Shown here in pieces: positions 1 to 64,000 of a stretch of 64,000 nt of DNA. Location of the stretch: assembly GCF_019649055.1 (NCBI RefSeq), contig NW_026570224.1, positions 496,001-560,000 on the forward strand. The letters run 5' to 3'. The stretch comes from Paramacrobiotus metropolitanus (taxonomy: Eukaryota > Tardigrada > Eutardigrada > Parachela > Macrobiotidae). The translations under genes and the position numbers were made by a program. Each line of letters opens with the position of its first letter. Positions within the stretch are counted from its first letter, which is position 1. Below the pieces are notes generated by a model, which did not search any database, had not been told where the DNA came from, and saw only the letters and a list, made by a program, of their open reading frames with translations.

Positions 1-2282
1 GCCGCTATGTTTTTTGACTTCAGCTAAAGAGTCAGCGTTCAATATGCTTTTGGCGTCAACTTCACAAACCTTATTGGTGTACGAAGATTTTGTTCCCAAG
101 TGGACAACACAATTTCCGTATACTATTATGGATGTCAAAGTGGCTCGGATAGCGTAAGTCGCGAGAAGCTGCGTGAAACGATGACGTGCACGTAGCGGTT
201 GGAGTCGTTTGACTAAGAAAATATGAATGTTGTACATACTTGTAATAATCGCTGCAGAAATGGCGAGGGCATTCTCGTTACACTCGCCGAAGATGGGCAC
301 GTAACGGCATGGTATCTTGGTACCGATCCGGAAATTTACGAAGTGAAAACCGTTGTGGCCACGCGCAAATTTGGAGAAGAAGAAATGAAATTAGAAACCA
401 CTCGCCTGGCCAGTTTGATAAAGCAGCATGAGGACAACCCGAACGAAATAAAACGGGATCCTGTTCTGGGAACCGACGCCAAATTGTTATCGATAACTGT
501 GAAAGAATTCAGTACCGTCATCTATGCTTTTGATCCAAAGAGCAGCTCCGGTCAACGCTTTCCCTCCACGAAAAGCCAGTTAGGCGTTACTCCAGTGGGG
601 AGCGGTTTGACGGATGTCAGAGCCGAAATTCGTGTTCCGGTTCCCTTTATAACACACCCTGTGGAACTGCAAATCGGGACACTAAGTGCGTGTGTGGTAG
701 GCAGTTGCCATCTCATTTATTCGAACTGATAGGTCTGCTTTTCAGCGAAACTGACGAACGTCGACTTCGCATTGCAAAATAATCTCTCGACGTCGCCTTA
801 CGATTTACGAGGGGAGGTCATTGTGTACGCCACCAATGAGGGTAATATAACGGTTATCGCTCGCATGCTCAAGCTAGCTTGTGTTTCATCACGTTACACA
901 CTTTAGATCGCCTGTACCTTCAAAAAGAACAATTTCAAATCCCACTGAGCATGGTCGCCCAAAGTGCTCCTTTATCAAAAAAGGGGTCGATAAAGTTGGA
1001 CTTTGAAATTGGACCGAAATCTTTGAAAGTTGCGGAAATGTTCCCGGGTACGATCGTGGAAAATGATTTCGCTACCAAAGACAGAAATGTACAACAGCAT
1101 GTTTTCAGATTTCTCAGCCCAACAAGATGAGACTGGGATGACTGTGGATTTTTACGGGTTAGGATTGGTGACAATGTTGATCTCGAAGAAACAAGAATGT
1201 TAGTACCGATTTAGTTGCAGCCTTTGGGCACGTCGAAAAAAATATTATTGTTTTTAGCAAAGGTTCGCATTCAAAGCGACAATTCCGGGTTGCTTTGTGT
1301 TATTTGCGAAGAAGTGCGCAGACGTCTACCATTCATCTACCCCGGGAACAATATGACATGTGTTTCTCCACTTCCGACTACATATTTACAAGAACTGTTA
1401 GATAAAAAAGTTCAGGTAATGAATGCCTGTGATTAGCGCAATGATTTGGACTAGCGTAGTTTCTTGCCTTGGTTATACAAAGTAATTGCCGCCAGCTAAG
1501 TGCGCCATTACAGAAATATTGTGAAGTACAGTAACTGAATTAAATAGAAATATTTTACAGGTCCAGAAATCATATGATGCGCTTAAAGAGGACCTAAACG
1601 CTTGGACAATACAACTGTTTGCCGTTCAAAAACGCTTTCTAACACGCTTAAAAGACCATGATGCCGGTATTGTACATCAGCTGGAAGAGCTGCTGGATGC
1701 CACGCAAGACAAAGTAAGTACACATGTCCGACTGCTTACATTTGAAATACAATATATGGCCTCTAATCCACGTTGAAAATGTCAACACAGATAATAGCCA
1801 TCCTACAGGAACTGGAAAATACCCAAGCGAATCTGGCTACTATTAGATCCACATTGACGAGTGCCATATCCCTGATACACTGGCTGATTCGAATAAATAA
1901 CCAGAAACTTACAGTGGCAGAAAAACGTTTAATCGAAGCGGTCATAGCGCCGGAATCCGATAACGTGGTCAATGACGAAGATGAGGTTGGTGTTATGATC
2001 TACAGATGCCTAACGTTTCCTTTTAATTTCCAGCTTCCCCCTCTGCTGCACGATAACCCTTTCCTTTTGCAGTCATGGGAAAAGGTCACCAGCGATTCGG
2101 TGAGCTTTTACAAGCAGAACGTCTTAAAAGAGGACGACGAAGTTGGAGTGAAGCTTAGCGAAACCAATGCTCTTTCCAGTGCTGTTGAGCTGATGAAACG
2201 TGCGTACCACAATCAGATTGTCCCAGGAAAAGGCGGCAAGCCGGGCGTCAGGTCGTCAGATGTTGAGAACGTTGTTGCATAG
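1..2282 (+). CDS. BBS9: BBS9 (PTHB1), BBSome subunit, 3' part of gene
   Basis: BBS9 is a structural subunit of the BBSome, the coat-like complex that moves membrane proteins in and out of cilia. The window holds the C-terminal half; the 5' end lies upstream. Exons read as 24-153, 258-685, 746-841, 907-1047, 1109-1198, 1258-1415, 1561-1713, 1791-1985 and 2034-2282, with phases that join cleanly. Diagnostic stretches are VTLAEDGH followed by YLGTDP (end of the beta-propeller region), IPLSMV, MTVDFYGLG, RIQSDNSG and the helical LKDHDAG...LEELLDAT region near the C terminus. All match vertebrate PTHB1 in order. The last intron (1986-2033) is 48 bases with no stop, so retention would keep the frame. 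AATAAA lies at about 2400. I am sure of the family; individual small introns could shift slightly. Confidence 0.9.
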
Positions 2283-2399
2283 AGAAAATCCGTGTGGTGT
2301 TGGGACGTTTTTAGTATTTTATTTATTTCTCTTTATAATGCGCAAAAATTTGCCGGTTTGTTTCTGCTGTTTAGTTTATACCGAGAGCCACAGCGATCG

Positions 2400-2405
2400 A
2401 ATAAA
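2400..2405 (+). promoter_or_regulatory. Polyadenylation signal for BBS9
   Basis: A canonical AATAAA lies about 120 bases after the BBS9 stop codon and before the next gene on the same strand. Confidence 0.5.
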
Positions 2406-2926
2406 GCAATTAAGTCAGCTGAAACGAATGCTTTGACTGCATAATGAAAACTACCTATTCATGCTCTACAGGAAAGTGGTACTTCTATGCGATGTGCAGC
2501 TTGACTAATTGTACAATTAGAGAAGACCGTGCACTATTCGTTGCAATTTATTGTTAGCATAAAACGACTTATTGTATTTAAAGTATTATTCTCTCTTAGC
2601 TTCCAGAAAGAGACCGAAGATCAGATGCCGTACCCTTTCTAAATTCACCGAGATATTAACTCGAGTTTATGCTTGTTGTTGTACTAATTTGATAGACTGG
2701 CTACAATTTTCAACAAGGTTAAGTGATATTTTCTGCTTGTCTGACAAAATCGGCCTACAATAAGCGCTTTCGTTGCAATAAAATGCCCGATTTCCAGGGT
2801 CGAAAAGAACAAAGAAGTCAAATTTATAAATATCTGAACTCGTACTTTCTACGGGCATTTCAAGTAGTTTTTCTCCAGTTCGTTTTGTCAGATGGTCAGC
2901 ACAAAATTACAAGGCTGCCTCAGGCT
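2406..2926. other. Intergenic, BBS9 to catalase-like gene 1
   Basis: About 520 bases with no convincing coding frame. It holds only the presumed promoter region of the following gene. Confidence 0.5.
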
Positions 2927-2934
2927 TATAAATA
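2927..2934 (+). promoter_or_regulatory. TATA box of catalase-like gene 1
   Basis: TATAAATA sits 79 bases before the ATG at 3013, a fitting distance for a TATA box plus a short unspliced 5' leader. A second TATAAAT-like string lies at about 2824. Confidence 0.45.
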
Positions 2935-3012
2935 CTGTTTAGAGGAAAACTCATTACGTCGCTGTCATATTGGGCGTTCTCATTTTGTTACCTTAATACC
3001 AAATTCTTCAAA

Positions 3013-3945
3013 ATGTTCTCAGTTTTTGTATCTTTAGCGATCGCTTTTGCGGTGGTCAACGCCGCCTTGCCATCCGGTTATGAAAGCAAGACAGCCGCCG
3101 AAAAACAGGGCATTTTATGGTCCAAGATCAGCGCCACGCCCTACGCAGCCGGCAGCCTACCAAAAGACAACTACGGCCCCATCACCAGTCTTCAGTTGTT
3201 GATGTCAGATTTCGATAGAAAGGCCTTTACATGGGATGGCGATGAAATCGAATCCGGGCGTCCCAAACTCATCCATACCTTTGGAAGTGCCGCAAAGGTC
3301 ACCCTCAAGATCTTCCCTAATTCCACCTACAGCGGTCTCTTTAAGGCCAACTCTAGCAATCTCGGCATTGCGCGTCTGTCACTGGCCCAGCAGGATGACA
3401 GCAATTACATTCCCGGAATGGCACTCAAGTTTCTGGTTTCCGGCAAACCTTCGCACAATTTGCAGGTGATGAACTCCGTGGATGGACAAGGCGCCAACAA
3501 AAATTTTTTTGCCAAGACCTTCACCAATTTCATTCCGGAGGCGGAAAGCCTCAAACTGAAGTTTCTGGCTACCCGCTTCCATGCGGCGATCGAGAGTTTG
3601 TCAGACAAAGAGTGCGAGCGACCGCTGGATGAAGGCAAATTGCCGCTGCTCACACCGGCATCGCTGGAGCACAGTGGCAGCGCTGTGGGTCTGCCAAAAG
3701 CGCCCACGGTTCTGAATTTTGTTCCTAATCCGGCAGTGGGTTGGAAAGAATCTTCCACGGATGATCTGCGTGTTAACTTGGCCAAGATTCCCGTGGGCTC
3801 CGTTCTGTATACGGTCAAAGCCAAGGCCACCCAGACGTCCACTAAAGAGGATCCGATTGGACAGTTGGTGCTGGACAGCTCTTTCGTGGCTTCCGAGTAC
3901 GAAGACAAGACTTTATTCTTTAAGCATCATGCACAGCGCTGTTAA
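3013..3945 (+). CDS. Secreted catalase-like protein 1
   Basis: Single exon of 310 residues. Residues 1-17 form a clear signal peptide (hydrophobic core, then VVNA before ALPSGY). The mature part resembles the small catalase-related proteins: a PKLIHTFG block around residue 88 that could match the catalase distal-histidine motif, then an ARLSLAQ strand, PGMALKFLVSGKPS, and DGQGANKNFFAKTF, which resembles the loop before the NFF segment of catalases. It is much shorter than true catalases (about 500 residues) and I do not see the standard proximal tyrosine motif, so haem binding and peroxide breakdown are not assured. The two cysteines (in KECERPLDE and at the C terminus) could pair in the secreted protein. 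It is followed in tandem by a paralogue. No N-terminal domain beyond the signal peptide. Confidence 0.65.
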   Translation: MFSVFVSLAIAFAVVNAALPSGYESKTAAEKQGILWSKISATPYAAGSLPKDNYGPITSLQLLMSDFDRKAFTWDGDEIESGRPKLIHTFGSAAKVTLKIFPNSTYSGLFKANSSNLGIARLSLAQQDDSNYIPGMALKFLVSGKPSHNLQVMNSVDGQGANKNFFAKTFTNFIPEAESLKLKFLATRFHAAIESLSDKECERPLDEGKLPLLTPASLEHSGSAVGLPKAPTVLNFVPNPAVGWKESSTDDLRVNLAKIPVGSVLYTVKAKATQTSTKEDPIGQLVLDSSFVASEYEDKTLFFKHHAQRC

Positions 3946-4022
3946 ACGCATCTGGTATAATAGGCATTGGCACCATTATATAGAGTATTTAGCGTGGCAT
4001 TGTTCCATGTACCCTTATAAAA

Positions 4023-4028
4023 AATAAA
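4023..4028 (+). promoter_or_regulatory. Polyadenylation signal of catalase-like gene 1
   Basis: AATAAA in an A-rich run 78 bases after the stop codon. Confidence 0.5.
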
Positions 4029-4979
4029 AATAAAATTTTGTAGTACTTATTTGGAATGTTATTACATGTTATTACATAATTGTTAGTGCCGGTAACTGGA
4101 TCATCAATGCACACACCAAAACTGTTAGATAATAATACATATAACGCAGGTATTAATTTCTTAACATTTTGCAATCTTCTGTAACTTGCGTTACACTGAG
4201 AAAACGTCATGCACTACCGTTGAGTGTGTTTGTAAAAAGCCAGCAAACAGGAGACAGCTTAGTCGACACATTGCGCATTAATTATTTCCAAAAAATTTAT
4301 GTTGTTATACGATTACCGATCGTGAGAGCAGACAAAACCGTATAAGGAGACCATGATTACGAGGTCAAGCAAAAAATCTACAAAAACAGCAGAAATTGTT
4401 ATCAGATATCCAAATGCATAAGAATTGCAAAAGATTCGCGTCGCAAAGGATTACACTGTTTGCTTTGATATCAACCAGCCCAAATCTGCGCCCACAGTAT
4501 TTGCATAATCGTGTCATCAACATGCCTGCGTTGACAACATCACATATTATAAGGAATTCTGTAACGTGAACACAACGTTCAGCTGTTGCACTGTCAGCTA
4601 AATCCAAAATTAAACGCTTTCTACAGCTTATCACTTGTGTGTGTTTTGTCAACTGTATATAGACAAAACCAGTCTATCTGTTTATTTTTTGAATGTCTGA
4701 AAAAGTTCATATACAGGAAAATGTTTCAAAAGTTTAGCTCAATACAGTCTGAGAAAACAACTATTGACTTTTATTGAAAATCTTTGAGTGTAAGCAATTT
4801 AATTTCCGTTCCGGTTCATAAAAAAATAAGAACGAAAGTTTCGCTTCGCTATTTACGGCACGGAAAGAACCTCACACCTAGCAGACGACTTTATGGTACA
4901 CCTAAGGTATTTCTTAAGGCCAGTAAGCAGACTGCATATATCCATTTGCTGCGCTAGATTACACATGGTCCATTTAAAA
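4029..4979. other. Intergenic between the catalase-like paralogues
   Basis: About 950 bases, AT-rich. I see no conserved coding frame or RNA gene in it; short open frames here have no recognisable features. Confidence 0.5.
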
Positions 4980-5945
4980 ATGTCCACATTCATAAGCTTA
5001 ATTGCAATAACCGTTTTGGGCTCTTTGAGCACATCACATGCTACTCTGCCGGCCAATTACGTGACCCTGACAGGAACAGAAAAACAGACGACATTATGGA
5101 ACAACATCATTTCCAGCCGGTATCCATCCAACAAGCCGTTGCCGACCCAAGGTCCGGATCTAATGAACACGGTGCTGCCCAACGTACTGAATCCAACCTT
5201 CGCTCAAAAGCCCTTCACTATTGTTTCCGATGAAATGCCGCCCGGCCGACAGAAACTCCTTCACAGTTTTGGTACGGTGGGAAAGGTCACGCTAAAAATG
5301 CTGTCCAATTCGCCCTACACCGGTGTATTCAAGGCGGGTAACAATGTTCCTGGTTTGGCCCGACTGTCGGTGGCACTGTACGATATGACCAATATCCTCC
5401 CGGGTGTAGCGCTCAAATTATTCATCACTGGTCAACCGTCTGTCAACATTTTCGCCATGGATAACGAGAAGGGCTTGGAAGGTCAGGGGTCTAATCGAAA
5501 CTTCTTTGCTAAGAATTTTAGTAACTGGATCCCGAGTCCGAGTCCCAACAACGAATTCCTACAGAACCTGGGGAAATCATTTCATCAAGCTATCAGCACA
5601 CTGCCAGGCGGTGCGTGTGGACGTCCTTTGGATGAGAACAAATTGCCGTTGATGCAGCACGCCATGGTGGAGCCGAACGGACAAAATGCGTCCAATGCGA
5701 AGGCGCCTTTGATTCTGACTTTCGCTCCGAATCAAGCCATTGCTCTGAGCCCGACCGACTCTACAGATTTCAGAGAATCTTTGGCCAAGATTCCCGTTAA
5801 TACGATGCTGTACCAGATATATGCCAAGACGGCGCAGAATGGACGTGACGAGATGATCGGGCAACTGATCCTGAACAGTCAGTTCGTGGCTTCGGATTGG
5901 GGTGATAACAAACTGTTCTTCCAACATAGCGGAAAACGCTGTTGA
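4980..5945 (+). CDS. Secreted catalase-like protein 2
   Basis: Single exon, 321 residues from the ATG at 4980. That start is preferred because MSTFISLIAITVLGSLSTSHA is a proper signal peptide directly before TLPANY, matching the layout of the upstream paralogue. An in-frame ATG at 4893 would add 29 residues that spoil it. The protein parallels gene 1 throughout: RQKLLHSFG (histidine kept), ARLSVALYD, PGVALKLFITGQPS, GQGSNRNFFAKNFSNWIP, a CGRPLDENKLPL block, and a shared end of QFVASDWGDNKLFF...GKRC. The pair clearly arose by tandem duplication followed by strong divergence. Function as a catalase is an inference from fold-level resemblance only. It could equally be a haem-binding or structural secreted protein. 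Confidence 0.65.
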   Translation: MSTFISLIAITVLGSLSTSHATLPANYVTLTGTEKQTTLWNNIISSRYPSNKPLPTQGPDLMNTVLPNVLNPTFAQKPFTIVSDEMPPGRQKLLHSFGTVGKVTLKMLSNSPYTGVFKAGNNVPGLARLSVALYDMTNILPGVALKLFITGQPSVNIFAMDNEKGLEGQGSNRNFFAKNFSNWIPSPSPNNEFLQNLGKSFHQAISTLPGGACGRPLDENKLPLMQHAMVEPNGQNASNAKAPLILTFAPNQAIALSPTDSTDFRESLAKIPVNTMLYQIYAKTAQNGRDEMIGQLILNSQFVASDWGDNKLFFQHSGKRC

Positions 5946-6775
5946 ACAGTTCCTGGACGCCGGTTATACTACCCGCCACAATACCCATCCCTAAATGCAT
6001 ATGGATAAGGGCGTGGTAATCCTCATTTACTATTATTGTATGACTACAGATAACAGTGCGCCTTCAAGTTCTTTGATAATGTGTAAGTAAATATGGATTA
6101 TGGAAAAATTTTGCTTTTTAAAAGCTTTGTGCCGGCACATCCGACGCGCATTCAGTTATAAAAACAGCGTTAACACATTAAAAACTCGTGTAATAGAAAG
6201 ACATTCGGATTATTGCGGCATGTCGCATTGCCTAGTTATGACATTAAAATATCCTAACGTACCTTTAATATCTACCAACCGTCATGCACCTAAAAAGAGA
6301 TCTTGTTTGAATTACAATTGAGACTAACAACATAAAATGCAAAGGAAAGCACAAGGTATGCAATTTGTCAAAACGCAGTGAATGATTGGTTGGGATAAAA
6401 TATTTCCTTGGGGTCTTTTGTAGCTTGGTATACTGTGCCTATCGTAAATAAGAGGCCGCAAAATTTAATTTAATACTGGACGCTCGGATATTGCAGCAAG
6501 AAGTTACTGCAAAAAAAAGTTTCGCATTCTGCTTCCGTATTCAAAAGTTCATCTCCGCATTGAAAACTGCTGAGATGAACATCGCAAAAGGTTTACAGTG
6601 ACCGCTTTGGCAACAAAATGGTACAAAATTATTACGATAACTGATTTCAACTAAGCCACCAGCCAAAATATTGCATCAAACGACTGTTAAAATTGTATGA
6701 AAACGAAAAAGAAGTTCCGCTCACGATTGTTAAAAGCATCCATCCATTCTCAGAAGGGATTCAAGTTTAACCGTT
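5946..6775. other. Intergenic, catalase-like 2 to HP1-like gene
   Basis: About 830 bases between convergent genes. No coding frame or RNA gene that I can support. Confidence 0.5.
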
Positions 6776-9279
6776 TTAAAACTGCTCCGATATCACGGAC
6801 TCAGCATCATTAGGATCTCTACCTGGCACAAACGTCCGCACACTGACCGGCAAATTCAAATGACCTTCGTAGAATTCAATCAGCTGAATCGGCAGCACAA
6901 AACGGACAACGCGTTTACTAAACAGTTCAGCTACTTCTTTCCCACCACCTTCATCCAAAACAACCACGACCAAGGCATCATCGTTATCAAGAGGACGTGT
7001 CGTAGAATGTTTATTTCTTTGCAAAATTCCTTGAACCCGAAGAACACGCAGTGCTTTAGAGCGGAGATCTTCAATTTGAGTGTTCTGCAAAACACGAAGA
7101 AAACCAAATATGAATACAAACCAGATCCTAACATCTTGTGGATAGAACCCTCAGTTTTCCTACCTCCTTCGCCAGTTCCGGTGGAATGGGGCATGTTATA
7201 GGATCATCATCTATGTGCTCAGTTTGAACACCCCGATTAGTGCATTCCTTTCCTTTGCGATTTATGGATATTTCGCGTTTCCGCTTTGCCTGGTTTACGG
7301 AGGGTTTCGTACGACTTACTGGTCGAGGTTTGCGAAATGTATCCGCATCACCTGCAAAATCCGAATTATTCAACATGTTATCACATGTTACTGCAATAAA
7401 ATTAATTAAAAATCTGGCAAGCAAAAGTTCTTCGATGTAAATAAAAATCTGTATTATGTATATATACACTTACAAAGGTATCAAAGAAATTAAACCAACG
7501 CACAAGTGCCGCCTCAGGCGTGCAACCATTGTCGAGCAACAACAAAAAATACAGTAGCAACTTGTACGTACTTACTGTATCTACGGTACGTACTGTATCA
7601 ATAGTATCATCACAGTTTACTATACAGTCATAACTCCTAACATGAAAATATTACCACAACATGAATACTTACCAACAGTTTTTTTAGCGCTGGGTTTTTT
7701 TAACGGAACCGTAAGCGACATTTCCATCCCAGTAATAGGAGACTCCTCACGGTCTACTGAAATTCGTTTCCCATGTATGCCATTTGATATTTCTAGAGAA
7801 CCAGCTCCAGAACGATTGGGAAGCTTCTTAGCGGAAGTGGAAACGCCGTTCTGCAGCTTGCTGCTTGGGTGTTTGAGTACTTTGCCTGACTTGGAGCCGC
7901 CTGGAGTTCCTGGAATAATAAAAAAACACCCTCCGATATGAATCAGAAACGTAGCAGGTATCTGTAGTTACAGACTGTACAGTACTTCTAAAACGACGTA
8001 GACTTTCATATTTTTTCAAACATTTCCGAGAGGAAAACTCCAGATCTGCACCACAGCATAAGCGAAATGTACCTAACACAAACACTAAATAAAAGATCTA
8101 CCTTTTCCTCGCTGTGCAGGGTTATTTTTATTCTTTGATTTTCCAAGTGGCACAGGCGGACAAACAAATGGAACCTCCGCGGATTCTTCTATATAAGACA
8201 ACATTATGACAAAAATATTACCGGCTTCGTACTAAAATTGCCGTATCATCAATCACGTCGCTTGATGTGCCATGATACATAAACCCATTACGTAAAAAAA
8301 GCACTGAATGCATTCACCACAGTTAATCCAATCGGATACATTTCCAAAGGTAAAGCCTCAAGAAAACACTCACGAAAACATAACAATATTAAAATTCAAC
8401 CATCAAACCAAATACCTGTTCCAGCGTCCGATACTAAAGAATCGGCTACGGATGCGCGTTCAGAGTTTCGGTGGTAATCAACCATGGCCAAGTCGGACGA
8501 TTTTTTGCCACCTTTAAAACAATCAAAGCAGTCAGCGAAACTAGTTAACTAGCCATAAATTTACCAGACCAATAAAATATTTTAAAATTCAACCTTAAAA
8601 ACATTTCTTATCATTACTTTGACAACATTACTCACCATATTACATTTGATTAGCTTAACATCAAGATCTTTAACATACAACTCAGCCCAGCTGCCCCAGT
8701 ATCGGAATATTGAACGCAGTAATTTATTTCACGTAATCAACAACTTTTAAAAATATTTTATTCTAATTACATGTATATGTAGGAAGTCGAAATCCCCGTA
8801 AAGCACGCAAGTTGTTACGGTTACGGTTTACTTGTCACTAAACTGCGACCCTTCGCGCTGGACCCTTCACTGACAGCTCCATTGCGACGCTTTGTGTCGG
8901 TGCCTTTAACCACAACAATTTTCTCCTTCCCTGTTGTCGCTGTATCAGGCATTTCTTCGCGCTGAGAATCGTAATCGAGATCTGCGAAGGTCCGCTTCTT
9001 TTTCTTTCCTGACTGCTGCTTTTGTCGCTTTGTCTTTTCCCATTGTCGCAAAGCCTCTTGGCACTGTAGTAAATTCTCCTGCGGCTCCCAGGTGTTAGCC
9101 TCTCGGCCGTAGCCTTTCCATTTGATGTAATACTGTATCTTATCACCCCTTCGTCGCTCGTCTTCGATAGCTTCCACATCGAAGGTTTCTTCCGACAATT
9201 CCGAATTATCTTCTGCGTCGCTGACATCGCTAACCGCATCAGCGACTTCGTTATCCTCAGAAACGTTTGCCTTCGGCAT
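6776..9279 (-). CDS. HP1-like chromodomain and chromoshadow protein with long hinge
   Basis: Heterochromatin reader of the HP1 family, expected to bind methylated H3K9 in the nucleus and to dimerise through its C terminus. Exons run (minus strand) 9279-8832, 8511-8416, 8188-8102, 7909-7673, 7351-7164 and 7084-6776, giving 454 residues with all phases consistent. The chromodomain spans about residues 30-84 (ETFDVEAIEDERRR, then YYIKWKGYGREANTWEP). The methyl-lysine cage would be Phe33, Trp54 and Tyr57, with Phe in place of the usual first Tyr. A charged, Lys/Ser-rich hinge of about 270 residues follows. The last exon carries a divergent chromoshadow domain (RFVLPIQLIEFYEGHL, compare the IAFYEERL end of HP1). 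I start at 9279 because a T-rich stretch ending in CAG sits just upstream and looks like the end of a 5' UTR intron. The long hinge recalls Drosophila Rhino more than canonical HP1. Confidence 0.82.
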
Positions 9280-10190
9280 TTGCGCTGTAAAATTATCCAA
9301 TGGGTTTCAAGTCAGTCCGAAAGCCCCAAGGCCTGAGCTGAGCAAAACCCAACCAAATTCCAGAAATAATCACGAACAAAAGCAGGAAAAAACGATGCGA
9401 GCTGCAACCTGCATTACACACAGCGACACTTATTAGTAGCCACTAAACTAAGTAAGCCACTGCCGTTCGACGAGAGCGCAGACATAACCCTCGTCCCACC
9501 TGAATCATTCTCAAGAGCTTAATTCTGAAACTATCGTCAATAGCGAATGACCAGTTGCCGATACCAGTATGTAATCAGCAGCGCAAAAGAGCACCAGATC
9601 GAACCCTCGGAATGGCAAACCGCCGCAAACGCATAACTTTTCACAAAAACAAATTTACAAAAGAAAAAAATGAAAAAGGGGGAAGACTATGTCACTACAA
9701 AGCACTGTCAGCCAGGGTCAGGTACAGTACCGTAGTAACGGTTAGCGCCGTTTGCAAAACATCAGCATAATTCCTAGAGGTGGTTGCGCTTGCGACTCTA
9801 TTGCCTTGCAAGGGCAAAAGTGCCAACACTTCATCATATACAACTTTTACATTATTAATTCTGCAGAAGCTGGCAAGCTGCGAAAAATTGTGTTGAATTT
9901 GTCAAATTTAGGTTAAATGTAAAATGAGGGTTACAAATATGTACACTAATTTATCATTTATTTATGCGCTGTAAATAACAATTAGTACCACCAATTTTTT
10001 AAATGATAAAAATGTACTAAACAGCTTGATAGATATAAAACTTGATTTTGTCGCGCTTTCAGCTCGGTTGCATCTGCCTTTACCGGCTTTACGATACGAA
10101 ACCTACTCTCCGAAGTCAAAACGAGAACCCATTCGTGGAACCTCACTCCCCGAGTGCAACTGCCGACGACCGGAAATGACCTTGCTCAAC
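9280..10190. other. Region upstream of the HP1-like gene
   Basis: Probably holds the HP1-like promoter and a non-coding first exon on the minus strand, ending at a splice acceptor near 9285. Nothing else is supported. Confidence 0.4.
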
Positions 10191-10355
10191 TCAGAAGAGT
10201 ACTCTTTTAAGATTTGTTTTCGTGTCTGCGTTGACAAGATCTTCCAGAGAAACTGGAGGAATGTGATAGTCTGCAATCGGATGTGGCAGAATGAAACCTT
10301 TGAACACGGACGAAGCAATGCTGAAGCGCAACTGCTGATTCTGCTCGCCGGTAAC
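10191..10355 (-). CDS. Possible terminal exon of an unidentified gene
   Basis: On the minus strand a TAG acceptor at 10356-10358 is followed by 54 protein-like codons ending in TGA. The translation is hydrophobic and well mixed in composition (for example FKGFILPHPIADYHIPPV then SLEDLV) and does not look random. Minus-strand stretches at about 10740-10810 and 10890-11010 could be earlier exons, but I could not join them in a consistent phase. I do not recognise the protein. It may be a decayed gene. Confidence 0.25.
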   Translation of the reverse strand, partial: VTGEQNQQLRFSIASSVFKGFILPHPIADYHIPPVSLEDLVNADTKTNLKRVLF

Positions 10356-11315
10356 CTACTGTGATCTACAGGAATGTCAAGCGAAATCCATGAGGTACAG
10401 TATGGTAGTGATTTCATCTGGAATAAGCTAGCAGGTTTTCTTGGTACCCGCTGTTAATTCTATGATAACGCTAGCGTGAAATGATGAAAACTCCTGTCAG
10501 ATGTGGGTTCTTTAGAGTGCCTGGCTGCTGACATAACCACCAAGAGCTGATTGCTAGCCAATAATTAGTCATAGTTCCATGTAAAATAGAACTTTAGTTT
10601 TATCAATTTGAAAGCCAGATACATACATACTGACGGCCTCGGTTTTTGCAGATCGTGGCTGGGATGTCTGGTATCTTCAATCCTCCTTGAGGATATTAGC
10701 CGTAGGTGAGTGTTTATTAGTGTAGCCTTCACCTCACCGTTTTCTACGAAATGGTTGTGATGAAAACCTCTGGTCTCCGACCTTATTGACGACAAACTTG
10801 CCCTCGCTGACTGCATTCCAAATAATTAGGTGTTAATGCAGATATCTCTTTCGTTAACAAATAAATCTGGTTATCTTTTTTTAGGATGCTGTGAGAAGGG
10901 ATTGTACATCAGTACCGTCGGTGATCCAGTCCTGAGTGCCTGATCGACTCTGGTGCGTACAGCGATTCGCACTTTCGCCATTCAGAGATGGAAATAATAA
11001 CAGATTACAATCATCACTGGATATGGAAAAGAATACAAGATTGATATTGTTAAGAATGAATCTGTACACCGTCTGGTAATGAATGTGTATACCGCAGTTT
11101 GGTTGATAATTAAGATTGGTAATTAATTGGTATAATTCTTGTAATTACAAACGATTTTGGAATAGTACATAAATACTGGCACTGTTTGCGTCGTTAATCT
11201 CCGTCATTGTTCCGGCATATTTTCGATCTCCGTAAAAATGCTCGTAACCTTTATGTTAAAAAAAGCTTTGAAGCCGGCATTGTATCCTTCAGTAATGAAC
11301 TGAAGCGAATATTAA
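10356..11315. other. Unresolved intergenic region
   Basis: May hold 5' exons of the unresolved minus-strand gene, such as frames at 10890-11010 and 10735-10806. No confident call is possible. It also includes the 3' end of ARMH3. Confidence 0.3.
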
Positions 11316-14300
11316 TTACTCTTTAAGAACATGGCATTCATCATAGGAGAAATTAAAACAGTTCTCATTCGTTACTGAGCAAGAATTCCGAATCTCCAAT
11401 AAAACATGCGCAATGTATTTCTCAATAAACTCTTTATCACCGGTCCCGTTGGCATGTTTTTCAAAGCACTCCGTCATATCCACCAATCGAAGGCTTAAAC
11501 TGTCGTAGTTTTTCTTAATCACACCCAGTATCTGCGAAGGACAACGAATGAGTCAAAGCAGAGTCTCAGACAAGTGAGTTTCGAAGACAAACAAACCTCT
11601 TCTCTTTCCATGGTAACTTTTTGATACTCAGCCGAAAACGCTTCGATTTTGGGAGTGAAGTGGTTAATCACCGAACGAAGGTTTGTCATGGCACTGAGGT
11701 ATTTTCGCGCTGCGGCTTGCGTACTTGCCGACTGCACCGCACTGTACCGCAGTCCCATGGCAAAGGCATTATTCACCATAGAACTGTTGCGGACGATTTC
11801 ATAACACAAGTCATCGTAGCTGCCAACTTGGGACAAAATCGCATCACCGCCAATTAGAAAGATATTAAGGATATTCACAACCTGTGTGAACGAAAGGATG
11901 ACAAATCAAACACTACACCTTAATGTTCGGCAAGTGCAGGGCGTGTAAGGTTGGTACCAACCTGGGTGCACAAAAGGAAGAAATTGGACATTTGCTCCAT
12001 TAAGTGGCTCTCGTTAGCCTCCAGAAATTTCAGCAAAGACAACAGGCTTCCCCAGAGTGTTCGCCATTGATAAGGTAAACGGAAACGTGTTCGCTTCTGA
12101 TAATCCATCAAGCGATAAACAATAAGCAAACAACGGAAATACAGATCGTGAGGAAAGTTCAGCATCATGTGGGTCATGATGAATTCTGACAATAAATTCA
12201 ATACAGCACAAGCCAGCGGCTCCGGTTTGGAACTTTTTAGAATCTGGCAAGGATGGTAACGCGAGGCAGCACGGAAAAACTGCACTCGGTAATTGATGTT
12301 GAAGTCATGCATAAACTGCGTCGTGTAATGGTCCTGGGAAACCGAAATTTTATCCACAGAAGAAGAATAAAGTGAACAAATTCGATTACCTCGGTTATTG
12401 TGCAAAGAATAACTAGACTCATTTTTGCGTGGAGAAAGGGCTTATCTTGGCGAATATGTTGTAGCACTATGGAGGAATACTGGAGAAATTCCACGAACAA
12501 ATTGGAAGGTTCATTCACTGTATTCGCCTGGTCCAAGGGGGTCACCACAGCCGGTTCACTCGCTGTTTCCGGAATCTGGTTCTTTTCGTTTTCGTGTCCC
12601 GTTCCGTTTGTCTGGGGAGGGTCAACGAGAATTTCGGATTGTGCCTAAATCAACAAAATTAGTCAAATATCATCACAAATGTACAGATGTTGTATTTATA
12701 ATTTTTAGAAAACAAAGACTCACGTGGGAAAACGCATGAACAAAATTGCGCCCAATTTTCAAACCAGTACATAACCCGAGCAGTGCAGCATCTTCCAGCA
12801 CCACATTCAACGAAGCTGCAGGGGTCCGAGTTACCGTCTTTGCTATCTGTAAATTTGTAATGCATTATGACTGCGATGCAGCACTCCTATAATTGCATTT
12901 CGAGTTTGTACGAATACAGTAGTCCACCACATAAACGATATATTCTGATATTCGAATATCAATCTTAAAAACAGCATAAAGTTGCTCCTACCCAAGTCAT
13001 CCACGAACGGTCTTTTTGTAAGGCAATTACTTGTTGGAAAAATGCTGTCGTACAATTTCTGAAAGACTCCCCAATAACAGCTGCAATGCCCTGCAACAAG
13101 CAAACACTCGCTAACCTAAAGAATACATACAAGCTCCATAATTTTTGTGTTTTACCATCAGTTCAATTGCAGGGTCCAATACTGATAACTGCATGTAAGG
13201 ATTTGCTTCTGGCTGCAACCAAAGCAAAATTTCATCATAAATAAAGTGTACTGTGCTTCAAGTTTTAAAAACGATAACAATCATTAGTGAACCATTAAGC
13301 GACCACCAAAAGATAACACAAACACATAAAACTATTTCTGGAAGAAATATGCGAAAGAAACGTGAAAACATACCTCAGCAGTAAAGAAATGCGGAAGTAT
13401 TCCAAGCAAAGTAATCACATCATATCCAACCACTTTGCGTTTTCTGGGATCCGTCACTATCCGCATGAAATCCTCGAAAAAGGAGTAATGCATCAAATAA
13501 GGCAAAAAAGGGTTGTGATTGATGTTGTCATTTAGCTGAAAAAATAAAGCACGAATAAATTCAGAGTGCATTTGATTTGCCAACTCCAATACAAGCAAAA
13601 TTATCTACTTCTTTGGCATGGACTGCCATGGAGACTGGTGTTCATTCCCAGAAGAACTGCAAACTCACCGCAACAAGTTTTAGCAGCACGCGAAAAGCCA
13701 ACTTCACAACGGTATCGTTTGTGCCTCTTATAGTAGCCCTTAATGTCTCAGAAAATATCTGCAAGTTGTAAACAAGCACCAGTAAATTCAGCCGTCATAT
13801 TCAGGATCAAAATGATTAAACTGTTCCTGAGGACCAGAATGCAAAATTAATGAAAACATCACTCACAAAGTATCAACTTTTCGCAAGTCATATAATCATC
13901 TAATTGAGCCTCACCTTGCCTTGAATTTCTCGACTCGTCTGAGTATGTCCAAGCAGAATTTCAGAAACGTCAATATTCCGTTTCGAAAGAATCTCTATGA
14001 GGATACAAAGGTACTGCAACAAAAAAACCCCGCTTATCAATGCACGCTTATCAAGGGCAAAACAGCCACAAAGTTCCATTTTTTATTAATACAAGGAAAC
14101 TTAAGCTGCTACTAACAATGTCTAGCACCAGATTAATCCGGAATCGAATATTTTAACATTGTGCAAGCTTAAAAGTCTACTTTCTACAAAAAACCAACCA
14201 AAAAGACAAAACAACTTACAATCAGTGCATGATACGACGAACTGCCGGATGAATGGCCATCTAAACAGTCGCTCTCCAAACGCTCCACAATTTTTTGCGA

Positions 14301-14847
14301 AAACTTGTGCAGTATTAGCTAAAAAACATACTTTGAATTAATCTAGCTTCACGCACCTCTAGTGCAAAACAAAATCCAAAATCTTAAATATCTGATTACG
14401 ATAAAAACCATAATTAATGCATCAATGACAAAGCACATCAAGTACTTCAAAGTTCAAACCTTTTTCTGATTCAAATCCGTTTCTGAATAAGAGTCTAACT
14501 GCTTGGTAAAATACAGAACTTTCGGCTGCAAACAGAAGGAAAAAATTGAACAGAAATGCTCTATAATGTGTATGTATACGTCCTTATCAATCAACTTTTG
14601 CGTACCTTTAGCACGAAGAACTCATCCCAAAAATGAACATGTTGCTCAACATTCTTCGCCTAAAAAACACACCAGCCATAAATATTTAACGTTTTTTGTT
14701 AAATTATTTTTATACTAATTAGCAAGCAACAAAAAGGAAAATTAGCATTCATTTGTAACTTACACAGAGCAAATCGTCATACATCTGCACAATCTTTTCT
14801 CTCAGCTGCGGTTTCGGCAGCCCAGAGGGCCGCTGTGCCTGTATCAT
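11316..14847 (-). CDS. ARMH3: ARMH3 (armadillo-like helical domain-containing protein 3)
   Basis: ARMH3 (human C10orf76) is a Golgi-associated helical-repeat protein that recruits PI4-kinase IIIbeta and GBF1. Fourteen exons: 14847-14764, 14659-14606, 14525-14460, 14318-14220, 14013-13915, 13758-13669, 13535-13374, 13212-13156, 13090-12992, 12846-12724, 12644-12390, 12333-11962, 11881-11597 and 11531-11316. Together they give 686 residues, almost exactly the human length (689). Landmarks in order: LREKIVQMYDDL at the N terminus, VVGYDVITLLGIL, NFVHAF, FLQYSSIVLQ, MHDFNINYRV, PLACAVLNLLSEFIMTHMM, YQWRTLWGSLLSLLKFL, SYDDLCYEIVR, VINHFTPKIEAFSA and IKKNYDSLSLRL. Every intron is in phase 0. The start is the first ATG after the presumed promoter shared with GTF2H2. 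Confidence 0.94.
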
Positions 14848-15485
14848 TTTTATTATCAGATAAGATGGCTATAGTGTAAATCCTCGGTGAATACTAGCTG
14901 ATGGAGGGAGTGAATGCACGGAATTGCAGGAACTGGGACTTCTTTAATTGGACGTTTACAATACATCGACAGCGACAACGCCATTTCCTGCATCACCACA
15001 CTGCATCACAGTGCATTGTATAGCCTTTACCACAACATCCCGAAAGACACCTGGAACCGGTATTCAAAAATAACTCTTCGTCCAGCCATGAAAACGAAAC
15101 AAGAATTCAGAATTAATAAGTAGCTAGCATGACGTACTTAAAAGTACTTCAAATTAGAAACATTCCTATTCACAAAAATGAAAAAATGCTTTTTTGGCTT
15201 TTTTTGGCTGTTTGCTGTGTGAGACACAGCCGCCGCCTGTGCAAGGCTGCATATGAGTCTCATTGTTTTGCCTGCTGTTGATTGCTGAATCGCGCAGATT
15301 AGTGATCACCGATGTAAGTATCACTGCTCGTAACTCAGCCTCGTACAGTATTTCTTATTTTTCTACATTTGTCTCTTGTTCTCCACCTCATCAGACACAT
15401 CTTCGAATTTATTTTGGCATTTTTTTGTTGCCGTCAACTCTCCCTCCGCTAGAAAACCTGGTCACAATCTGATTGCCAGTATAAA
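14848..15485. promoter_or_regulatory. Shared upstream region of ARMH3 and GTF2H2
   Basis: The start codons of the divergent genes lie 638 bases apart, so this stretch must contain both promoters. I see no obvious TATA box pair; it contains T-rich runs and no coding frame. Confidence 0.5.
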
Positions 15486-17706
15486 ATGGCCGACCCAGGA
15501 CTGGACGATGCAGATGCTCAGGGATATCGATGGGAAACAGAATACGAGCGAACATGGTAAACACATGTCGCGTTCCCGATCCCAGACACAAACAAGCGAG
15601 AAAAAATCGTAAACTTGAATTTTGTTGCAGGGAAGTCCTACAAGAAGATGCCACGGGATCGTTGACAGCCAGCGTACAGGATGTGGTTCTGGGCATGAAG
15701 CGTCGACGGCTGCTCGAGAAAAAACCCAATTTGCGTTTGGGCATGGTCAGGGATTTATAATGCGTCTAAAGTCTGTAACGAATGCGAGTGCACTTGGGAC
15801 GTTTGTATTATTTTATGGTTTTGCAGATGCGACATGTCTTCGTTATCATGGACATGTCGGATTCTATGAAAGATCAAGACTTCAAACCGAATCGAGCATT
15901 CTGTGTGATAAAGGTAGGCGGCCATTCATGTTGTCAGTTTGTAGGTGGCAAGAATACAGTCCCGAGTGAGTTTTTTTGCAGTTACTGGAGTACTTTGTGG
16001 GTGAATTTTTCGATCAAAATCCGATTGGACAAATTGGATTCATTACTACTAAGAACAAACGTGCAGAGCGAATGACGGAACTCAGTGGTAAGAATTAAGA
16101 AAATATGCGCGTGCTGTATTTAAAATTAAATACATTACGCGCATATTTTCATATGTGTTCTAGCAATTTCAGCGTGCAAAATGCATTTCAGTATTGGCTT
16201 AATGGCTTTCTCAGTTTGTTGCTTTGCCCAGTACTTTCATTTAGTGAAAACAAATCCTACGAAATCCCGCTTTTTAACAAAGACAATGCTTTAGGATCCT
16301 ATAATTTTTGTTGGGGACACTTTGGGGTTATCTAACTCTAATTTGATTTTTTTAGGTAATGCCAAAAAACACCTGGCAGCTTTAAATTTATTACGTACAA
16401 ATGATCTGTCTGGCGAGCCATCCCTCCAAAATTCCTTGGAACTGGCAGCTGAGACCTTGCGTAACATTCCGAGCCATGCAAGTAGAGAGATCATCGTCGT
16501 CATGGGCAGTTTGACTTCCTGTGACCCCGGAAATATTTTCGATACTGCGCGAGTGAGATTTTGTTTTATCCACTGCTTCCGGAAAGCGATACATACAGCC
16601 GAACTGGCTCTGTTTTGGTGTTTTTAGATTGTTCATTATTCTCAAATATTATATACGGTGCTTACAGGTTTAATAATGTGATGTATTTATAGATTTTTAT
16701 TTACCAGCAAGGGCAGCGTGTCTTATTTTAATTGTTACCACGAGGTGTTTTTTAGATGCTTCGAGAGTGCAACATTCGATGCTCGGTGATCGGTCTATCC
16801 GCAGAAGTTTCAATTTGTCGAAATCTGGCGAAAGACACTGTAGGAGAATACAGCGTTGCTTTGGATGAATCGCATTTAAAAGATGTTATGATGGCACAAG
16901 TATTTCCCCCTCCTGTTAGTGTAAGTCAACTTTCCTGATGTTTTGCTGGGGTACTTGTACATTAAGCAGTGACAAAATGTGTATTCTCTGGTGAATTTGT
17001 AGGCGAACTCTGACTCGTTCCTTATAAAGATGGGTATGTTTGGTGATCTATATTTCCAATAAGTTCCTTCTGTGGCTTGTTGCGAACAAATTGCGTGCTA
17101 ACTGTAGGATTTCCTCAGCAGAAAGCTCATGAGCGTTTGGATGAATACTCATTTTGCATATGGTAAAGCGGCTTTAGTTTTTTTTATCAGTCATGCATCA
17201 TCTGTTGCATACAACTTTAATTAATGTATTGTATTGAAATGTATTGAAATTAGAAGACTGTGTCTGTTTTCAGCCATCTGGACCAGTTGAATTCGTCACT
17301 ATATGGGAAACCTGGATACTTTTGTCCAGTGTGCATTAGTAAATATTGTGAATTACCAGTCGAATGCAAGGTTTGTGGGCTAACCTTGGTGTCAGCACCA
17401 CATCTGGCCCGCTCTTACCACCACCTTTTTCCTGTGGAAGCTTTTCAGGAATTATCTTCAGAACAATTACGTGCCTTCACCTCAAGGTATTTTGCAAGCG
17501 TTTTCATTCCCGAAATTCATGCGTTTTTAACTTGTGTCATTTGCAGAACATGCTTCGGATGTATGGCCAAAAATGAAGAGGAGAAATCTCATTGGTTTCA
17601 ATGCAAAAGTTGCAAGAATATTTTCTGTATTGATTGTGATTTATTTGTCCATGAAACACTGCATAGTTGTCCTGGCTGTGCTAGTAGCCCGGTAAAGCCG
17701 GAATAG
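15486..17706 (+). CDS. GTF2H2: TFIIH core subunit p44 (GTF2H2/SSL1)
   Basis: p44 is a core subunit of TFIIH, activating the XPD helicase in transcription initiation and nucleotide excision repair. Ten exons: 15486-15556, 15631-15745, 15827-15913, 15982-16087, 16356-16552, 16756-16920, 17003-17033, 17108-17162, 17274-17486 and 17547-17706. They give 399 residues, against 395 in human. The N-terminal von Willebrand A domain is clear: [18 protein letters not shown], with the MIDAS-like DxSxS altered to DMSDS, then [22 protein letters not shown] and SVIGLSAEV. The C-terminal zinc modules follow: YFCPVC...[23 protein letters not shown], then the RING-like [18 protein letters not shown] and CPGC. 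The intron 17487-17546 is 60 bases with no stop, so an unspliced reading adds 20 residues between the two zinc modules. AATAAA is at 17801. Confidence 0.97.
16100..16149. repeat. Imperfect 23-base hairpin in a GTF2H2 intron
   Basis: A palindrome with arms of about 23 bases (20 matching), beginning AAAATATGCGCGT and ending in its complement, with almost no loop. It lies in intron 4 of GTF2H2. It could be a remnant of a tiny foldback element or a structured intron segment. Confidence 0.55.
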
Positions 17707-17800
17707 CTTTTTTGAATACAGGTTCTCTCTTTCGTATTATGTCGTATGCAGCCGTGATCACGTAAAATGCTGCATGTCAGACGTAAATGAACGTTCCAGA

Positions 17801-17806
17801 AATAAA
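17801..17806 (+). promoter_or_regulatory. Polyadenylation signal of GTF2H2
   Basis: AATAAA 94 bases after the stop. Only 242 bases separate this gene's stop from the stop of the convergent gene on the other strand. Confidence 0.55.
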
Positions 17807-17948
17807 GCGGCTTTGCTGAGCTACTGTGCAAGTAGCAGTGGTCACAAGCAGGAGTGAACTGTTGTTTTATTAAACGTAAAACGAACGCGTTCGTAAATCC
17901 AAGGCCACAAAAAGGTGTAAACGATACAAAATCTCGGGAACAAACTAG

Positions 17949-20230
17949 TTACTTTTTCGGCTTATAAAAATAATCGATTGTGGTAGGCAAACATCTGCGA
18001 AAATCCAAATCTACACACGAAAGAGGGTCCTTCTTGTCAAAACGCTGAAAATCTAAGCCGCGGCCGATTTTCACCGTCCATCCATTATCAAATCTAAAAG
18101 TAGGCGAAGCGACAAACTTAGCCTCTACTCTTCGTAAGCGTAGCTATCAACGAAAACATTCATTACTCAAGTACATGCACCTTATTTCTCTATCATGAAG
18201 ATGCGGGTTATTTTCTACATCCAGCGTAAGATTTCGTATGGCAAGCGAGTTACGAAAACTTTTCAGTTGCTCGTTTCCCTTCTGCAAAAATACTGACTGT
18301 ACAGTTTCAATAAAGAGCGTTTCATGTGCATACAAAAAGGAGCAGATACCGGAGAAATTCTTGTCCGCAGGCAGATCTTTCGTAAACCCGGTGCGAGTCT
18401 TAAAACAACGGAACAAAATTCTACAAACCGTTGGATCTGTAAAAAAAAACTGCTAAAGACTCACACAGAAATCACCATTTATTATGAGCAGCACTGCAGC
18501 AGAAAACAAACAAAACTGAGTGGATTAACATACTTGAAACGGCGACTGAATAAATGGATCATCCACCTCAACGGTCGCAATGTTTGAATCCAAACACCTT
18601 TCAAATATTCTACGAAAACCGAACCTTGTCCCGTTTTCCGGAACGGTGATCTGCTCGTGAAATCCCGGAACAACTTCTTTCGCAGCTTGCGCGGCCAAAA
18701 ATGTGTCAAATACATCTTTCTTTTCCTGTGCGCTTAACATCATAATTTTTCCAAAGAGACATGGTAGTGGATTGTGCTGTGCATGAAGGCAACTTGAACA
18801 AAACCAATATCCGCACGTTACGCATCGGATTTCGTATGGTCGGTCATTTCTAGGCAGCTCCATTGGCGTACCACACGTATCGTTCGGGCACCTTACCATC
18901 AGCGGACTGAAAAATAACGAAAAGCATTTTTCAAAAATTCAAATTATTATTTCGTTCTGTAAAACTTATCACGATAAGGAAGTGTTCCAAAAATCACAAA
19001 ATTAAATTCCACAGTAAATATCACCAACAGCAATAAGAAGGTTAACAAGTACGATAATCTAACAACGTGGTAACAGGATTTTTCGAGCAACAAGCCGTAA
19101 AAATGTACTCACTTTTCTGAAAGAAACAACTGGGAAATCTTGTCTGAATACTGATTAAAAGTGGCCGTATCGACCAGTTTTGAGATCTGCAAAAGGTCGA
19201 TTTAGTGACTTTTTCCAAGGGCAATCAAAAGCATCTACCATGGCATCATCAGCAGGCGTCGCACAATTTTCATTCAAGCAAGTTAAACGCTTCAGATCTT
19301 TCCTTCGAATTCGGCTTCTGAAGTCCAAACTGACGCACTGCCGACAAAAGGCATGCCGACATATTTCAAATATCACTGCCGAAATGCTTGGGACGCTTTC
19401 ATCGCAAAGAGGGCATTTGACCATTTTGGATTTTTCGACTTCATGCCGATGAATACTTGTTTGTGGAGACGAAACGCGAGCAACTATCGTAATGCAATAG
19501 CAGAGGTTAAACAAAATCGCTATGTTAGTATCAACTACTATCAAGCCAGGTTAAATTAACGGAAACAGAAACATCAAAATCGAACCATCCATTTTCATAC
19601 GAACGAAAGACTGCAACAAGTTGGAAAACAAATCTGCAAAGTGATTAATATTAATTTTATGACATTATATATTAATCACTTTGAAATGTTAATCACTACC
19701 GTGGCATGCTGATGCAGTTTAACCGTATTTACAGAAAAAGTGACGTACAGAGTACAACAAAATACTTTACGTTTCTGTAAGATCTGGTCACTGCACAACA
19801 ATCAAAATCACTAAAGAAAAATTTAAACATGTATTCGGATTACTGGTGGATTACAGCCCATACCTGAGAATACTTTCTTCTTGTGCACATTTCCTGTGAC
19901 GGAGTCTAAGCACTCCTGGATGCATGCTGCTTGCGAAGAGGAAGTGATCACCTCCGCACCTTCTGGATGCTTGGTACGAATAGCGCCAACAGCTGATAAG
20001 GGGATCACTTCCGAGCTTTTCCGTTTATTGGTTCCTGCAAACCAAGTTTTTACAGATCCATGAATCCAGAATTCCAAGCGTAACATTAACTGGAATAATT
20101 CACCTTGGGAATCTGACGCTTTGCCATGAGACTTGTTCGAATGCGAACGTATTTCATCCACGAAAATCACGTCCTCGTCCACATCGGAATCATCGTCCAA
20201 TACGATCGTGCCATCCAGAACGGCCGACAT
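17949..20230 (-). CDS. RING1-IBR zinc-finger protein fused to MITD1 C-terminal (PLD-like) domain
   Basis: Eight exons: 20230-20104, 20034-19864, 19483-19239, 19186-19113, 18906-18534, 18436-18350, 18281-18181 and 18093-17949. They give 440 residues with every phase matching. Residues 1-30 are very acidic with two hydrophobic-acidic strings (TIVLDDD and DVIFVDE) resembling SUMO-interaction motifs. Residues 123-170 hold an RBR-type RING1 (CPLC, CRHAFCRQC, CLNENC). Residues 212-255 hold a complete IBR zinc finger (CPNDTC, CVTC, CSSC, H250, C255). No RING2 with a catalytic cysteine follows. Instead, in the same exon as the IBR, the chain runs into the MIT_C domain of MITD1: GFHEQITVPENG, VDDPFIQ, then LHDREIRFDNGW and VKIGRGLDF close to the C terminus. 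In MITD1 this domain is phospholipase-D-like and binds membranes at the midbody with ESCRT-III. There is no MIT domain. A RING-IBR protein tied to a membrane-binding domain is my reading; E3 activity is uncertain. Confidence 0.85.
19638..19682. repeat. 14-base inverted repeat in an intron of the RING-IBR-MIT_C gene
   Basis: AAAGTGATTAATAT and its exact complement are separated by 17 bases inside the second intron of the RING-IBR-MIT_C gene. A third partial copy (GTTAATCAC) follows at once. Confidence 0.55.
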
Positions 20231-20753
20231 GGCTTACTGATCACTACTGGTTTGTTTTTTGCTGAAAATCACAACTGCTACAATTGAAAATGATTAAGGT
20301 AACATTTTGGTGGGATCACGAATACCACAGCATGCAAAACCGAATTAATGAGGAGCCTGAAAAATTGGCCATTGTGAAAACGAAATGAAGAAACTGAAAA
20401 TGCAGGAAAAAATTAAAGAGAATTTACTGCACTTATTTTGCGAATCGCTGGCTGTTGCGCCCGCCAGGGCGGGCGGTAACTTTCTGAAAGAATTCTTCGC
20501 CAGTCTGCCTCGAGGCCCCCTCGACTCTGCTGCCTTGGAACTTGAATCTGTCAATTACTCTGTTTTGTGATTTTTCCCGCATGTTGAAGTGAGCAAAACA
20601 AACAAGCGCCGTAACATTTATTGTTCATAGAACCGTTTAAACTTTGAATTTATTTTATGTAAAATCTTTGAAAGGTTAAGCTTAATTTTTAAATTACAAT
20701 CACTTCAAACCGCTTCAGACCGGAAGCAGAACGGTTTTGCTCGCTCGTATCCA
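20231..20753. promoter_or_regulatory. Shared upstream region of the RING-IBR-MIT_C gene and IGBP1
   Basis: 523 bases separate the two divergent start codons. There is no coding frame I can support, so both promoters must lie here. Confidence 0.5.
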
Positions 20754-22574
20754 ATGGCTGATCAGGACTCAGAAAGCCTGCCCCAGCTCTTCAACCGAGC
20801 GGAAATTCAAATGGAAAAGTTAGAAGACTCGGAAAGGAGCCCGGTACATACCATTCATTTTATTATTTACGATACGAGATAAGCCATTAGCTGTTTTGAT
20901 GTTCCAACGAATACTGCCAGTTTTTGCTAAAGGTTGTGTAGTATTGGCATTGCGAATCATGAGCGTCATCCATGTATTACTACTTTAGTAACAGCTAGTT
21001 ACGAGTAGTTACAGAAATATTAGTGTTTTGTTTTGTTGTATTTTGCTATTTGTTTGTGTATGTGCTTTAGGAAAGCATCAGTGCCCTCATCAAACAGTTT
21101 GAAACAGCAACCAAATTCGTATCGATTTTGGGACTATTTAGCCGTAACGAGAGCGCGGACGAAATTTCGACTGCCGATTTGAGGTAAGCACTAAGCACCG
21201 CAAGCTCTTAGAATTTTTGTGTAAAACCATAAATGCAAAGCGGAAGTGAATCCACCACAAGATATGCACTCTGGGTTTCAGATTTTTGGCGTGAAGCCGT
21301 TTTGTATACTCTTATCAATTGTTTCGCTCTACTATTTTTTATAACGAGGCAGTTGTGTTGTTTGTGCAGGTATCTTCTGCTGCCAGCGTACTTAGCCAGA
21401 CTTACCTTAAAACTAACCGACGGTCGCAAAGCTCGCTTGGATGCTGCGGAGATCTATATCGTCGATTATCTTCAGCGCTGTAAAGATTACGGCGTTCCTG
21501 GCAGTAATGCTATCCCAGATAAAGATTTGAAAATCAGTATTCAGGAAAACGGTTCATCGGACACTGATGCAGTGCAAACGTCCACCGTGAAATCCCCGCA
21601 AGACCAGATAGCCGAAGCCGTAAATAAACGGGCAGCGAAGATTGCCGCGTTCAAGCACAAACTGGAGAGTAAAGAAAAGGCTGCCGCTTTAAGAAAAAAG
21701 TTGGAGGATGGGAGTGCTGATGAAAATGAACAAGTAAATTTCCTCAATAGTAAAGCGCCCATTATAGCGTTTTATATAAAAATTCGGTACAGTACTTGAT
21801 TTGTACTAAACGACGAATCACTGCCATGGCATTGTGCCAAATTTTTTTGACTCGTAAAATCGTTATTTTTAGCGTGGATATTATTACAACCTTTTTAACA
21901 TGTGGATTTTGGATCTGATGGAGGAGCTTGATTTCGTGCGGGAAGAGAAACGATTATTGGAACACCGGGAGAAATTGTCCAGAGGCGCTTCGGAAGACGA
22001 ACAACAGCCAGTGCAGTCTCCCATGTCGAAGACTTTGTCGAAATTTGTAAGAAGTGAAATATTGTATGGTGGTGTAGTTTATTTCCAGCTGGAGGCAAAC
22101 AATTATTCTGATTAATATTGCGCATGCATTTTAGAATAAGCCCGTAACAATAGTCAAGAATGAACTCCAGAAGCAAGTTTTCGGTGCCGGCTATCCGAGT
22201 CTTCCCCTGTTAACCGTGGACGAGTTTTATCAGGAGTTGGTGCAAGAAGGAGCATTGCCCGCCCCAGGATCCAAAGCCGCAAAGAACCTCAATTATATGG
22301 GTCCTACCCAGGCTGAACTGGAGAGTGATGACGTTAAAAAAGAGCAGGATGTTGAGTCCGACAATCCGGAATACCTCCGTAACGCGCGTGATTACGACGA
22401 CTGGAAGGACGGTACGATTCGGTGCTGTGCGCTGCTTATGTAGTCGTAATTGTGTTTCATGGAGCTGAGTCAACTTACTGAGCCGGACTCTTTACCTATT
22501 TTGTATTTACAAAAAGTTGTTCGCTTTTGGCAGACCATCGACGGGGTTGGGGAAACCGAATCGGACAAGGATAA
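20754..22574 (+). CDS. IGBP1: IGBP1 / alpha4 (Tap42), PP2A regulatory subunit
   Basis: Alpha4 binds and stabilises the catalytic subunits of PP2A, PP4 and PP6, and acts downstream of TOR. Exons 20754-20843, 21071-21183, 21370-21733, 21873-22046, 22135-22411 and 22534-22574 give 352 residues (human 339). Landmarks: PQLFNRAEIQMEKLE at the N terminus, LGLFSRNES then DLRYLLLPAYLARLTLK (the TPR-like helical bundle that contacts the phosphatase), RAAKIAAFKHK, the KQVFGAGYPSLPLLTVDEFY motif, and DYDDWKDD followed by a short RRGWGNR tail. The tail is best read through a split codon at 22411/22534, which reproduces the WKD...RGxGNR ending of human IGBP1. Two minor downstream frames are not part of it. 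Confidence 0.94.
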
Positions 22575-23291
22575 TACAGTGCTTAATCGTTGGCTACCGT
22601 CATTGGGATGCCATTCTTGAGGCCGGCTACTGATTCCGAAGAGCCGGCGTATGGAACAAATTGGAACACGGGAACTGCTGCTACTGCGCAATCAGCTGAT
22701 CGGGTTTTTCGGTTAGTTGTTGACTTCACTAGCTTTGTGATCATTTGGCAAATACGGTTTTGTTCTGACAATGAGTTAAGACTTTTAGATTAAGTTATAT
22801 AAGGGCGTGTGGATTTTAAAAGTGTCTACAGTAGATAATTTTTAGGGTTTTGACTGTGCACTTTAAATGCGAGAATTTCGAAAATTTTTAGTTTGACCAC
22901 TCACTGTCCACAGAATGACATGCTTTGTAATAGTCTAAAGAAGTAAAAACAGAATAATCTTCAATACAAAAAAACAACGTAACAACTGAACAATTGGTGC
23001 AGCGCTAAAGCGTAGTCAAAATCTACATCAGACATGTTACACTGTGCTGTACAGGGTAACAGAAGGACCAACTATGCTACAATAAATTCTGCCTTTACGC
23101 CCCAAACGACCAGGCCACACAATGCCCGGTCATTCTATCCGCCAAAATGCAGCTACCGTAAAACCAATTCACCGCACACAAACCAATCAAATTTTAACTC
23201 CAAGAGATGAGTATCTTTGGAAAGGCAATCGGAGATTTTTCCACCATCAAACACGATCAGAATTCAAACTGCTGAGAAAAACATACTGCCT
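22575..23291. other. Intergenic between convergent IGBP1 and SS18-like
   Basis: About 715 bases of 3' flanking sequence. No gene seen. Confidence 0.5.
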
Positions 23292-25224
23292 TTACGAGGA
23301 CGAACCAGTGGAACCGGCCGGGGAAGGCATTCCGTACGGAGATGCGGGAGAGGGCATGGCGGGGGATCTAAACTGTCCAGGTTGCTGTGTCGGAGAGGGC
23401 ATTGAATACTGACCAGAAGGAAGGGGCGCCGTATATCCTCCTTGAGAGTAACTGTTGGAGGGGGGCTGCATCATGCCGGAAGGATGCTGCGCGGGGACAT
23501 GCTGCTGCTGATGTTGCTGTGACTGGTGGTGCATCTGCTGTACAGATTGCTGCTGCGATACTTGCGAACCGGGATATTGCACTTGCTGTTGCTGCTGTGC
23601 GTAATTATCCATGTACATCCGAGACTGGTAATTACCCTGTGGCCGCTGTTGCTCGTGGACCGGACCTGACCGAATAAAGCAGTTTGCAGAAAACGAAAAT
23701 TTTTTTCAAATTTAAACACACAAAAAACAGAAATATCCGCGCAATTCTAAAACTATGTACATGTATCAGGTCAAATTCTGAAGGAAAAACACTTAAACTC
23801 AATAAATAACTGCCTGACCTTGAGGCGCAGCAGGACGATAACCGGGAGGTATGCTCCGTTTAGGCTGCATTTGGGGTGGAGGCATTGCAGCGTAGTTAGG
23901 GTCACTGCTTTCTTGAGTAGGATAACCATATCCGCCACCATAATTTTGCGTGTTGGCACCTATTTCGTCAAATAAGCAAGGGCATAAACACATCTGGTCA
24001 TCACCACGCATCAAAGCTCAAAAAAGGATGCTGGACAAATAAATCACTCACCCCTTGTTGGCACACTGTAAGGGTAATTCATGGGAGGAGGCATGGGATT
24101 ATTCGTCACATTCCCTGTCGGTGATTGCTGTTGGTGCTGAGACGTTACCGGATTGCTCGCTCCCATGGGAGAATTGGCCATATATCCTTGTGCGTAACCC
24201 TGTGGTCGCGATGGACCGTTGGCCGTCGGCTGGAACGAGAGATTCGGCGATAAGGGCTGACCAGGACCCTGTGTGCTTTGCGTCAGGGGGGAGTACACCG
24301 GTTGCGGTCGAGGCTGCTGCGCTGGATGACCGTACGTGGAATGCGGCGACGGCTGCGGGAACTGCTGCTGTCCATTGGCCATATACGACCCTGGTGGAGG
24401 ACTCATTTGGGGTGGAGTGCCTTGAGATGTTGGCCTCAACATATGAGGACTTTGGGAAATTCGAGAATGGTGTGATGGTACCGGTTCAGAAGGAGGCGGC
24501 ATAGAATTAACGGCAGGCGGTTGGGCCGCAGCCGGCTGCTGCTCAGTTAAACCGTTGAGATACAGGATATTTTTGTTTAGAACCGGCATTAATTCACCAA
24601 ATACTTCCGATCGACCGTCCATAATGGCTTGATTAATTTGCAGAATAATCTGAGCATTCTGTTCAAGCATCTAAAACAAATCAAAGGAACGTTCTACAGT
24701 TATTCAGTCAACTGAAGTACAACACCGTATGAACCATGCTATTATCGTTTGTACCTTAGAAACTGTATCACGGTCGTTCGTGGGATGAACACTGGTCGAG
24801 GGCGACGGACTAGAATGACTGTAACCATTCTCCACAACAGGACCCGCCGGTTTGCCCGGTTGGGAATAATTAAACGACGAAGGGGTCCGACACCACCAGG
24901 GGAACTCGTTAGCCCGTTGGATCGGCCCATGGCACCGGGGACAGGGGGTGCAGAATGCATCGGCATATTGTTGTTTCCGTAGTTCATTCCGGGAGGCGGT
25001 GCCATTCCCATGGACATGGCGTCTCTATAGCCCGGATAATATGCCCCAGGGTTCTCCCCTGGGCGGGACATCATTGCAACATCTTGATTTACACCGGCGG
25101 TACGCAGTTGTGCATCGTCAAAAATATGATTCGGCTGCGATTCAGCCGATCCAGATGAATTAGAAGAACTTCGCTTGCGCGACTTCGGTTTCGGATTTTT
25201 GCTCGGCATCTTTCTCGATACCAT
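23292..25224 (-). CDS. SS18: SS18-like transcriptional coactivator (SNH plus QPGY-rich domain), apparent frameshift
   Basis: SS18 is a coactivator subunit of BAF (SWI/SNF) chromatin remodellers. Exons 25224-24755, 24670-24052, 23959-23819 and 23665-23292. The SNH domain begins at the exon 1/2 junction (SK then MLEQNAQIILQINQAIMDG and NKNILYLNGL), matching the KMLDDNNHLIQCIMD...LVYL of vertebrate SS18. The rest is Pro/Gln/Gly/Tyr/Ser-rich, ending in a Gln-rich block and MPSPAGSTGSSS. The first 157 codons precede SNH, where vertebrates have about 20. Exon 1 has two halves in different frames that meet at a run of four C (24882-24885 on the plus strand). One added base would join them and also restores the exon phase, so this looks like a homopolymer error or a true frameshift. 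No GT...AG intron with the right phase fits. The start could be 25224 or the next ATG at 25209. Confidence 0.78.
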
Positions 25225-27400
25225 TCCACTTCCAACGAACTATCCAATCATCATCCACAATCGGGATTCTTCTAACAGGATTGAATAAAACTTAATTTTC
25301 CAGAGGCAAGACTAAAAATTATGGATAACATAACAAAACATGCCTTGCACGACTAAGTCAAAAATTAACAAATTTCACGTTTCCGCTACATAATCGTGGC
25401 AATCATTAAAAGCTTACACCCACTGCACAACGACAGATCGCCTGAAACTGACTGAGGAGGATCCAGATGTAAGAACGGATAATAAAAAAGCATTTACGAA
25501 GAAAACGTACGCTGTGGAAACTAATAAAATTAAAGTACACAAACCTACAACATGCAGAATACAACAAGGCCAGGAGAAAGAAACCACATACTTAGGTCGA
25601 ACTGTTAATGAGCTTTCAATAAACCGCGAATGCTTCAGCAGCGAGAGCTGGGTTTCATGATGGTTAAACACGCTCCCAGTGCTTCAAATGCATCCATAAA
25701 TAGAAAGATTCCTGCTTCCAACGACGCGGAATCCGCGAAAGAGGTTCGCACACAAAAATCCGAAACTTTCACATGATGCACAAATCAAAATTCCCTAAAA
25801 ATTAGCTGTCGTCAGTCTTGTCACACTTATGATGAGAAACAAGTAGAACCCAAACAATGCTCATCTGCGCTGGTGATTTTTCAATTTGTCTCTCACTTAC
25901 TGTTGCAGCTATAAGAGCAGAAGAGCGAGGATTAAGCAATTAGTGATAATTAATCCAGGGTCCCTGAATCAGGCCTTCGAATTGTGAAGTAAGAACATCA
26001 ACAACGCAGTATGATCCGTAAAGATCCAGTTTCTTGCCAAGCTCACGCGAGGATCATCGCACAGCTCCAGCCTCCAGGTGACCTCTGGTATATAGATACT
26101 TCCACTACAATCATTCCTCAGCTTTCTCAAGATAAATACGCACCAAGGTTTTCGTTCCGTAAGCATCAAAATCTAAAATTTCACAATAAATACACCACAC
26201 TTCTTTTGGCATTCATACGATACGTTGAAAGGACCTATTGATCCCGAATAAACACAGTGAGGGACGTACAGAAATTCACGGCATCAGTAAAGTTTTCCAT
26301 TTTCGTAGTTAGCACACGGAGAGGTTGTCAAGTTCAGTTCCGAGATGAGAGATCTATACGTCTCCAGTTGTAGATGGCGCTACCATAGGATATCTCTGCA
26401 TGGCGCATGTCAGGTGCGTCACGTATCTAGGGTATTCGAAGATAACCGGCTGGATTTTCACGCAAACTTTAGTTTGCCGTTTAAAGACAATAATGATTTC
26501 AGACTCGTTTTCTTTAGTAGGAAAGGTGCATTAAGTTCAAAATTTGTAACCATTTCCAGTTAGAGATATCCCGAGCCAAAACAGTTAACTCAGTTAATGC
26601 AACTGTATACAAAAAAACAATTACTACACCTTTCTATATGCCTCGTTTCGCAAGTAGTCGGCTACTACTCGTTACTGCTTCCGCTCCGAGGCTGATCTCC
26701 TGAAGTCAGTTATGAACTGTGACACTGTCCCAGAATCCGGTTAGTTTTAGGACTGCGCAAAATTATGAATCCTAAAAGCCTCGAAATGTATACCGTTTTC
26801 CAAGCCCAAATTTACAACGTCTTTAAAATCCAGTTCTTTCAGTAAAAGAAGCCCGGTACTGACTATTTCTGTCCTGGATTTATGGTATACCTACTGTAAT
26901 CTGGCTACTAGAAAAATGTTTTCAATCCTCTAAACCCAGTCCTCCTCCTCCACTACCCGTAGCGCTAGCGGATGTCGCCATTCGCCAATTTGGAGTAAAG
27001 CTACTGTTCATGTCCAATTGTCCATGTTATAGTTTGTGGAATAATAAACTTCGCTAATCAGAACGTTTTCGAAACTAATTTACCGGCATTACTGATTACT
27101 GATTACTACACATGCACTTGTACCGTCATTCGTGAGTTGGTCAGCAACTAAATATTCTACATACGTACTTAACTTGACCCAAGTCAGCAAAATTTATTAA
27201 CATGAGACGCAAATACTATATCTCCAGAAGTGCAAAACAAGATGTTTCTACAGCTATTAAGCTATATAAAACCAATCATTTGTTAAAAAATGGAAAACCA
27301 ATAAACGAACGAGAAAAGCAACAAAGTGTCCACTTTGAAATCAGATAGCAACCAACCGTCAACTTTGGCTGGCAAACTAACTAAAAAAATTCATACTGTT
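25225..27400. other. Gene-free stretch upstream of SS18-like
   Basis: About 2.2 kb. It should contain the SS18-like promoter and perhaps non-coding first exons. I find no coding frame, repeat array or RNA gene that I can defend. Confidence 0.45.
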
Positions 27401-28947
27401 TTACGAGAGTGTTTCTATAAGGGAATCTCTCATCTGCGTTGCGATTGCGGAAGGGTGATGCCCTTCCGTCAGCCTAAACACCGATTCTATAACCGAAATC
27501 TCCGTGCTAGTTGTGTCCAATCCACAAAACGCTATCCAGTCATTTACCACCATTCCGCCTCCAATAACGTCACTTCCCCGATTAACCGTGCCAGCCTACA
27601 AAGAAAAGGCGACATAATTAATCACAGCAGAAAGTAATTACCATAAACCGCTACTATCGTCGACCGGCATAAATGAATAACGACGCCAATATCAATTTAA
27701 AATTAAACAAACAGACGTCAGCTCGAACGAATAACTTTGTCAGATAGGGTGGTCTCGTGGTGCAATTAACGGTTTTGAGCCTTACAACGAGAGGCACTTG
27801 TAATAATGATGATAATTCGTCCTGATCTTCGATTTTCGTACGGGAATGCACCAATCCACCTTGATTGCTCAACGCACAATAGCTTCCAACAAGGACATTT
27901 TCTGCAACCGCATGCCGGAAAACCTCCACTTTTAAAACGTCAGCAATAATTTCCTCAGTTTCCTATGGAGAAAAGATAAATAAGAAAAATACGTAGTCAG
28001 AGGACCACCCAAGGACAACGAACCCGAACCCCTATACAAGCTTTCGTGTAACTGTGAAAACTACAAAAATGAAATGATTATAAACCCTCAATCCTATCTG
28101 CCACAGTTCACAACAAAATCGTATCAGCGACACAGATACCGACAGCATGCGGTAAATTTCTTACTCTGTCCAAATCGGGATGGACTAAAGCCACATAGTC
28201 ATTGCAAGCGATCACATTTCCCAGAGCGGACAGGCGCTCTTCCACTCTCTGAATGGCAACGGCATCCGGAAGACTGTTACGAATATGCTGCAGCTCCTGA
28301 TCCGTTGTGGCGTAAGGTACAAGGAGACCGTTCCGATTCCCTATGAAACAACGTGAAGATTACAGATTCATAGATCAAGAATTACTTAAATTAATTATGT
28401 AATGCCTAAATTTACGATTACATTTTTTATGTCGTGCGACTGCGACTCTGTTGTCCTTTCAATGAATGATGTGAATAAAAAGGGGAAAAAATAGAACACA
28501 GGCCTAATACCTATGTGAAATCCCAATTTAATTCTGCCATTTGCTATTAACGAGCAAATCGTTTAATATTTAAGTAACTTAACTTACCGGCAGTCAAACG
28601 ACCAATTATCCGACTACCGCCAATCGATGACTGAAAAACGGGAATTGAGTCCGCTAGATCCGCTTCAAAAGTGCTAAACAAGTACAGCAGTACGTATTAA
28701 TCATTCACAGGTCACGATAAAACATATGGGTGCACCAAATAACTGTTAAAAGCTTAAGACTCAAAGTCAAGTGTTTTAAAGCCATCAGTTAAGATCTCTA
28801 CAGTCTACAGTACTCGTACGCAAACAAGATGATTAAATACCTGTAGAAATTTTGAGCTCCTCCGATCGCCACCATGCAATATGAATTGGTAAGTTTGGTA
28901 AAAACTCCAATTTCGTTACTGCTCTCGAACTGCATACGAACAGCCAT
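27401..28947 (-). CDS. EIF6: Translation initiation factor eIF6
   Basis: eIF6 binds the 60S ribosomal subunit, blocks early joining to 40S, and is needed for nucleolar 60S maturation. Exons 28947-28841, 28673-28588, 28340-28165, 27962-27786 and 27595-27401 give 246 residues, one more than human. Identity to animal eIF6 is very high throughout: [110 protein letters not shown] and the MRDSLIE end. Together these form the five-fold pentein pseudosymmetry of the factor. The start ATG is directly before AVRMQFE, as in all eukaryotes. It is divergent from APRT. Confidence 0.98.
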
Positions 28948-29664
28948 ATTGAAATAAGGAGAACCCAAAGTTGGGTTCAGAAACCTGAAGGACTAGTTCG
29001 GTCCCACCGGACGCGTCTCTTGCGGAGTTACTGCAAAACTCAAGACTTCCGCGATATGTACATACGCGCACAGCTGTTGTCGCGCCAAGTTGGAAAGTGG
29101 AACCAGTTTGTTTTCTCGAAAACCAATAATGGTATCAAAAACAACTAGTCTAGCGGTAACTGTACTCAACAGTCAACTAACTATCCTCTATTAGTTTTTA
29201 AAAAAATGATTAGTTATCAACTTATCACTTATCACCGTTACAGCATCACTAGCACACTTTTACAGAATATGTATGATGTCATTCACTCTCCAAAATATTC
29301 CTGTTGCCACCCTTATGCGGAAGTGATGCTTACGCGCTGTTCCATAGTTCACCGCTCGACATCTGGTTGAGAGATACTACTAAATTACTAATACGAGCCA
29401 CAACAGTTACCTGCTAAATAACTAACCAAAAACCATTCAATTTACATTTATGTATCTTGACTCTGGCAAAACTGCCGGAAAATTTGGGGGTAGTACCGTA
29501 CCTGGTACCTTTTAGCCTTCGGGCCCTTATCCTTTGTATTTTTGCTTTCAGAGTCAACGGTTAAGTTTGCAAATGTAAGTATGATCAGCTTATCTGGAAT
29601 TCGCTGTGCCGTGCTTTCAAAATTTTTTGCAATATTACAGACTTTACAGTAGTATTGCTGAGGA
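28948..29664. promoter_or_regulatory. Shared upstream region of EIF6 and APRT
   Basis: 717 bases between divergent start codons. No coding frame I can support. The promoters of both genes are expected here. Confidence 0.45.
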
Positions 29665-30849
29665 ATGACGGAACAGGAATTAACCGATCCTCGATTGAGA
29701 CAGATAGCGTCCTGTTTTACAATCCACGACGACTTTCCCATCAAAGGCGTACGATTCAGGTTTGGAAGAGCTTACCATTAGATCAGATTTTATACATATT
29801 TATTGCAAATTTGTTAAGATATACTGTAACCTGGTTTACTTTTACTCTGGATTACAGTCATTTCACCGGGCGTAAGCAACAAAGCAAGTATTAAAATTAC
29901 GCCAGGAGCGAGTTGTTATAATTATGTTTAACTCTATTATTTAAAACTTACGTCATCAAACTCTCGTCAGTAAAGTACAGGAACCGGAATGCACTTACTG
30001 CCTTTTACAGGAACATTTTGCCACTTTTCCGGAATCCGGAAATTTTCCAGCTACTTGTTGACGTGTGCGTTGAACGAATCAAAGAAAAGTTCGGTGGGCC
30101 TATCGACCTGATTGTCGGTCTGGAATCACGAGGATTTTTGTTTGGTCCATCGGTTGCATTAAAACTCCGTTGTGGATTCGCCCCAATCAGGAAGCCAGGA
30201 AAACTGCCGGGAAATGTGGCGCGTGTTGAATTCGCCAAAGAATATGGCAAAGTATAGAACACTGACTTACGGAAAATTAATCATAAGATCATATTAATTC
30301 ATAGAAGGCTATGCAGTTATTAAGTGGGTAGATTATGATTTCCACTTTGTCGGTTTCCGTGATTCGTAATTATGCTAGCGCGAAACGTATTGAATTGTAT
30401 TTTTGCGAGGAGTGGCACAGGTTGAGGATGTAATGACTCTGGAATGATAATTTTCTTGTGCTTTGTTGTGTGGACTGCTTGTAGCTATCTGTATGTTCAC
30501 ATCACTTCGCAAGATATTGTTGTTCGATTTACTTATGAACGACGAATATCTTGTCGCTTGGTGTGATTTTATTTCATTGTTTTCGCGAAGCATTAAAAAA
30601 CCCTAATTGTAATCTTTACAGGATGTTTTTGAAATGGAAGCCGGTGCTATCAAACCTGGTCAGGGTGTGGTTGTGGTGGATGATGTTTTGGCCACCGGTG
30701 GATCCATGGCTGCTGCGTCAGAGCTGGTTCGCCATGAAGGCGGAAAGCTATTGGGATGTTTTATTGTTGTTGATTTGTCGTATTTGCATGGTCGTCAGAA
30801 ACTGCCACCAAGTATTCCCTGTGAAGCTTTGTTCTCATATTCCAGTTGA
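29665..30849 (+). CDS. APRT: Adenine phosphoribosyltransferase
   Basis: APRT joins adenine and PRPP to make AMP in purine salvage, in the cytosol. Exons 29665-29759, 30011-30251 and 30622-30849 give 187 residues (human 180). The fold and active-site marks are clear: DDFPIKGVRFR at the N terminus, IVGLESRGFLFGP, a basic RKPGKLPGNV flexible loop, EYGKD, the PRPP-binding VVVVDDVLATGGSM motif, and LLGCFIVVDLSYLHGR. Both introns fall between conserved blocks with matching phases. The ATG at 29665 is preferred because it gives the short N-terminal helix typical of the family. Confidence 0.96.
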
Positions 30850-32598
30850 TTCCCCTTCCCTTTGAAGGTAAGAAAGTTCTTGCATGGCATAATTAAATTT
30901 TTTTATTTGCACAGCCACACCACATTCTTCTACAGTAATTGCGCATCTTAAACGAAATTTGGAACAGTTACATTTTCAGTAAGTTCTGCTGATTGCAGCT
31001 GCTACTGCTGTTTATAACTTACTTGTCAGAATATAATTACTTAATTAACATTCTAATGGAGATCGTAGCAGAGTAGATATGTAATATAGTGTGGAGCGGA
31101 AAGGTTTACGTTCAAATCACTTGAGCAACTGCACCTGTTCACCACTTGATTTTCTTGCATTTTGCTCGATCAAATTGCAGGTTCCCCCGCTTTCCCCCTT
31201 CATCAAACCGTACATTGTTATCTTCGGACGGTCACAATTGCAGACTTTTGAACATTACTGTTGATGGATAAATTATTGAAGTGCCTTATTATTTATTTGA
31301 TTAGTTTGAATTTATTAATTGATCATCTGGCTGATCGATGATTGTGCTCACCCGATGTACCATGTCAACACTTGCTGATGCGAGCTGTACACTACTATTA
31401 TGTTGTTACCGATACTTCTGTGCTTATTGTCAATCTTCCTTTTTTCCCTTGTTTTGATGGTTTGATAATCTGCTGTGCCGACTCTTCGTTTCCGGCACAC
31501 CGTTGAGATATTCCTGCCCGTTGAAATGATTTTAACTTTATCAAAAAAGCAGAAGCTACCCTAGTTATTCTAGTTAAAAATTACAGAGTCCAGACAGTGC
31601 TCACTGGTCAATATTTCTCTCGCTCTAGATGAGCATCTGCTGTAAGAATAATATGTTGCAGAATTAATTTTATTGTGTTATGAGGTTTAAAGTCATTCTA
31701 TGAGGTGGCATAAGCTTCCGGAATCCGCATGTCGAATGAGTGTTGCTAATCGAACTGTTGAATACATTTCGTTATACGGTATTTACACCTTTTAAAATAC
31801 CTGCAGTTTACGCAACCGAATTCTCCAACTTTCTCATGCTACCATATACACAAGCCACAGATCCATATTTTTGTTAATTTGGATTTGTAATCATTTGTTT
31901 ACGCCATTGTAAATTTGCAACTTTGCAATTATTTTACTTTGAAGGTGGCTGCAGTTTCTCAATACGTATTAAATTAGGTCAACAAACCGAACCTCTACAA
32001 AATTAGGGTTGGAATAAGCATGGCAGCAAGCAATTAGTACGAATTTTTCGGTTATTTTTCGGCCTGCCATATGATGGCCCCAGGGTTGGGTGAGTCATGG
32101 TGCTTTGAGTTCGTCGATCAGCTGATTGGTGCGCGTATTAGGCATGTCTGCTACGTCATTTTGGCTCTGCTCCAGTTTTCTTTCGGCACACTTATTTGCC
32201 TGCATCTTATTCATTCTTCGCAGTCTAATATGTTGCAACCACCTGCAATCCGTGGGAACTGGATTAGCTGGTTGCTGACAGGACACTGGGATTCAACGTA
32301 CAATCCATACCGTTGGCTATTGTAGTCTGAAGTTTAATTAGATTTTATTTGGTGGAAGCAGCAGCACTGCTCCGTTTATGAACTTATGCAAGTCGGACTG
32401 ACTTTCAAATTTTAATGCAGTTTTCTGTGTTTCGTTGCAATTTTTCGAAGGACTGATTTGCAAGACTCGATGGCATTCGGATTTTCCTTTCCACTGGCCA
32501 TGTGCTGAAGCTGACAAGATAAATCGCCTGAATGCTTTCTCGAACCCTGCACACAACGTTTGCCTACTAGAATAGATCTATTCATTCCGCAGAGAACC
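30850..32598. other. Intergenic, APRT to UCP4
   Basis: About 1.75 kb, AT-rich. A hydrophobic open frame at 32071-32325 is too weak to call. Otherwise nothing seen. Confidence 0.45.
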
Positions 32599-34622
32599 AT
32601 GATTGGTATCTCCCAACCGAAGAACCAGACTACGCTGCAGAGTACTGGCGGCGACAGTATTGCAGTGAAATATGTGTTATCCAGTGCCAGTGCTTTCGTA
32701 GCCGAATTTGGTAACTGCTGCTTTCGATTTCGCTTCCCATCTGCAGATATCTTCATTTTTAAATTGGTGCCGTAGTGACGTATCCTCTGGATTTGGCCAA
32801 GACGCGACTACAGATCCAGGGCGAAAAGAGCGCTTCAGTGATAGCAAATGGAACCAGAAAAATTAGTTCGCCGCAGGCCTATCGAGGGCTGTTCAAAACG
32901 GCTGTTGGAATCGGTAAGAGTCAAGACTCGAAAAACGACTGATTCGTATCCCTTACAAAAAGCAGCTTCCTCGTATATCCAGCTCGGCGATGTTGCATAA
33001 TTATGGTGACAAGAATTAAAAGAACACAGCCTTGTGTTTACGTGGGCAGTACTGAGAATTTTGACAGTTGTGGTACTGTATGTATTTTGCCGTTTCGGAA
33101 TTTGTGATGCTTTTATCTTGTTTTAACTTTTAGTCAAAGAAGAGGGATTTACAAAACTGTGGTATGGATTGCCTCCCGCACTCGTTCGTCATGCAAGTAA
33201 GCAGGAGCGTCTTGAATACCGATGATACTTGGCTGACTGAATTTTTTATTACTTTCCTGTTCCCGTTGTAATATATTTTTTAACGAAGTCTGACATTGTA
33301 CAGTTTATACTGGATCCCGGATGACGATGTATGAACAAGCTCGGGAAAAGCTTTTCCATGCTTCGTCGAAAGATTCCATTGCTTTATGGTAACCGCCCGA
33401 AAACAGACAACAGTTTGAACAGACAAGTTTTTACAACAACTTTTTTTTGAAAATTACTACTCTTTTTTTTAATTACAACTTTTACAGTTACAACTTTTCT
33501 CCTTTAGGCAGGCGACATTCCTCGGCATGACTTGCGGTGGAATTAGTCAAGTGATAGCTAATCCAGCGGATGTGGTGAAAGTGATGTTGCAGATGGAAGG
33601 ACGTCGCAGGTTAGAAGGAAAGCCACCTAGGTATGCATTTGAATTTGGCGAACCTTTTCTTCTAAATTCCTTATGTCGAATGTGTTGGGTTTTCTAATTT
33701 TCGGCGCATTTTCATAGAGTTTTGGGAATGACCCATGCTTTCCAGACTGTGATAGCCGAAAGTGGTTGGAAAGGCTTAATGCGAGGATGGCTTCCTAACA
33801 TGCAGCGCGCAGCGCTGGTCAATCTCGGAGGTGAGCAGTTTTTACACAATAGCATCTCTTGATTGGTTTCTGTAAGTTCTTTCTCTTCAGACTTAACCGC
33901 TTACGATACTGTGAAGCACGCTGTTTTGACGCATACTCCCCTCAAAGATAGCCCTGTGACTCACGCACTGTCTAGTCTCTTATCCGGAATTGTAGCGGCG
34001 ATCTTTGCTACTCCAGCAGGTTGGTGATTTTCTCTTTAGGTGTTTCTGCCTGTGATTATTAATTTCCCCGCGACCAATCCTTGTTGCGTTTAGATGTTGT
34101 GAAGACTCGAATGATGAACCAGCCCTTTGATGCTACCGGAAGGTATCTTCCTTTTCGCACAGTCTTACGCATATTGTGTACATTTTGTGGTTTTGTTGGG
34201 CAGGCCGTTGTTCTATCAGTCTTCTCTCCAGTGTCTTTCCAAAACCGTACGAGAGGAGGGCATGTTAGCCATTTATAAAGGCTTTTTTCCTGCATGGTAA
34301 GCCATACCTTGTTAGCTTTCATGATTTAAAAGATTGACATTTCGCAGACTTTGTTCGACGTTATGGTGTTATTTATGATTACATATTTACTTTCTCTAGG
34401 ATGAGAATGGGTCCTTGGAGTATGACTTTCTGGCTGGTATGGGAATCTGTGTCGAAGAAAAAGATTGATAGGCATTTTGTTGCGGTTCTCGTGATGTTCG
34501 ATTAGTTTTATTCCGTTTGGAATTCTGATGTTCTACTTGACTTGCTGCAGGTGTATGAACAGCTGAGAAGATTGGACAAACCAAGCCACAGTGCTCAACC
34601 AGTGGATACTATTGTTTTGTAA
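32599..34622 (+). CDS. SLC25A27: Mitochondrial carrier, UCP4-like (SLC25A27)
   Basis: Inner-membrane carrier of the uncoupling-protein branch. Eleven exons: 32599-32710, 32776-32913, 33134-33196, 33304-33388, 33508-33630, 33718-33830, 33891-34019, 34094-34142, 34204-34296, 34400-34436 and 34551-34622. They give 337 residues (human UCP4 323). The three mitochondrial-carrier repeats are complete, each with its PxDxxKxR/Q signature: [22 protein letters not shown] and [11 protein letters not shown]. The UCP4-type [14 protein letters not shown] loop follows the second. Other marks are [21 protein letters not shown] and [12 protein letters not shown]. These favour UCP4 over UCP1-3 or UCP5. Substrate and uncoupling activity cannot be read from the sequence. 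The first exon is short and supported by [14 protein letters not shown] leading into TYPLDLAK. Confidence 0.94.
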
Positions 34623-34925
34623 TATTGCTGAAGGCCAGACAGGACTGGTGCTCATGGTCAGTAGGATGGTCCCGGTTCTGTGGTGTTTCTGCTGGTTCGT
34701 TTGAGGTTTGATACGTTGTTTCTTTTCCTTATTGTTCCTTGAAACTTGATGGATTAGCTCTAGAATGTTGCAGATTTTATCTTTTAATATATTTCTGGTA
34801 TTCTGAATTTTATTGCACTTGTATTCATGTAGATAGTTTGTATGCAATTTTGTTGTTTTTACGGAGATTTTAACTGTATTTCACTTCATATCAACTATGG
34901 TAGTCGAACAGAATTTGTTAAACGA

Positions 34926-34931
34926 AATAAA
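34926..34931 (+). promoter_or_regulatory. Polyadenylation signal of UCP4-like gene
   Basis: AATAAA about 300 bases after the stop codon. Confidence 0.4.
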
Positions 34932-35262
34932 AATTAAATCTCAGGATGTTTGTTGCAATTATATTTGAACTTTATTTATGTATTTATGTATACCGAACAA
35001 AATTGAATCGTTATCGAAATAGCTATACATAATATGCTTGCTAAGGAGGAAGTGTGGGAACTGAATTTCTTCCACTACAAGAATCGTTTTAGAGCTTAGT
35101 GATTACTTTAGTAATATGTAATTATAGTTCCTTGAATCGTAAGGTTTGGCAAATACGTAGGCACTTAATCCAAATCTGATCACGGGATGTTGCCCGATTG
35201 TCTTTGGATAGCCCTACGTATTTGAAAGGATTATCACGAGCAGATCGTTTCGATGGCATCAA
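34932..35262. other. Intergenic, after UCP4
   Basis: About 330 bases, AT-rich, with no features I can support. Confidence 0.4.
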
Positions 35263-35629
35263 ATGCTTTTTACCAGTTACTTAAGGGCGTTGAAGTGTCT
35301 TCATGGCGATCGGGTCAAAAAAATCGAACGATCTGGAAAAGTAATGTTGCAACTAATCGTAAGTATAAGTAAAACAATAATGGTTGCTGCCGCATAGTGC
35401 TTCCTCTACTCGTCTGCAGTACGTCGAAGTAGGCAATAGGCATTACACAATTGGCTACCGGTTTGACGGTTATCCAAATTCAACTGTTTTCAATAATATT
35501 TACTGTTACAGCCGACTGAAATGTACGGAAACACCGGTTGATGATTGGTGTCCTAAGTTTAAGCAACGTACCTATACAGTAGTCAGTATCCGGACGAATT
35601 GGTGCGTAGTCATGGATCTTCTGTTCTGA
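35263..35629 (+). CDS. Possible small two-exon gene, unknown
   Basis: Exon 35263-35358 starts with ATG and ends at a good donor (GTAAGT). The next acceptor (CTGCAG at 35414-35419) opens exon 35420-35629 in the same phase, giving 101 residues. The second exon has protein-like composition, with four cysteines in a Tyr- and Asn-rich context (YCYSRLKC, DDWCPKF, NWCVVMD). I see no clear signal peptide and do not recognise a family. The neat splice phase is the main evidence. It could be a real lineage-specific gene or chance. Confidence 0.33.
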
Positions 35630-36152
35630 ACGACAGATTGATCTGATTTCGTAATATCCAATAAAAATTGTGCTGTATCGTCTGTACTGTATACCGAAGA
35701 TCGTGAAGTAGAAATTGTTAGATTCATTTTTTTACAACAACTGTACACCAATTAGTCTTCTTGCAAATCTGCCTGTTAGCGGCATTCATGTTTCCGAATC
35801 ACTGCGATCTGTTTTACAGTAGGTCGTACCGTTCTTGCCGCCAGTGTTTTTTTTTCAGCAAAGTGGTAACATGTCTGGTGCAAGTTAAATCAAAAATTGT
35901 GTTGACTGCTTGATATCCGGTGAAATCGTGATCGCAAATGATAATCGGTTGTTATTATTAAATCCTTCCGCGCTACCTGCGTTACAAGTCGGCAGTTTAA
36001 GATTACTAGCAGGTTGGTGCTATCGTTCATAAATAACAAAGCAGTTAATTCTGGGTGCATTTTATTTTGTTATTGCGGAAAATTATAGGCAGAGGTGAAT
36101 AAGTTCACTGTTGCCTGCTCTATCCAAGACTAGCTCAACGCAGCTCTGACAA
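35630..36152. other. Intergenic
   Basis: About 520 bases with nothing recognisable. Confidence 0.4.
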
Positions 36153-38809
36153 ATGGATTTGACGCACTTTTTTGCCATTGTTTATGCTGTTTTCCCAACC
36201 GTCAACTGTCTCCTCTATGGAAGCAATGATTCGTTGGGGCCGGTACAGGTGAGATTTAACCACGTTATCCTTATTATTTTGCCCACTGTGTCGTGGGTTG
36301 TAATGCCGACATCAGAATTTTTTTCAAGTGACGTCTGTTGTGTATATATGATAAATTTTTGTGGAGACTGACTGACAATTTAATGTAATTAAACTGAATG
36401 GATATAATCATATGCAGTATTATAAAGCAATTTTGATGTCTTCCACCGAACAGCCAGATACCAAATAATACCATGCCGGTATCGTTTTATACCGATTAAC
36501 TATAATCGTAAATAGTACGTTTACTAAGTACAATAAACTTTAACAAACTACCACACAGAAGCGCTAAAGACTGTATTGAAGCTGACGTTATTTAAAGTAA
36601 ACAAATGCTAGCTGCTTTCCGGTATGTTTACCCGTTTGCTTGGAATTCTTTGTATCAGGAGAAACTAGTTTTTCGGAGCGAAGAAATCCAGTTGATTCAA
36701 GCCAATGATACCATAGACGATAGCGCGAATGAAATTCCTATGCAAATGACCGACGGGAGCCTTTTCATTGAGGATTCCACTGCGAAGGACTGTGGTGTTG
36801 GTCTTAATGAAACGATGACAGTGAATCTGGATGATCAATATTGTCCACTGCCAAAGGGAACACCCATGGTTAATATAGGAGGTGACTCGGGTCTACCGGT
36901 GGAGTACTTCGTTATCGGTATGCATCCGTAAGTACGATACAGTACAGTACAGATATCTGTATACCCAACATGTCAAACTGGTTAAAGTTTATCTCGGAAT
37001 TAATTTGCTTATTCAGTTTTCTGTTGTATATTATTTTGTTTTTGACTTGTGGCGCTTGTAGTTCTGAGAGTATATCATACTTATTATTTCCGATGTTGCA
37101 ATAACCAGCTTTAAATTAGGTAAAAACGTTTTTGCAATCAATAAGTCACCGTATGTGATCACAAGTGTATTTCGTGCATTCTATACTCAATGTTTGTCGC
37201 GGTCAGCGTTTTTCAAAGCACAAAGGAAACCTCTCAGTGTTTTGTTTTCTCTTTGTTATCCGCAACGTATGCCGACGTACGCCGGTATAATTGTGCATAA
37301 TGTATATTAACGCAGAGGTGCAATACCTTACATCTGCAGGCTTTTCTTCGCCTTAGCAGCGTTGTTGCATCCGGTTGGAAAGGTTCCGATATGTGCAATG
37401 CTGAATTATCCAGTAGCGTAAATATTCGCTTACTTATTCGATAGTAATGTTGGCATTTTTGCAGGGTCTTTTCGTTTCCGGATTCCTCGGATGGCACTTT
37501 AACACTGCAACAGCCCATTAACGCCACTGCTAGCTATAACGTTTCGGTGGCCGTGACTAGTATCTGTGGGACTTACGTTCTGGTGACCGTGGTAATCAAC
37601 GTGAAATGCAATCCAACTGGCCCGACTACGCAACTACCGGTCAGTGCAACTGACTCACCTGCTACAGTTCATGGGAAAAGTTTTTCGCCAGATTGTCCAC
37701 CGCGGCTCGTGTCGCCGAGTGATGGCACTTTAGTTGTCAATTGCGTGACACTGGAGAGCGATCCTAACATTCGATATATACCGCCAGATCATATTGTAGG
37801 AAAATTGATTATGAAAGGAGCGAAAAATTACTCCTTTTTTCTGCGATCCAGAAGGTGAGTATCATTTTTATGTACAGAGGAGTAGCAGGACTGCAAAAGT
37901 ATTTTGAATAGGCTCAGTTAGTGCCAATTGTCTGATACATATTGTTTGCCCAGTGCACTATTGCAAGTGCTAGCAGTAAGCGAATATATAACCTGTTGCC
38001 GGTGTTGGGAGGTGAATCAGACATATTGCAATACATACCACGTCTATGACCGGAATTAATTACGGCTGTATTTAATCGTCGGTTGTACTTTTAGGACCGT
38101 CATCTCAGAAAAACATTGCACAGAGCAGAAAGTTGAAGAATTTTGTTACGTCTTTTTAGCAATTTTGTGGTGTTTAATAACGGGAGCGTGGCAATGGGAG
38201 GATATTTGGCAGGAGACGGGTTTAAAAGCGTACTATCGCTAAATATTACGGACAGTTTGGGTGACTGCGCAGAATCGCTGTTGGTCGATGTTTCTGTTCT
38301 GGTGGATTGCTATCCCGAGCGTCAACGAGACATTCTGCCAGCTTTTGACCATTCATCAACAGAAGTCAGTTCAGGTGAGTACGTCGACTGTTAGGGTTCC
38401 TTAGCATGCGACCGGTACATACCATTAAATGCTATTAGCCGGCAGAACAAAGATACGGAATAACTATCATATAGTACGATCATACAGTGATACCGCACCT
38501 AATAAGTTTTTCTTTTTTGTTATCGCATGGAAAATACGAGTATGTGTAAAAGTATGACTGATTAAATAAAGACTGCAGACACATTGGTTACTTCTACAGT
38601 ACAGTAAATGAGTATTTCATAACCCGATTGCAAGTTGCTAAAATTTTATAGAAAATCGTGTGTCAAGCGAAAGCACAACTCCTTCAACCACCGCTTCCAT
38701 GCCGGATGGTGTTCTCATGAGTCCATCGGAACATGTGGATCCCACTCCACCCATGGCCCAAACACCGCTGTACATCTTACTAGGAATCCCTCCTGGAGTT
38801 GACATTTGA
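36153..38809 (+). CDS. Secreted protein with two related Cys-containing beta-rich repeats
   Basis: Five exons (36153-36248, 36659-36927, 37465-37854, 38160-38374 and 38652-38809) give 375 residues with matching phases. The first exon encodes a signal peptide (MDLTHFFAIVYAVFPTVNC). Two segments of about 50 residues look alike. The first, in exon 3, runs DGTLTLQQPI...YNVSVAVTSICGTYVLVTVVINVKC. The second, in exon 4, runs NGSVAMGG...SVLSLNITDSLGDCAESLLVDVSVLVDC. Each alternates hydrophobic residues like beta strands and has a Cys pair about 15 residues apart. Several Asn-X-Ser/Thr sites are present. The tail is Ser/Thr/Pro-rich and has no membrane anchor that I can see. The beta-sandwich style recalls cadherin or Ig-like repeats, but no family motif is present. 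The start of exon 2 is the least certain boundary. Confidence 0.6.
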
Positions 38810-39512
38810 TTGCCTTACAGCATTGTTTGTTCTACAAATCATCGAGCACTTCACGCTACAACCGTTGTTTAACAGGCACACGGATCTGGATTTGTGTTCG
38901 AAAAAATGCTGGATATTTTCTTCCAGCAATGATAATCATTGCAATTGGAATTTCTGCAATTAGAAGTGACCATGGGCTCTCGAGATGCAAATATTATTTA
39001 TCTAACGTATAATTATAATAGTGAAATACCTGAATTTTTAAAACGAACTAGTTTTATTGTTGCTCCACTTTATACCTTAAAAAAATTTAACAAAGATTGT
39101 TTTAACTTGACGCAATTACCAGTGCAACATTAACGGATTACCTTTCATCAAAACTTGTGACCGTACAGATCAATAAAATGTACTAATATACTGCAAGCTT
39201 TACGGAAAGATAGGATGCATTCACAGAACTGCACAACCAAATCATTTGTCTTGATCTTCCTCAGAACAACACTCTCATGTGCTCTAATGCACAAAAAATC
39301 GATTTTGAAACAATCGCTTGTCCTTCAGGTGAGGAAAGCAGTTCATCCAGCAGAAACGCATAATTTATCGGTTTTTTTCAGTTAAAACAAGACGGTCAAA
39401 TGCAGAGATCCACAAGTAAATATGCCCGCAGCGTTATCACAGTATGTATCGCGAATTTTCAGTTAAGTGAGGGAAAAGTTCCAAAAATTTGCCGCATCGA
39501 TGCAGACGTCAA
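38810..39512. other. Intergenic between convergent genes
   Basis: About 700 bases between the stop of the secreted protein gene and the stop of WDR83. No gene supported. Confidence 0.45.
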
Positions 39513-40506
39513 TCAGGTGTCCACTGCTTTCCAGATAAACAGCTTATTCTTGGCCGTGCTTATAAAAGAACCATCTTTGGGATGATGCGCAACACAGGTG
39601 ATGACAGTCTCCCCTAACCCGTGATCCAGTTTCTGCACTATTTGTCCCGTAATTAAATCCCAACAGTAGACCTGGCCATCCTCTGAGCCAGACAAGACAT
39701 GGGTGTCTTTCGCGTTCAGACCGGCATCACACCGGTAGTCGGCACTCTTGTGTCCGACGTATTCTCCCAACATTTCCCCATTATCTTTATCCATCAACAT
39801 CACCGCGCTCTCCATGGTGCCCAACAGGATGCCTTGGCTGTCGTTGGTGAAGCAGACGCTGGTGACGGATTTCCCAATGTAGTCCTGGTGCAGTTTGCCC
39901 GCGCGCAGATCATAGCGCCGAATCCGTCCGTCGAGCGATCCCGTGAGAATTTCGTAATTGGTAGCCACAATGGACATCACCTGGTCTTTAGCTTCGTCTA
40001 GGGTCTGCACTGGTTCCTGCTTTTGACTTTTTAGATCCCAAACCTAAAAAAACTACTATGTCGGCAGTGGACAAACGAGATGGCAGACATCCTGAACCAT
40101 TCAATCATACCTTAACAGTGCAGTCAAGACTCCCCGAGAGAACAACTGTGGATTCTTCATTGAAGCACACGCAGTTCACTTTGCCCATGTGGCCTCGAAG
40201 TTTCCGCAAAGCCTTTCCACTCCCAACATCCCACAGCATTACCGTTTTATCGGCAGAACCGGAGGCGATTTGTGAGCTGTCAAACGATCCTCTTGCGTCC
40301 AAGACTTCGAATCCATGGCCCGCGTACGTCTTGAGTAGCAGTTGACGATAAGGATTCCACAATTTTATGGATTTATCCGCACCGCAGGTGATGCAGTAAT
40401 TGCCGTCCACATTTAAACGTGCTGCGCGAATGGCGCCCTGCTTACAGTCAAAGCTCTCCGGGGAAGACGAGTAAAGTGTCTGGGAATGCGCGGAACTCAT
40501 TGTCAT
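39513..40506 (-). CDS. WDR83: WDR83 (MORG1) WD40 repeat protein
   Basis: WD40 scaffold found in ERK signalling complexes and in spliceosomes. Two exons, 40506-40111 and 40043-39513, give 308 residues (human 315), enough for one seven-bladed propeller with no extra domains. WD repeats are plain: QGAIRAARLNVDGNYCITCGADKSIKLWNP, SGSADKTVMLWDV, GHMGKVNCVCF...SLDCTVKVWDL, TGSLDGRIRRYDLRAG, LLGTMESAVMLMDKDNG, GHKSADYRCDAGL, LSGSEDGQVYCWDL and a final KNKLFIWKA. The order LNxDGNYCxTCGxDKxxKLWNP followed by the GHKSxxY(R/K) block is typical of MORG1. The ATG at 40506 is used; a second ATG two codons on is equally possible. Confidence 0.94.
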
Positions 40507-41160
40507 TTAGCTATTCTTCTAGAAATTATGACGTAAACTTAAGAGGTATCACGATTAACTTTAAATGAATTAGAATCGCTGAAGGCTTGAAGCCATAAAA
40601 GCCGTAACAGATGTTATTCGTTTTCAGGGCAAGTTGGCAAAATCAAAAAGTTAATATCTCAACACACACTCATTCCGCAGTGTTTCAAAACAATTCAAAA
40701 TTGAAAACATTCCAAAACAATGAAAACATCAACAGATCTGGTCACCAAAAATTCAAAATTCGTGTAAGTTCAGCTTCCCTTACGCGACTACGTCACAGCA
40801 AGTCGTGCATTTGCCCCAATTACAACCGCCCCCGAAAGATGATCAGCTGCCGACAGCCCATGAAAACTCTGCAGTGCAAAAATCATAACTTTAAACTTTG
40901 TAAGTCCTTTGCAGGTTGCTGTTTCGGTTCCAGCAGAATATTGTTTGTTTTCGCATCGGGATCGCACTTTTTATATGCAATTTCTAAAATACTGGAATAC
41001 CTGCGATAAAGTTTCAGTAGATTTTGAACGGTGTTGTTTGCTTATTGCTTATCGTGAATGCCGCTGGACTTGTCCAATGGAATCCTAATACCTCTTCGAG
41101 TAGTCTTTACAAGATTCTCTCAAAACGAAAACAGTATTTCTGCAGACGCCGGAGAACTGT
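40507..41160. promoter_or_regulatory. Shared upstream region of WDR83 and MRPL21
   Basis: 654 bases between divergent start codons. An open frame at 40611-41009 has no family features and is more likely chance. The promoters of both genes are expected here. Confidence 0.4.
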
Positions 41161-42467
41161 ATGCATTGCTTTAGGATGGCTCTCTTTTCTCGACGAGCGT
41201 TAGCCTCTGCACGACTTATTTTACCGGTTAATTTTGGTAAGCAGTTTGCTTTGTAATGCCAAAAATGTAGCATTAGCAGCTCGGCTAACGTTTGACATTT
41301 TCTTATAATTCTTATTAGCGTCGTCTCCTATAAGTTTTCCGTGTGGGATTCCTCTGCATTTCCGATGTATATCCGATGATAATCCAAAGGACGGGAGCAA
41401 CAAGAAATTCCCCTACTCTAAGAATGGACGTGTCAGTTTTGTTAACACTTTGGGAGATCAAAGGTATTCGTGGGGTTTTCTATCGCTCATTCGCAGTTTG
41501 TTTTCTTGTTTGCGGATTATGGTGAAGTAGAACTACTGAGTTTTTTAAATAGTTGAGTTTTCTTGTAGCAAAAATCCATTTAATCCTAATCTGTACCCCG
41601 AAGAAGTGAAATACGGTGATCCTTTGGAGGGATTGAGTCCCGTTGAAGAAGATATTTATAAAGGTAATGACGATCAACTTTGACAAGTATTTAAGAGAAA
41701 TCGCATACTACCGAATGCTGTAAAGGATTATCGCTGATCGATTTAACTATTTGCAGATATTGTCGGGAAAATAAATACCCAGATATCTGAGGAGAGCTAT
41801 GGAAGGCCATTTGCGGTGATTCACGTTTCACAGAGACAGTACCGAGTGACGGAAGGAGATATCATCATGGTCGAGCATACATTTCCGTTGGATGTTGGAG
41901 AAAGGATTAAATTTGAAAAGGTACAAATTTGTATTTCATTAGCTTACTTTTATGGTTCTGAAAATTATTATTACAATGTTTTACTAATGGAATGTTTTTA
42001 TACGTTAACTGACTTGCGGCACTGATTCTGGTGCAGTATTGGTGTTTTTTAGGTCCTGGCAGCTGGTTGTGCTGACTTCTCGCTCATTGGTCGTCCAATA
42101 TTAGAGTAAGCAGTTCTTCTGCAGTTGCTCTCAAACCGCGTTTCTATTTAATTGTAATAGTGCCGTTGTTGTAGCCGAAATCTGGTGGATATCGAGGCTA
42201 CCTGCATCGAAAAATCTCTGGCTTATCCCATCATAAAATTTCAGCACATTAAACCTCTTTCTTTGCGAAGGCGGCGCTGTAAGTTGATTCATGAACATTG
42301 GTCTGATTGTAGGTGAATCCTGTGACTTTTGACGCACGGTATCCATAAAATTTTTTTATTTAGTTTTCAGAAACCCGGAAACTATGATAAGGATAAACAA
42401 GATTACTTTTAAAAGGAAGCTTAACGATTTGACGCATCCGGATGACGTTGTACATACGATTCATTAA
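41161..42467 (+). CDS. MRPL21: Mitochondrial ribosomal protein bL21m (MRPL21)
   Basis: Large-subunit protein of the mitochondrial ribosome. Seven exons: 41161-41236, 41319-41463, 41569-41663, 41757-41920, 42053-42105, 42175-42278 and 42364-42467. They give 246 residues with all phases matching. The first exon is Arg/Ala/Ser-rich with no acidic residue (ALFSRRALASARLILPVNF), as expected for a mitochondrial targeting sequence; the mature start may be at the second Met. The L21 core spans exons 4-6: RPFAVIHVSQRQYRVTEGD, DVGERIKFEKVLAAG, DFSLIGRPIL, DIEATCIEKS and a basic LRRRR stretch. The end (PETMIRINKITFK) matches the TVLRINSIEI end of human MRPL21. Confidence 0.92.
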
Positions 42468-42551
42468 TATTTTGTCTTTGTTTCGTTGCTGTTGGGCATT
42501 GGCAGTGTTTGATTGTACTATTACGGAAAATCTCTACATTGTCGTCAGTTT

Positions 42552-43723
42552 TTAAAGGAGTTTGACCTCTTCGGTTAATAAATCGGAAGAAATGCTACAT
42601 AAAAAGGACAATGCATCGACTGTTGATCTGGGTTGAGTAGCGCAACTGATGCTGTCACATCGGTCCGGTTTGACTTGGCGAATTGCGCTGGGATGTTCGC
42701 ACTGTGCCAGCGGATGTCGAGCTGCTTGATGGGCATACATGCGCTGCTGTGGGGACGTCAACATTCTTTTGGCAATCTTGTTCCAGTCTTTGCATTTGCG
42801 CTCGCACTTCGCCGACGACGCCGGGCATCTGGATGATTCGTATTCACTCACAACAAGGTACAGCGGTTTTCCCCATTCAGGAGTCTCTGTAAATTATTAG
42901 AGTTTGTAATTGCTCATAAAATCACAAATTATTGGGACAATTTACGGGCAGTATGGCTGCAGAAATTTCTTCTGGACGAGAACAGGGGTTCGCATTTCCG
43001 GGAGTCTTTCTTAAAGCATTTCTGTGAGGGATTTTCTCGATCATCCACTGGTGCGTGCAGGCATGGAGCTTTTGTGCAGGATGGGAGATTCTGGCGGTTG
43101 CAGCACGTCATTAAAGAAGATTTTGGGGGGTTACAACTTTTCTGCTCGCATCTTTTCTGATCCTCCCGGATAACTCGTTCTTCGTCATAACACTGCAACG
43201 GAGATTCCCGGATCGGAACGCTGCATTTATCCGTACTGGCTAACGGGCTTTTGTAGGATTTTTTCACCGTTTGTGTCGTTTTTTTCTCGATCTGACACGT
43301 TCGGACGGCTTTCTTGGGGCATTGATCAGACGTTTCGCAACCGCTGGAGCATAATTCACTGAGACTGTTGTTGGAGCAGCGACTAATCTGCGCAACTTCG
43401 TACTTGTTATACCGGTTGGTAGAAGTTTTTGGTTGGGAACAGGAACGCTGCCGGCGTGACAGTTTCTGGACGATTTGTTTTCGCGTTTCGGCATTGCAGT
43501 CTTCGTTAAATGCACGGAACAACTGAGAATCCGATTGCAAAAACGATGCGACTTGTACTGCTGGTTCTTTTCTGCACGTTTCAGGCTTCTTCACAAGTGG
43601 TTTGCAAGTAGGAAGGCTTTTCTCACATCGCTTTTTAATTTCGGTTAGCGGGCAGTCGCCATACGCTGGTGTGATGGGGCGTGATTTACGACCAAAGCTG
43701 ACCTGCAAATGACCATTGGCCAT
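42552..43723 (-). CDS. Cys-rich basic orphan protein
   Basis: Two exons, 43723-42946 and 42886-42552, join in phase (GCC-C|AG) and give 370 residues. The protein has about 29 cysteines, often flanked by Lys/Arg (KKRCEKSLPTCKP, RKCEPLF, KCERKCKDW). It has no signal peptide and no membrane segment, so it should be intracellular. Cys spacing is irregular and does not match a zinc-finger class I know. An intracellular, basic, Cys-rich composition is seen in some sperm structural and chromatin proteins, but that is only an analogy. It lies 160 bases downstream of another orphan gene on the same strand. If the intron were retained, the protein would stop at 42929, five codons after the donor. Confidence 0.6.
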
Positions 43724-43883
43724 TGAATATGTTTGACGTAAACCGGAAATTAACTAGGAAAGTGAACTTATGCCCAGTAACATGCACAAACACCCAATGC
43801 ACTGCGTCCGAAATTAAACAGAATACGGTATAAAATAAGTAACTCGGTCATATAAAGAATAATGTTTTCATGCGTAGCATAAG

Positions 43884-45576
43884 TTATACTGACGGTGAAT
43901 CAATGATTACTTTTTCAAAGACCTCTAAACCATTGCAATCTTTTTCTACTTCCGGCGGAACAACGAATCCAGCCCACTGGTCAATAACGCTGCCACGGTT
44001 GCATGCATCAGCTGATTTTGGACGATTACTCGATAAGCGTGGCATTGTTCTCAACGTTCTGCATTTCCTGTTGGCGCTCGGGCGCACAAATCCGGTCTGT
44101 AACGGTTTGGGAATTTCACACGCTGACACCGGTGGGAAATCAGCATCTACAGCAACGGCCAAGACGCCTTCGTCCAATTCGAGATCACGGACATTATGCT
44201 CCAGCAGGAAATTCTCTTCATATCTGTCGATCAGTTGTTTCTGCAGTTCATGAATTTCCAACGCTTTCTTCCACAATCCCTCATTTTCCGGAGTTAGCAT
44301 AACCGATACAGTCGGGCATTCCTTGTCACACCCATGCAAGCTCAGGAAAAAGCGGCGAACTGCAGCTACATCCGCTGGTGTTTCGCCGGTCTTCACTAGC
44401 TATCAAATGGTCAACGAAGTGATCGACAAGATAAAAAAACTTCATTTTAGGCTGTTTAAGTAATAAGCGTGTACAGGTACAATATAATGAGCAAATCAGT
44501 AAAAGGACTGCAATAATTTTTACCATAATAAAATAAATTTTTTATTTAATATGGTACGTACCGTAAAATCCGATATTGACGCCCCCCGAAATTAACGCCC
44601 TCTGCGGTTTTAAGCGCCCCCTCTCGAAGATATCGAAAAATTAAAAGCCCAGGGCGTCAATATCGGATTTTACGGTATATACTGTAATTATTAATAAGGG
44701 GACTAGTAAATGCGATGTATGTACCGCACTTTATGTTATATGTTTTGTGACCTTTGTTTAACGAATCAGTTGATAGAAAATTTTTCTATCACGAAATGTC
44801 ATGTGTCAACTAACTTCATCAGTATAGCGGCGTATCAGACAGTCCATATCCGACTTTTGCTGGCGAATATGATCCAGTTCTTCATTGAACACCTGAATAT
44901 CTTGCTGCCTCTGACGAATCTGACAACTCCGCTCTTCTAACTGCTCGCGTTGTGCATACTCATTGTCCAGATCGTGCTGCTGCTGTTTCGTCTGCAGTTG
45001 CATTAGTTTTTTACGTTTACACTTCAAATCATACTTCCAGTTGGCCAGAATGCAGGGCTTCTTTTCAATAAGATCTTCCAGATGCTCGGCATGGATCATC
45101 TGTCCAGCGCGCAGCACCATCACCTGCGCACACCGACTGAGGATCTTATCGCGCACTTTGCGCCGATTACGGGATATCTTCCGTTTTAGTTCGTGGGCCT
45201 TTCGCTTATCACACTCAATCTTTTTTGCCACATCACACTGGATTTTCTGAATGGTTTTGGCTAAATTACTGCGTTCACTTTGCAGTTTATCCACAGCGTC
45301 CTGTGCACAGACGATGCGCTGGTCAATGGACGTGCTTTCCTGCTCCAGCCGACTGATCTCCTGTCGCAGCTTCCCAATACCGTCCACACAGCCATCTCTA
45401 TTCTTTATCAGCTTTTTAGACACTTCGCCATGTTTGGGCTCCTCGTGGTGGAGCTGAACGGCAATGTTCGTCAGCCAGTCTTGATCAGCGTTGTTCAGAG
45501 CGCACTGCAGCGCTTGAAAATCGATGCTGCCGTTGATGCCCGGGAATTCTTTCTGTAATGCTTTCCATGTTTGCAT
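43884..45576 (-). CDS. Coiled-coil protein, unknown
   Basis: Two exons, 45576-44815 and 44399-43884, both in phase 0, give 425 residues. The N-terminal 50 residues are globular (MQTWKALQKEFPG...DWLTNIAVQL). A long charged coiled coil runs from about residue 55 to 250, rich in Glu, Gln, Lys and Arg with heptad-like leucines (KLRQEISRLEQES, DKLQSERSNLAKTIQKI, REQLEERSCQIRQRQ). The second exon continues with LWKKALEIHELQKQLIDRYEENFLLEHN and a loose tail. The layout (small N-terminal domain plus coiled coil) resembles kinetochore or augmin (HAUS) subunits, but I cannot match it to one. Start chosen as the first ATG after upstream in-frame stops. Confidence 0.62.
44559..44677. mobile_element. 119-base MITE-like element with perfect terminal inverted repeats
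   Basis: The ends are exact complements over 26 bases (TACCGTAAAATCCGATATTG continuing with ACGCCC). Reading the outer TA as a target duplication leaves 24-base terminal repeats starting CCGTAAAATC, as in Tc1/mariner-type elements. The interior repeats a TTAACGCCC/TTAAGCGCCCC-like unit and codes for nothing. It lies in the intron of the coiled-coil gene (44400-44814). A short non-autonomous DNA transposon is the best reading. Confidence 0.75.
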
Positions 45577-46468
45577 CCCGCGGGGATTCCTTATTTAATA
45601 TCACATATTTGTACATTATCATAATCCGCTTCTCTGCAGCAGCCTTGTGCATTACTACTACCCTATGGGAATAGTTTTTAAGTACTTATAGTATAGCATG
45701 TCAGTTTTGGCTGCTTATGCTTAGTAACAGAGTTTGAGTTAGTATTATGGCAAACCTTTTATGCAGCAAGAGAGTAGTACAATAAGTATACGCGGTACTC
45801 GATTATACTTACTGTACCGGTATTGTTTTATGTTTTTTTAAACATTTTTTGAGGAATATTTAATAAAACTTATGGGCTGAGTTGACTACAATTATAAGAT
45901 ATGCGGCCTAATGCAAAGTTCTAAAACGCGCGCGTCCGTAAAAAAACATACGGGTCTATGCGTATTACAACACAATGTACTACATTCTTGTACATGTCGT
46001 CACACTTTCCGTTATTTTTCCATGGATGTACTAGCAAAGATAGTAAAATCCTTAAGATGATAAGGATCTTAACGATTTAACGCATTGTTTGTAATTATTA
46101 CTTATATAATTTCTCAAGCGACAATAATCGTGGTAAAACTACAGTGCAAAACGAGTATTTGTCGATGTGGTAATACAATGCGCTCGACAATTTTCGTTGC
46201 AACTTTACCGGCGCCATATAATTCTGGTAATTCTTTATTAACACTTCAGGCGACCACTTTTACTCAACCTGGTTCGTTTCGTGTGCTGCGATTTTAACGA
46301 CGGTTAGCGACCTTGATTCGCTGCTCTTCATACGGAAAATGGCCAAAATCATTAAACGGTCATCACTAAAGAGTTTCCGTACTAAATAGTAGCGCTAAAT
46401 TTTATTGCAGCACTCCATCTCAACGCCATTGTAATATTATTGTTATTTTTGCAAGGTCAGTAGCAAAT
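45577..46468. other. Intergenic
   Basis: About 890 bases upstream of two divergent genes, AT-rich, no coding frame supported. Confidence 0.45.
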
Positions 46469-47421
46469 ATGGCTTATCTGCTAATGGAAGTAGTGCGTTC
46501 TTGTTCGGTATTATTACTTTTATGCATATGTCTATTGTTGTTCACAGGTAAAATAGATACTGACCCAGTAACTCAGTATTATTCACATTCTTAATTATCA
46601 GCGAAATAATAAGTTTGCTTATCAACGAAAATTACGCTCAGAATCTTTTTCGATCTTCTCAGGATGCGGATACACGGACGTGGTGTACACTCCGACCCAG
46701 TTCGGCTACGGAGGCCGGTTAGGCGGATGGTCACTGGGCGGTGGACTATATGGATTCTCCGGTAACTGCTCCTTCCGGCCGGTCGGATGGGGCTACTACA
46801 CAACCACCGCGTCGCCCGTGTCCACCACCATCGGTCCCGGGGATTCCCAAGTGTATAACTGCGGCTTTGATCCCGCGGAGAGCAAGACCTTTGGTTACTG
46901 GGGCTACGAAGTACCGGCACCGCCAGTCGGAATGTCGTATCCCAATGTCGGATGGCCGTATTCCATGCCGTATCCGTACTTTACGCAGCCAACATACGGA
47001 CCTGTGGGACTTCCGTATTATGGCGTCCCGGTAGCGTATTATAATCCGTATCTTTTTGGCTTTGGTCGATATGACGGGATCTATGGAAGCGCGCGTAATC
47101 CTGGCTACGCGATACCGACACCGAAACCTCGTTTGACGCTAAACTCCCCGGTAAGCAAAAATCATGCTGAAAATATGGTCGTTGTCGATCACTACGCAAG
47201 TACTATCGCAGTGCATGCCTCTGAAATTTGAAAGAAATTGTGTGTAAAGCAAAATGTGCACTTTGAATCCAGACTTTTGCCAGCGGAAATCGGTTTAATA
47301 ATTTTTGCCACATATATACTAACTGAAAATGTGTCAAATATTAGGTTTTTGTGCTTATCAGGTTTACAAAGGATTTCGCTTCGGACCTGGAGGACAAGTC
47401 GTGGACTATTACAAGAAATAA
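46469..47421 (+). CDS. Secreted Gly/Tyr/Pro-rich protein 1
   Basis: Three exons, 46469-46547, 46663-47150 and 47362-47421, give 208 residues. Exon 1 is almost wholly a signal peptide (VLLLLCICLLLFT). The mature chain starts with a Gly-rich region, then has a conserved core: NCGF, KTFGYWGYEVP, PPVGMSYPNVGWPYSMPYPY, YGPVGLPYYGVPV, YNPYLFGFGRYDGIYG. The last exon encodes VYKGFRFGPGGQVVDYYKK. Two Cys pairs are possible (C..C in the Gly-rich part and NC in the core). The composition is that of an extracellular matrix, cuticle, silk-like or eggshell protein. I know no named family with this core. A paralogue lies 1.6 kb downstream on the same strand. Confidence 0.75.
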
Positions 47422-48554
47422 CCGTGCAATATTCTTCTACTAAAGGTGTAATTTTTTCCGTTACAACGGAACTTTCTTTTGTTAATAAGCGCTGTGTTTA
47501 TTTTGCTATTAATTTTTTTGTTTTGTTTGTTGCAAATTCGTTGCTGATGCAGATGTTCCGAATGATAGTTTCGAATATATGTTTGTAGTAGAAGTGCCAA
47601 ACGTTTTCCGCAAGATGGCTAACAAAATAGTCGTGACATTGTGTATTGTCTACTTGAAGGCCTACTGGATTACTGTAAACCGAAAAGACGATGATATTAT
47701 AGAACCGCATTGATCAAATTAAATTCTGAAACAGTTCATAACAACTTAATAATATGATTATGAGTTTACATTATTGTAGCATGCTATCTGGTCGGATAAC
47801 TGAAAATACACTTCCCAAAATCTAGCTATATACGCAGTAGGTAAATTTCTAACTGACGTTCTTAAGGGCCTACGTAATCGTTTGGCAGTTAAATATAATT
47901 AAAAAATTCATGTTTATTAACAAACATAAAATCATGAAATTGTGTAATACACAGCAAAATCTTGTCACTAGTTGAGAAAGCATATACTGGATACGCGGTC
48001 GGTAAACAAAATCAGTGCAAATTTGCAAACTGAAACGAGAATTGTATTGCTTTGCCCTATTACTGTCAACAATAAGAAAAGTACAATACTTGTACTGTTT
48101 TATTCGAGCAAAGCGTATGTCAGATTGTAGGAAACACTGTTTACCGCATATGTTTTTGTATGTAGCCGCGATGCTACCGGTACTTTCGTAGTGCACTGCA
48201 CTTACAATTTTTTTAGCCTAAAAATTAATGGATACCGTAACTTTCAATTGCTTTAACTGAGCATACTTCTTTATATAAATATAACACATGAAAACTCCAT
48301 TCCCAAATCTATACATTCGTAAAAACTGCACTTTTTAAAATTAGTATTTAAGACATGCTGTATGGTGGAATGCGCTGATAACTGCAAATTTGTGCGGATT
48401 TCTGTATACTTGTACGAGTACTAACCATTAGTCAGCGCATTATTACGAACATTAGGCAGATATTGTACACATGACGCACGGGTACATTCTTACACCGTTT
48501 TACTACTTCTGAACTTGCTTTTACGTATACTGCAGTGACATCTGAGAGTACTAG
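47422..48554. other. Intergenic
   Basis: About 1.1 kb, AT-rich, nothing recognisable. Confidence 0.45.
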
Positions 48555-48812
48555 TTACTTCGAAGCTAAAAAAAGACCCAATATAAAAACAAAATAAACT
48601 ACAGTCATGTAGAAATCGTACGTAGTAATAACTTCCCCAACACAAACTGCATTAAGATGGTAATGCGGTTCACAGTGGTCATGAAAAATAATCAGCTGCG
48701 TTTTCGCGAGCACCAGATAAATGGGTTTGGTCGGCCGATTGAGCAAGTGCGTTGTGACCGTTTCGTAAACAATTTCATGGTCGCCCTTTTCGGAGCCGTT
48801 CATACGCTTCAT
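48555..48812 (-). CDS. Possible small membrane protein, unknown
   Basis: An ATG-started frame of 85 residues with balanced composition (for example HEIVYETVTTHLLNRP) and a strongly hydrophobic C-terminal segment (YMTVVYFVFILGLFLASK), as in tail-anchored proteins. No family recognised and no splice evidence. It could be chance. Confidence 0.3.
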   Translation of the reverse strand: MKRMNGSEKGDHEIVYETVTTHLLNRPTKPIYLVLAKTQLIIFHDHCEPHYHLNAVCVGEVITTYDFYMTVVYFVFILGLFLASK

Positions 48813-49069
48813 TAGATAATTAAACTAATTATAACAATGACAATATATGATGATTCAAAACATTCATACCGTTTCACTGTGAAATAGGTTAAGCAAAAAT
48901 GCCGGTAAAACTGCTAAAAACGATCTGGGTTACCAACAACCTACTGGCGCTTTTGCTTTCGGTTTTATATGATCATCACGTCTCATCATGGTCTGTTATA
49001 TTGGAGCATCTTCTTCGGCGCACTGTCCATAGCGGGGGAATATGACATATTGGCTTTAGTATCGCGAAA
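48813..49069. other. Upstream region of secreted protein 2
   Basis: Short stretch expected to hold the promoter of the second Gly/Tyr/Pro-rich gene. No clear TATA box. Confidence 0.35.
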
Positions 49070-50003
49070 ATGGCCATAAATGTGTATTTAGCAGATATCC
49101 TTATTGCTTCGGTTATTACCTTGCTACTCACCGGTAAGAAGCGATTGTGATAATTATCCAAGGCGATGTTAATGCGTTTATTATTTTGTGCTTACTATCA
49201 CGAAATTTGTAGTTGTTCGAATTATAACCACAACTATCTCACTGCATTTTGCAGGTGTTTACTACATACACTGTATTAGTAAACGATAAAATATTTGAAG
49301 CCTGTGCGAGCCTATTCGAGAGAAAAATGTTAAATTTCGAAATATGTTCAGATATTTCATTGACGTAATCCTAGCTGAAATGCATTAGGAAGTACCTGTT
49401 ATACAGAGTCGTTCCAAACGGCTTTTAATTTACTTTGCAATTCTAGCTATTCCATGCAGCGGTCAAGCGTATGGCGGTTATGCCGGCCGGCTGGGTGGTT
49501 ACTCCTTAGCCGGATCCTACTCTAATTTCGTGGGCAACTGTACACCCATGTACAGCTCCAGCTCCGGATCCTACGGATCCAGCTACGGATCCGGAAGTTC
49601 ATACGGCGGCGGATCTTACGGTTATGCCACAACAGCCGCCCCGGGAGTCAATCTCACCAACTGCGGATACGACGCGGATGCCATGAAAGTCTTCGGCTAT
49701 TACGGATACGATTTCCCCAAGCCGCCCATTGGTCTGAGTTATCCGAATATCGGCTGGCCGTATTCCATTCCCTATCCCTACTACACACCGCCGCCATACG
49801 GACCCATCGGCATCCCGTACTACGGCACACCGGTAGTCGGTTATAATCCTTATTTGTTTGGATTCGGCAGTTATGATGGCATCTACGGCGGGGCACGGGG
49901 TGGGAAGTACGAAATTAAGGAAGTACCGGCAGCGTATAAGCCCAGTAATGTCTACAAGGGATACAAATTTGGCCCGGGTGGTCAAATCATTGCCTACTAT
50001 TAG
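49070..50003 (+). CDS. Secreted Gly/Tyr/Pro-rich protein 2
   Basis: Two exons, 49070-49133 and 49447-50003, give 206 residues. Exon 1 encodes the signal peptide (VYLADILIASVITLLLT). The mature chain has a Ser/Gly/Tyr-rich stretch of short SYGS/YGSGS units (about residues 50-80), then the same core as the upstream paralogue: NCGYDADAMKVFGYYGYDFPKPP, GLSYPNIGWPYSIPYPYY, YGPIGIPYYGTPV, YNPYLFGFGSYDGIYG, ending VYKGYKFGPGGQIIAYY. Intron 1 falls at the same point in both genes, just after the signal peptide, and in phase 1. Here the C-terminal VYKG block is fused into the main exon, so the paralogues differ by one intron. Likely a structural extracellular protein; exact role unknown. Confidence 0.78.
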
Positions 50004-50538
50004 GCGATCGGCGGCCCGGCTGCAATGTGATACCACGTGTGTCATTATGCTTCATTTATGGCGGACACCGAGCTTTCAGTTTGATTGGCCCCCGGGCGGA
50101 CGCTGCAGAGATTGTATTACATGGAAATTGATGGCACTCATAACCTATTTGCTACTGTTTTGTTGTTTGTTCCACATCGTTCCTTCTTGAATTCGTTGGT
50201 GTTTTGGCAATCGAAAGAGAAAAGAGATCTTGAGAAATCGTTAGCGTTATTCCTCATTTCCGCCTGTGTGTAATTTACACCATTATAATTATGCACACTT
50301 CTAAAATACAACGAATAGCGTAACTGCAATTAATGTTTGTATGTGTGAGGCAGTGTGCTCAGTGTGCATAAGATTTTAAGCGCCAACACGCACATTGCGA
50401 TTAACCTCTCATCTTTAGTTAGAGTAGGGCTCGAATAAGTACTTGAATTATGAATTTAAATGTTCAGTTATATAATTCTATAGTTAATAAAAATCAATAA
50501 GTGGAAAAACGAGCAGAATTATATTGCTACAGCAGTGT
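50004..50538. other. Downstream flank of secreted protein 2
   Basis: About 535 bases; no gene seen. Confidence 0.4.
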
Positions 50539-51057
50539 GGATACACAGTTATGGGACACAAATATAAATACGCAAACGAAGATAAGCACTTTTTTTCACG
50601 TCACAGCCTAAGTTGAGTCATACGGAGGCTTCCAATAAACATCAGCTTATCTTGTAAGACTAAGCTGTTAACTTTGGGAGCCCCTTTGCGTACCGCCATC
50701 ATTTAAATTATAAAACGACAACAAATTCATCAAATTGGTTAATCAATACTATTATTTAGAGTAAATTGTTAGGGCATATAGAAATGTTAGGAAAACTTCC
50801 AAACAAAAGTAAAAAAGATAAATTATAGAATAGCACGCTGCTGTAGTACGAGAAATAAGCCACTTATTTGGGTTGCCATTTCAAAAAAACTACTCCGGAG
50901 TAGTTTCTTTATTTTGCTTATCCTGGGCGGGATACGCACGTTCTGCATATCTGCGTCACGCATTATGGACCAACTGCCGTAAAGGGGAGGTCGCTGTGAC
51001 GTGAAGAAAAGTGCTTTTCTTGGCTTGCACATTTATATTTGTGTCCCATAAGTATCC
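50539..51057. mobile_element. 519-base foldback or MITE-like element with 65-69-base inverted arms
   Basis: The left arm (50539-50607) and right arm (50993-51057) are inverted copies: both carry ATGGGACACAAATATAAAT and, further in, a shared CACGTCACAGC end, with some mismatches and small gaps between. No coding frame lies between them. This is typical of a non-autonomous DNA transposon or foldback element. The flanks show no clear target duplication. Confidence 0.6.
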
Positions 51058-51586
51058 AAATTCGTGTATGTATTATGCGCATTTCCAGTTTGCCAAAAAT
51101 AAAACCATATTCTGGAGCACATATTTAAGACATGTTTCAATTCCATATTAATTATTAAAACAGCCATTTTAGAATACTTACATTGTACTTTTAATCTGGT
51201 CTGCTTTCGCGTACATAGACTGATTGGTCACTGTCCGACATATATCCTTGTTAATTTGTACGAAACAGGGAACAACTAATATGTGTTGCGATCACCGCAT
51301 CTGTAATACATTGAATATATGCCAAACCCAAAATACCGTACTTTTGAAGTATACGTAACTGTACACGAGCACGTGCGGACTGCACACCAGAGACGAATGC
51401 ACAAAAATACAAGATCTATATAAAGTAACATTTGTAACAAATACAAAAACGTTTATATCTATAATATGCAGCGCACACGCATACTTCGTGAAAGAGTTTG
51501 TAAAGATGACCGGGCTTTGACCTTTGATCCGGTCGGCCGGGAAATTGCGGCGTACATTGGTTGGCACTTGGCGGTAGAGCTGATAA
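51058..51586. other. Intergenic, 3' flank of the GPCR gene
   Basis: About 530 bases; likely 3' UTR of the minus-strand receptor gene. Nothing else seen. Confidence 0.4.
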
Positions 51587-54500
51587 TTAAATATCGAGAC
51601 TGGACGTGTATCCCACAGCGCTCTTTGCACTAAGGGGTACATGTTGGATTTTGGGGGAAGCCTTACACGCCGTATACGTGTAACTTGATAGAGTATTAAC
51701 ACGCATCAACGGACTGAAAACAAGGGAATAGGAATCGGGATCGCCCAGCACGTGATTTGTTGAAGACTGTGCATGGGGAAAACTGCGCCGATGCCATTTG
51801 CGCCAGGCTAATTGTGAACGATGAGCCATGTGGAATGCCCCGTAGACAATTGGATTTAACACAGAATTGCTCATGCCTGCAATAGGCAAATAAAAATTCC
51901 AGAAATAATATTAATACCGGTAGTACTTTCAGCGTAGTGACGTTTTCGCACTTCTTTAAAATGAACAAGCTGTGGACATTACTTACAAGCTGTGTCGTTC
52001 TTTAAAATGGACAAGCTTATACGCAGCATGGCCATAATAGCCGCCCTTACTGTATGTAACATTACAAATCTACATTACTTACACTGCAGATATTTACACT
52101 GCTCCATGCAAATTATTAAGTATTATTTACACATTGTGCGTACCAAAGAAAAAGATAACTTGAAAGAGGTGGTAGGCAGCGGCGGGTTGTCCGTCACTTG
52201 AGTAACTTAGTATCACGTAATACAGCACGGAGACATAGTAGGGAGCTGAAAAATTACCGGGGTTTATCAGAACATGTAAAACAAATTCACGTAATTTAAT
52301 ACAGTAAACGCTATATGTATGCGGCATGACCTACATTATTCTTTGGTTCCAATCTTTTTGAAAAAGTCACGCAAATATCTTGTGATTAATTACTTACCCC
52401 AGCACAAAAGAAATGTGACGATAACCAAAATGGAAACGCATAAGGCTTTGGTTTTGGCCTTCCGCATCCGAATATCCCGCTTTTCAGCTGTGTTACAGCT
52501 GAACGAATTAACACGGCTGCAGTCGGCTGATGAATTAATACCTGTAAGCACACATTTAGCTTTTAGAGTCAACATATTGTACTTCGTACCTATTTATGAT
52601 ACAGCATACACAGCTTGAGATGCAGCTTATTTATTTTGAAATTTTTGTTAAGTAAACTCACAGCACTACCTAAAGTATTTAAATTTTATTCTAAGATTTC
52701 GTGGGAAAGTGATATTAGCCGAGGATGCTCTTACCTTAGTTTGCTCTGTAATAAATTTAAAGACTTTTCTTTCGTTGATAACTGTATAAACAGCACAGTT
52801 ATCGTGAACACAAATTAAGTTATAAGTTATTCATTAAGGCGTTATTACAGTACTTCTATGTGACGATTTAAGTATGAACGTTCATCTTACTGCATTGTGT
52901 TTTGGCATAGATTGCTGTTCACTGCAGTAGCGACTCTAAAGCCGATGCACGATCAATAAACTTGTTAATGTTTTCCTTATCCATTTTTGACATTAACAGT
53001 ACTTAGCCTTCCGTAGTATTGCGGATTATTGGTTTCGACGTTTAAGCGCACCCCAGAGTTAGGATCATGTAAGTTTTTCTATGGTTTACATTAGTGCGAA
53101 ATGCGAATTATGAACGCTGAATAATAGTGAGCTATCACAGCTGCTAAGAACGGTGTTATAACACTGGCTTAAAAGGTTAGCCAGATTCCAAGCATTTCTG
53201 TCGACGATGCATCGTGCCTTGCGATATTGGAAACTGCTAGTCTATTTTAAAGGATGTATTAAAACAACAAACAGAAAGTGTTTGCATTTAGATTTCACAT
53301 CACAAAATTAAGGTATTACTGACACCCGCTTCATGTCGAAACTGTTACTCGCTAACGTAACTCATTAACATCATTGTTAGGAAGTGATAAAGTATGCTGC
53401 ATAGAAATAAGTAGTGATAAAGGGCACTCTATGAAGTAAAACTTAAATTACATTACGTACCTTTCATTGGTATTATTGGGCTAATCATGGTTACTAGTAA
53501 TTTTAGCGCACCCATATTTAATTGTGAGTACGACCTGCCAAATTTTTAAAAATCTCACACATGCAGTTAATACTCGAATTTCAAAATGCTACAAACTATC
53601 AAGCGATGGCAAAAATCATATTGTTTCTATTTTGAACGAATAGAATTAGACTATTAGTCATGCTACACACGCTGTACGTGGTCTCGGCACGTTTGTATGT
53701 TGTCTGCGCACAAAACCACATCGAAACAATAACTCCCGAATCTTAGTCATTAATTTTGTATACACCTTTATCTACGTATTTTTAATCATGGATTATGTTT
53801 ACAACCTATATAGTCAGCCTCTTGCCCGTAGTGCATAAGACTCTGGACGCACGCATGGTTGTGTCGTCCTGCGATTTGAATAACTAAATCCACACTCCTT
53901 ATGTTGCATTACCGCGTAAAACCCGGAAAACGAGCTCTGTAGTCGAGATATAAAGACTCATGCAGTATAATTCTGTAATTTCTGCCCACACCCACTCATA
54001 GCGCAAGAAGAGGCGTATTTTCATTGTCACTCACATTTAATTTTTACTGATTTGCCTATCTGTCCAGGGATTTACATTTGTATAGCGGAGGGGAAAAAAA
54101 TCTTTTGTGTACCGCTGAATGGCCAAATATGTAAATTCATAAAAACAGCCAAACTGAGCTGGTTAATCTATCCATTCGAGTTGATTAATACTTTGATAAA
54201 ACGGTATCTTCCGCTCACAAGTGCGGCAAAAATTCCAACTATCCCGTAAGGTCATTACCGACCGGAAATTCAATAAGCAACGTGCATTACACAAGGGCAT
54301 CGCCAACGTCCCGAATGACTGTTACACCATGTGCCACTACGATTTTAGGAAAAACCTGATAATGACAGATATCAGTATAGTATTGTTTGCATATCCCATG
54401 AGCCTTCCCAGTTCTGATTCAGATTTTGCAGATAAGTGGCAGTTTCCCAGGCAAACCGCAGATGCAATCACATTACGTATTAGCGACTGGCAGTATTTTC

Positions 54501-56254
54501 CCAAAGCTAATTTGGAAGATAAATCTATTCAACATTGTAAGCATGGAAATCGCGCGAGACAGATTGTCTATGGGATACAGAATGTCACAAGCACGACGTC
54601 ATAAAAAATGTTTTGTTGCAGCGTTCGGCGGTACAGCCGGAAATTAGCTAGAAGGACTACGAGTGCGTTTGTTCACTGTGCACAAGAGGTCACCGATTCT
54701 ACTTTTCCCCTTTATCCTCAAAGACGTTAAAAAGCAATATCTGATACTACAGAGATAATCGTTTCTATACAGAAAGTAAATAAATACGTCACCGGTAGAA
54801 ACGATACGGCTTCAGTCTCTTTTGACTGACGTGTTTACACTGCAATGGTAGACGGAAACACAACGCGGAACTTGTAACCAGACGCTGACAAAATATACAT
54901 AGTGTTTACTTTTCATATTTACAAATTATGACATGCCATCACCAAATTAAACAAACAAACAATGAAAGCTGTTTTGAGGAGGAGCTAACAACTGCTTGCC
55001 TATTGTATGCAGGAAAAATAAGTAAATTTATAATGGAACTGAATAAACGTTCAAATGTTTTCGTTAATCTTATAGTGGTTCTTAAAATCTTATGGTTAAA
55101 TGCATAAAATTTCCCAAAGATTTCCCAGGGAAACCACACTCTGATTTAGAAAGTTTTTTCAGCAAAAGAAATATAGAGGCTGTCGCAATTTTATGACGAA
55201 TAATGACCACTTGCATAATGTGGAATTTTGTAAAAATTGTACTACTCGTACTTAACATAATAATACTGCGACTTGTCTGTGAATTATGGTTAAGTACTTC
55301 GCGAGCGTGTTGCATTAAATAATTTTGTGCTGATCATAACTATATTACACGTCTTTAATATCGATATTTCTTACAGATTACAAAACACACTGTGCAATTT
55401 TTATAAACGAAAAATGTTTTCCATAGCATGCAAATTTATGTTTTGTTAGACGATGACGTAAGACGCGATCATTGCAGATGCGAGGATGTAAGTACTACTC
55501 GTAGCTCGTGGGAACTTACTTGATTGTGGACCAGACTCCCTTTTGATTTTCACAAATATCAACGTATAGCTGATAATAATTAGCAGTAATGGAATAGCAA
55601 ACATGGCACAGAAGGTAAAAATGATATAGGCTGGTTCCTGCCAGTCCTTCGTATAAGCGCCGTATGTCACGCACTGCTCAAATCTTCCTGATTCAATAGT
55701 AAAGGGTGCCCTTAAAATCCGAAAAATAAAAATCTGCAAAATATCGGTACATGGTGAGTTGCAAGTGCTAGACATATCGAGTATTAAAATATTACCTGAG
55801 GAAGACTGCAAAATCCAGCGGAAATCCATGCCGCAGTAGACAAATATCTTACAAGACGTTGATGGTCAAATCTGGTGATAGCGCAACGAATGGCCACGCA
55901 ACGGTCAACACCTATGGTGACGATTATGAAAGTGCTAGTGTACAGTGCAAACATCTGCATGTACTTGACAAATTTACACATGAAATCCCCAGCTAGCCAC
56001 TGGTAAGTGGATTTCCAGATTCCGTCAGCCAACAGACAAAACGCCGCCACTAACGTATCACTGATCGCCAGTTGCAGAATCAAAAAATTGATATTACTAA
56101 ATGACCGCGACTTGTGACGCTTCCGGCATAACGCACTCATAATGGCTACATTGCCCACAGCCGCCAGGCCAGCCAGCGTAAACAGTACATAGATCTGTAC
56201 TTGCCGACTTGACCTTTCGGCACTATCTTCCGCCAGACTACTCTGATTATTCAT
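51587..56254 (-). CDS. Rhodopsin-class peptide receptor, GnRH/AKH/corazonin type
   Basis: Seven-transmembrane receptor of the GnRH/adipokinetic hormone/corazonin group, expected at the plasma membrane. Exons 56254-55796, 55733-55520, 52541-52398, 52245-52144 and 51876-51587 give 402 residues with matching phases. Marks: TM1 with GN (AAVGNVAIMS), TM2 LQLAISD, TM3 ending in VDRCVAI (DRC for the usual DRY), LPQIFIFRILRAPF, then EQCVTYGAYTKDWQE in the second extracellular loop with its conserved Cys, TM5 IPLLLIIISYTLIF, KTKALCVSILVIVTFLLCW-APYYV in TM6, and NSVLNPIVYGAF in TM7. The QCVTYG loop motif and the NPIVYGAF ending favour the corazonin/AKH side of the family. A 2,978-base intron (52542-55519) separates TM5 from TM6. 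Confidence 0.87.
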
Positions 56255-59200
56255 CCTAGATGTTCTGGAATATATTAAAGGATTATGCGTAAAAATGTCC
56301 TGGTCAGGACATGCCGACTGGAGATGAGAGCAAGGCTGGCAAACGACCGAAATTAACCTTTACAATCTTCCCAGAATAGACACGTTGCCGGCTGGCGGGG
56401 AGTGTGGGAAAGCGGAATCGAGTCGAACACGGTCATAGTTAGCACGATCCTGATGGATTTTTTGTCCGTGTTGTCGAAGGGACAGCCCACTGGAACTGTC
56501 ATGGGAGTGTCTGGAGTCTGGATGGAGGAAGAGACTAGACTGATGTGCAGCGCAGCGCTCTTTAACAACCACCCATATCGTATTACGCACCGATAAAGAC
56601 TTGAAAACTAAGCTAAGCCCTACTCGAGATAAGTGCCGGCTGCGGCCGCCAGGTGGTCCCATGCCGTCATGCTGAGGTGCAAAAAATCTCATTTTTTAAA
56701 GTAATCGGAACAAACCGTGGATACCAATACAATTACAATTATCTCCGACTGTAATCTTGACCACGTACGATCAAACTCATCAAAGTACTGTAATACTGCA
56801 CATCCCGACTGTTACGCGTCAACTGATATTGTATAGACAAAAGTAATTAAATACGGTGGCTGCTTTGCAGTTTGTACTGCAATTGCTGAACTTTTTTACC
56901 GCTATAATTTTCCCCCCAACAGTGTGGACCAGTAGAAGTATAATTCTCTTAATGCACGGACCCTTCTCACACTCAAAAGTGATTTAAGAAAAACTGAATT
57001 CTATTTTAAATATTAAATTACTCGCAGTTTCTGCTTTATTAGAATGTCAGTTTCTATACCACCACTAGGAGTTTGATGCAATATGAGTGCGCTACAATAA
57101 TGTTTTTCTTATACTCACGAATAGTAAAAGAGGGTGGCACCGCCTTTCGTTTATTTATAACGTTTTCTATAAACATTAACAGGTTTCACCTGATGATGTA
57201 ATAAGTACCTAATTATAATAATGATTTTATAGGCCATCAAATATACAAAACGTGCAAGCGCAGACACACAACTTACAGTTAAAATTTGAAACAAAAATTG
57301 TATCTCCGGTGGGTAACGATGTAAAATATATATATGTAACGTAATTATACTTATAGTCGTATACGACACTAGCAATCGTTAAACTAAAACACTGCTCGAG
57401 GAAACCAATAAAACGCGCTCCAAACCAATTACACAGTCAATTCAGGAATTTTTCGGCTTATGTAAAAAATGTAAAAGTTCGTTTAAAGCCGGGTTAATCA
57501 CACCCAGCGTTTCGATTAAAGTAAGGGATAAAAAGATATATATTTTTTTCCGGTGTTGTACTTCCGATGCTTCGGGTTTTCTGCCACAAAATTGGCTCAC
57601 ATATCAAACCGGTGCACAATAAGAAACCGGCGTGTGGTATTTATTATTACAAGGTGCCAGAACGACTCGTTTCAGTACGAGTTTTGAATGGAATTCAGGA
57701 ATTGCATTCAAAATAGCGGCACTGATTGTCCTTGTGATAATATTAATTCTTTTCTCAAAGGCAACAAAAATGCACGTACGCCTCTTTCGTACGTAACAGT
57801 GGTAGCAGTAATACACGTATAATTATAACTCATGGTCAGTACTAACCATCAATAGTAAACTTAACGTACTTAATAGCATGCAGGATATACTGTACTTATA
57901 TCTATATCTATATAATATGTTATTATGTAAATACGAGTACTTGTATAAGATAAAATTAATAAAGAGATGTTGTGCTTAAGCATAATTGAATAATTATTGT
58001 GTAGGGATGCAATGAATGAATAAAAAGGTGAATTGTTGTAAGTCTTTGACCTTCTCCGCATCTATCCCATGACTGCAATCTGGGGCTCGCTTATCGTAGG
58101 TACAAATTAATCCCAAACTTTGTCTCTCAGCACGTATACTTAATGGTGATCCAAGATGAAGATCATGATTACAAACCATTAACAACTACGCAACAAATAT
58201 AGCACAATATACATCGAATTTGTATGACCATTGCGACCGAAACCTTAGAGTTGGGACTTGTACACGAGGCCTCACGTGAGGGCCAATGAACTTTTTGTTG
58301 CGTATAATGTAACAAAGCCGGTCAGCTACTTCCGGAGTGAATTTATCAGCGGCTGTTTTCCCTTACTGCTTATTGTTAGTACTCGCACTTGATTCATGCT
58401 TTTAAACTGTACAATTTATATTTGTATGCAGTTACGAGCATTTCGGCGTGCCGCGTTTGGCGATTAAAATTCAGAATAATTCTACTGCAATTGAGTATGA
58501 CTGTGCGAGTATGTAAATGCGATCTCTCAACGTGCAGTGGAACAAAAAGAAAATAGTCTTATAATTAATTTTAACTATCACTTTCGCGATCTCTAATGTT
58601 AAAATACAATAATGTCGTCGTTATGCATGCGCTGTGCGACTATTACATTACATTCTGCTCTATTGATACATATTCATCTTATTATAACCTAAGTTTACAT
58701 ACCACAACTTCTTAAATAATAAATTTTGACGCACGTTAATAAAATTATTCACGACACTTATGTTGTAAATACAAAATTTAATAGTTGTCTGTTATGAGAT
58801 GTATGAGAGAGTGATGACTTAAGACAATACTAGTAACACTCGGTTGAGATTTCAGAACGGTCAATATTTTATAAATGAATGCTCTGCGCTTGCGAGAACG
58901 TGCATGTTTAGAATATTTCCGATATGTTTAGAAGATGTTTAGCATATGTTTGTTTTTTCCATATGTTGAGAATATTTTGGAAATGAGAGTAAAATTGACG
59001 TACAACATTCCTGCACCGGGGATCTGGGACCATCAGTCGCCAGTTAACTGTTTAGTCTGTTTCGTGTTTCAGTGCTTAATTTTTCATGGTCAGATTAATA
59101 ATTTAGTTTTAACGCTACGTGCAATTCTGAAAAGGTGACAGAGTGTGCCGAAATCAGTTACATACACCGAAATCAGTTAGTTTTAATATCCCCACTCTTT

Positions 59201-60425
59201 CTCAGTTTTCTAAAGGCACAAACCTTGAAATCGTCTATAGCAAAGGTCAACAACTCAGAGCTTGTACACTTCTACCTTAAACATGTCCCATGATCCCATT
59301 GCGTTTCTAACGGTTCTCCCCATAAATTTCCATCCATGCCATTTTTTATTGGACCCGCATTCCATTCTGGTGTCCTATTTTTTAACTGACTTTTCAATTA
59401 AATATGGCAGGCCGGTGATGCGCAATAAGTTCCATATTTCGGGCTGTCGCTGAGAAACAGCTCTTCGCGCTTCGGGTAAAAAGAGTATCGTTTTTGCCTT
59501 ACTTTTTCGATAGTGCGCTTTAGAAAATAAAACGATTTTGCGCGGAGGTGTCCGTGACTTTACAAATGCCAACCAAAATGCTTGTGATCTTTCCCATAAG
59601 GCCGTAACTATGGTCTACGTACGGTAATTAACAACTGGGACACTGCTGCCGACATAGGGACAGTGTCCAGTTTTCAGCTTTAAAGCTACCTGTCAGCCGC
59701 CATGAGAAGCCACTTACAAATTACATACAAACCGCGACCTCCGGTCTGGCATGTTTGCCCCTTGGTCCTTCAGGATAAATATCCCGCCTTCCAGGATCCG
59801 AGAACATGTGTTTACTTTTCGAATTCGAGCTAAGACTTTGCTTTGGCGTACAACTTATGGCGCTTAACTTCGATGGTACTTATGTGAATGCCGTTCTGCA
59901 GTAGCAGTCATATTTGGTTGGTATTGGACTATTGGTAATGATAGCGCTAATGAGTCACCCGTTCGCAAGTTTCACTTTTCAGCGCAAACCTCGTAGACTG
60001 CCTACATTTGCTACAAGTTACAATCGCCACAAGCAATAAAGTAAGTACTTCTACTACAACCCAAACAGCAATCTGCAGTACGCGCTGGCTCAGCACGCAG
60101 TGGCATGCATATTTTAGGGCTATTTGCGTACGTACCTAAATTTTTCCTGGGACACACCGCAAACTGGGTTCCTAGCATCTTAAATAATATTGGGAACCGA
60201 AAACGTTCCAGTCCGGAGCACCAATTGGCAAGTGTTTTTTAGGTCCAGCTTGCTGAATGTTTTTGCTTTGCGCGGTTTTTCTATTGATTTGTTGCAGTAA
60301 TTTGTGCGAATTGTGAAGCTCGTCTTCGAGTTTTGCTTGTTTGTTAAGCGCAGCAGAAAGAAACAGCCTAATGAATGATTGTGCATTGTTTGACAGCGTT
60401 TCTGAATATCTACAATCCACTGGAA
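56255..60425. other. Long gene-free stretch
   Basis: About 4.2 kb, AT-rich in its middle, between the GPCR start and the cold-shock gene. It likely holds the receptor promoter and 5' UTR. Short frames exist but none has conserved features. A short direct repeat (ACCGAAATCAGTTA) is present near 59150-59180. Confidence 0.5.
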
Positions 60426-60957
60426 ATGGACGTGCAAGCTATGCTGGATGCAGTAGCCCGCGGTGCTGCCACTGCTCGCTCCGAGATGCGACCGGAATTC
60501 ATGGGTACTATATGTTAATGCTCTGTTTAGTAGGATCTTGTCATCCGGAGCTAAATTTTGGTACTCTTTCTCGGTGCCTCGGCAGGCAAAGTTTTCAAGG
60601 GCAAAGTCACTTCTTTCGACACCGCGAAAGGCTATGGATTCATTGAAATGTGAGCTGGGAATTGTCGCGTTAACAGTACTTTCCTCCATCTTAACGTGAA
60701 TTACCGTCGGTTTAGCGAGCCTGGCAGTCCTCATGAGATGATATTTGTGCTGCAAGGACTGCAGCGGGTTTTCTTCCATATTGTGAGTGTCCGGCTTGCT
60801 CTTATGTAAACAAAAATTTTTTGCGCGTTTTCTGTTAATATTACCGTAGACATCGTTGGTTCCGCGACCACGCACTAACGCGGACGCCCATTCAAACTTC
60901 CATGGAAAGACAGTCTATTTCGCCTTGGGCCCAAATCCACGTAAAAGGGTACAATAA
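60426..60957 (+). CDS. Cold-shock-domain-like protein with an in-frame TGA
   Basis: Exons 60426-60504, 60586-60782 and 60850-60957 join in phase. The first encodes a helical start (MDVQAMLDAVARGAATARSE). The second begins a cold-shock-like fold: GKVFKGKVTSFDTAKGYGFIE, which matches the RNP1-type KGYGFI, then after an ATG-TGA pair (TGA 60651-60653) the same frame continues with AGNCRVNSTFLHLNVNYRRF, where FLHL fills the place of the FVH/FLH RNP2 motif. The last exon encodes KTVYFALGPNPRKRVQ and a stop. The spacing from GFI to FLH fits cold-shock domains only if the TGA stretch is kept. So the gene either has a nonsense mutation or sequence error, or the TGA is recoded, or a 27-base micro-intron (60650-60676, GTGAGC...CAG) removes it. 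Expected role is RNA or single-stranded DNA binding. Confidence 0.6.
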
Positions 60958-61056
60958 AAAAAATCAAAAATAATGAAATTTCACGGTTCCGAAAAAAACA
61001 AGTTGTAATGAAGAAGTGCTGGAGCATACAAATAATGTGCACATACGGACAATTTT
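60958..61056. promoter_or_regulatory. Short spacer before the double-RING gene
   Basis: Only 99 bases lie between the cold-shock gene stop and the ATG of the next gene on the same strand, so the promoter is compact or the 5' part overlaps. AATAAA starts at 60954, overlapping the stop codon. Confidence 0.35.
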
Positions 61057-63318
61057 ATGCAACTGGCTACGCCGCTGCAGGGACGAATTTGTGCACAAAA
61101 CGTTAGCCTCCACTCGTCAACATCCGGAAGTGATGATTCTAGTGCTTCGAATTCTGTGGAATTACGGCATGCGCAAGACGAGCACGACGACACAAGCGAT
61201 TCGGATATCTCGGTAAGACTCGTATCGTTGTATGTTACCGCCCGTATTTTTTTTTAACAATGTGTTGCAATAAAATGGGCACTAATGAGTCCAGATTTGC
61301 AGTAGAGAAATGCCATATTTTATCAATTTGTATCTAATAGCGAAGTGCTGCTATCATAATTATACGGTATGATGATTATCATCTGTTTGGAGTGAGGTAA
61401 CTTATCTGATATTTCTGCGATCGTTTAATCTTTGAGTCTATTCGCTGACGACACTTGCGCTATTCTGAATGAACACACCTTTTCATTGTCTGCATAAATG
61501 CTGTGTGTGCCGATGTGCGAACGAATTTACTGTATGAAGCGCGGAATGAATGGCTATTTTTCGGTTTCAGTCGCAGTATAAGACGATAAGTAATTGTATT
61601 GTGAAACGTCCGCGGTATGCGTGTTTGCTATCTTACGCGCTTCCTGGTAGTTTTCTTGTTGGTAGCAGAATGTATTTTAATTTTTCATTTTATTAGGATT
61701 TTAATCCAAATGAAATAATGTTGCCTCTTGATCCATATGAACGGCGATGGAAAGGTGAGAAGTCTGAGTTTAATTTTTTCCAGCTGGTTAAAGTGCGGAA
61801 TTTGAAATTTTCAGAACGATTCGGACAAAATAATAACACTAGTGCGCACAAGGAAGCTGCGACGCCAGGAAGACGCAATCTCACGCGGATGGAGCAGGAT
61901 TTGAAGGATGAAGCCATTAAAATGGGATTCGTTCTGCCATTGATCGAGCGTGCTCTCTTCGCAGTGGACGGTGTGGGTCAGCCAAAGACGTACCACACAT
62001 TTTCCGATTTGCTGGAAGAGCTACTTATTTTGCAGGACTCCGATAACGCAGATATTATGTGAGTCATTCAGATTGATTAATTATTAATTGAATAAAAATT
62101 GTGTGTATAGTTCATGCTGCCTGTTGCATTGTCAAAAACTTACCCCGTTACTGATCGGTAGAGGATCTTTTGATAATTCTGAGGATTTTCGCCTCAATTC
62201 TTGGATTCAACAAGCTGAAGAGATGGGATTTTCTTCCGGAACGGTTTTAGATGCCTTGAACTCGAACACTGTTCCCTACGAACACTTCGAGGATTTAATT
62301 GAAAAACTGATGGAGATGCAGGTGATCAAAGAACAGCAGCGCGTGGCCGCTACTAACAACCAACCCGTGACTGAAGGTAAGCTTTGCGCAGGCTTGACTG
62401 CCAGCATTTTATGATTTTCTGCAATGTTGGAGATCATTTTTGCTTTCTTGTAACAGAGTCAAAATTGACCCTTTTGCGCAAGGAAAATCAAGATTTACGG
62501 GATTATTTCACATGCAAGATCTGTATGGAAGAAGATTCGGCAGTCGTTTTCATACCGTGTGGACATCTCTGTTGTTGCCAAGGTTGTGCCAATAATCAAG
62601 AATCATGTCCTGTATGCCGTCGCAAGCGATCGCAGATATACTTCAAAAAGGCGGCAAAAATGGACGAGTACGTGGTTGGTCGGTAATTGGTATTGCTAAC
62701 TCATTTAGAGACATGATAGTCTTCTTGCAGGCGAATTGGAACTAGAGCGAATAATGCAACATTGTCTTCTCGCACAGGTATTGCGCTGAATTAGGTACTA
62801 ATTGACCAGTGGACTTCTCTACGTAATTGGGTGCCTTGTTGATACTAACAACATAATATAGTGTAAGATGTTTGGGGTTTGTGGACGTTTGTAGCGGAAA
62901 GTTGATTAAATTAAATCCATATTTCACACTGACATTTCGTTCCATTGCATTCATCGGCATGGAGTTGATATTTGTATTGTAATGGCGATTGAAATCTTAT
63001 GATAATTCTCCTTTCCGGTCCCCTCCCAATTCTTGGTATTTTCAGACGGCTTTGTATCATGCTTCTAGCTTTCGGTTGAAGTTTATATAATAAATATATA
63101 AATATACCGTTGTTCTAGTGGAAATTGGCTTATTGGAATCGGAAAACCAGTATTTGCGCGGGAATCGTGCATGCCACACCTGCAAAAAAAGGGACCGTAC
63201 TCAGCTGTATTTGCCCTGTCTTCACGTGGTGTCCTGTGGAGACTGTTCTAAGAGTTCTCACTTTTGTCCGGACTGCAAAGCGTCCGTACTCGGCCGAGTC
63301 CAGATTTATATGGCCTGA
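61057..63318 (+). CDS. UBA-like, double-RING protein of IAP type, without BIR domain
   Basis: Seven exons: 61057-61212, 61697-61754, 61815-62058, 62162-62376, 62457-62667, 62731-62777 and 63119-63318. They give 376 residues with all phases consistent. Residues 1-70 are Ser/Asp-rich and unstructured. Two UBA-like three-helix modules follow: DEAIKMGFVLPLIERALFAV...FSDLLEELL and AEEMGFSSGTVLDALNS...FEDLIEKLMEMQ, both with the Met-Gly-Phe loop of ubiquitin-binding UBA domains. Then come two C3HC4 RING fingers. RING1 (244-280) has CKIC, VVFIPCGHLCC and CPVC, very close to IAP RINGs. RING2 (329-365) has CHTC, LYLPCLHVVSC, CGDC and CPDC and ends in VQIYMA, like the C terminus of IAP and MDM2 RINGs. 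No BIR domain is present. It should be an E3 ubiquitin ligase. Exon 6 is short and its boundaries are the least certain. Confidence 0.8.
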
Positions 63319-64000
63319 ACTGAGGCTCAACTGGAAAAGATTCCTTATTGATGTACATAGTTTGTTGTTCGCTTTCTTGCCTTTCTCTGTGTTTTAATTT
63401 TGTATGTCGGTGACTTTGATTCGTTCCTGCTCAAGTGGAAGGGCTAATCCTGCGATCTTATTCTGCTTGAAAAATGTGCACAAAAAGGTGCAAAGCAACA
63501 ATAGTGGTGACGTTTGTGATTTTTGTACGTATAATTATACTTGAATAGGTACGTCATGTTTATTTGGTGATACTGTGTTTTGCTAACTGCATGTTTGATT
63601 TTTTGACCAGTGTAACGTTAATAAAAATACTTTGTGGGTAGCTGGGTACGAGACATAATAAGGATGAAGATTTTGAATGTAAGAGGAGGAATATGCATCG
63701 TCCAATCCTTGAAAAAAATTTCGGACTTGTACGCCGTACGGACAAGTCAGACAAATCACAGATATATATTTAATTAATAATCACTTACATCGATGGAAAC
63801 ATTCTTTGATACAATTACATTATGTAATTAAATTTATTTAAAGCTAGAACAAAGACGTAACCGTATCGAGCGTTCAGCATCTAATTTCTATCATTTCCAG
63901 AACTAAACTGCCAGACTCCATTGTCAGCAATCATTTCAAGTTGTAAACCATTTCATTTGAGAGGAAAAAGACGGAGAAACTCACACCGAAAAGAAACCAT
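63319..64000. other. 3' flank, window end
   Basis: About 680 bases after the double-RING gene. No further gene start recognised. Confidence 0.4.

Follow-up and report, generated by a model that had tools for sequence, protein, structure and literature searches.

Does a single gene join the RING1 and IBR zinc fingers of an RBR ligase to the membrane-binding domain of MITD1, and if so, from which genes did the two halves come and what might the product do? The gene in question lies at 20230-17949 on the minus strand of the window, the 64,000-nucleotide stretch of Paramacrobiotus metropolitanus DNA analyzed here (contig NW_026570224.1, positions 496,001 to 560,000). It looks like a natural RBR cut just before its catalytic domain, the E2-binding half with complete zinc ligands being joined to a membrane domain, in an apparently new domain order and with both kinds of source gene surviving in the same genome. 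If the protein binds E2~ubiquitin, then RING1-IBR would be useful on its own without RING2, and the fusion would provide a physical link between the ubiquitin system and the membranes of MITD1. The preliminary description of the locus knew of no named protein with this order, and that statement is uncontradicted by the open-licence papers listed in literature searches: among the titles and abstract beginnings so listed, none describes the order RING1-IBR-MIT_C, and an NCBIfam search with the fusion protein gave no match at 0.01.

Gene model and exon structure

The gene encodes 445 residues, close to the approximately 440 of the preliminary description, in eight exons separated by seven introns, all of which are GT-AG. 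Splicing yields a single open frame, the splice sites are intact, and all eight exons are free of stops. Features are listed below in window coordinates; C40 and C140 are two RBR genes on other contigs, discussed in a later section.

20104..20230, minus strand: exon 1, start codon and acidic N terminus (gene model and sequence; an in-frame stop lies two codons upstream of the start)
20153..20206, minus strand: pair of stretches resembling SUMO-interaction motifs, residues 9-26 (pattern match, suggestive only)
19864..20034, minus strand: exon 2, 57 residues with a basic NKRK and without a recognized domain (gene model, Pfam)
19239..19483, minus strand: exon 3, RING1 (gene model, ligands, alignment with C40 and C140)
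19263..19415, minus strand: the eight zinc ligands of RING1, C123-C173, ending in a C-x4-C pair (residue positions)
19113..19186, minus strand: exon 4, RING1-IBR linker (preceding intron placed as in C40)
18534..18906, minus strand: exon 5, 373 bases, IBR finger, post-IBR linker and start of MIT_C (one open frame)
18759..18890, minus strand: IBR zinc ligands C212-C255 (residue positions; Pfam IBR 3.6e-10)
18666..18758, minus strand: residues 256-286, linker with a weak likeness to that between IBR and RING2 in C40 and C140 (shuffle fractions 0.035 and 0.04)
17967..18617, minus strand: Pfam MIT_C match, residues 303-440, exons 5-8 (1.1e-33)
18350..18436, minus strand: exon 6, MIT_C (gene model)
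18181..18296, minus strand: exon 7, MIT_C (gene model)
17949..18093, minus strand: exon 8, end of MIT_C (FDNGW..KIGRGLD) and stop (gene model)

The claim that the fusion is contained in one 373-base exon (18906-18534) is borne out, as exon 5 runs from the IBR finger into the start of MIT_C with the frame open throughout, and the RING1-IBR/MIT_C fusion gene is confirmed as real. That two adjacent genes had been merged into one was considered and rejected, since a single open exon covers both the IBR and the beginning of MIT_C, and the neighbors are different genes. On one side lies a convergent gene with a TFIIH C1_4 domain (17257-17703, plus strand), on the other a divergent gene of TAP42 type, pieces of which fall within 21236-22440 (plus strand); together they leave little space for extra exons of the window gene.

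Absence of RING2 and MIT domains

Patterns for RING2 applied to both strands of 14000-24000 produced one match, at 23732, which adjoins a stop and was taken as chance; the same patterns recovered RING2 in all three RBR genes used as controls. A whole-genome search with Pfam IBR_2 returned six matches, none of them on the contig of the window, although this is a weak test and the pattern search a better one, because among the three RBR genes examined IBR_2 matched C40 only. Pfam detected no MIT domain in the window protein, and of the four matches in a genome-wide MIT search none was on the contig of the window. Both absences asserted in the preliminary description are therefore upheld, and the gene is filed neither as an RBR ligase, being without RING2, nor as a strict MITD1, being without MIT. 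Two of the genome's MIT stretches, C140:236723-236923 and 266758-266958, have identical scores and lie on opposite strands at a distance of 30 kb, a picture that either a recent inverted duplication or an artefact of assembly would give.

Identity and origin of the MIT_C domain

The Pfam MIT_C match over residues 303-440 scores 116.6 bits against a cut-off of 25 (1.1e-33), and among PDB sequences the window protein matches a human MITD1 chain at 1.4e-28, so that the MITD1-type C-terminal domain named in the preliminary description is recovered above threshold in a profile search. MITD1 is recruited by ESCRT-III via its MIT domain (PMC6015221, PMC9477494), and its PLD-like domain binds membranes, a binding described as essential for abscission (PMC6015221); the protein is listed among highly conserved metazoan innovations (PMC3789837). 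Relative to the human protein and to the MITD1 resident in this genome, the window protein has the C-terminal PLD-like MIT_C, and it shares introns with the resident gene, but it carries RING1-IBR instead of the ESCRT-III-binding MIT, and some positions invariant in other MIT_C domains have changed, as detailed below.

In the genome as a whole (169.8 Mb, 533 contigs) MIT_C occurs in three stretches belonging to two genes, namely the window gene and the resident MITD1 at C66:697757-699200, which encodes 269 residues in the ordinary architecture (MIT, 6.6e-14; MIT_C, 5.2e-44). The three introns within MIT_C have phases 0, 0, and 2 in both genes. The first and third occupy identical positions in both alignments used, and the middle one coincides in one alignment and is displaced by two columns, within a gapped loop, in the other. 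Identity over MIT_C is 44% between window and resident (155 columns; 43-44% across alignments), 34% between window and human (157 columns), and 49% between resident and human (156 columns). In a tree of only five sequences (window, resident, human, and two bacterial) the window MIT_C joins the resident MITD1 with a support of 0.98. Given the shared introns and the grouping in the tree, the MIT_C half is most likely a DNA-level copy of MITD1 sequence that brought its introns along.

Acquisition from bacteria was also considered and is rejected by the same introns and tree, despite one close bacterial relative with an identity of 43% in its best segment and 37% over 155 columns, compared with the 34% between window and human. 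Relatives of MIT_C were found in two of 57 candidate stretches from prokaryote genome contigs, both in bacterial MAGs, and in neither of the two candidate stretches from viral contigs. In a Bacteroidota MAG (L011:3252-5378) BrxL N-terminal and ATPase domains are followed by MIT_C (4.6e-48); a longer BrxL model matches this protein only to position 482 of 675, and MIT_C replaces the remainder. In a Deltaproteobacteria MAG (L010:2673-5447) a dynamin-type GTPase domain is combined with a C-terminal MIT_C (4.2e-47). MIT_C is thus C-terminal behind another domain in these proteins as in the window protein, but their front ends are different and have no Pfam zinc-finger match. Such architectures show that MIT_C can follow very different domains.

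Several comparisons bear on whether the window MIT_C is still constrained. The resident, human, and two bacterial domains have 37 positions in common without variation; the window sequence retains 31 of these and has lost six, including a Tyr and a His of the 'YIR..HQ' stretch. It matches 46 of the 75 columns that are identical between resident and human MITD1, compared with 22 matches to the resident in the 80 columns where those two differ (Fisher 2.5e-5). When unconstrained change to the same identity was simulated, nine of 1000 sequences were stop-free, a somewhat too harsh standard in that all change is placed on one branch whereas part of the divergence belongs to the branch of the resident. 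As judged by these comparisons, the MIT_C of the window gene shows constraint. Its branch is nevertheless the longest in the tree (1.18 versus 0.44 for the resident), and this length together with the six lost positions points to a possible change in its contacts with the membrane or within a dimer.

The stretch 17949-18617 is net basic, with 26 K+R and 20 D+E in the stretch counted, whereas basic residues are fewer than acidic ones in each of the resident, human, and two bacterial domains; the basic excess fits binding to acidic membranes and is no proof of it. A predicted structure of exon 5 alone has a mean pLDDT of 44.8 and is uninformative.

The zinc fingers

The IBR matches its Pfam model over residues 193-255 with 40.2 bits against a cut-off of 24.3 (3.6e-10), and we assign its eight ligands as C212, C217, C234, C237, C242, C245, H250, and C255, in agreement with the full finger from C212 to C255 of the preliminary description. 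For RING1 all Pfam RING models fall under their cut-offs (best 19.9 versus 25.2), and the finger half has only weak matches among PDB sequences (TRIM30, 0.0063; ARIH2, 0.027). The RING1 call is for this reason based on alignment with C40 and C140 and on eight ligands in a C3HC4 arrangement, which we assign as C123, C126, C141, H143, C146, C149, C168, and C173.

In RBR ligases ubiquitin is passed by RING1 to the cysteine of RING2 (PMC5462532, PMC5548887). Zinc loop II of the window RING1 is C168-LNEN-C173, that is, C-x4-C, and departs from the C-x2-C spacing that is described as invariable in canonical RINGs (PMC5462532). An extended loop II in RBR RING1 domains is reported to keep E2~Ub open and to discourage direct transfer, and C-x4-C is the longest form described for them (PMC5462532, PMC5548887). 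The residue after C173 is Ala, so that there is no basic linchpin, a residue found in over half but not all canonical RINGs (PMC5462532). An HHARI mutant lacking the catalytic cysteine is reported to have no apparent activity, even with an added linchpin arginine (PMC5548887).

The E2 contact patch of HHARI is described as comprising four named residues, including Glu214 and Tyr215 (PMC5548887). These two align with Leu and Asp in the window RING1, the Asp being present in C40 and C140 as well, and the position of HHARI Ile188 is occupied by another hydrophobic residue, Leu125. Given the replacement of Glu214 and Tyr215, binding of E2 by the window RING1 may be lost or altered.

RBR relatives and the fusion joint

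A search of the genome with the finger half returned eight matches, three of which are the window gene itself. The best of the others is C40 (IBR 45%, 66 bits; RING1 38%, 31.7 bits), and further matches are C140 (IBR 41.1 and RING1 39.2 bits) and C5 (41.9 bits over both fingers). In direct alignments the IBR is nearer to C40 (34/71) than to C140 (28/72), whereas RING1 is slightly nearer to C140 (23/52) than to C40 (22/55). C40 has the order RING1, IBR, RING2, and with C140 it makes up the two RING1-IBR-RING2 genes of the genome that we take to be RNF14-like from features of human RNF14. The best of the 36 PDB sequences matching C40 is ARIH1, and RNF14 is not among their names. An N-terminal RWD domain is described for RNF14/ARA54 (PMC3940038); Pfam has no match in residues 1-121 of the window protein, and no RWD match ahead of RING1 in C40 or C140 either.

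The window gene and C40 share the position of the intron that directly follows RING1. The window gene has an extra intron before the IBR that is absent from C40 and C140, and lacks the intron after the IBR that both of these genes appear to have. Residues 256-286 show a weak likeness to the RBR linkers of C40 and C140 (fractions of 0.035 and 0.04 of shuffles, as listed above) and a likeness to the end of the MITD1 MIT domain that is no better than chance (0.26 of shuffles), and on this basis the fusion joint is probably near residue 286. Derivation of the linker from the MIT helix of MITD1 itself is, by the same fractions, less likely.

The window protein thus resembles RNF14/ARA54-type RBR ligases in its complete RING1 and IBR ligands, in one intron position, and weakly in the linker, and differs from them in having MIT_C instead of RING2/Rcat with its catalytic cysteine and in having no recognized RWD. 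RNF14-like parentage of the finger half is likely. The two fingers do not single out one RBR parent, the IBR being nearest to C40 and RING1 slightly nearer to C140. Taken with the evidence on MIT_C, the most likely origin of the gene is in copies of two kinds of gene resident in this genome, an RNF14-like RBR and MITD1. A seven-residue insertion, LFGKIMM (window 18758-18726), adjoins the apparent intron site of C40 and C140, and the stretch 18758-18726 ends in ..GCACAG, which resembles a splice acceptor; the insertion may be a coding remnant of a C40/C140-type intron.

The N-terminal region

Residues 9-26 contain two SUMO-motif-like stretches. Shuffling of the exon brings up both patterns at once in 0.4% of cases, one of the patterns having been relaxed after inspection of the sequence. 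The standard forward SIM pattern gave no match, and the motif pair is suggestive only. Among the open-licence papers listed for RNF14 together with SUMO, none bears on this point. SUMO-targeted ligases of the RNF4 type have an acidic N terminus with SIMs ahead of their RING, and the window protein likewise has an acidic N terminus with SIM-like motifs before its RING; it differs in its RBR-type C-x4-C RING1 followed by IBR and MIT_C, and in that SUMO binding is only suggested. Copying of exon 1 from the first exon of C40 is unsupported beyond composition (0.147); the C40 exon contains one similar SIM-like stretch.

Possible function

We consider it slightly better than an even chance that the chimera is a catalytically silent membrane adaptor for E2~ubiquitin or ubiquitin, or else a competitor of a full RBR ligase. 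Such a protein would have been assembled from a copy of an RNF14-like RBR, contributing both fingers and the first part of the linker without RING2, and a copy of MITD1, contributing MIT_C without MIT. RING1 would be expected to hold E2~ubiquitin in the open state without completing transfer alone. Binding to acidic membranes would be the expected role of MIT_C, which might also pair with ordinary MITD1; the adaptor would then enrich membranes in E2~ubiquitin or ubiquitin, or compete there with a full RBR ligase. With RING2 gone and loop II in the C-x4-C form, the simplest outcome would be that E2~Ub or ubiquitin is held but not transferred. The preliminary description had offered a 'membrane- or midbody-targeted ubiquitin ligase, or zinc-finger adaptor', and of these the adaptor is the better fit, whereas the C-x4-C loop and the absence of RING2 speak against the ligase.

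An adaptor or competitor is accordingly favored over an active membrane-tethered ligase in which RING1 would act as an ordinary RING and promote direct transfer from E2 to substrate. All eight RING ligands are kept and the hydrophobic Leu125 stands in the place of HHARI Ile188, as such a ligase would have it, but its loop is C-x4-C where canonical RINGs are described as invariably C-x2-C (PMC5462532), and Ala occupies the linchpin position, which is a weak argument alone in that the linchpin is not described for all canonical RINGs (PMC5462532); we regard activity of this kind as unlikely. A closer rival to the adaptor, which we still consider rather unlikely, is that the fingers are purely a docking module replacing MIT, outside the ubiquitin system, which would make the gene product an additional membrane tether of the MITD1 kind, bound to a different partner. 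The position of the fingers in the place of MIT ahead of MIT_C, the two E2-patch positions that differ from HHARI, and the bacterial MIT_C domains behind such unlike front ends as BrxL and a dynamin-type GTPase are all consistent with docking, whereas the retention of every zinc ligand of RING1 and IBR and an alignment with RBR ligases that extends through the RING1-IBR linker argue against it.

The long MIT_C branch is what would be expected if the gene were decaying, or were not expressed as one protein, or if the joint were an assembly error, but the intact splice sites, the stop-free exons, the constraint on MIT_C, and the location of the joint inside an exon that is open throughout, on a contig of 3.7 Mb, make these explanations quite improbable. 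More improbable still is a split ligase, in which the SIM-like N terminus would select SUMO-marked targets, MIT_C would bring the protein, alone or with MITD1, to abscission or ESCRT membranes, RING1-IBR would load E2~ubiquitin, and a resident RNF14-like protein would supply RING2 in trans, so that the full RBR reaction would take place only where both meet. It is conceivable that RING1-IBR operates together with a catalytic domain supplied in trans; parkin molecules are reported to activate one another in trans (PMC11368401), which is activation rather than the borrowing of a RING2.
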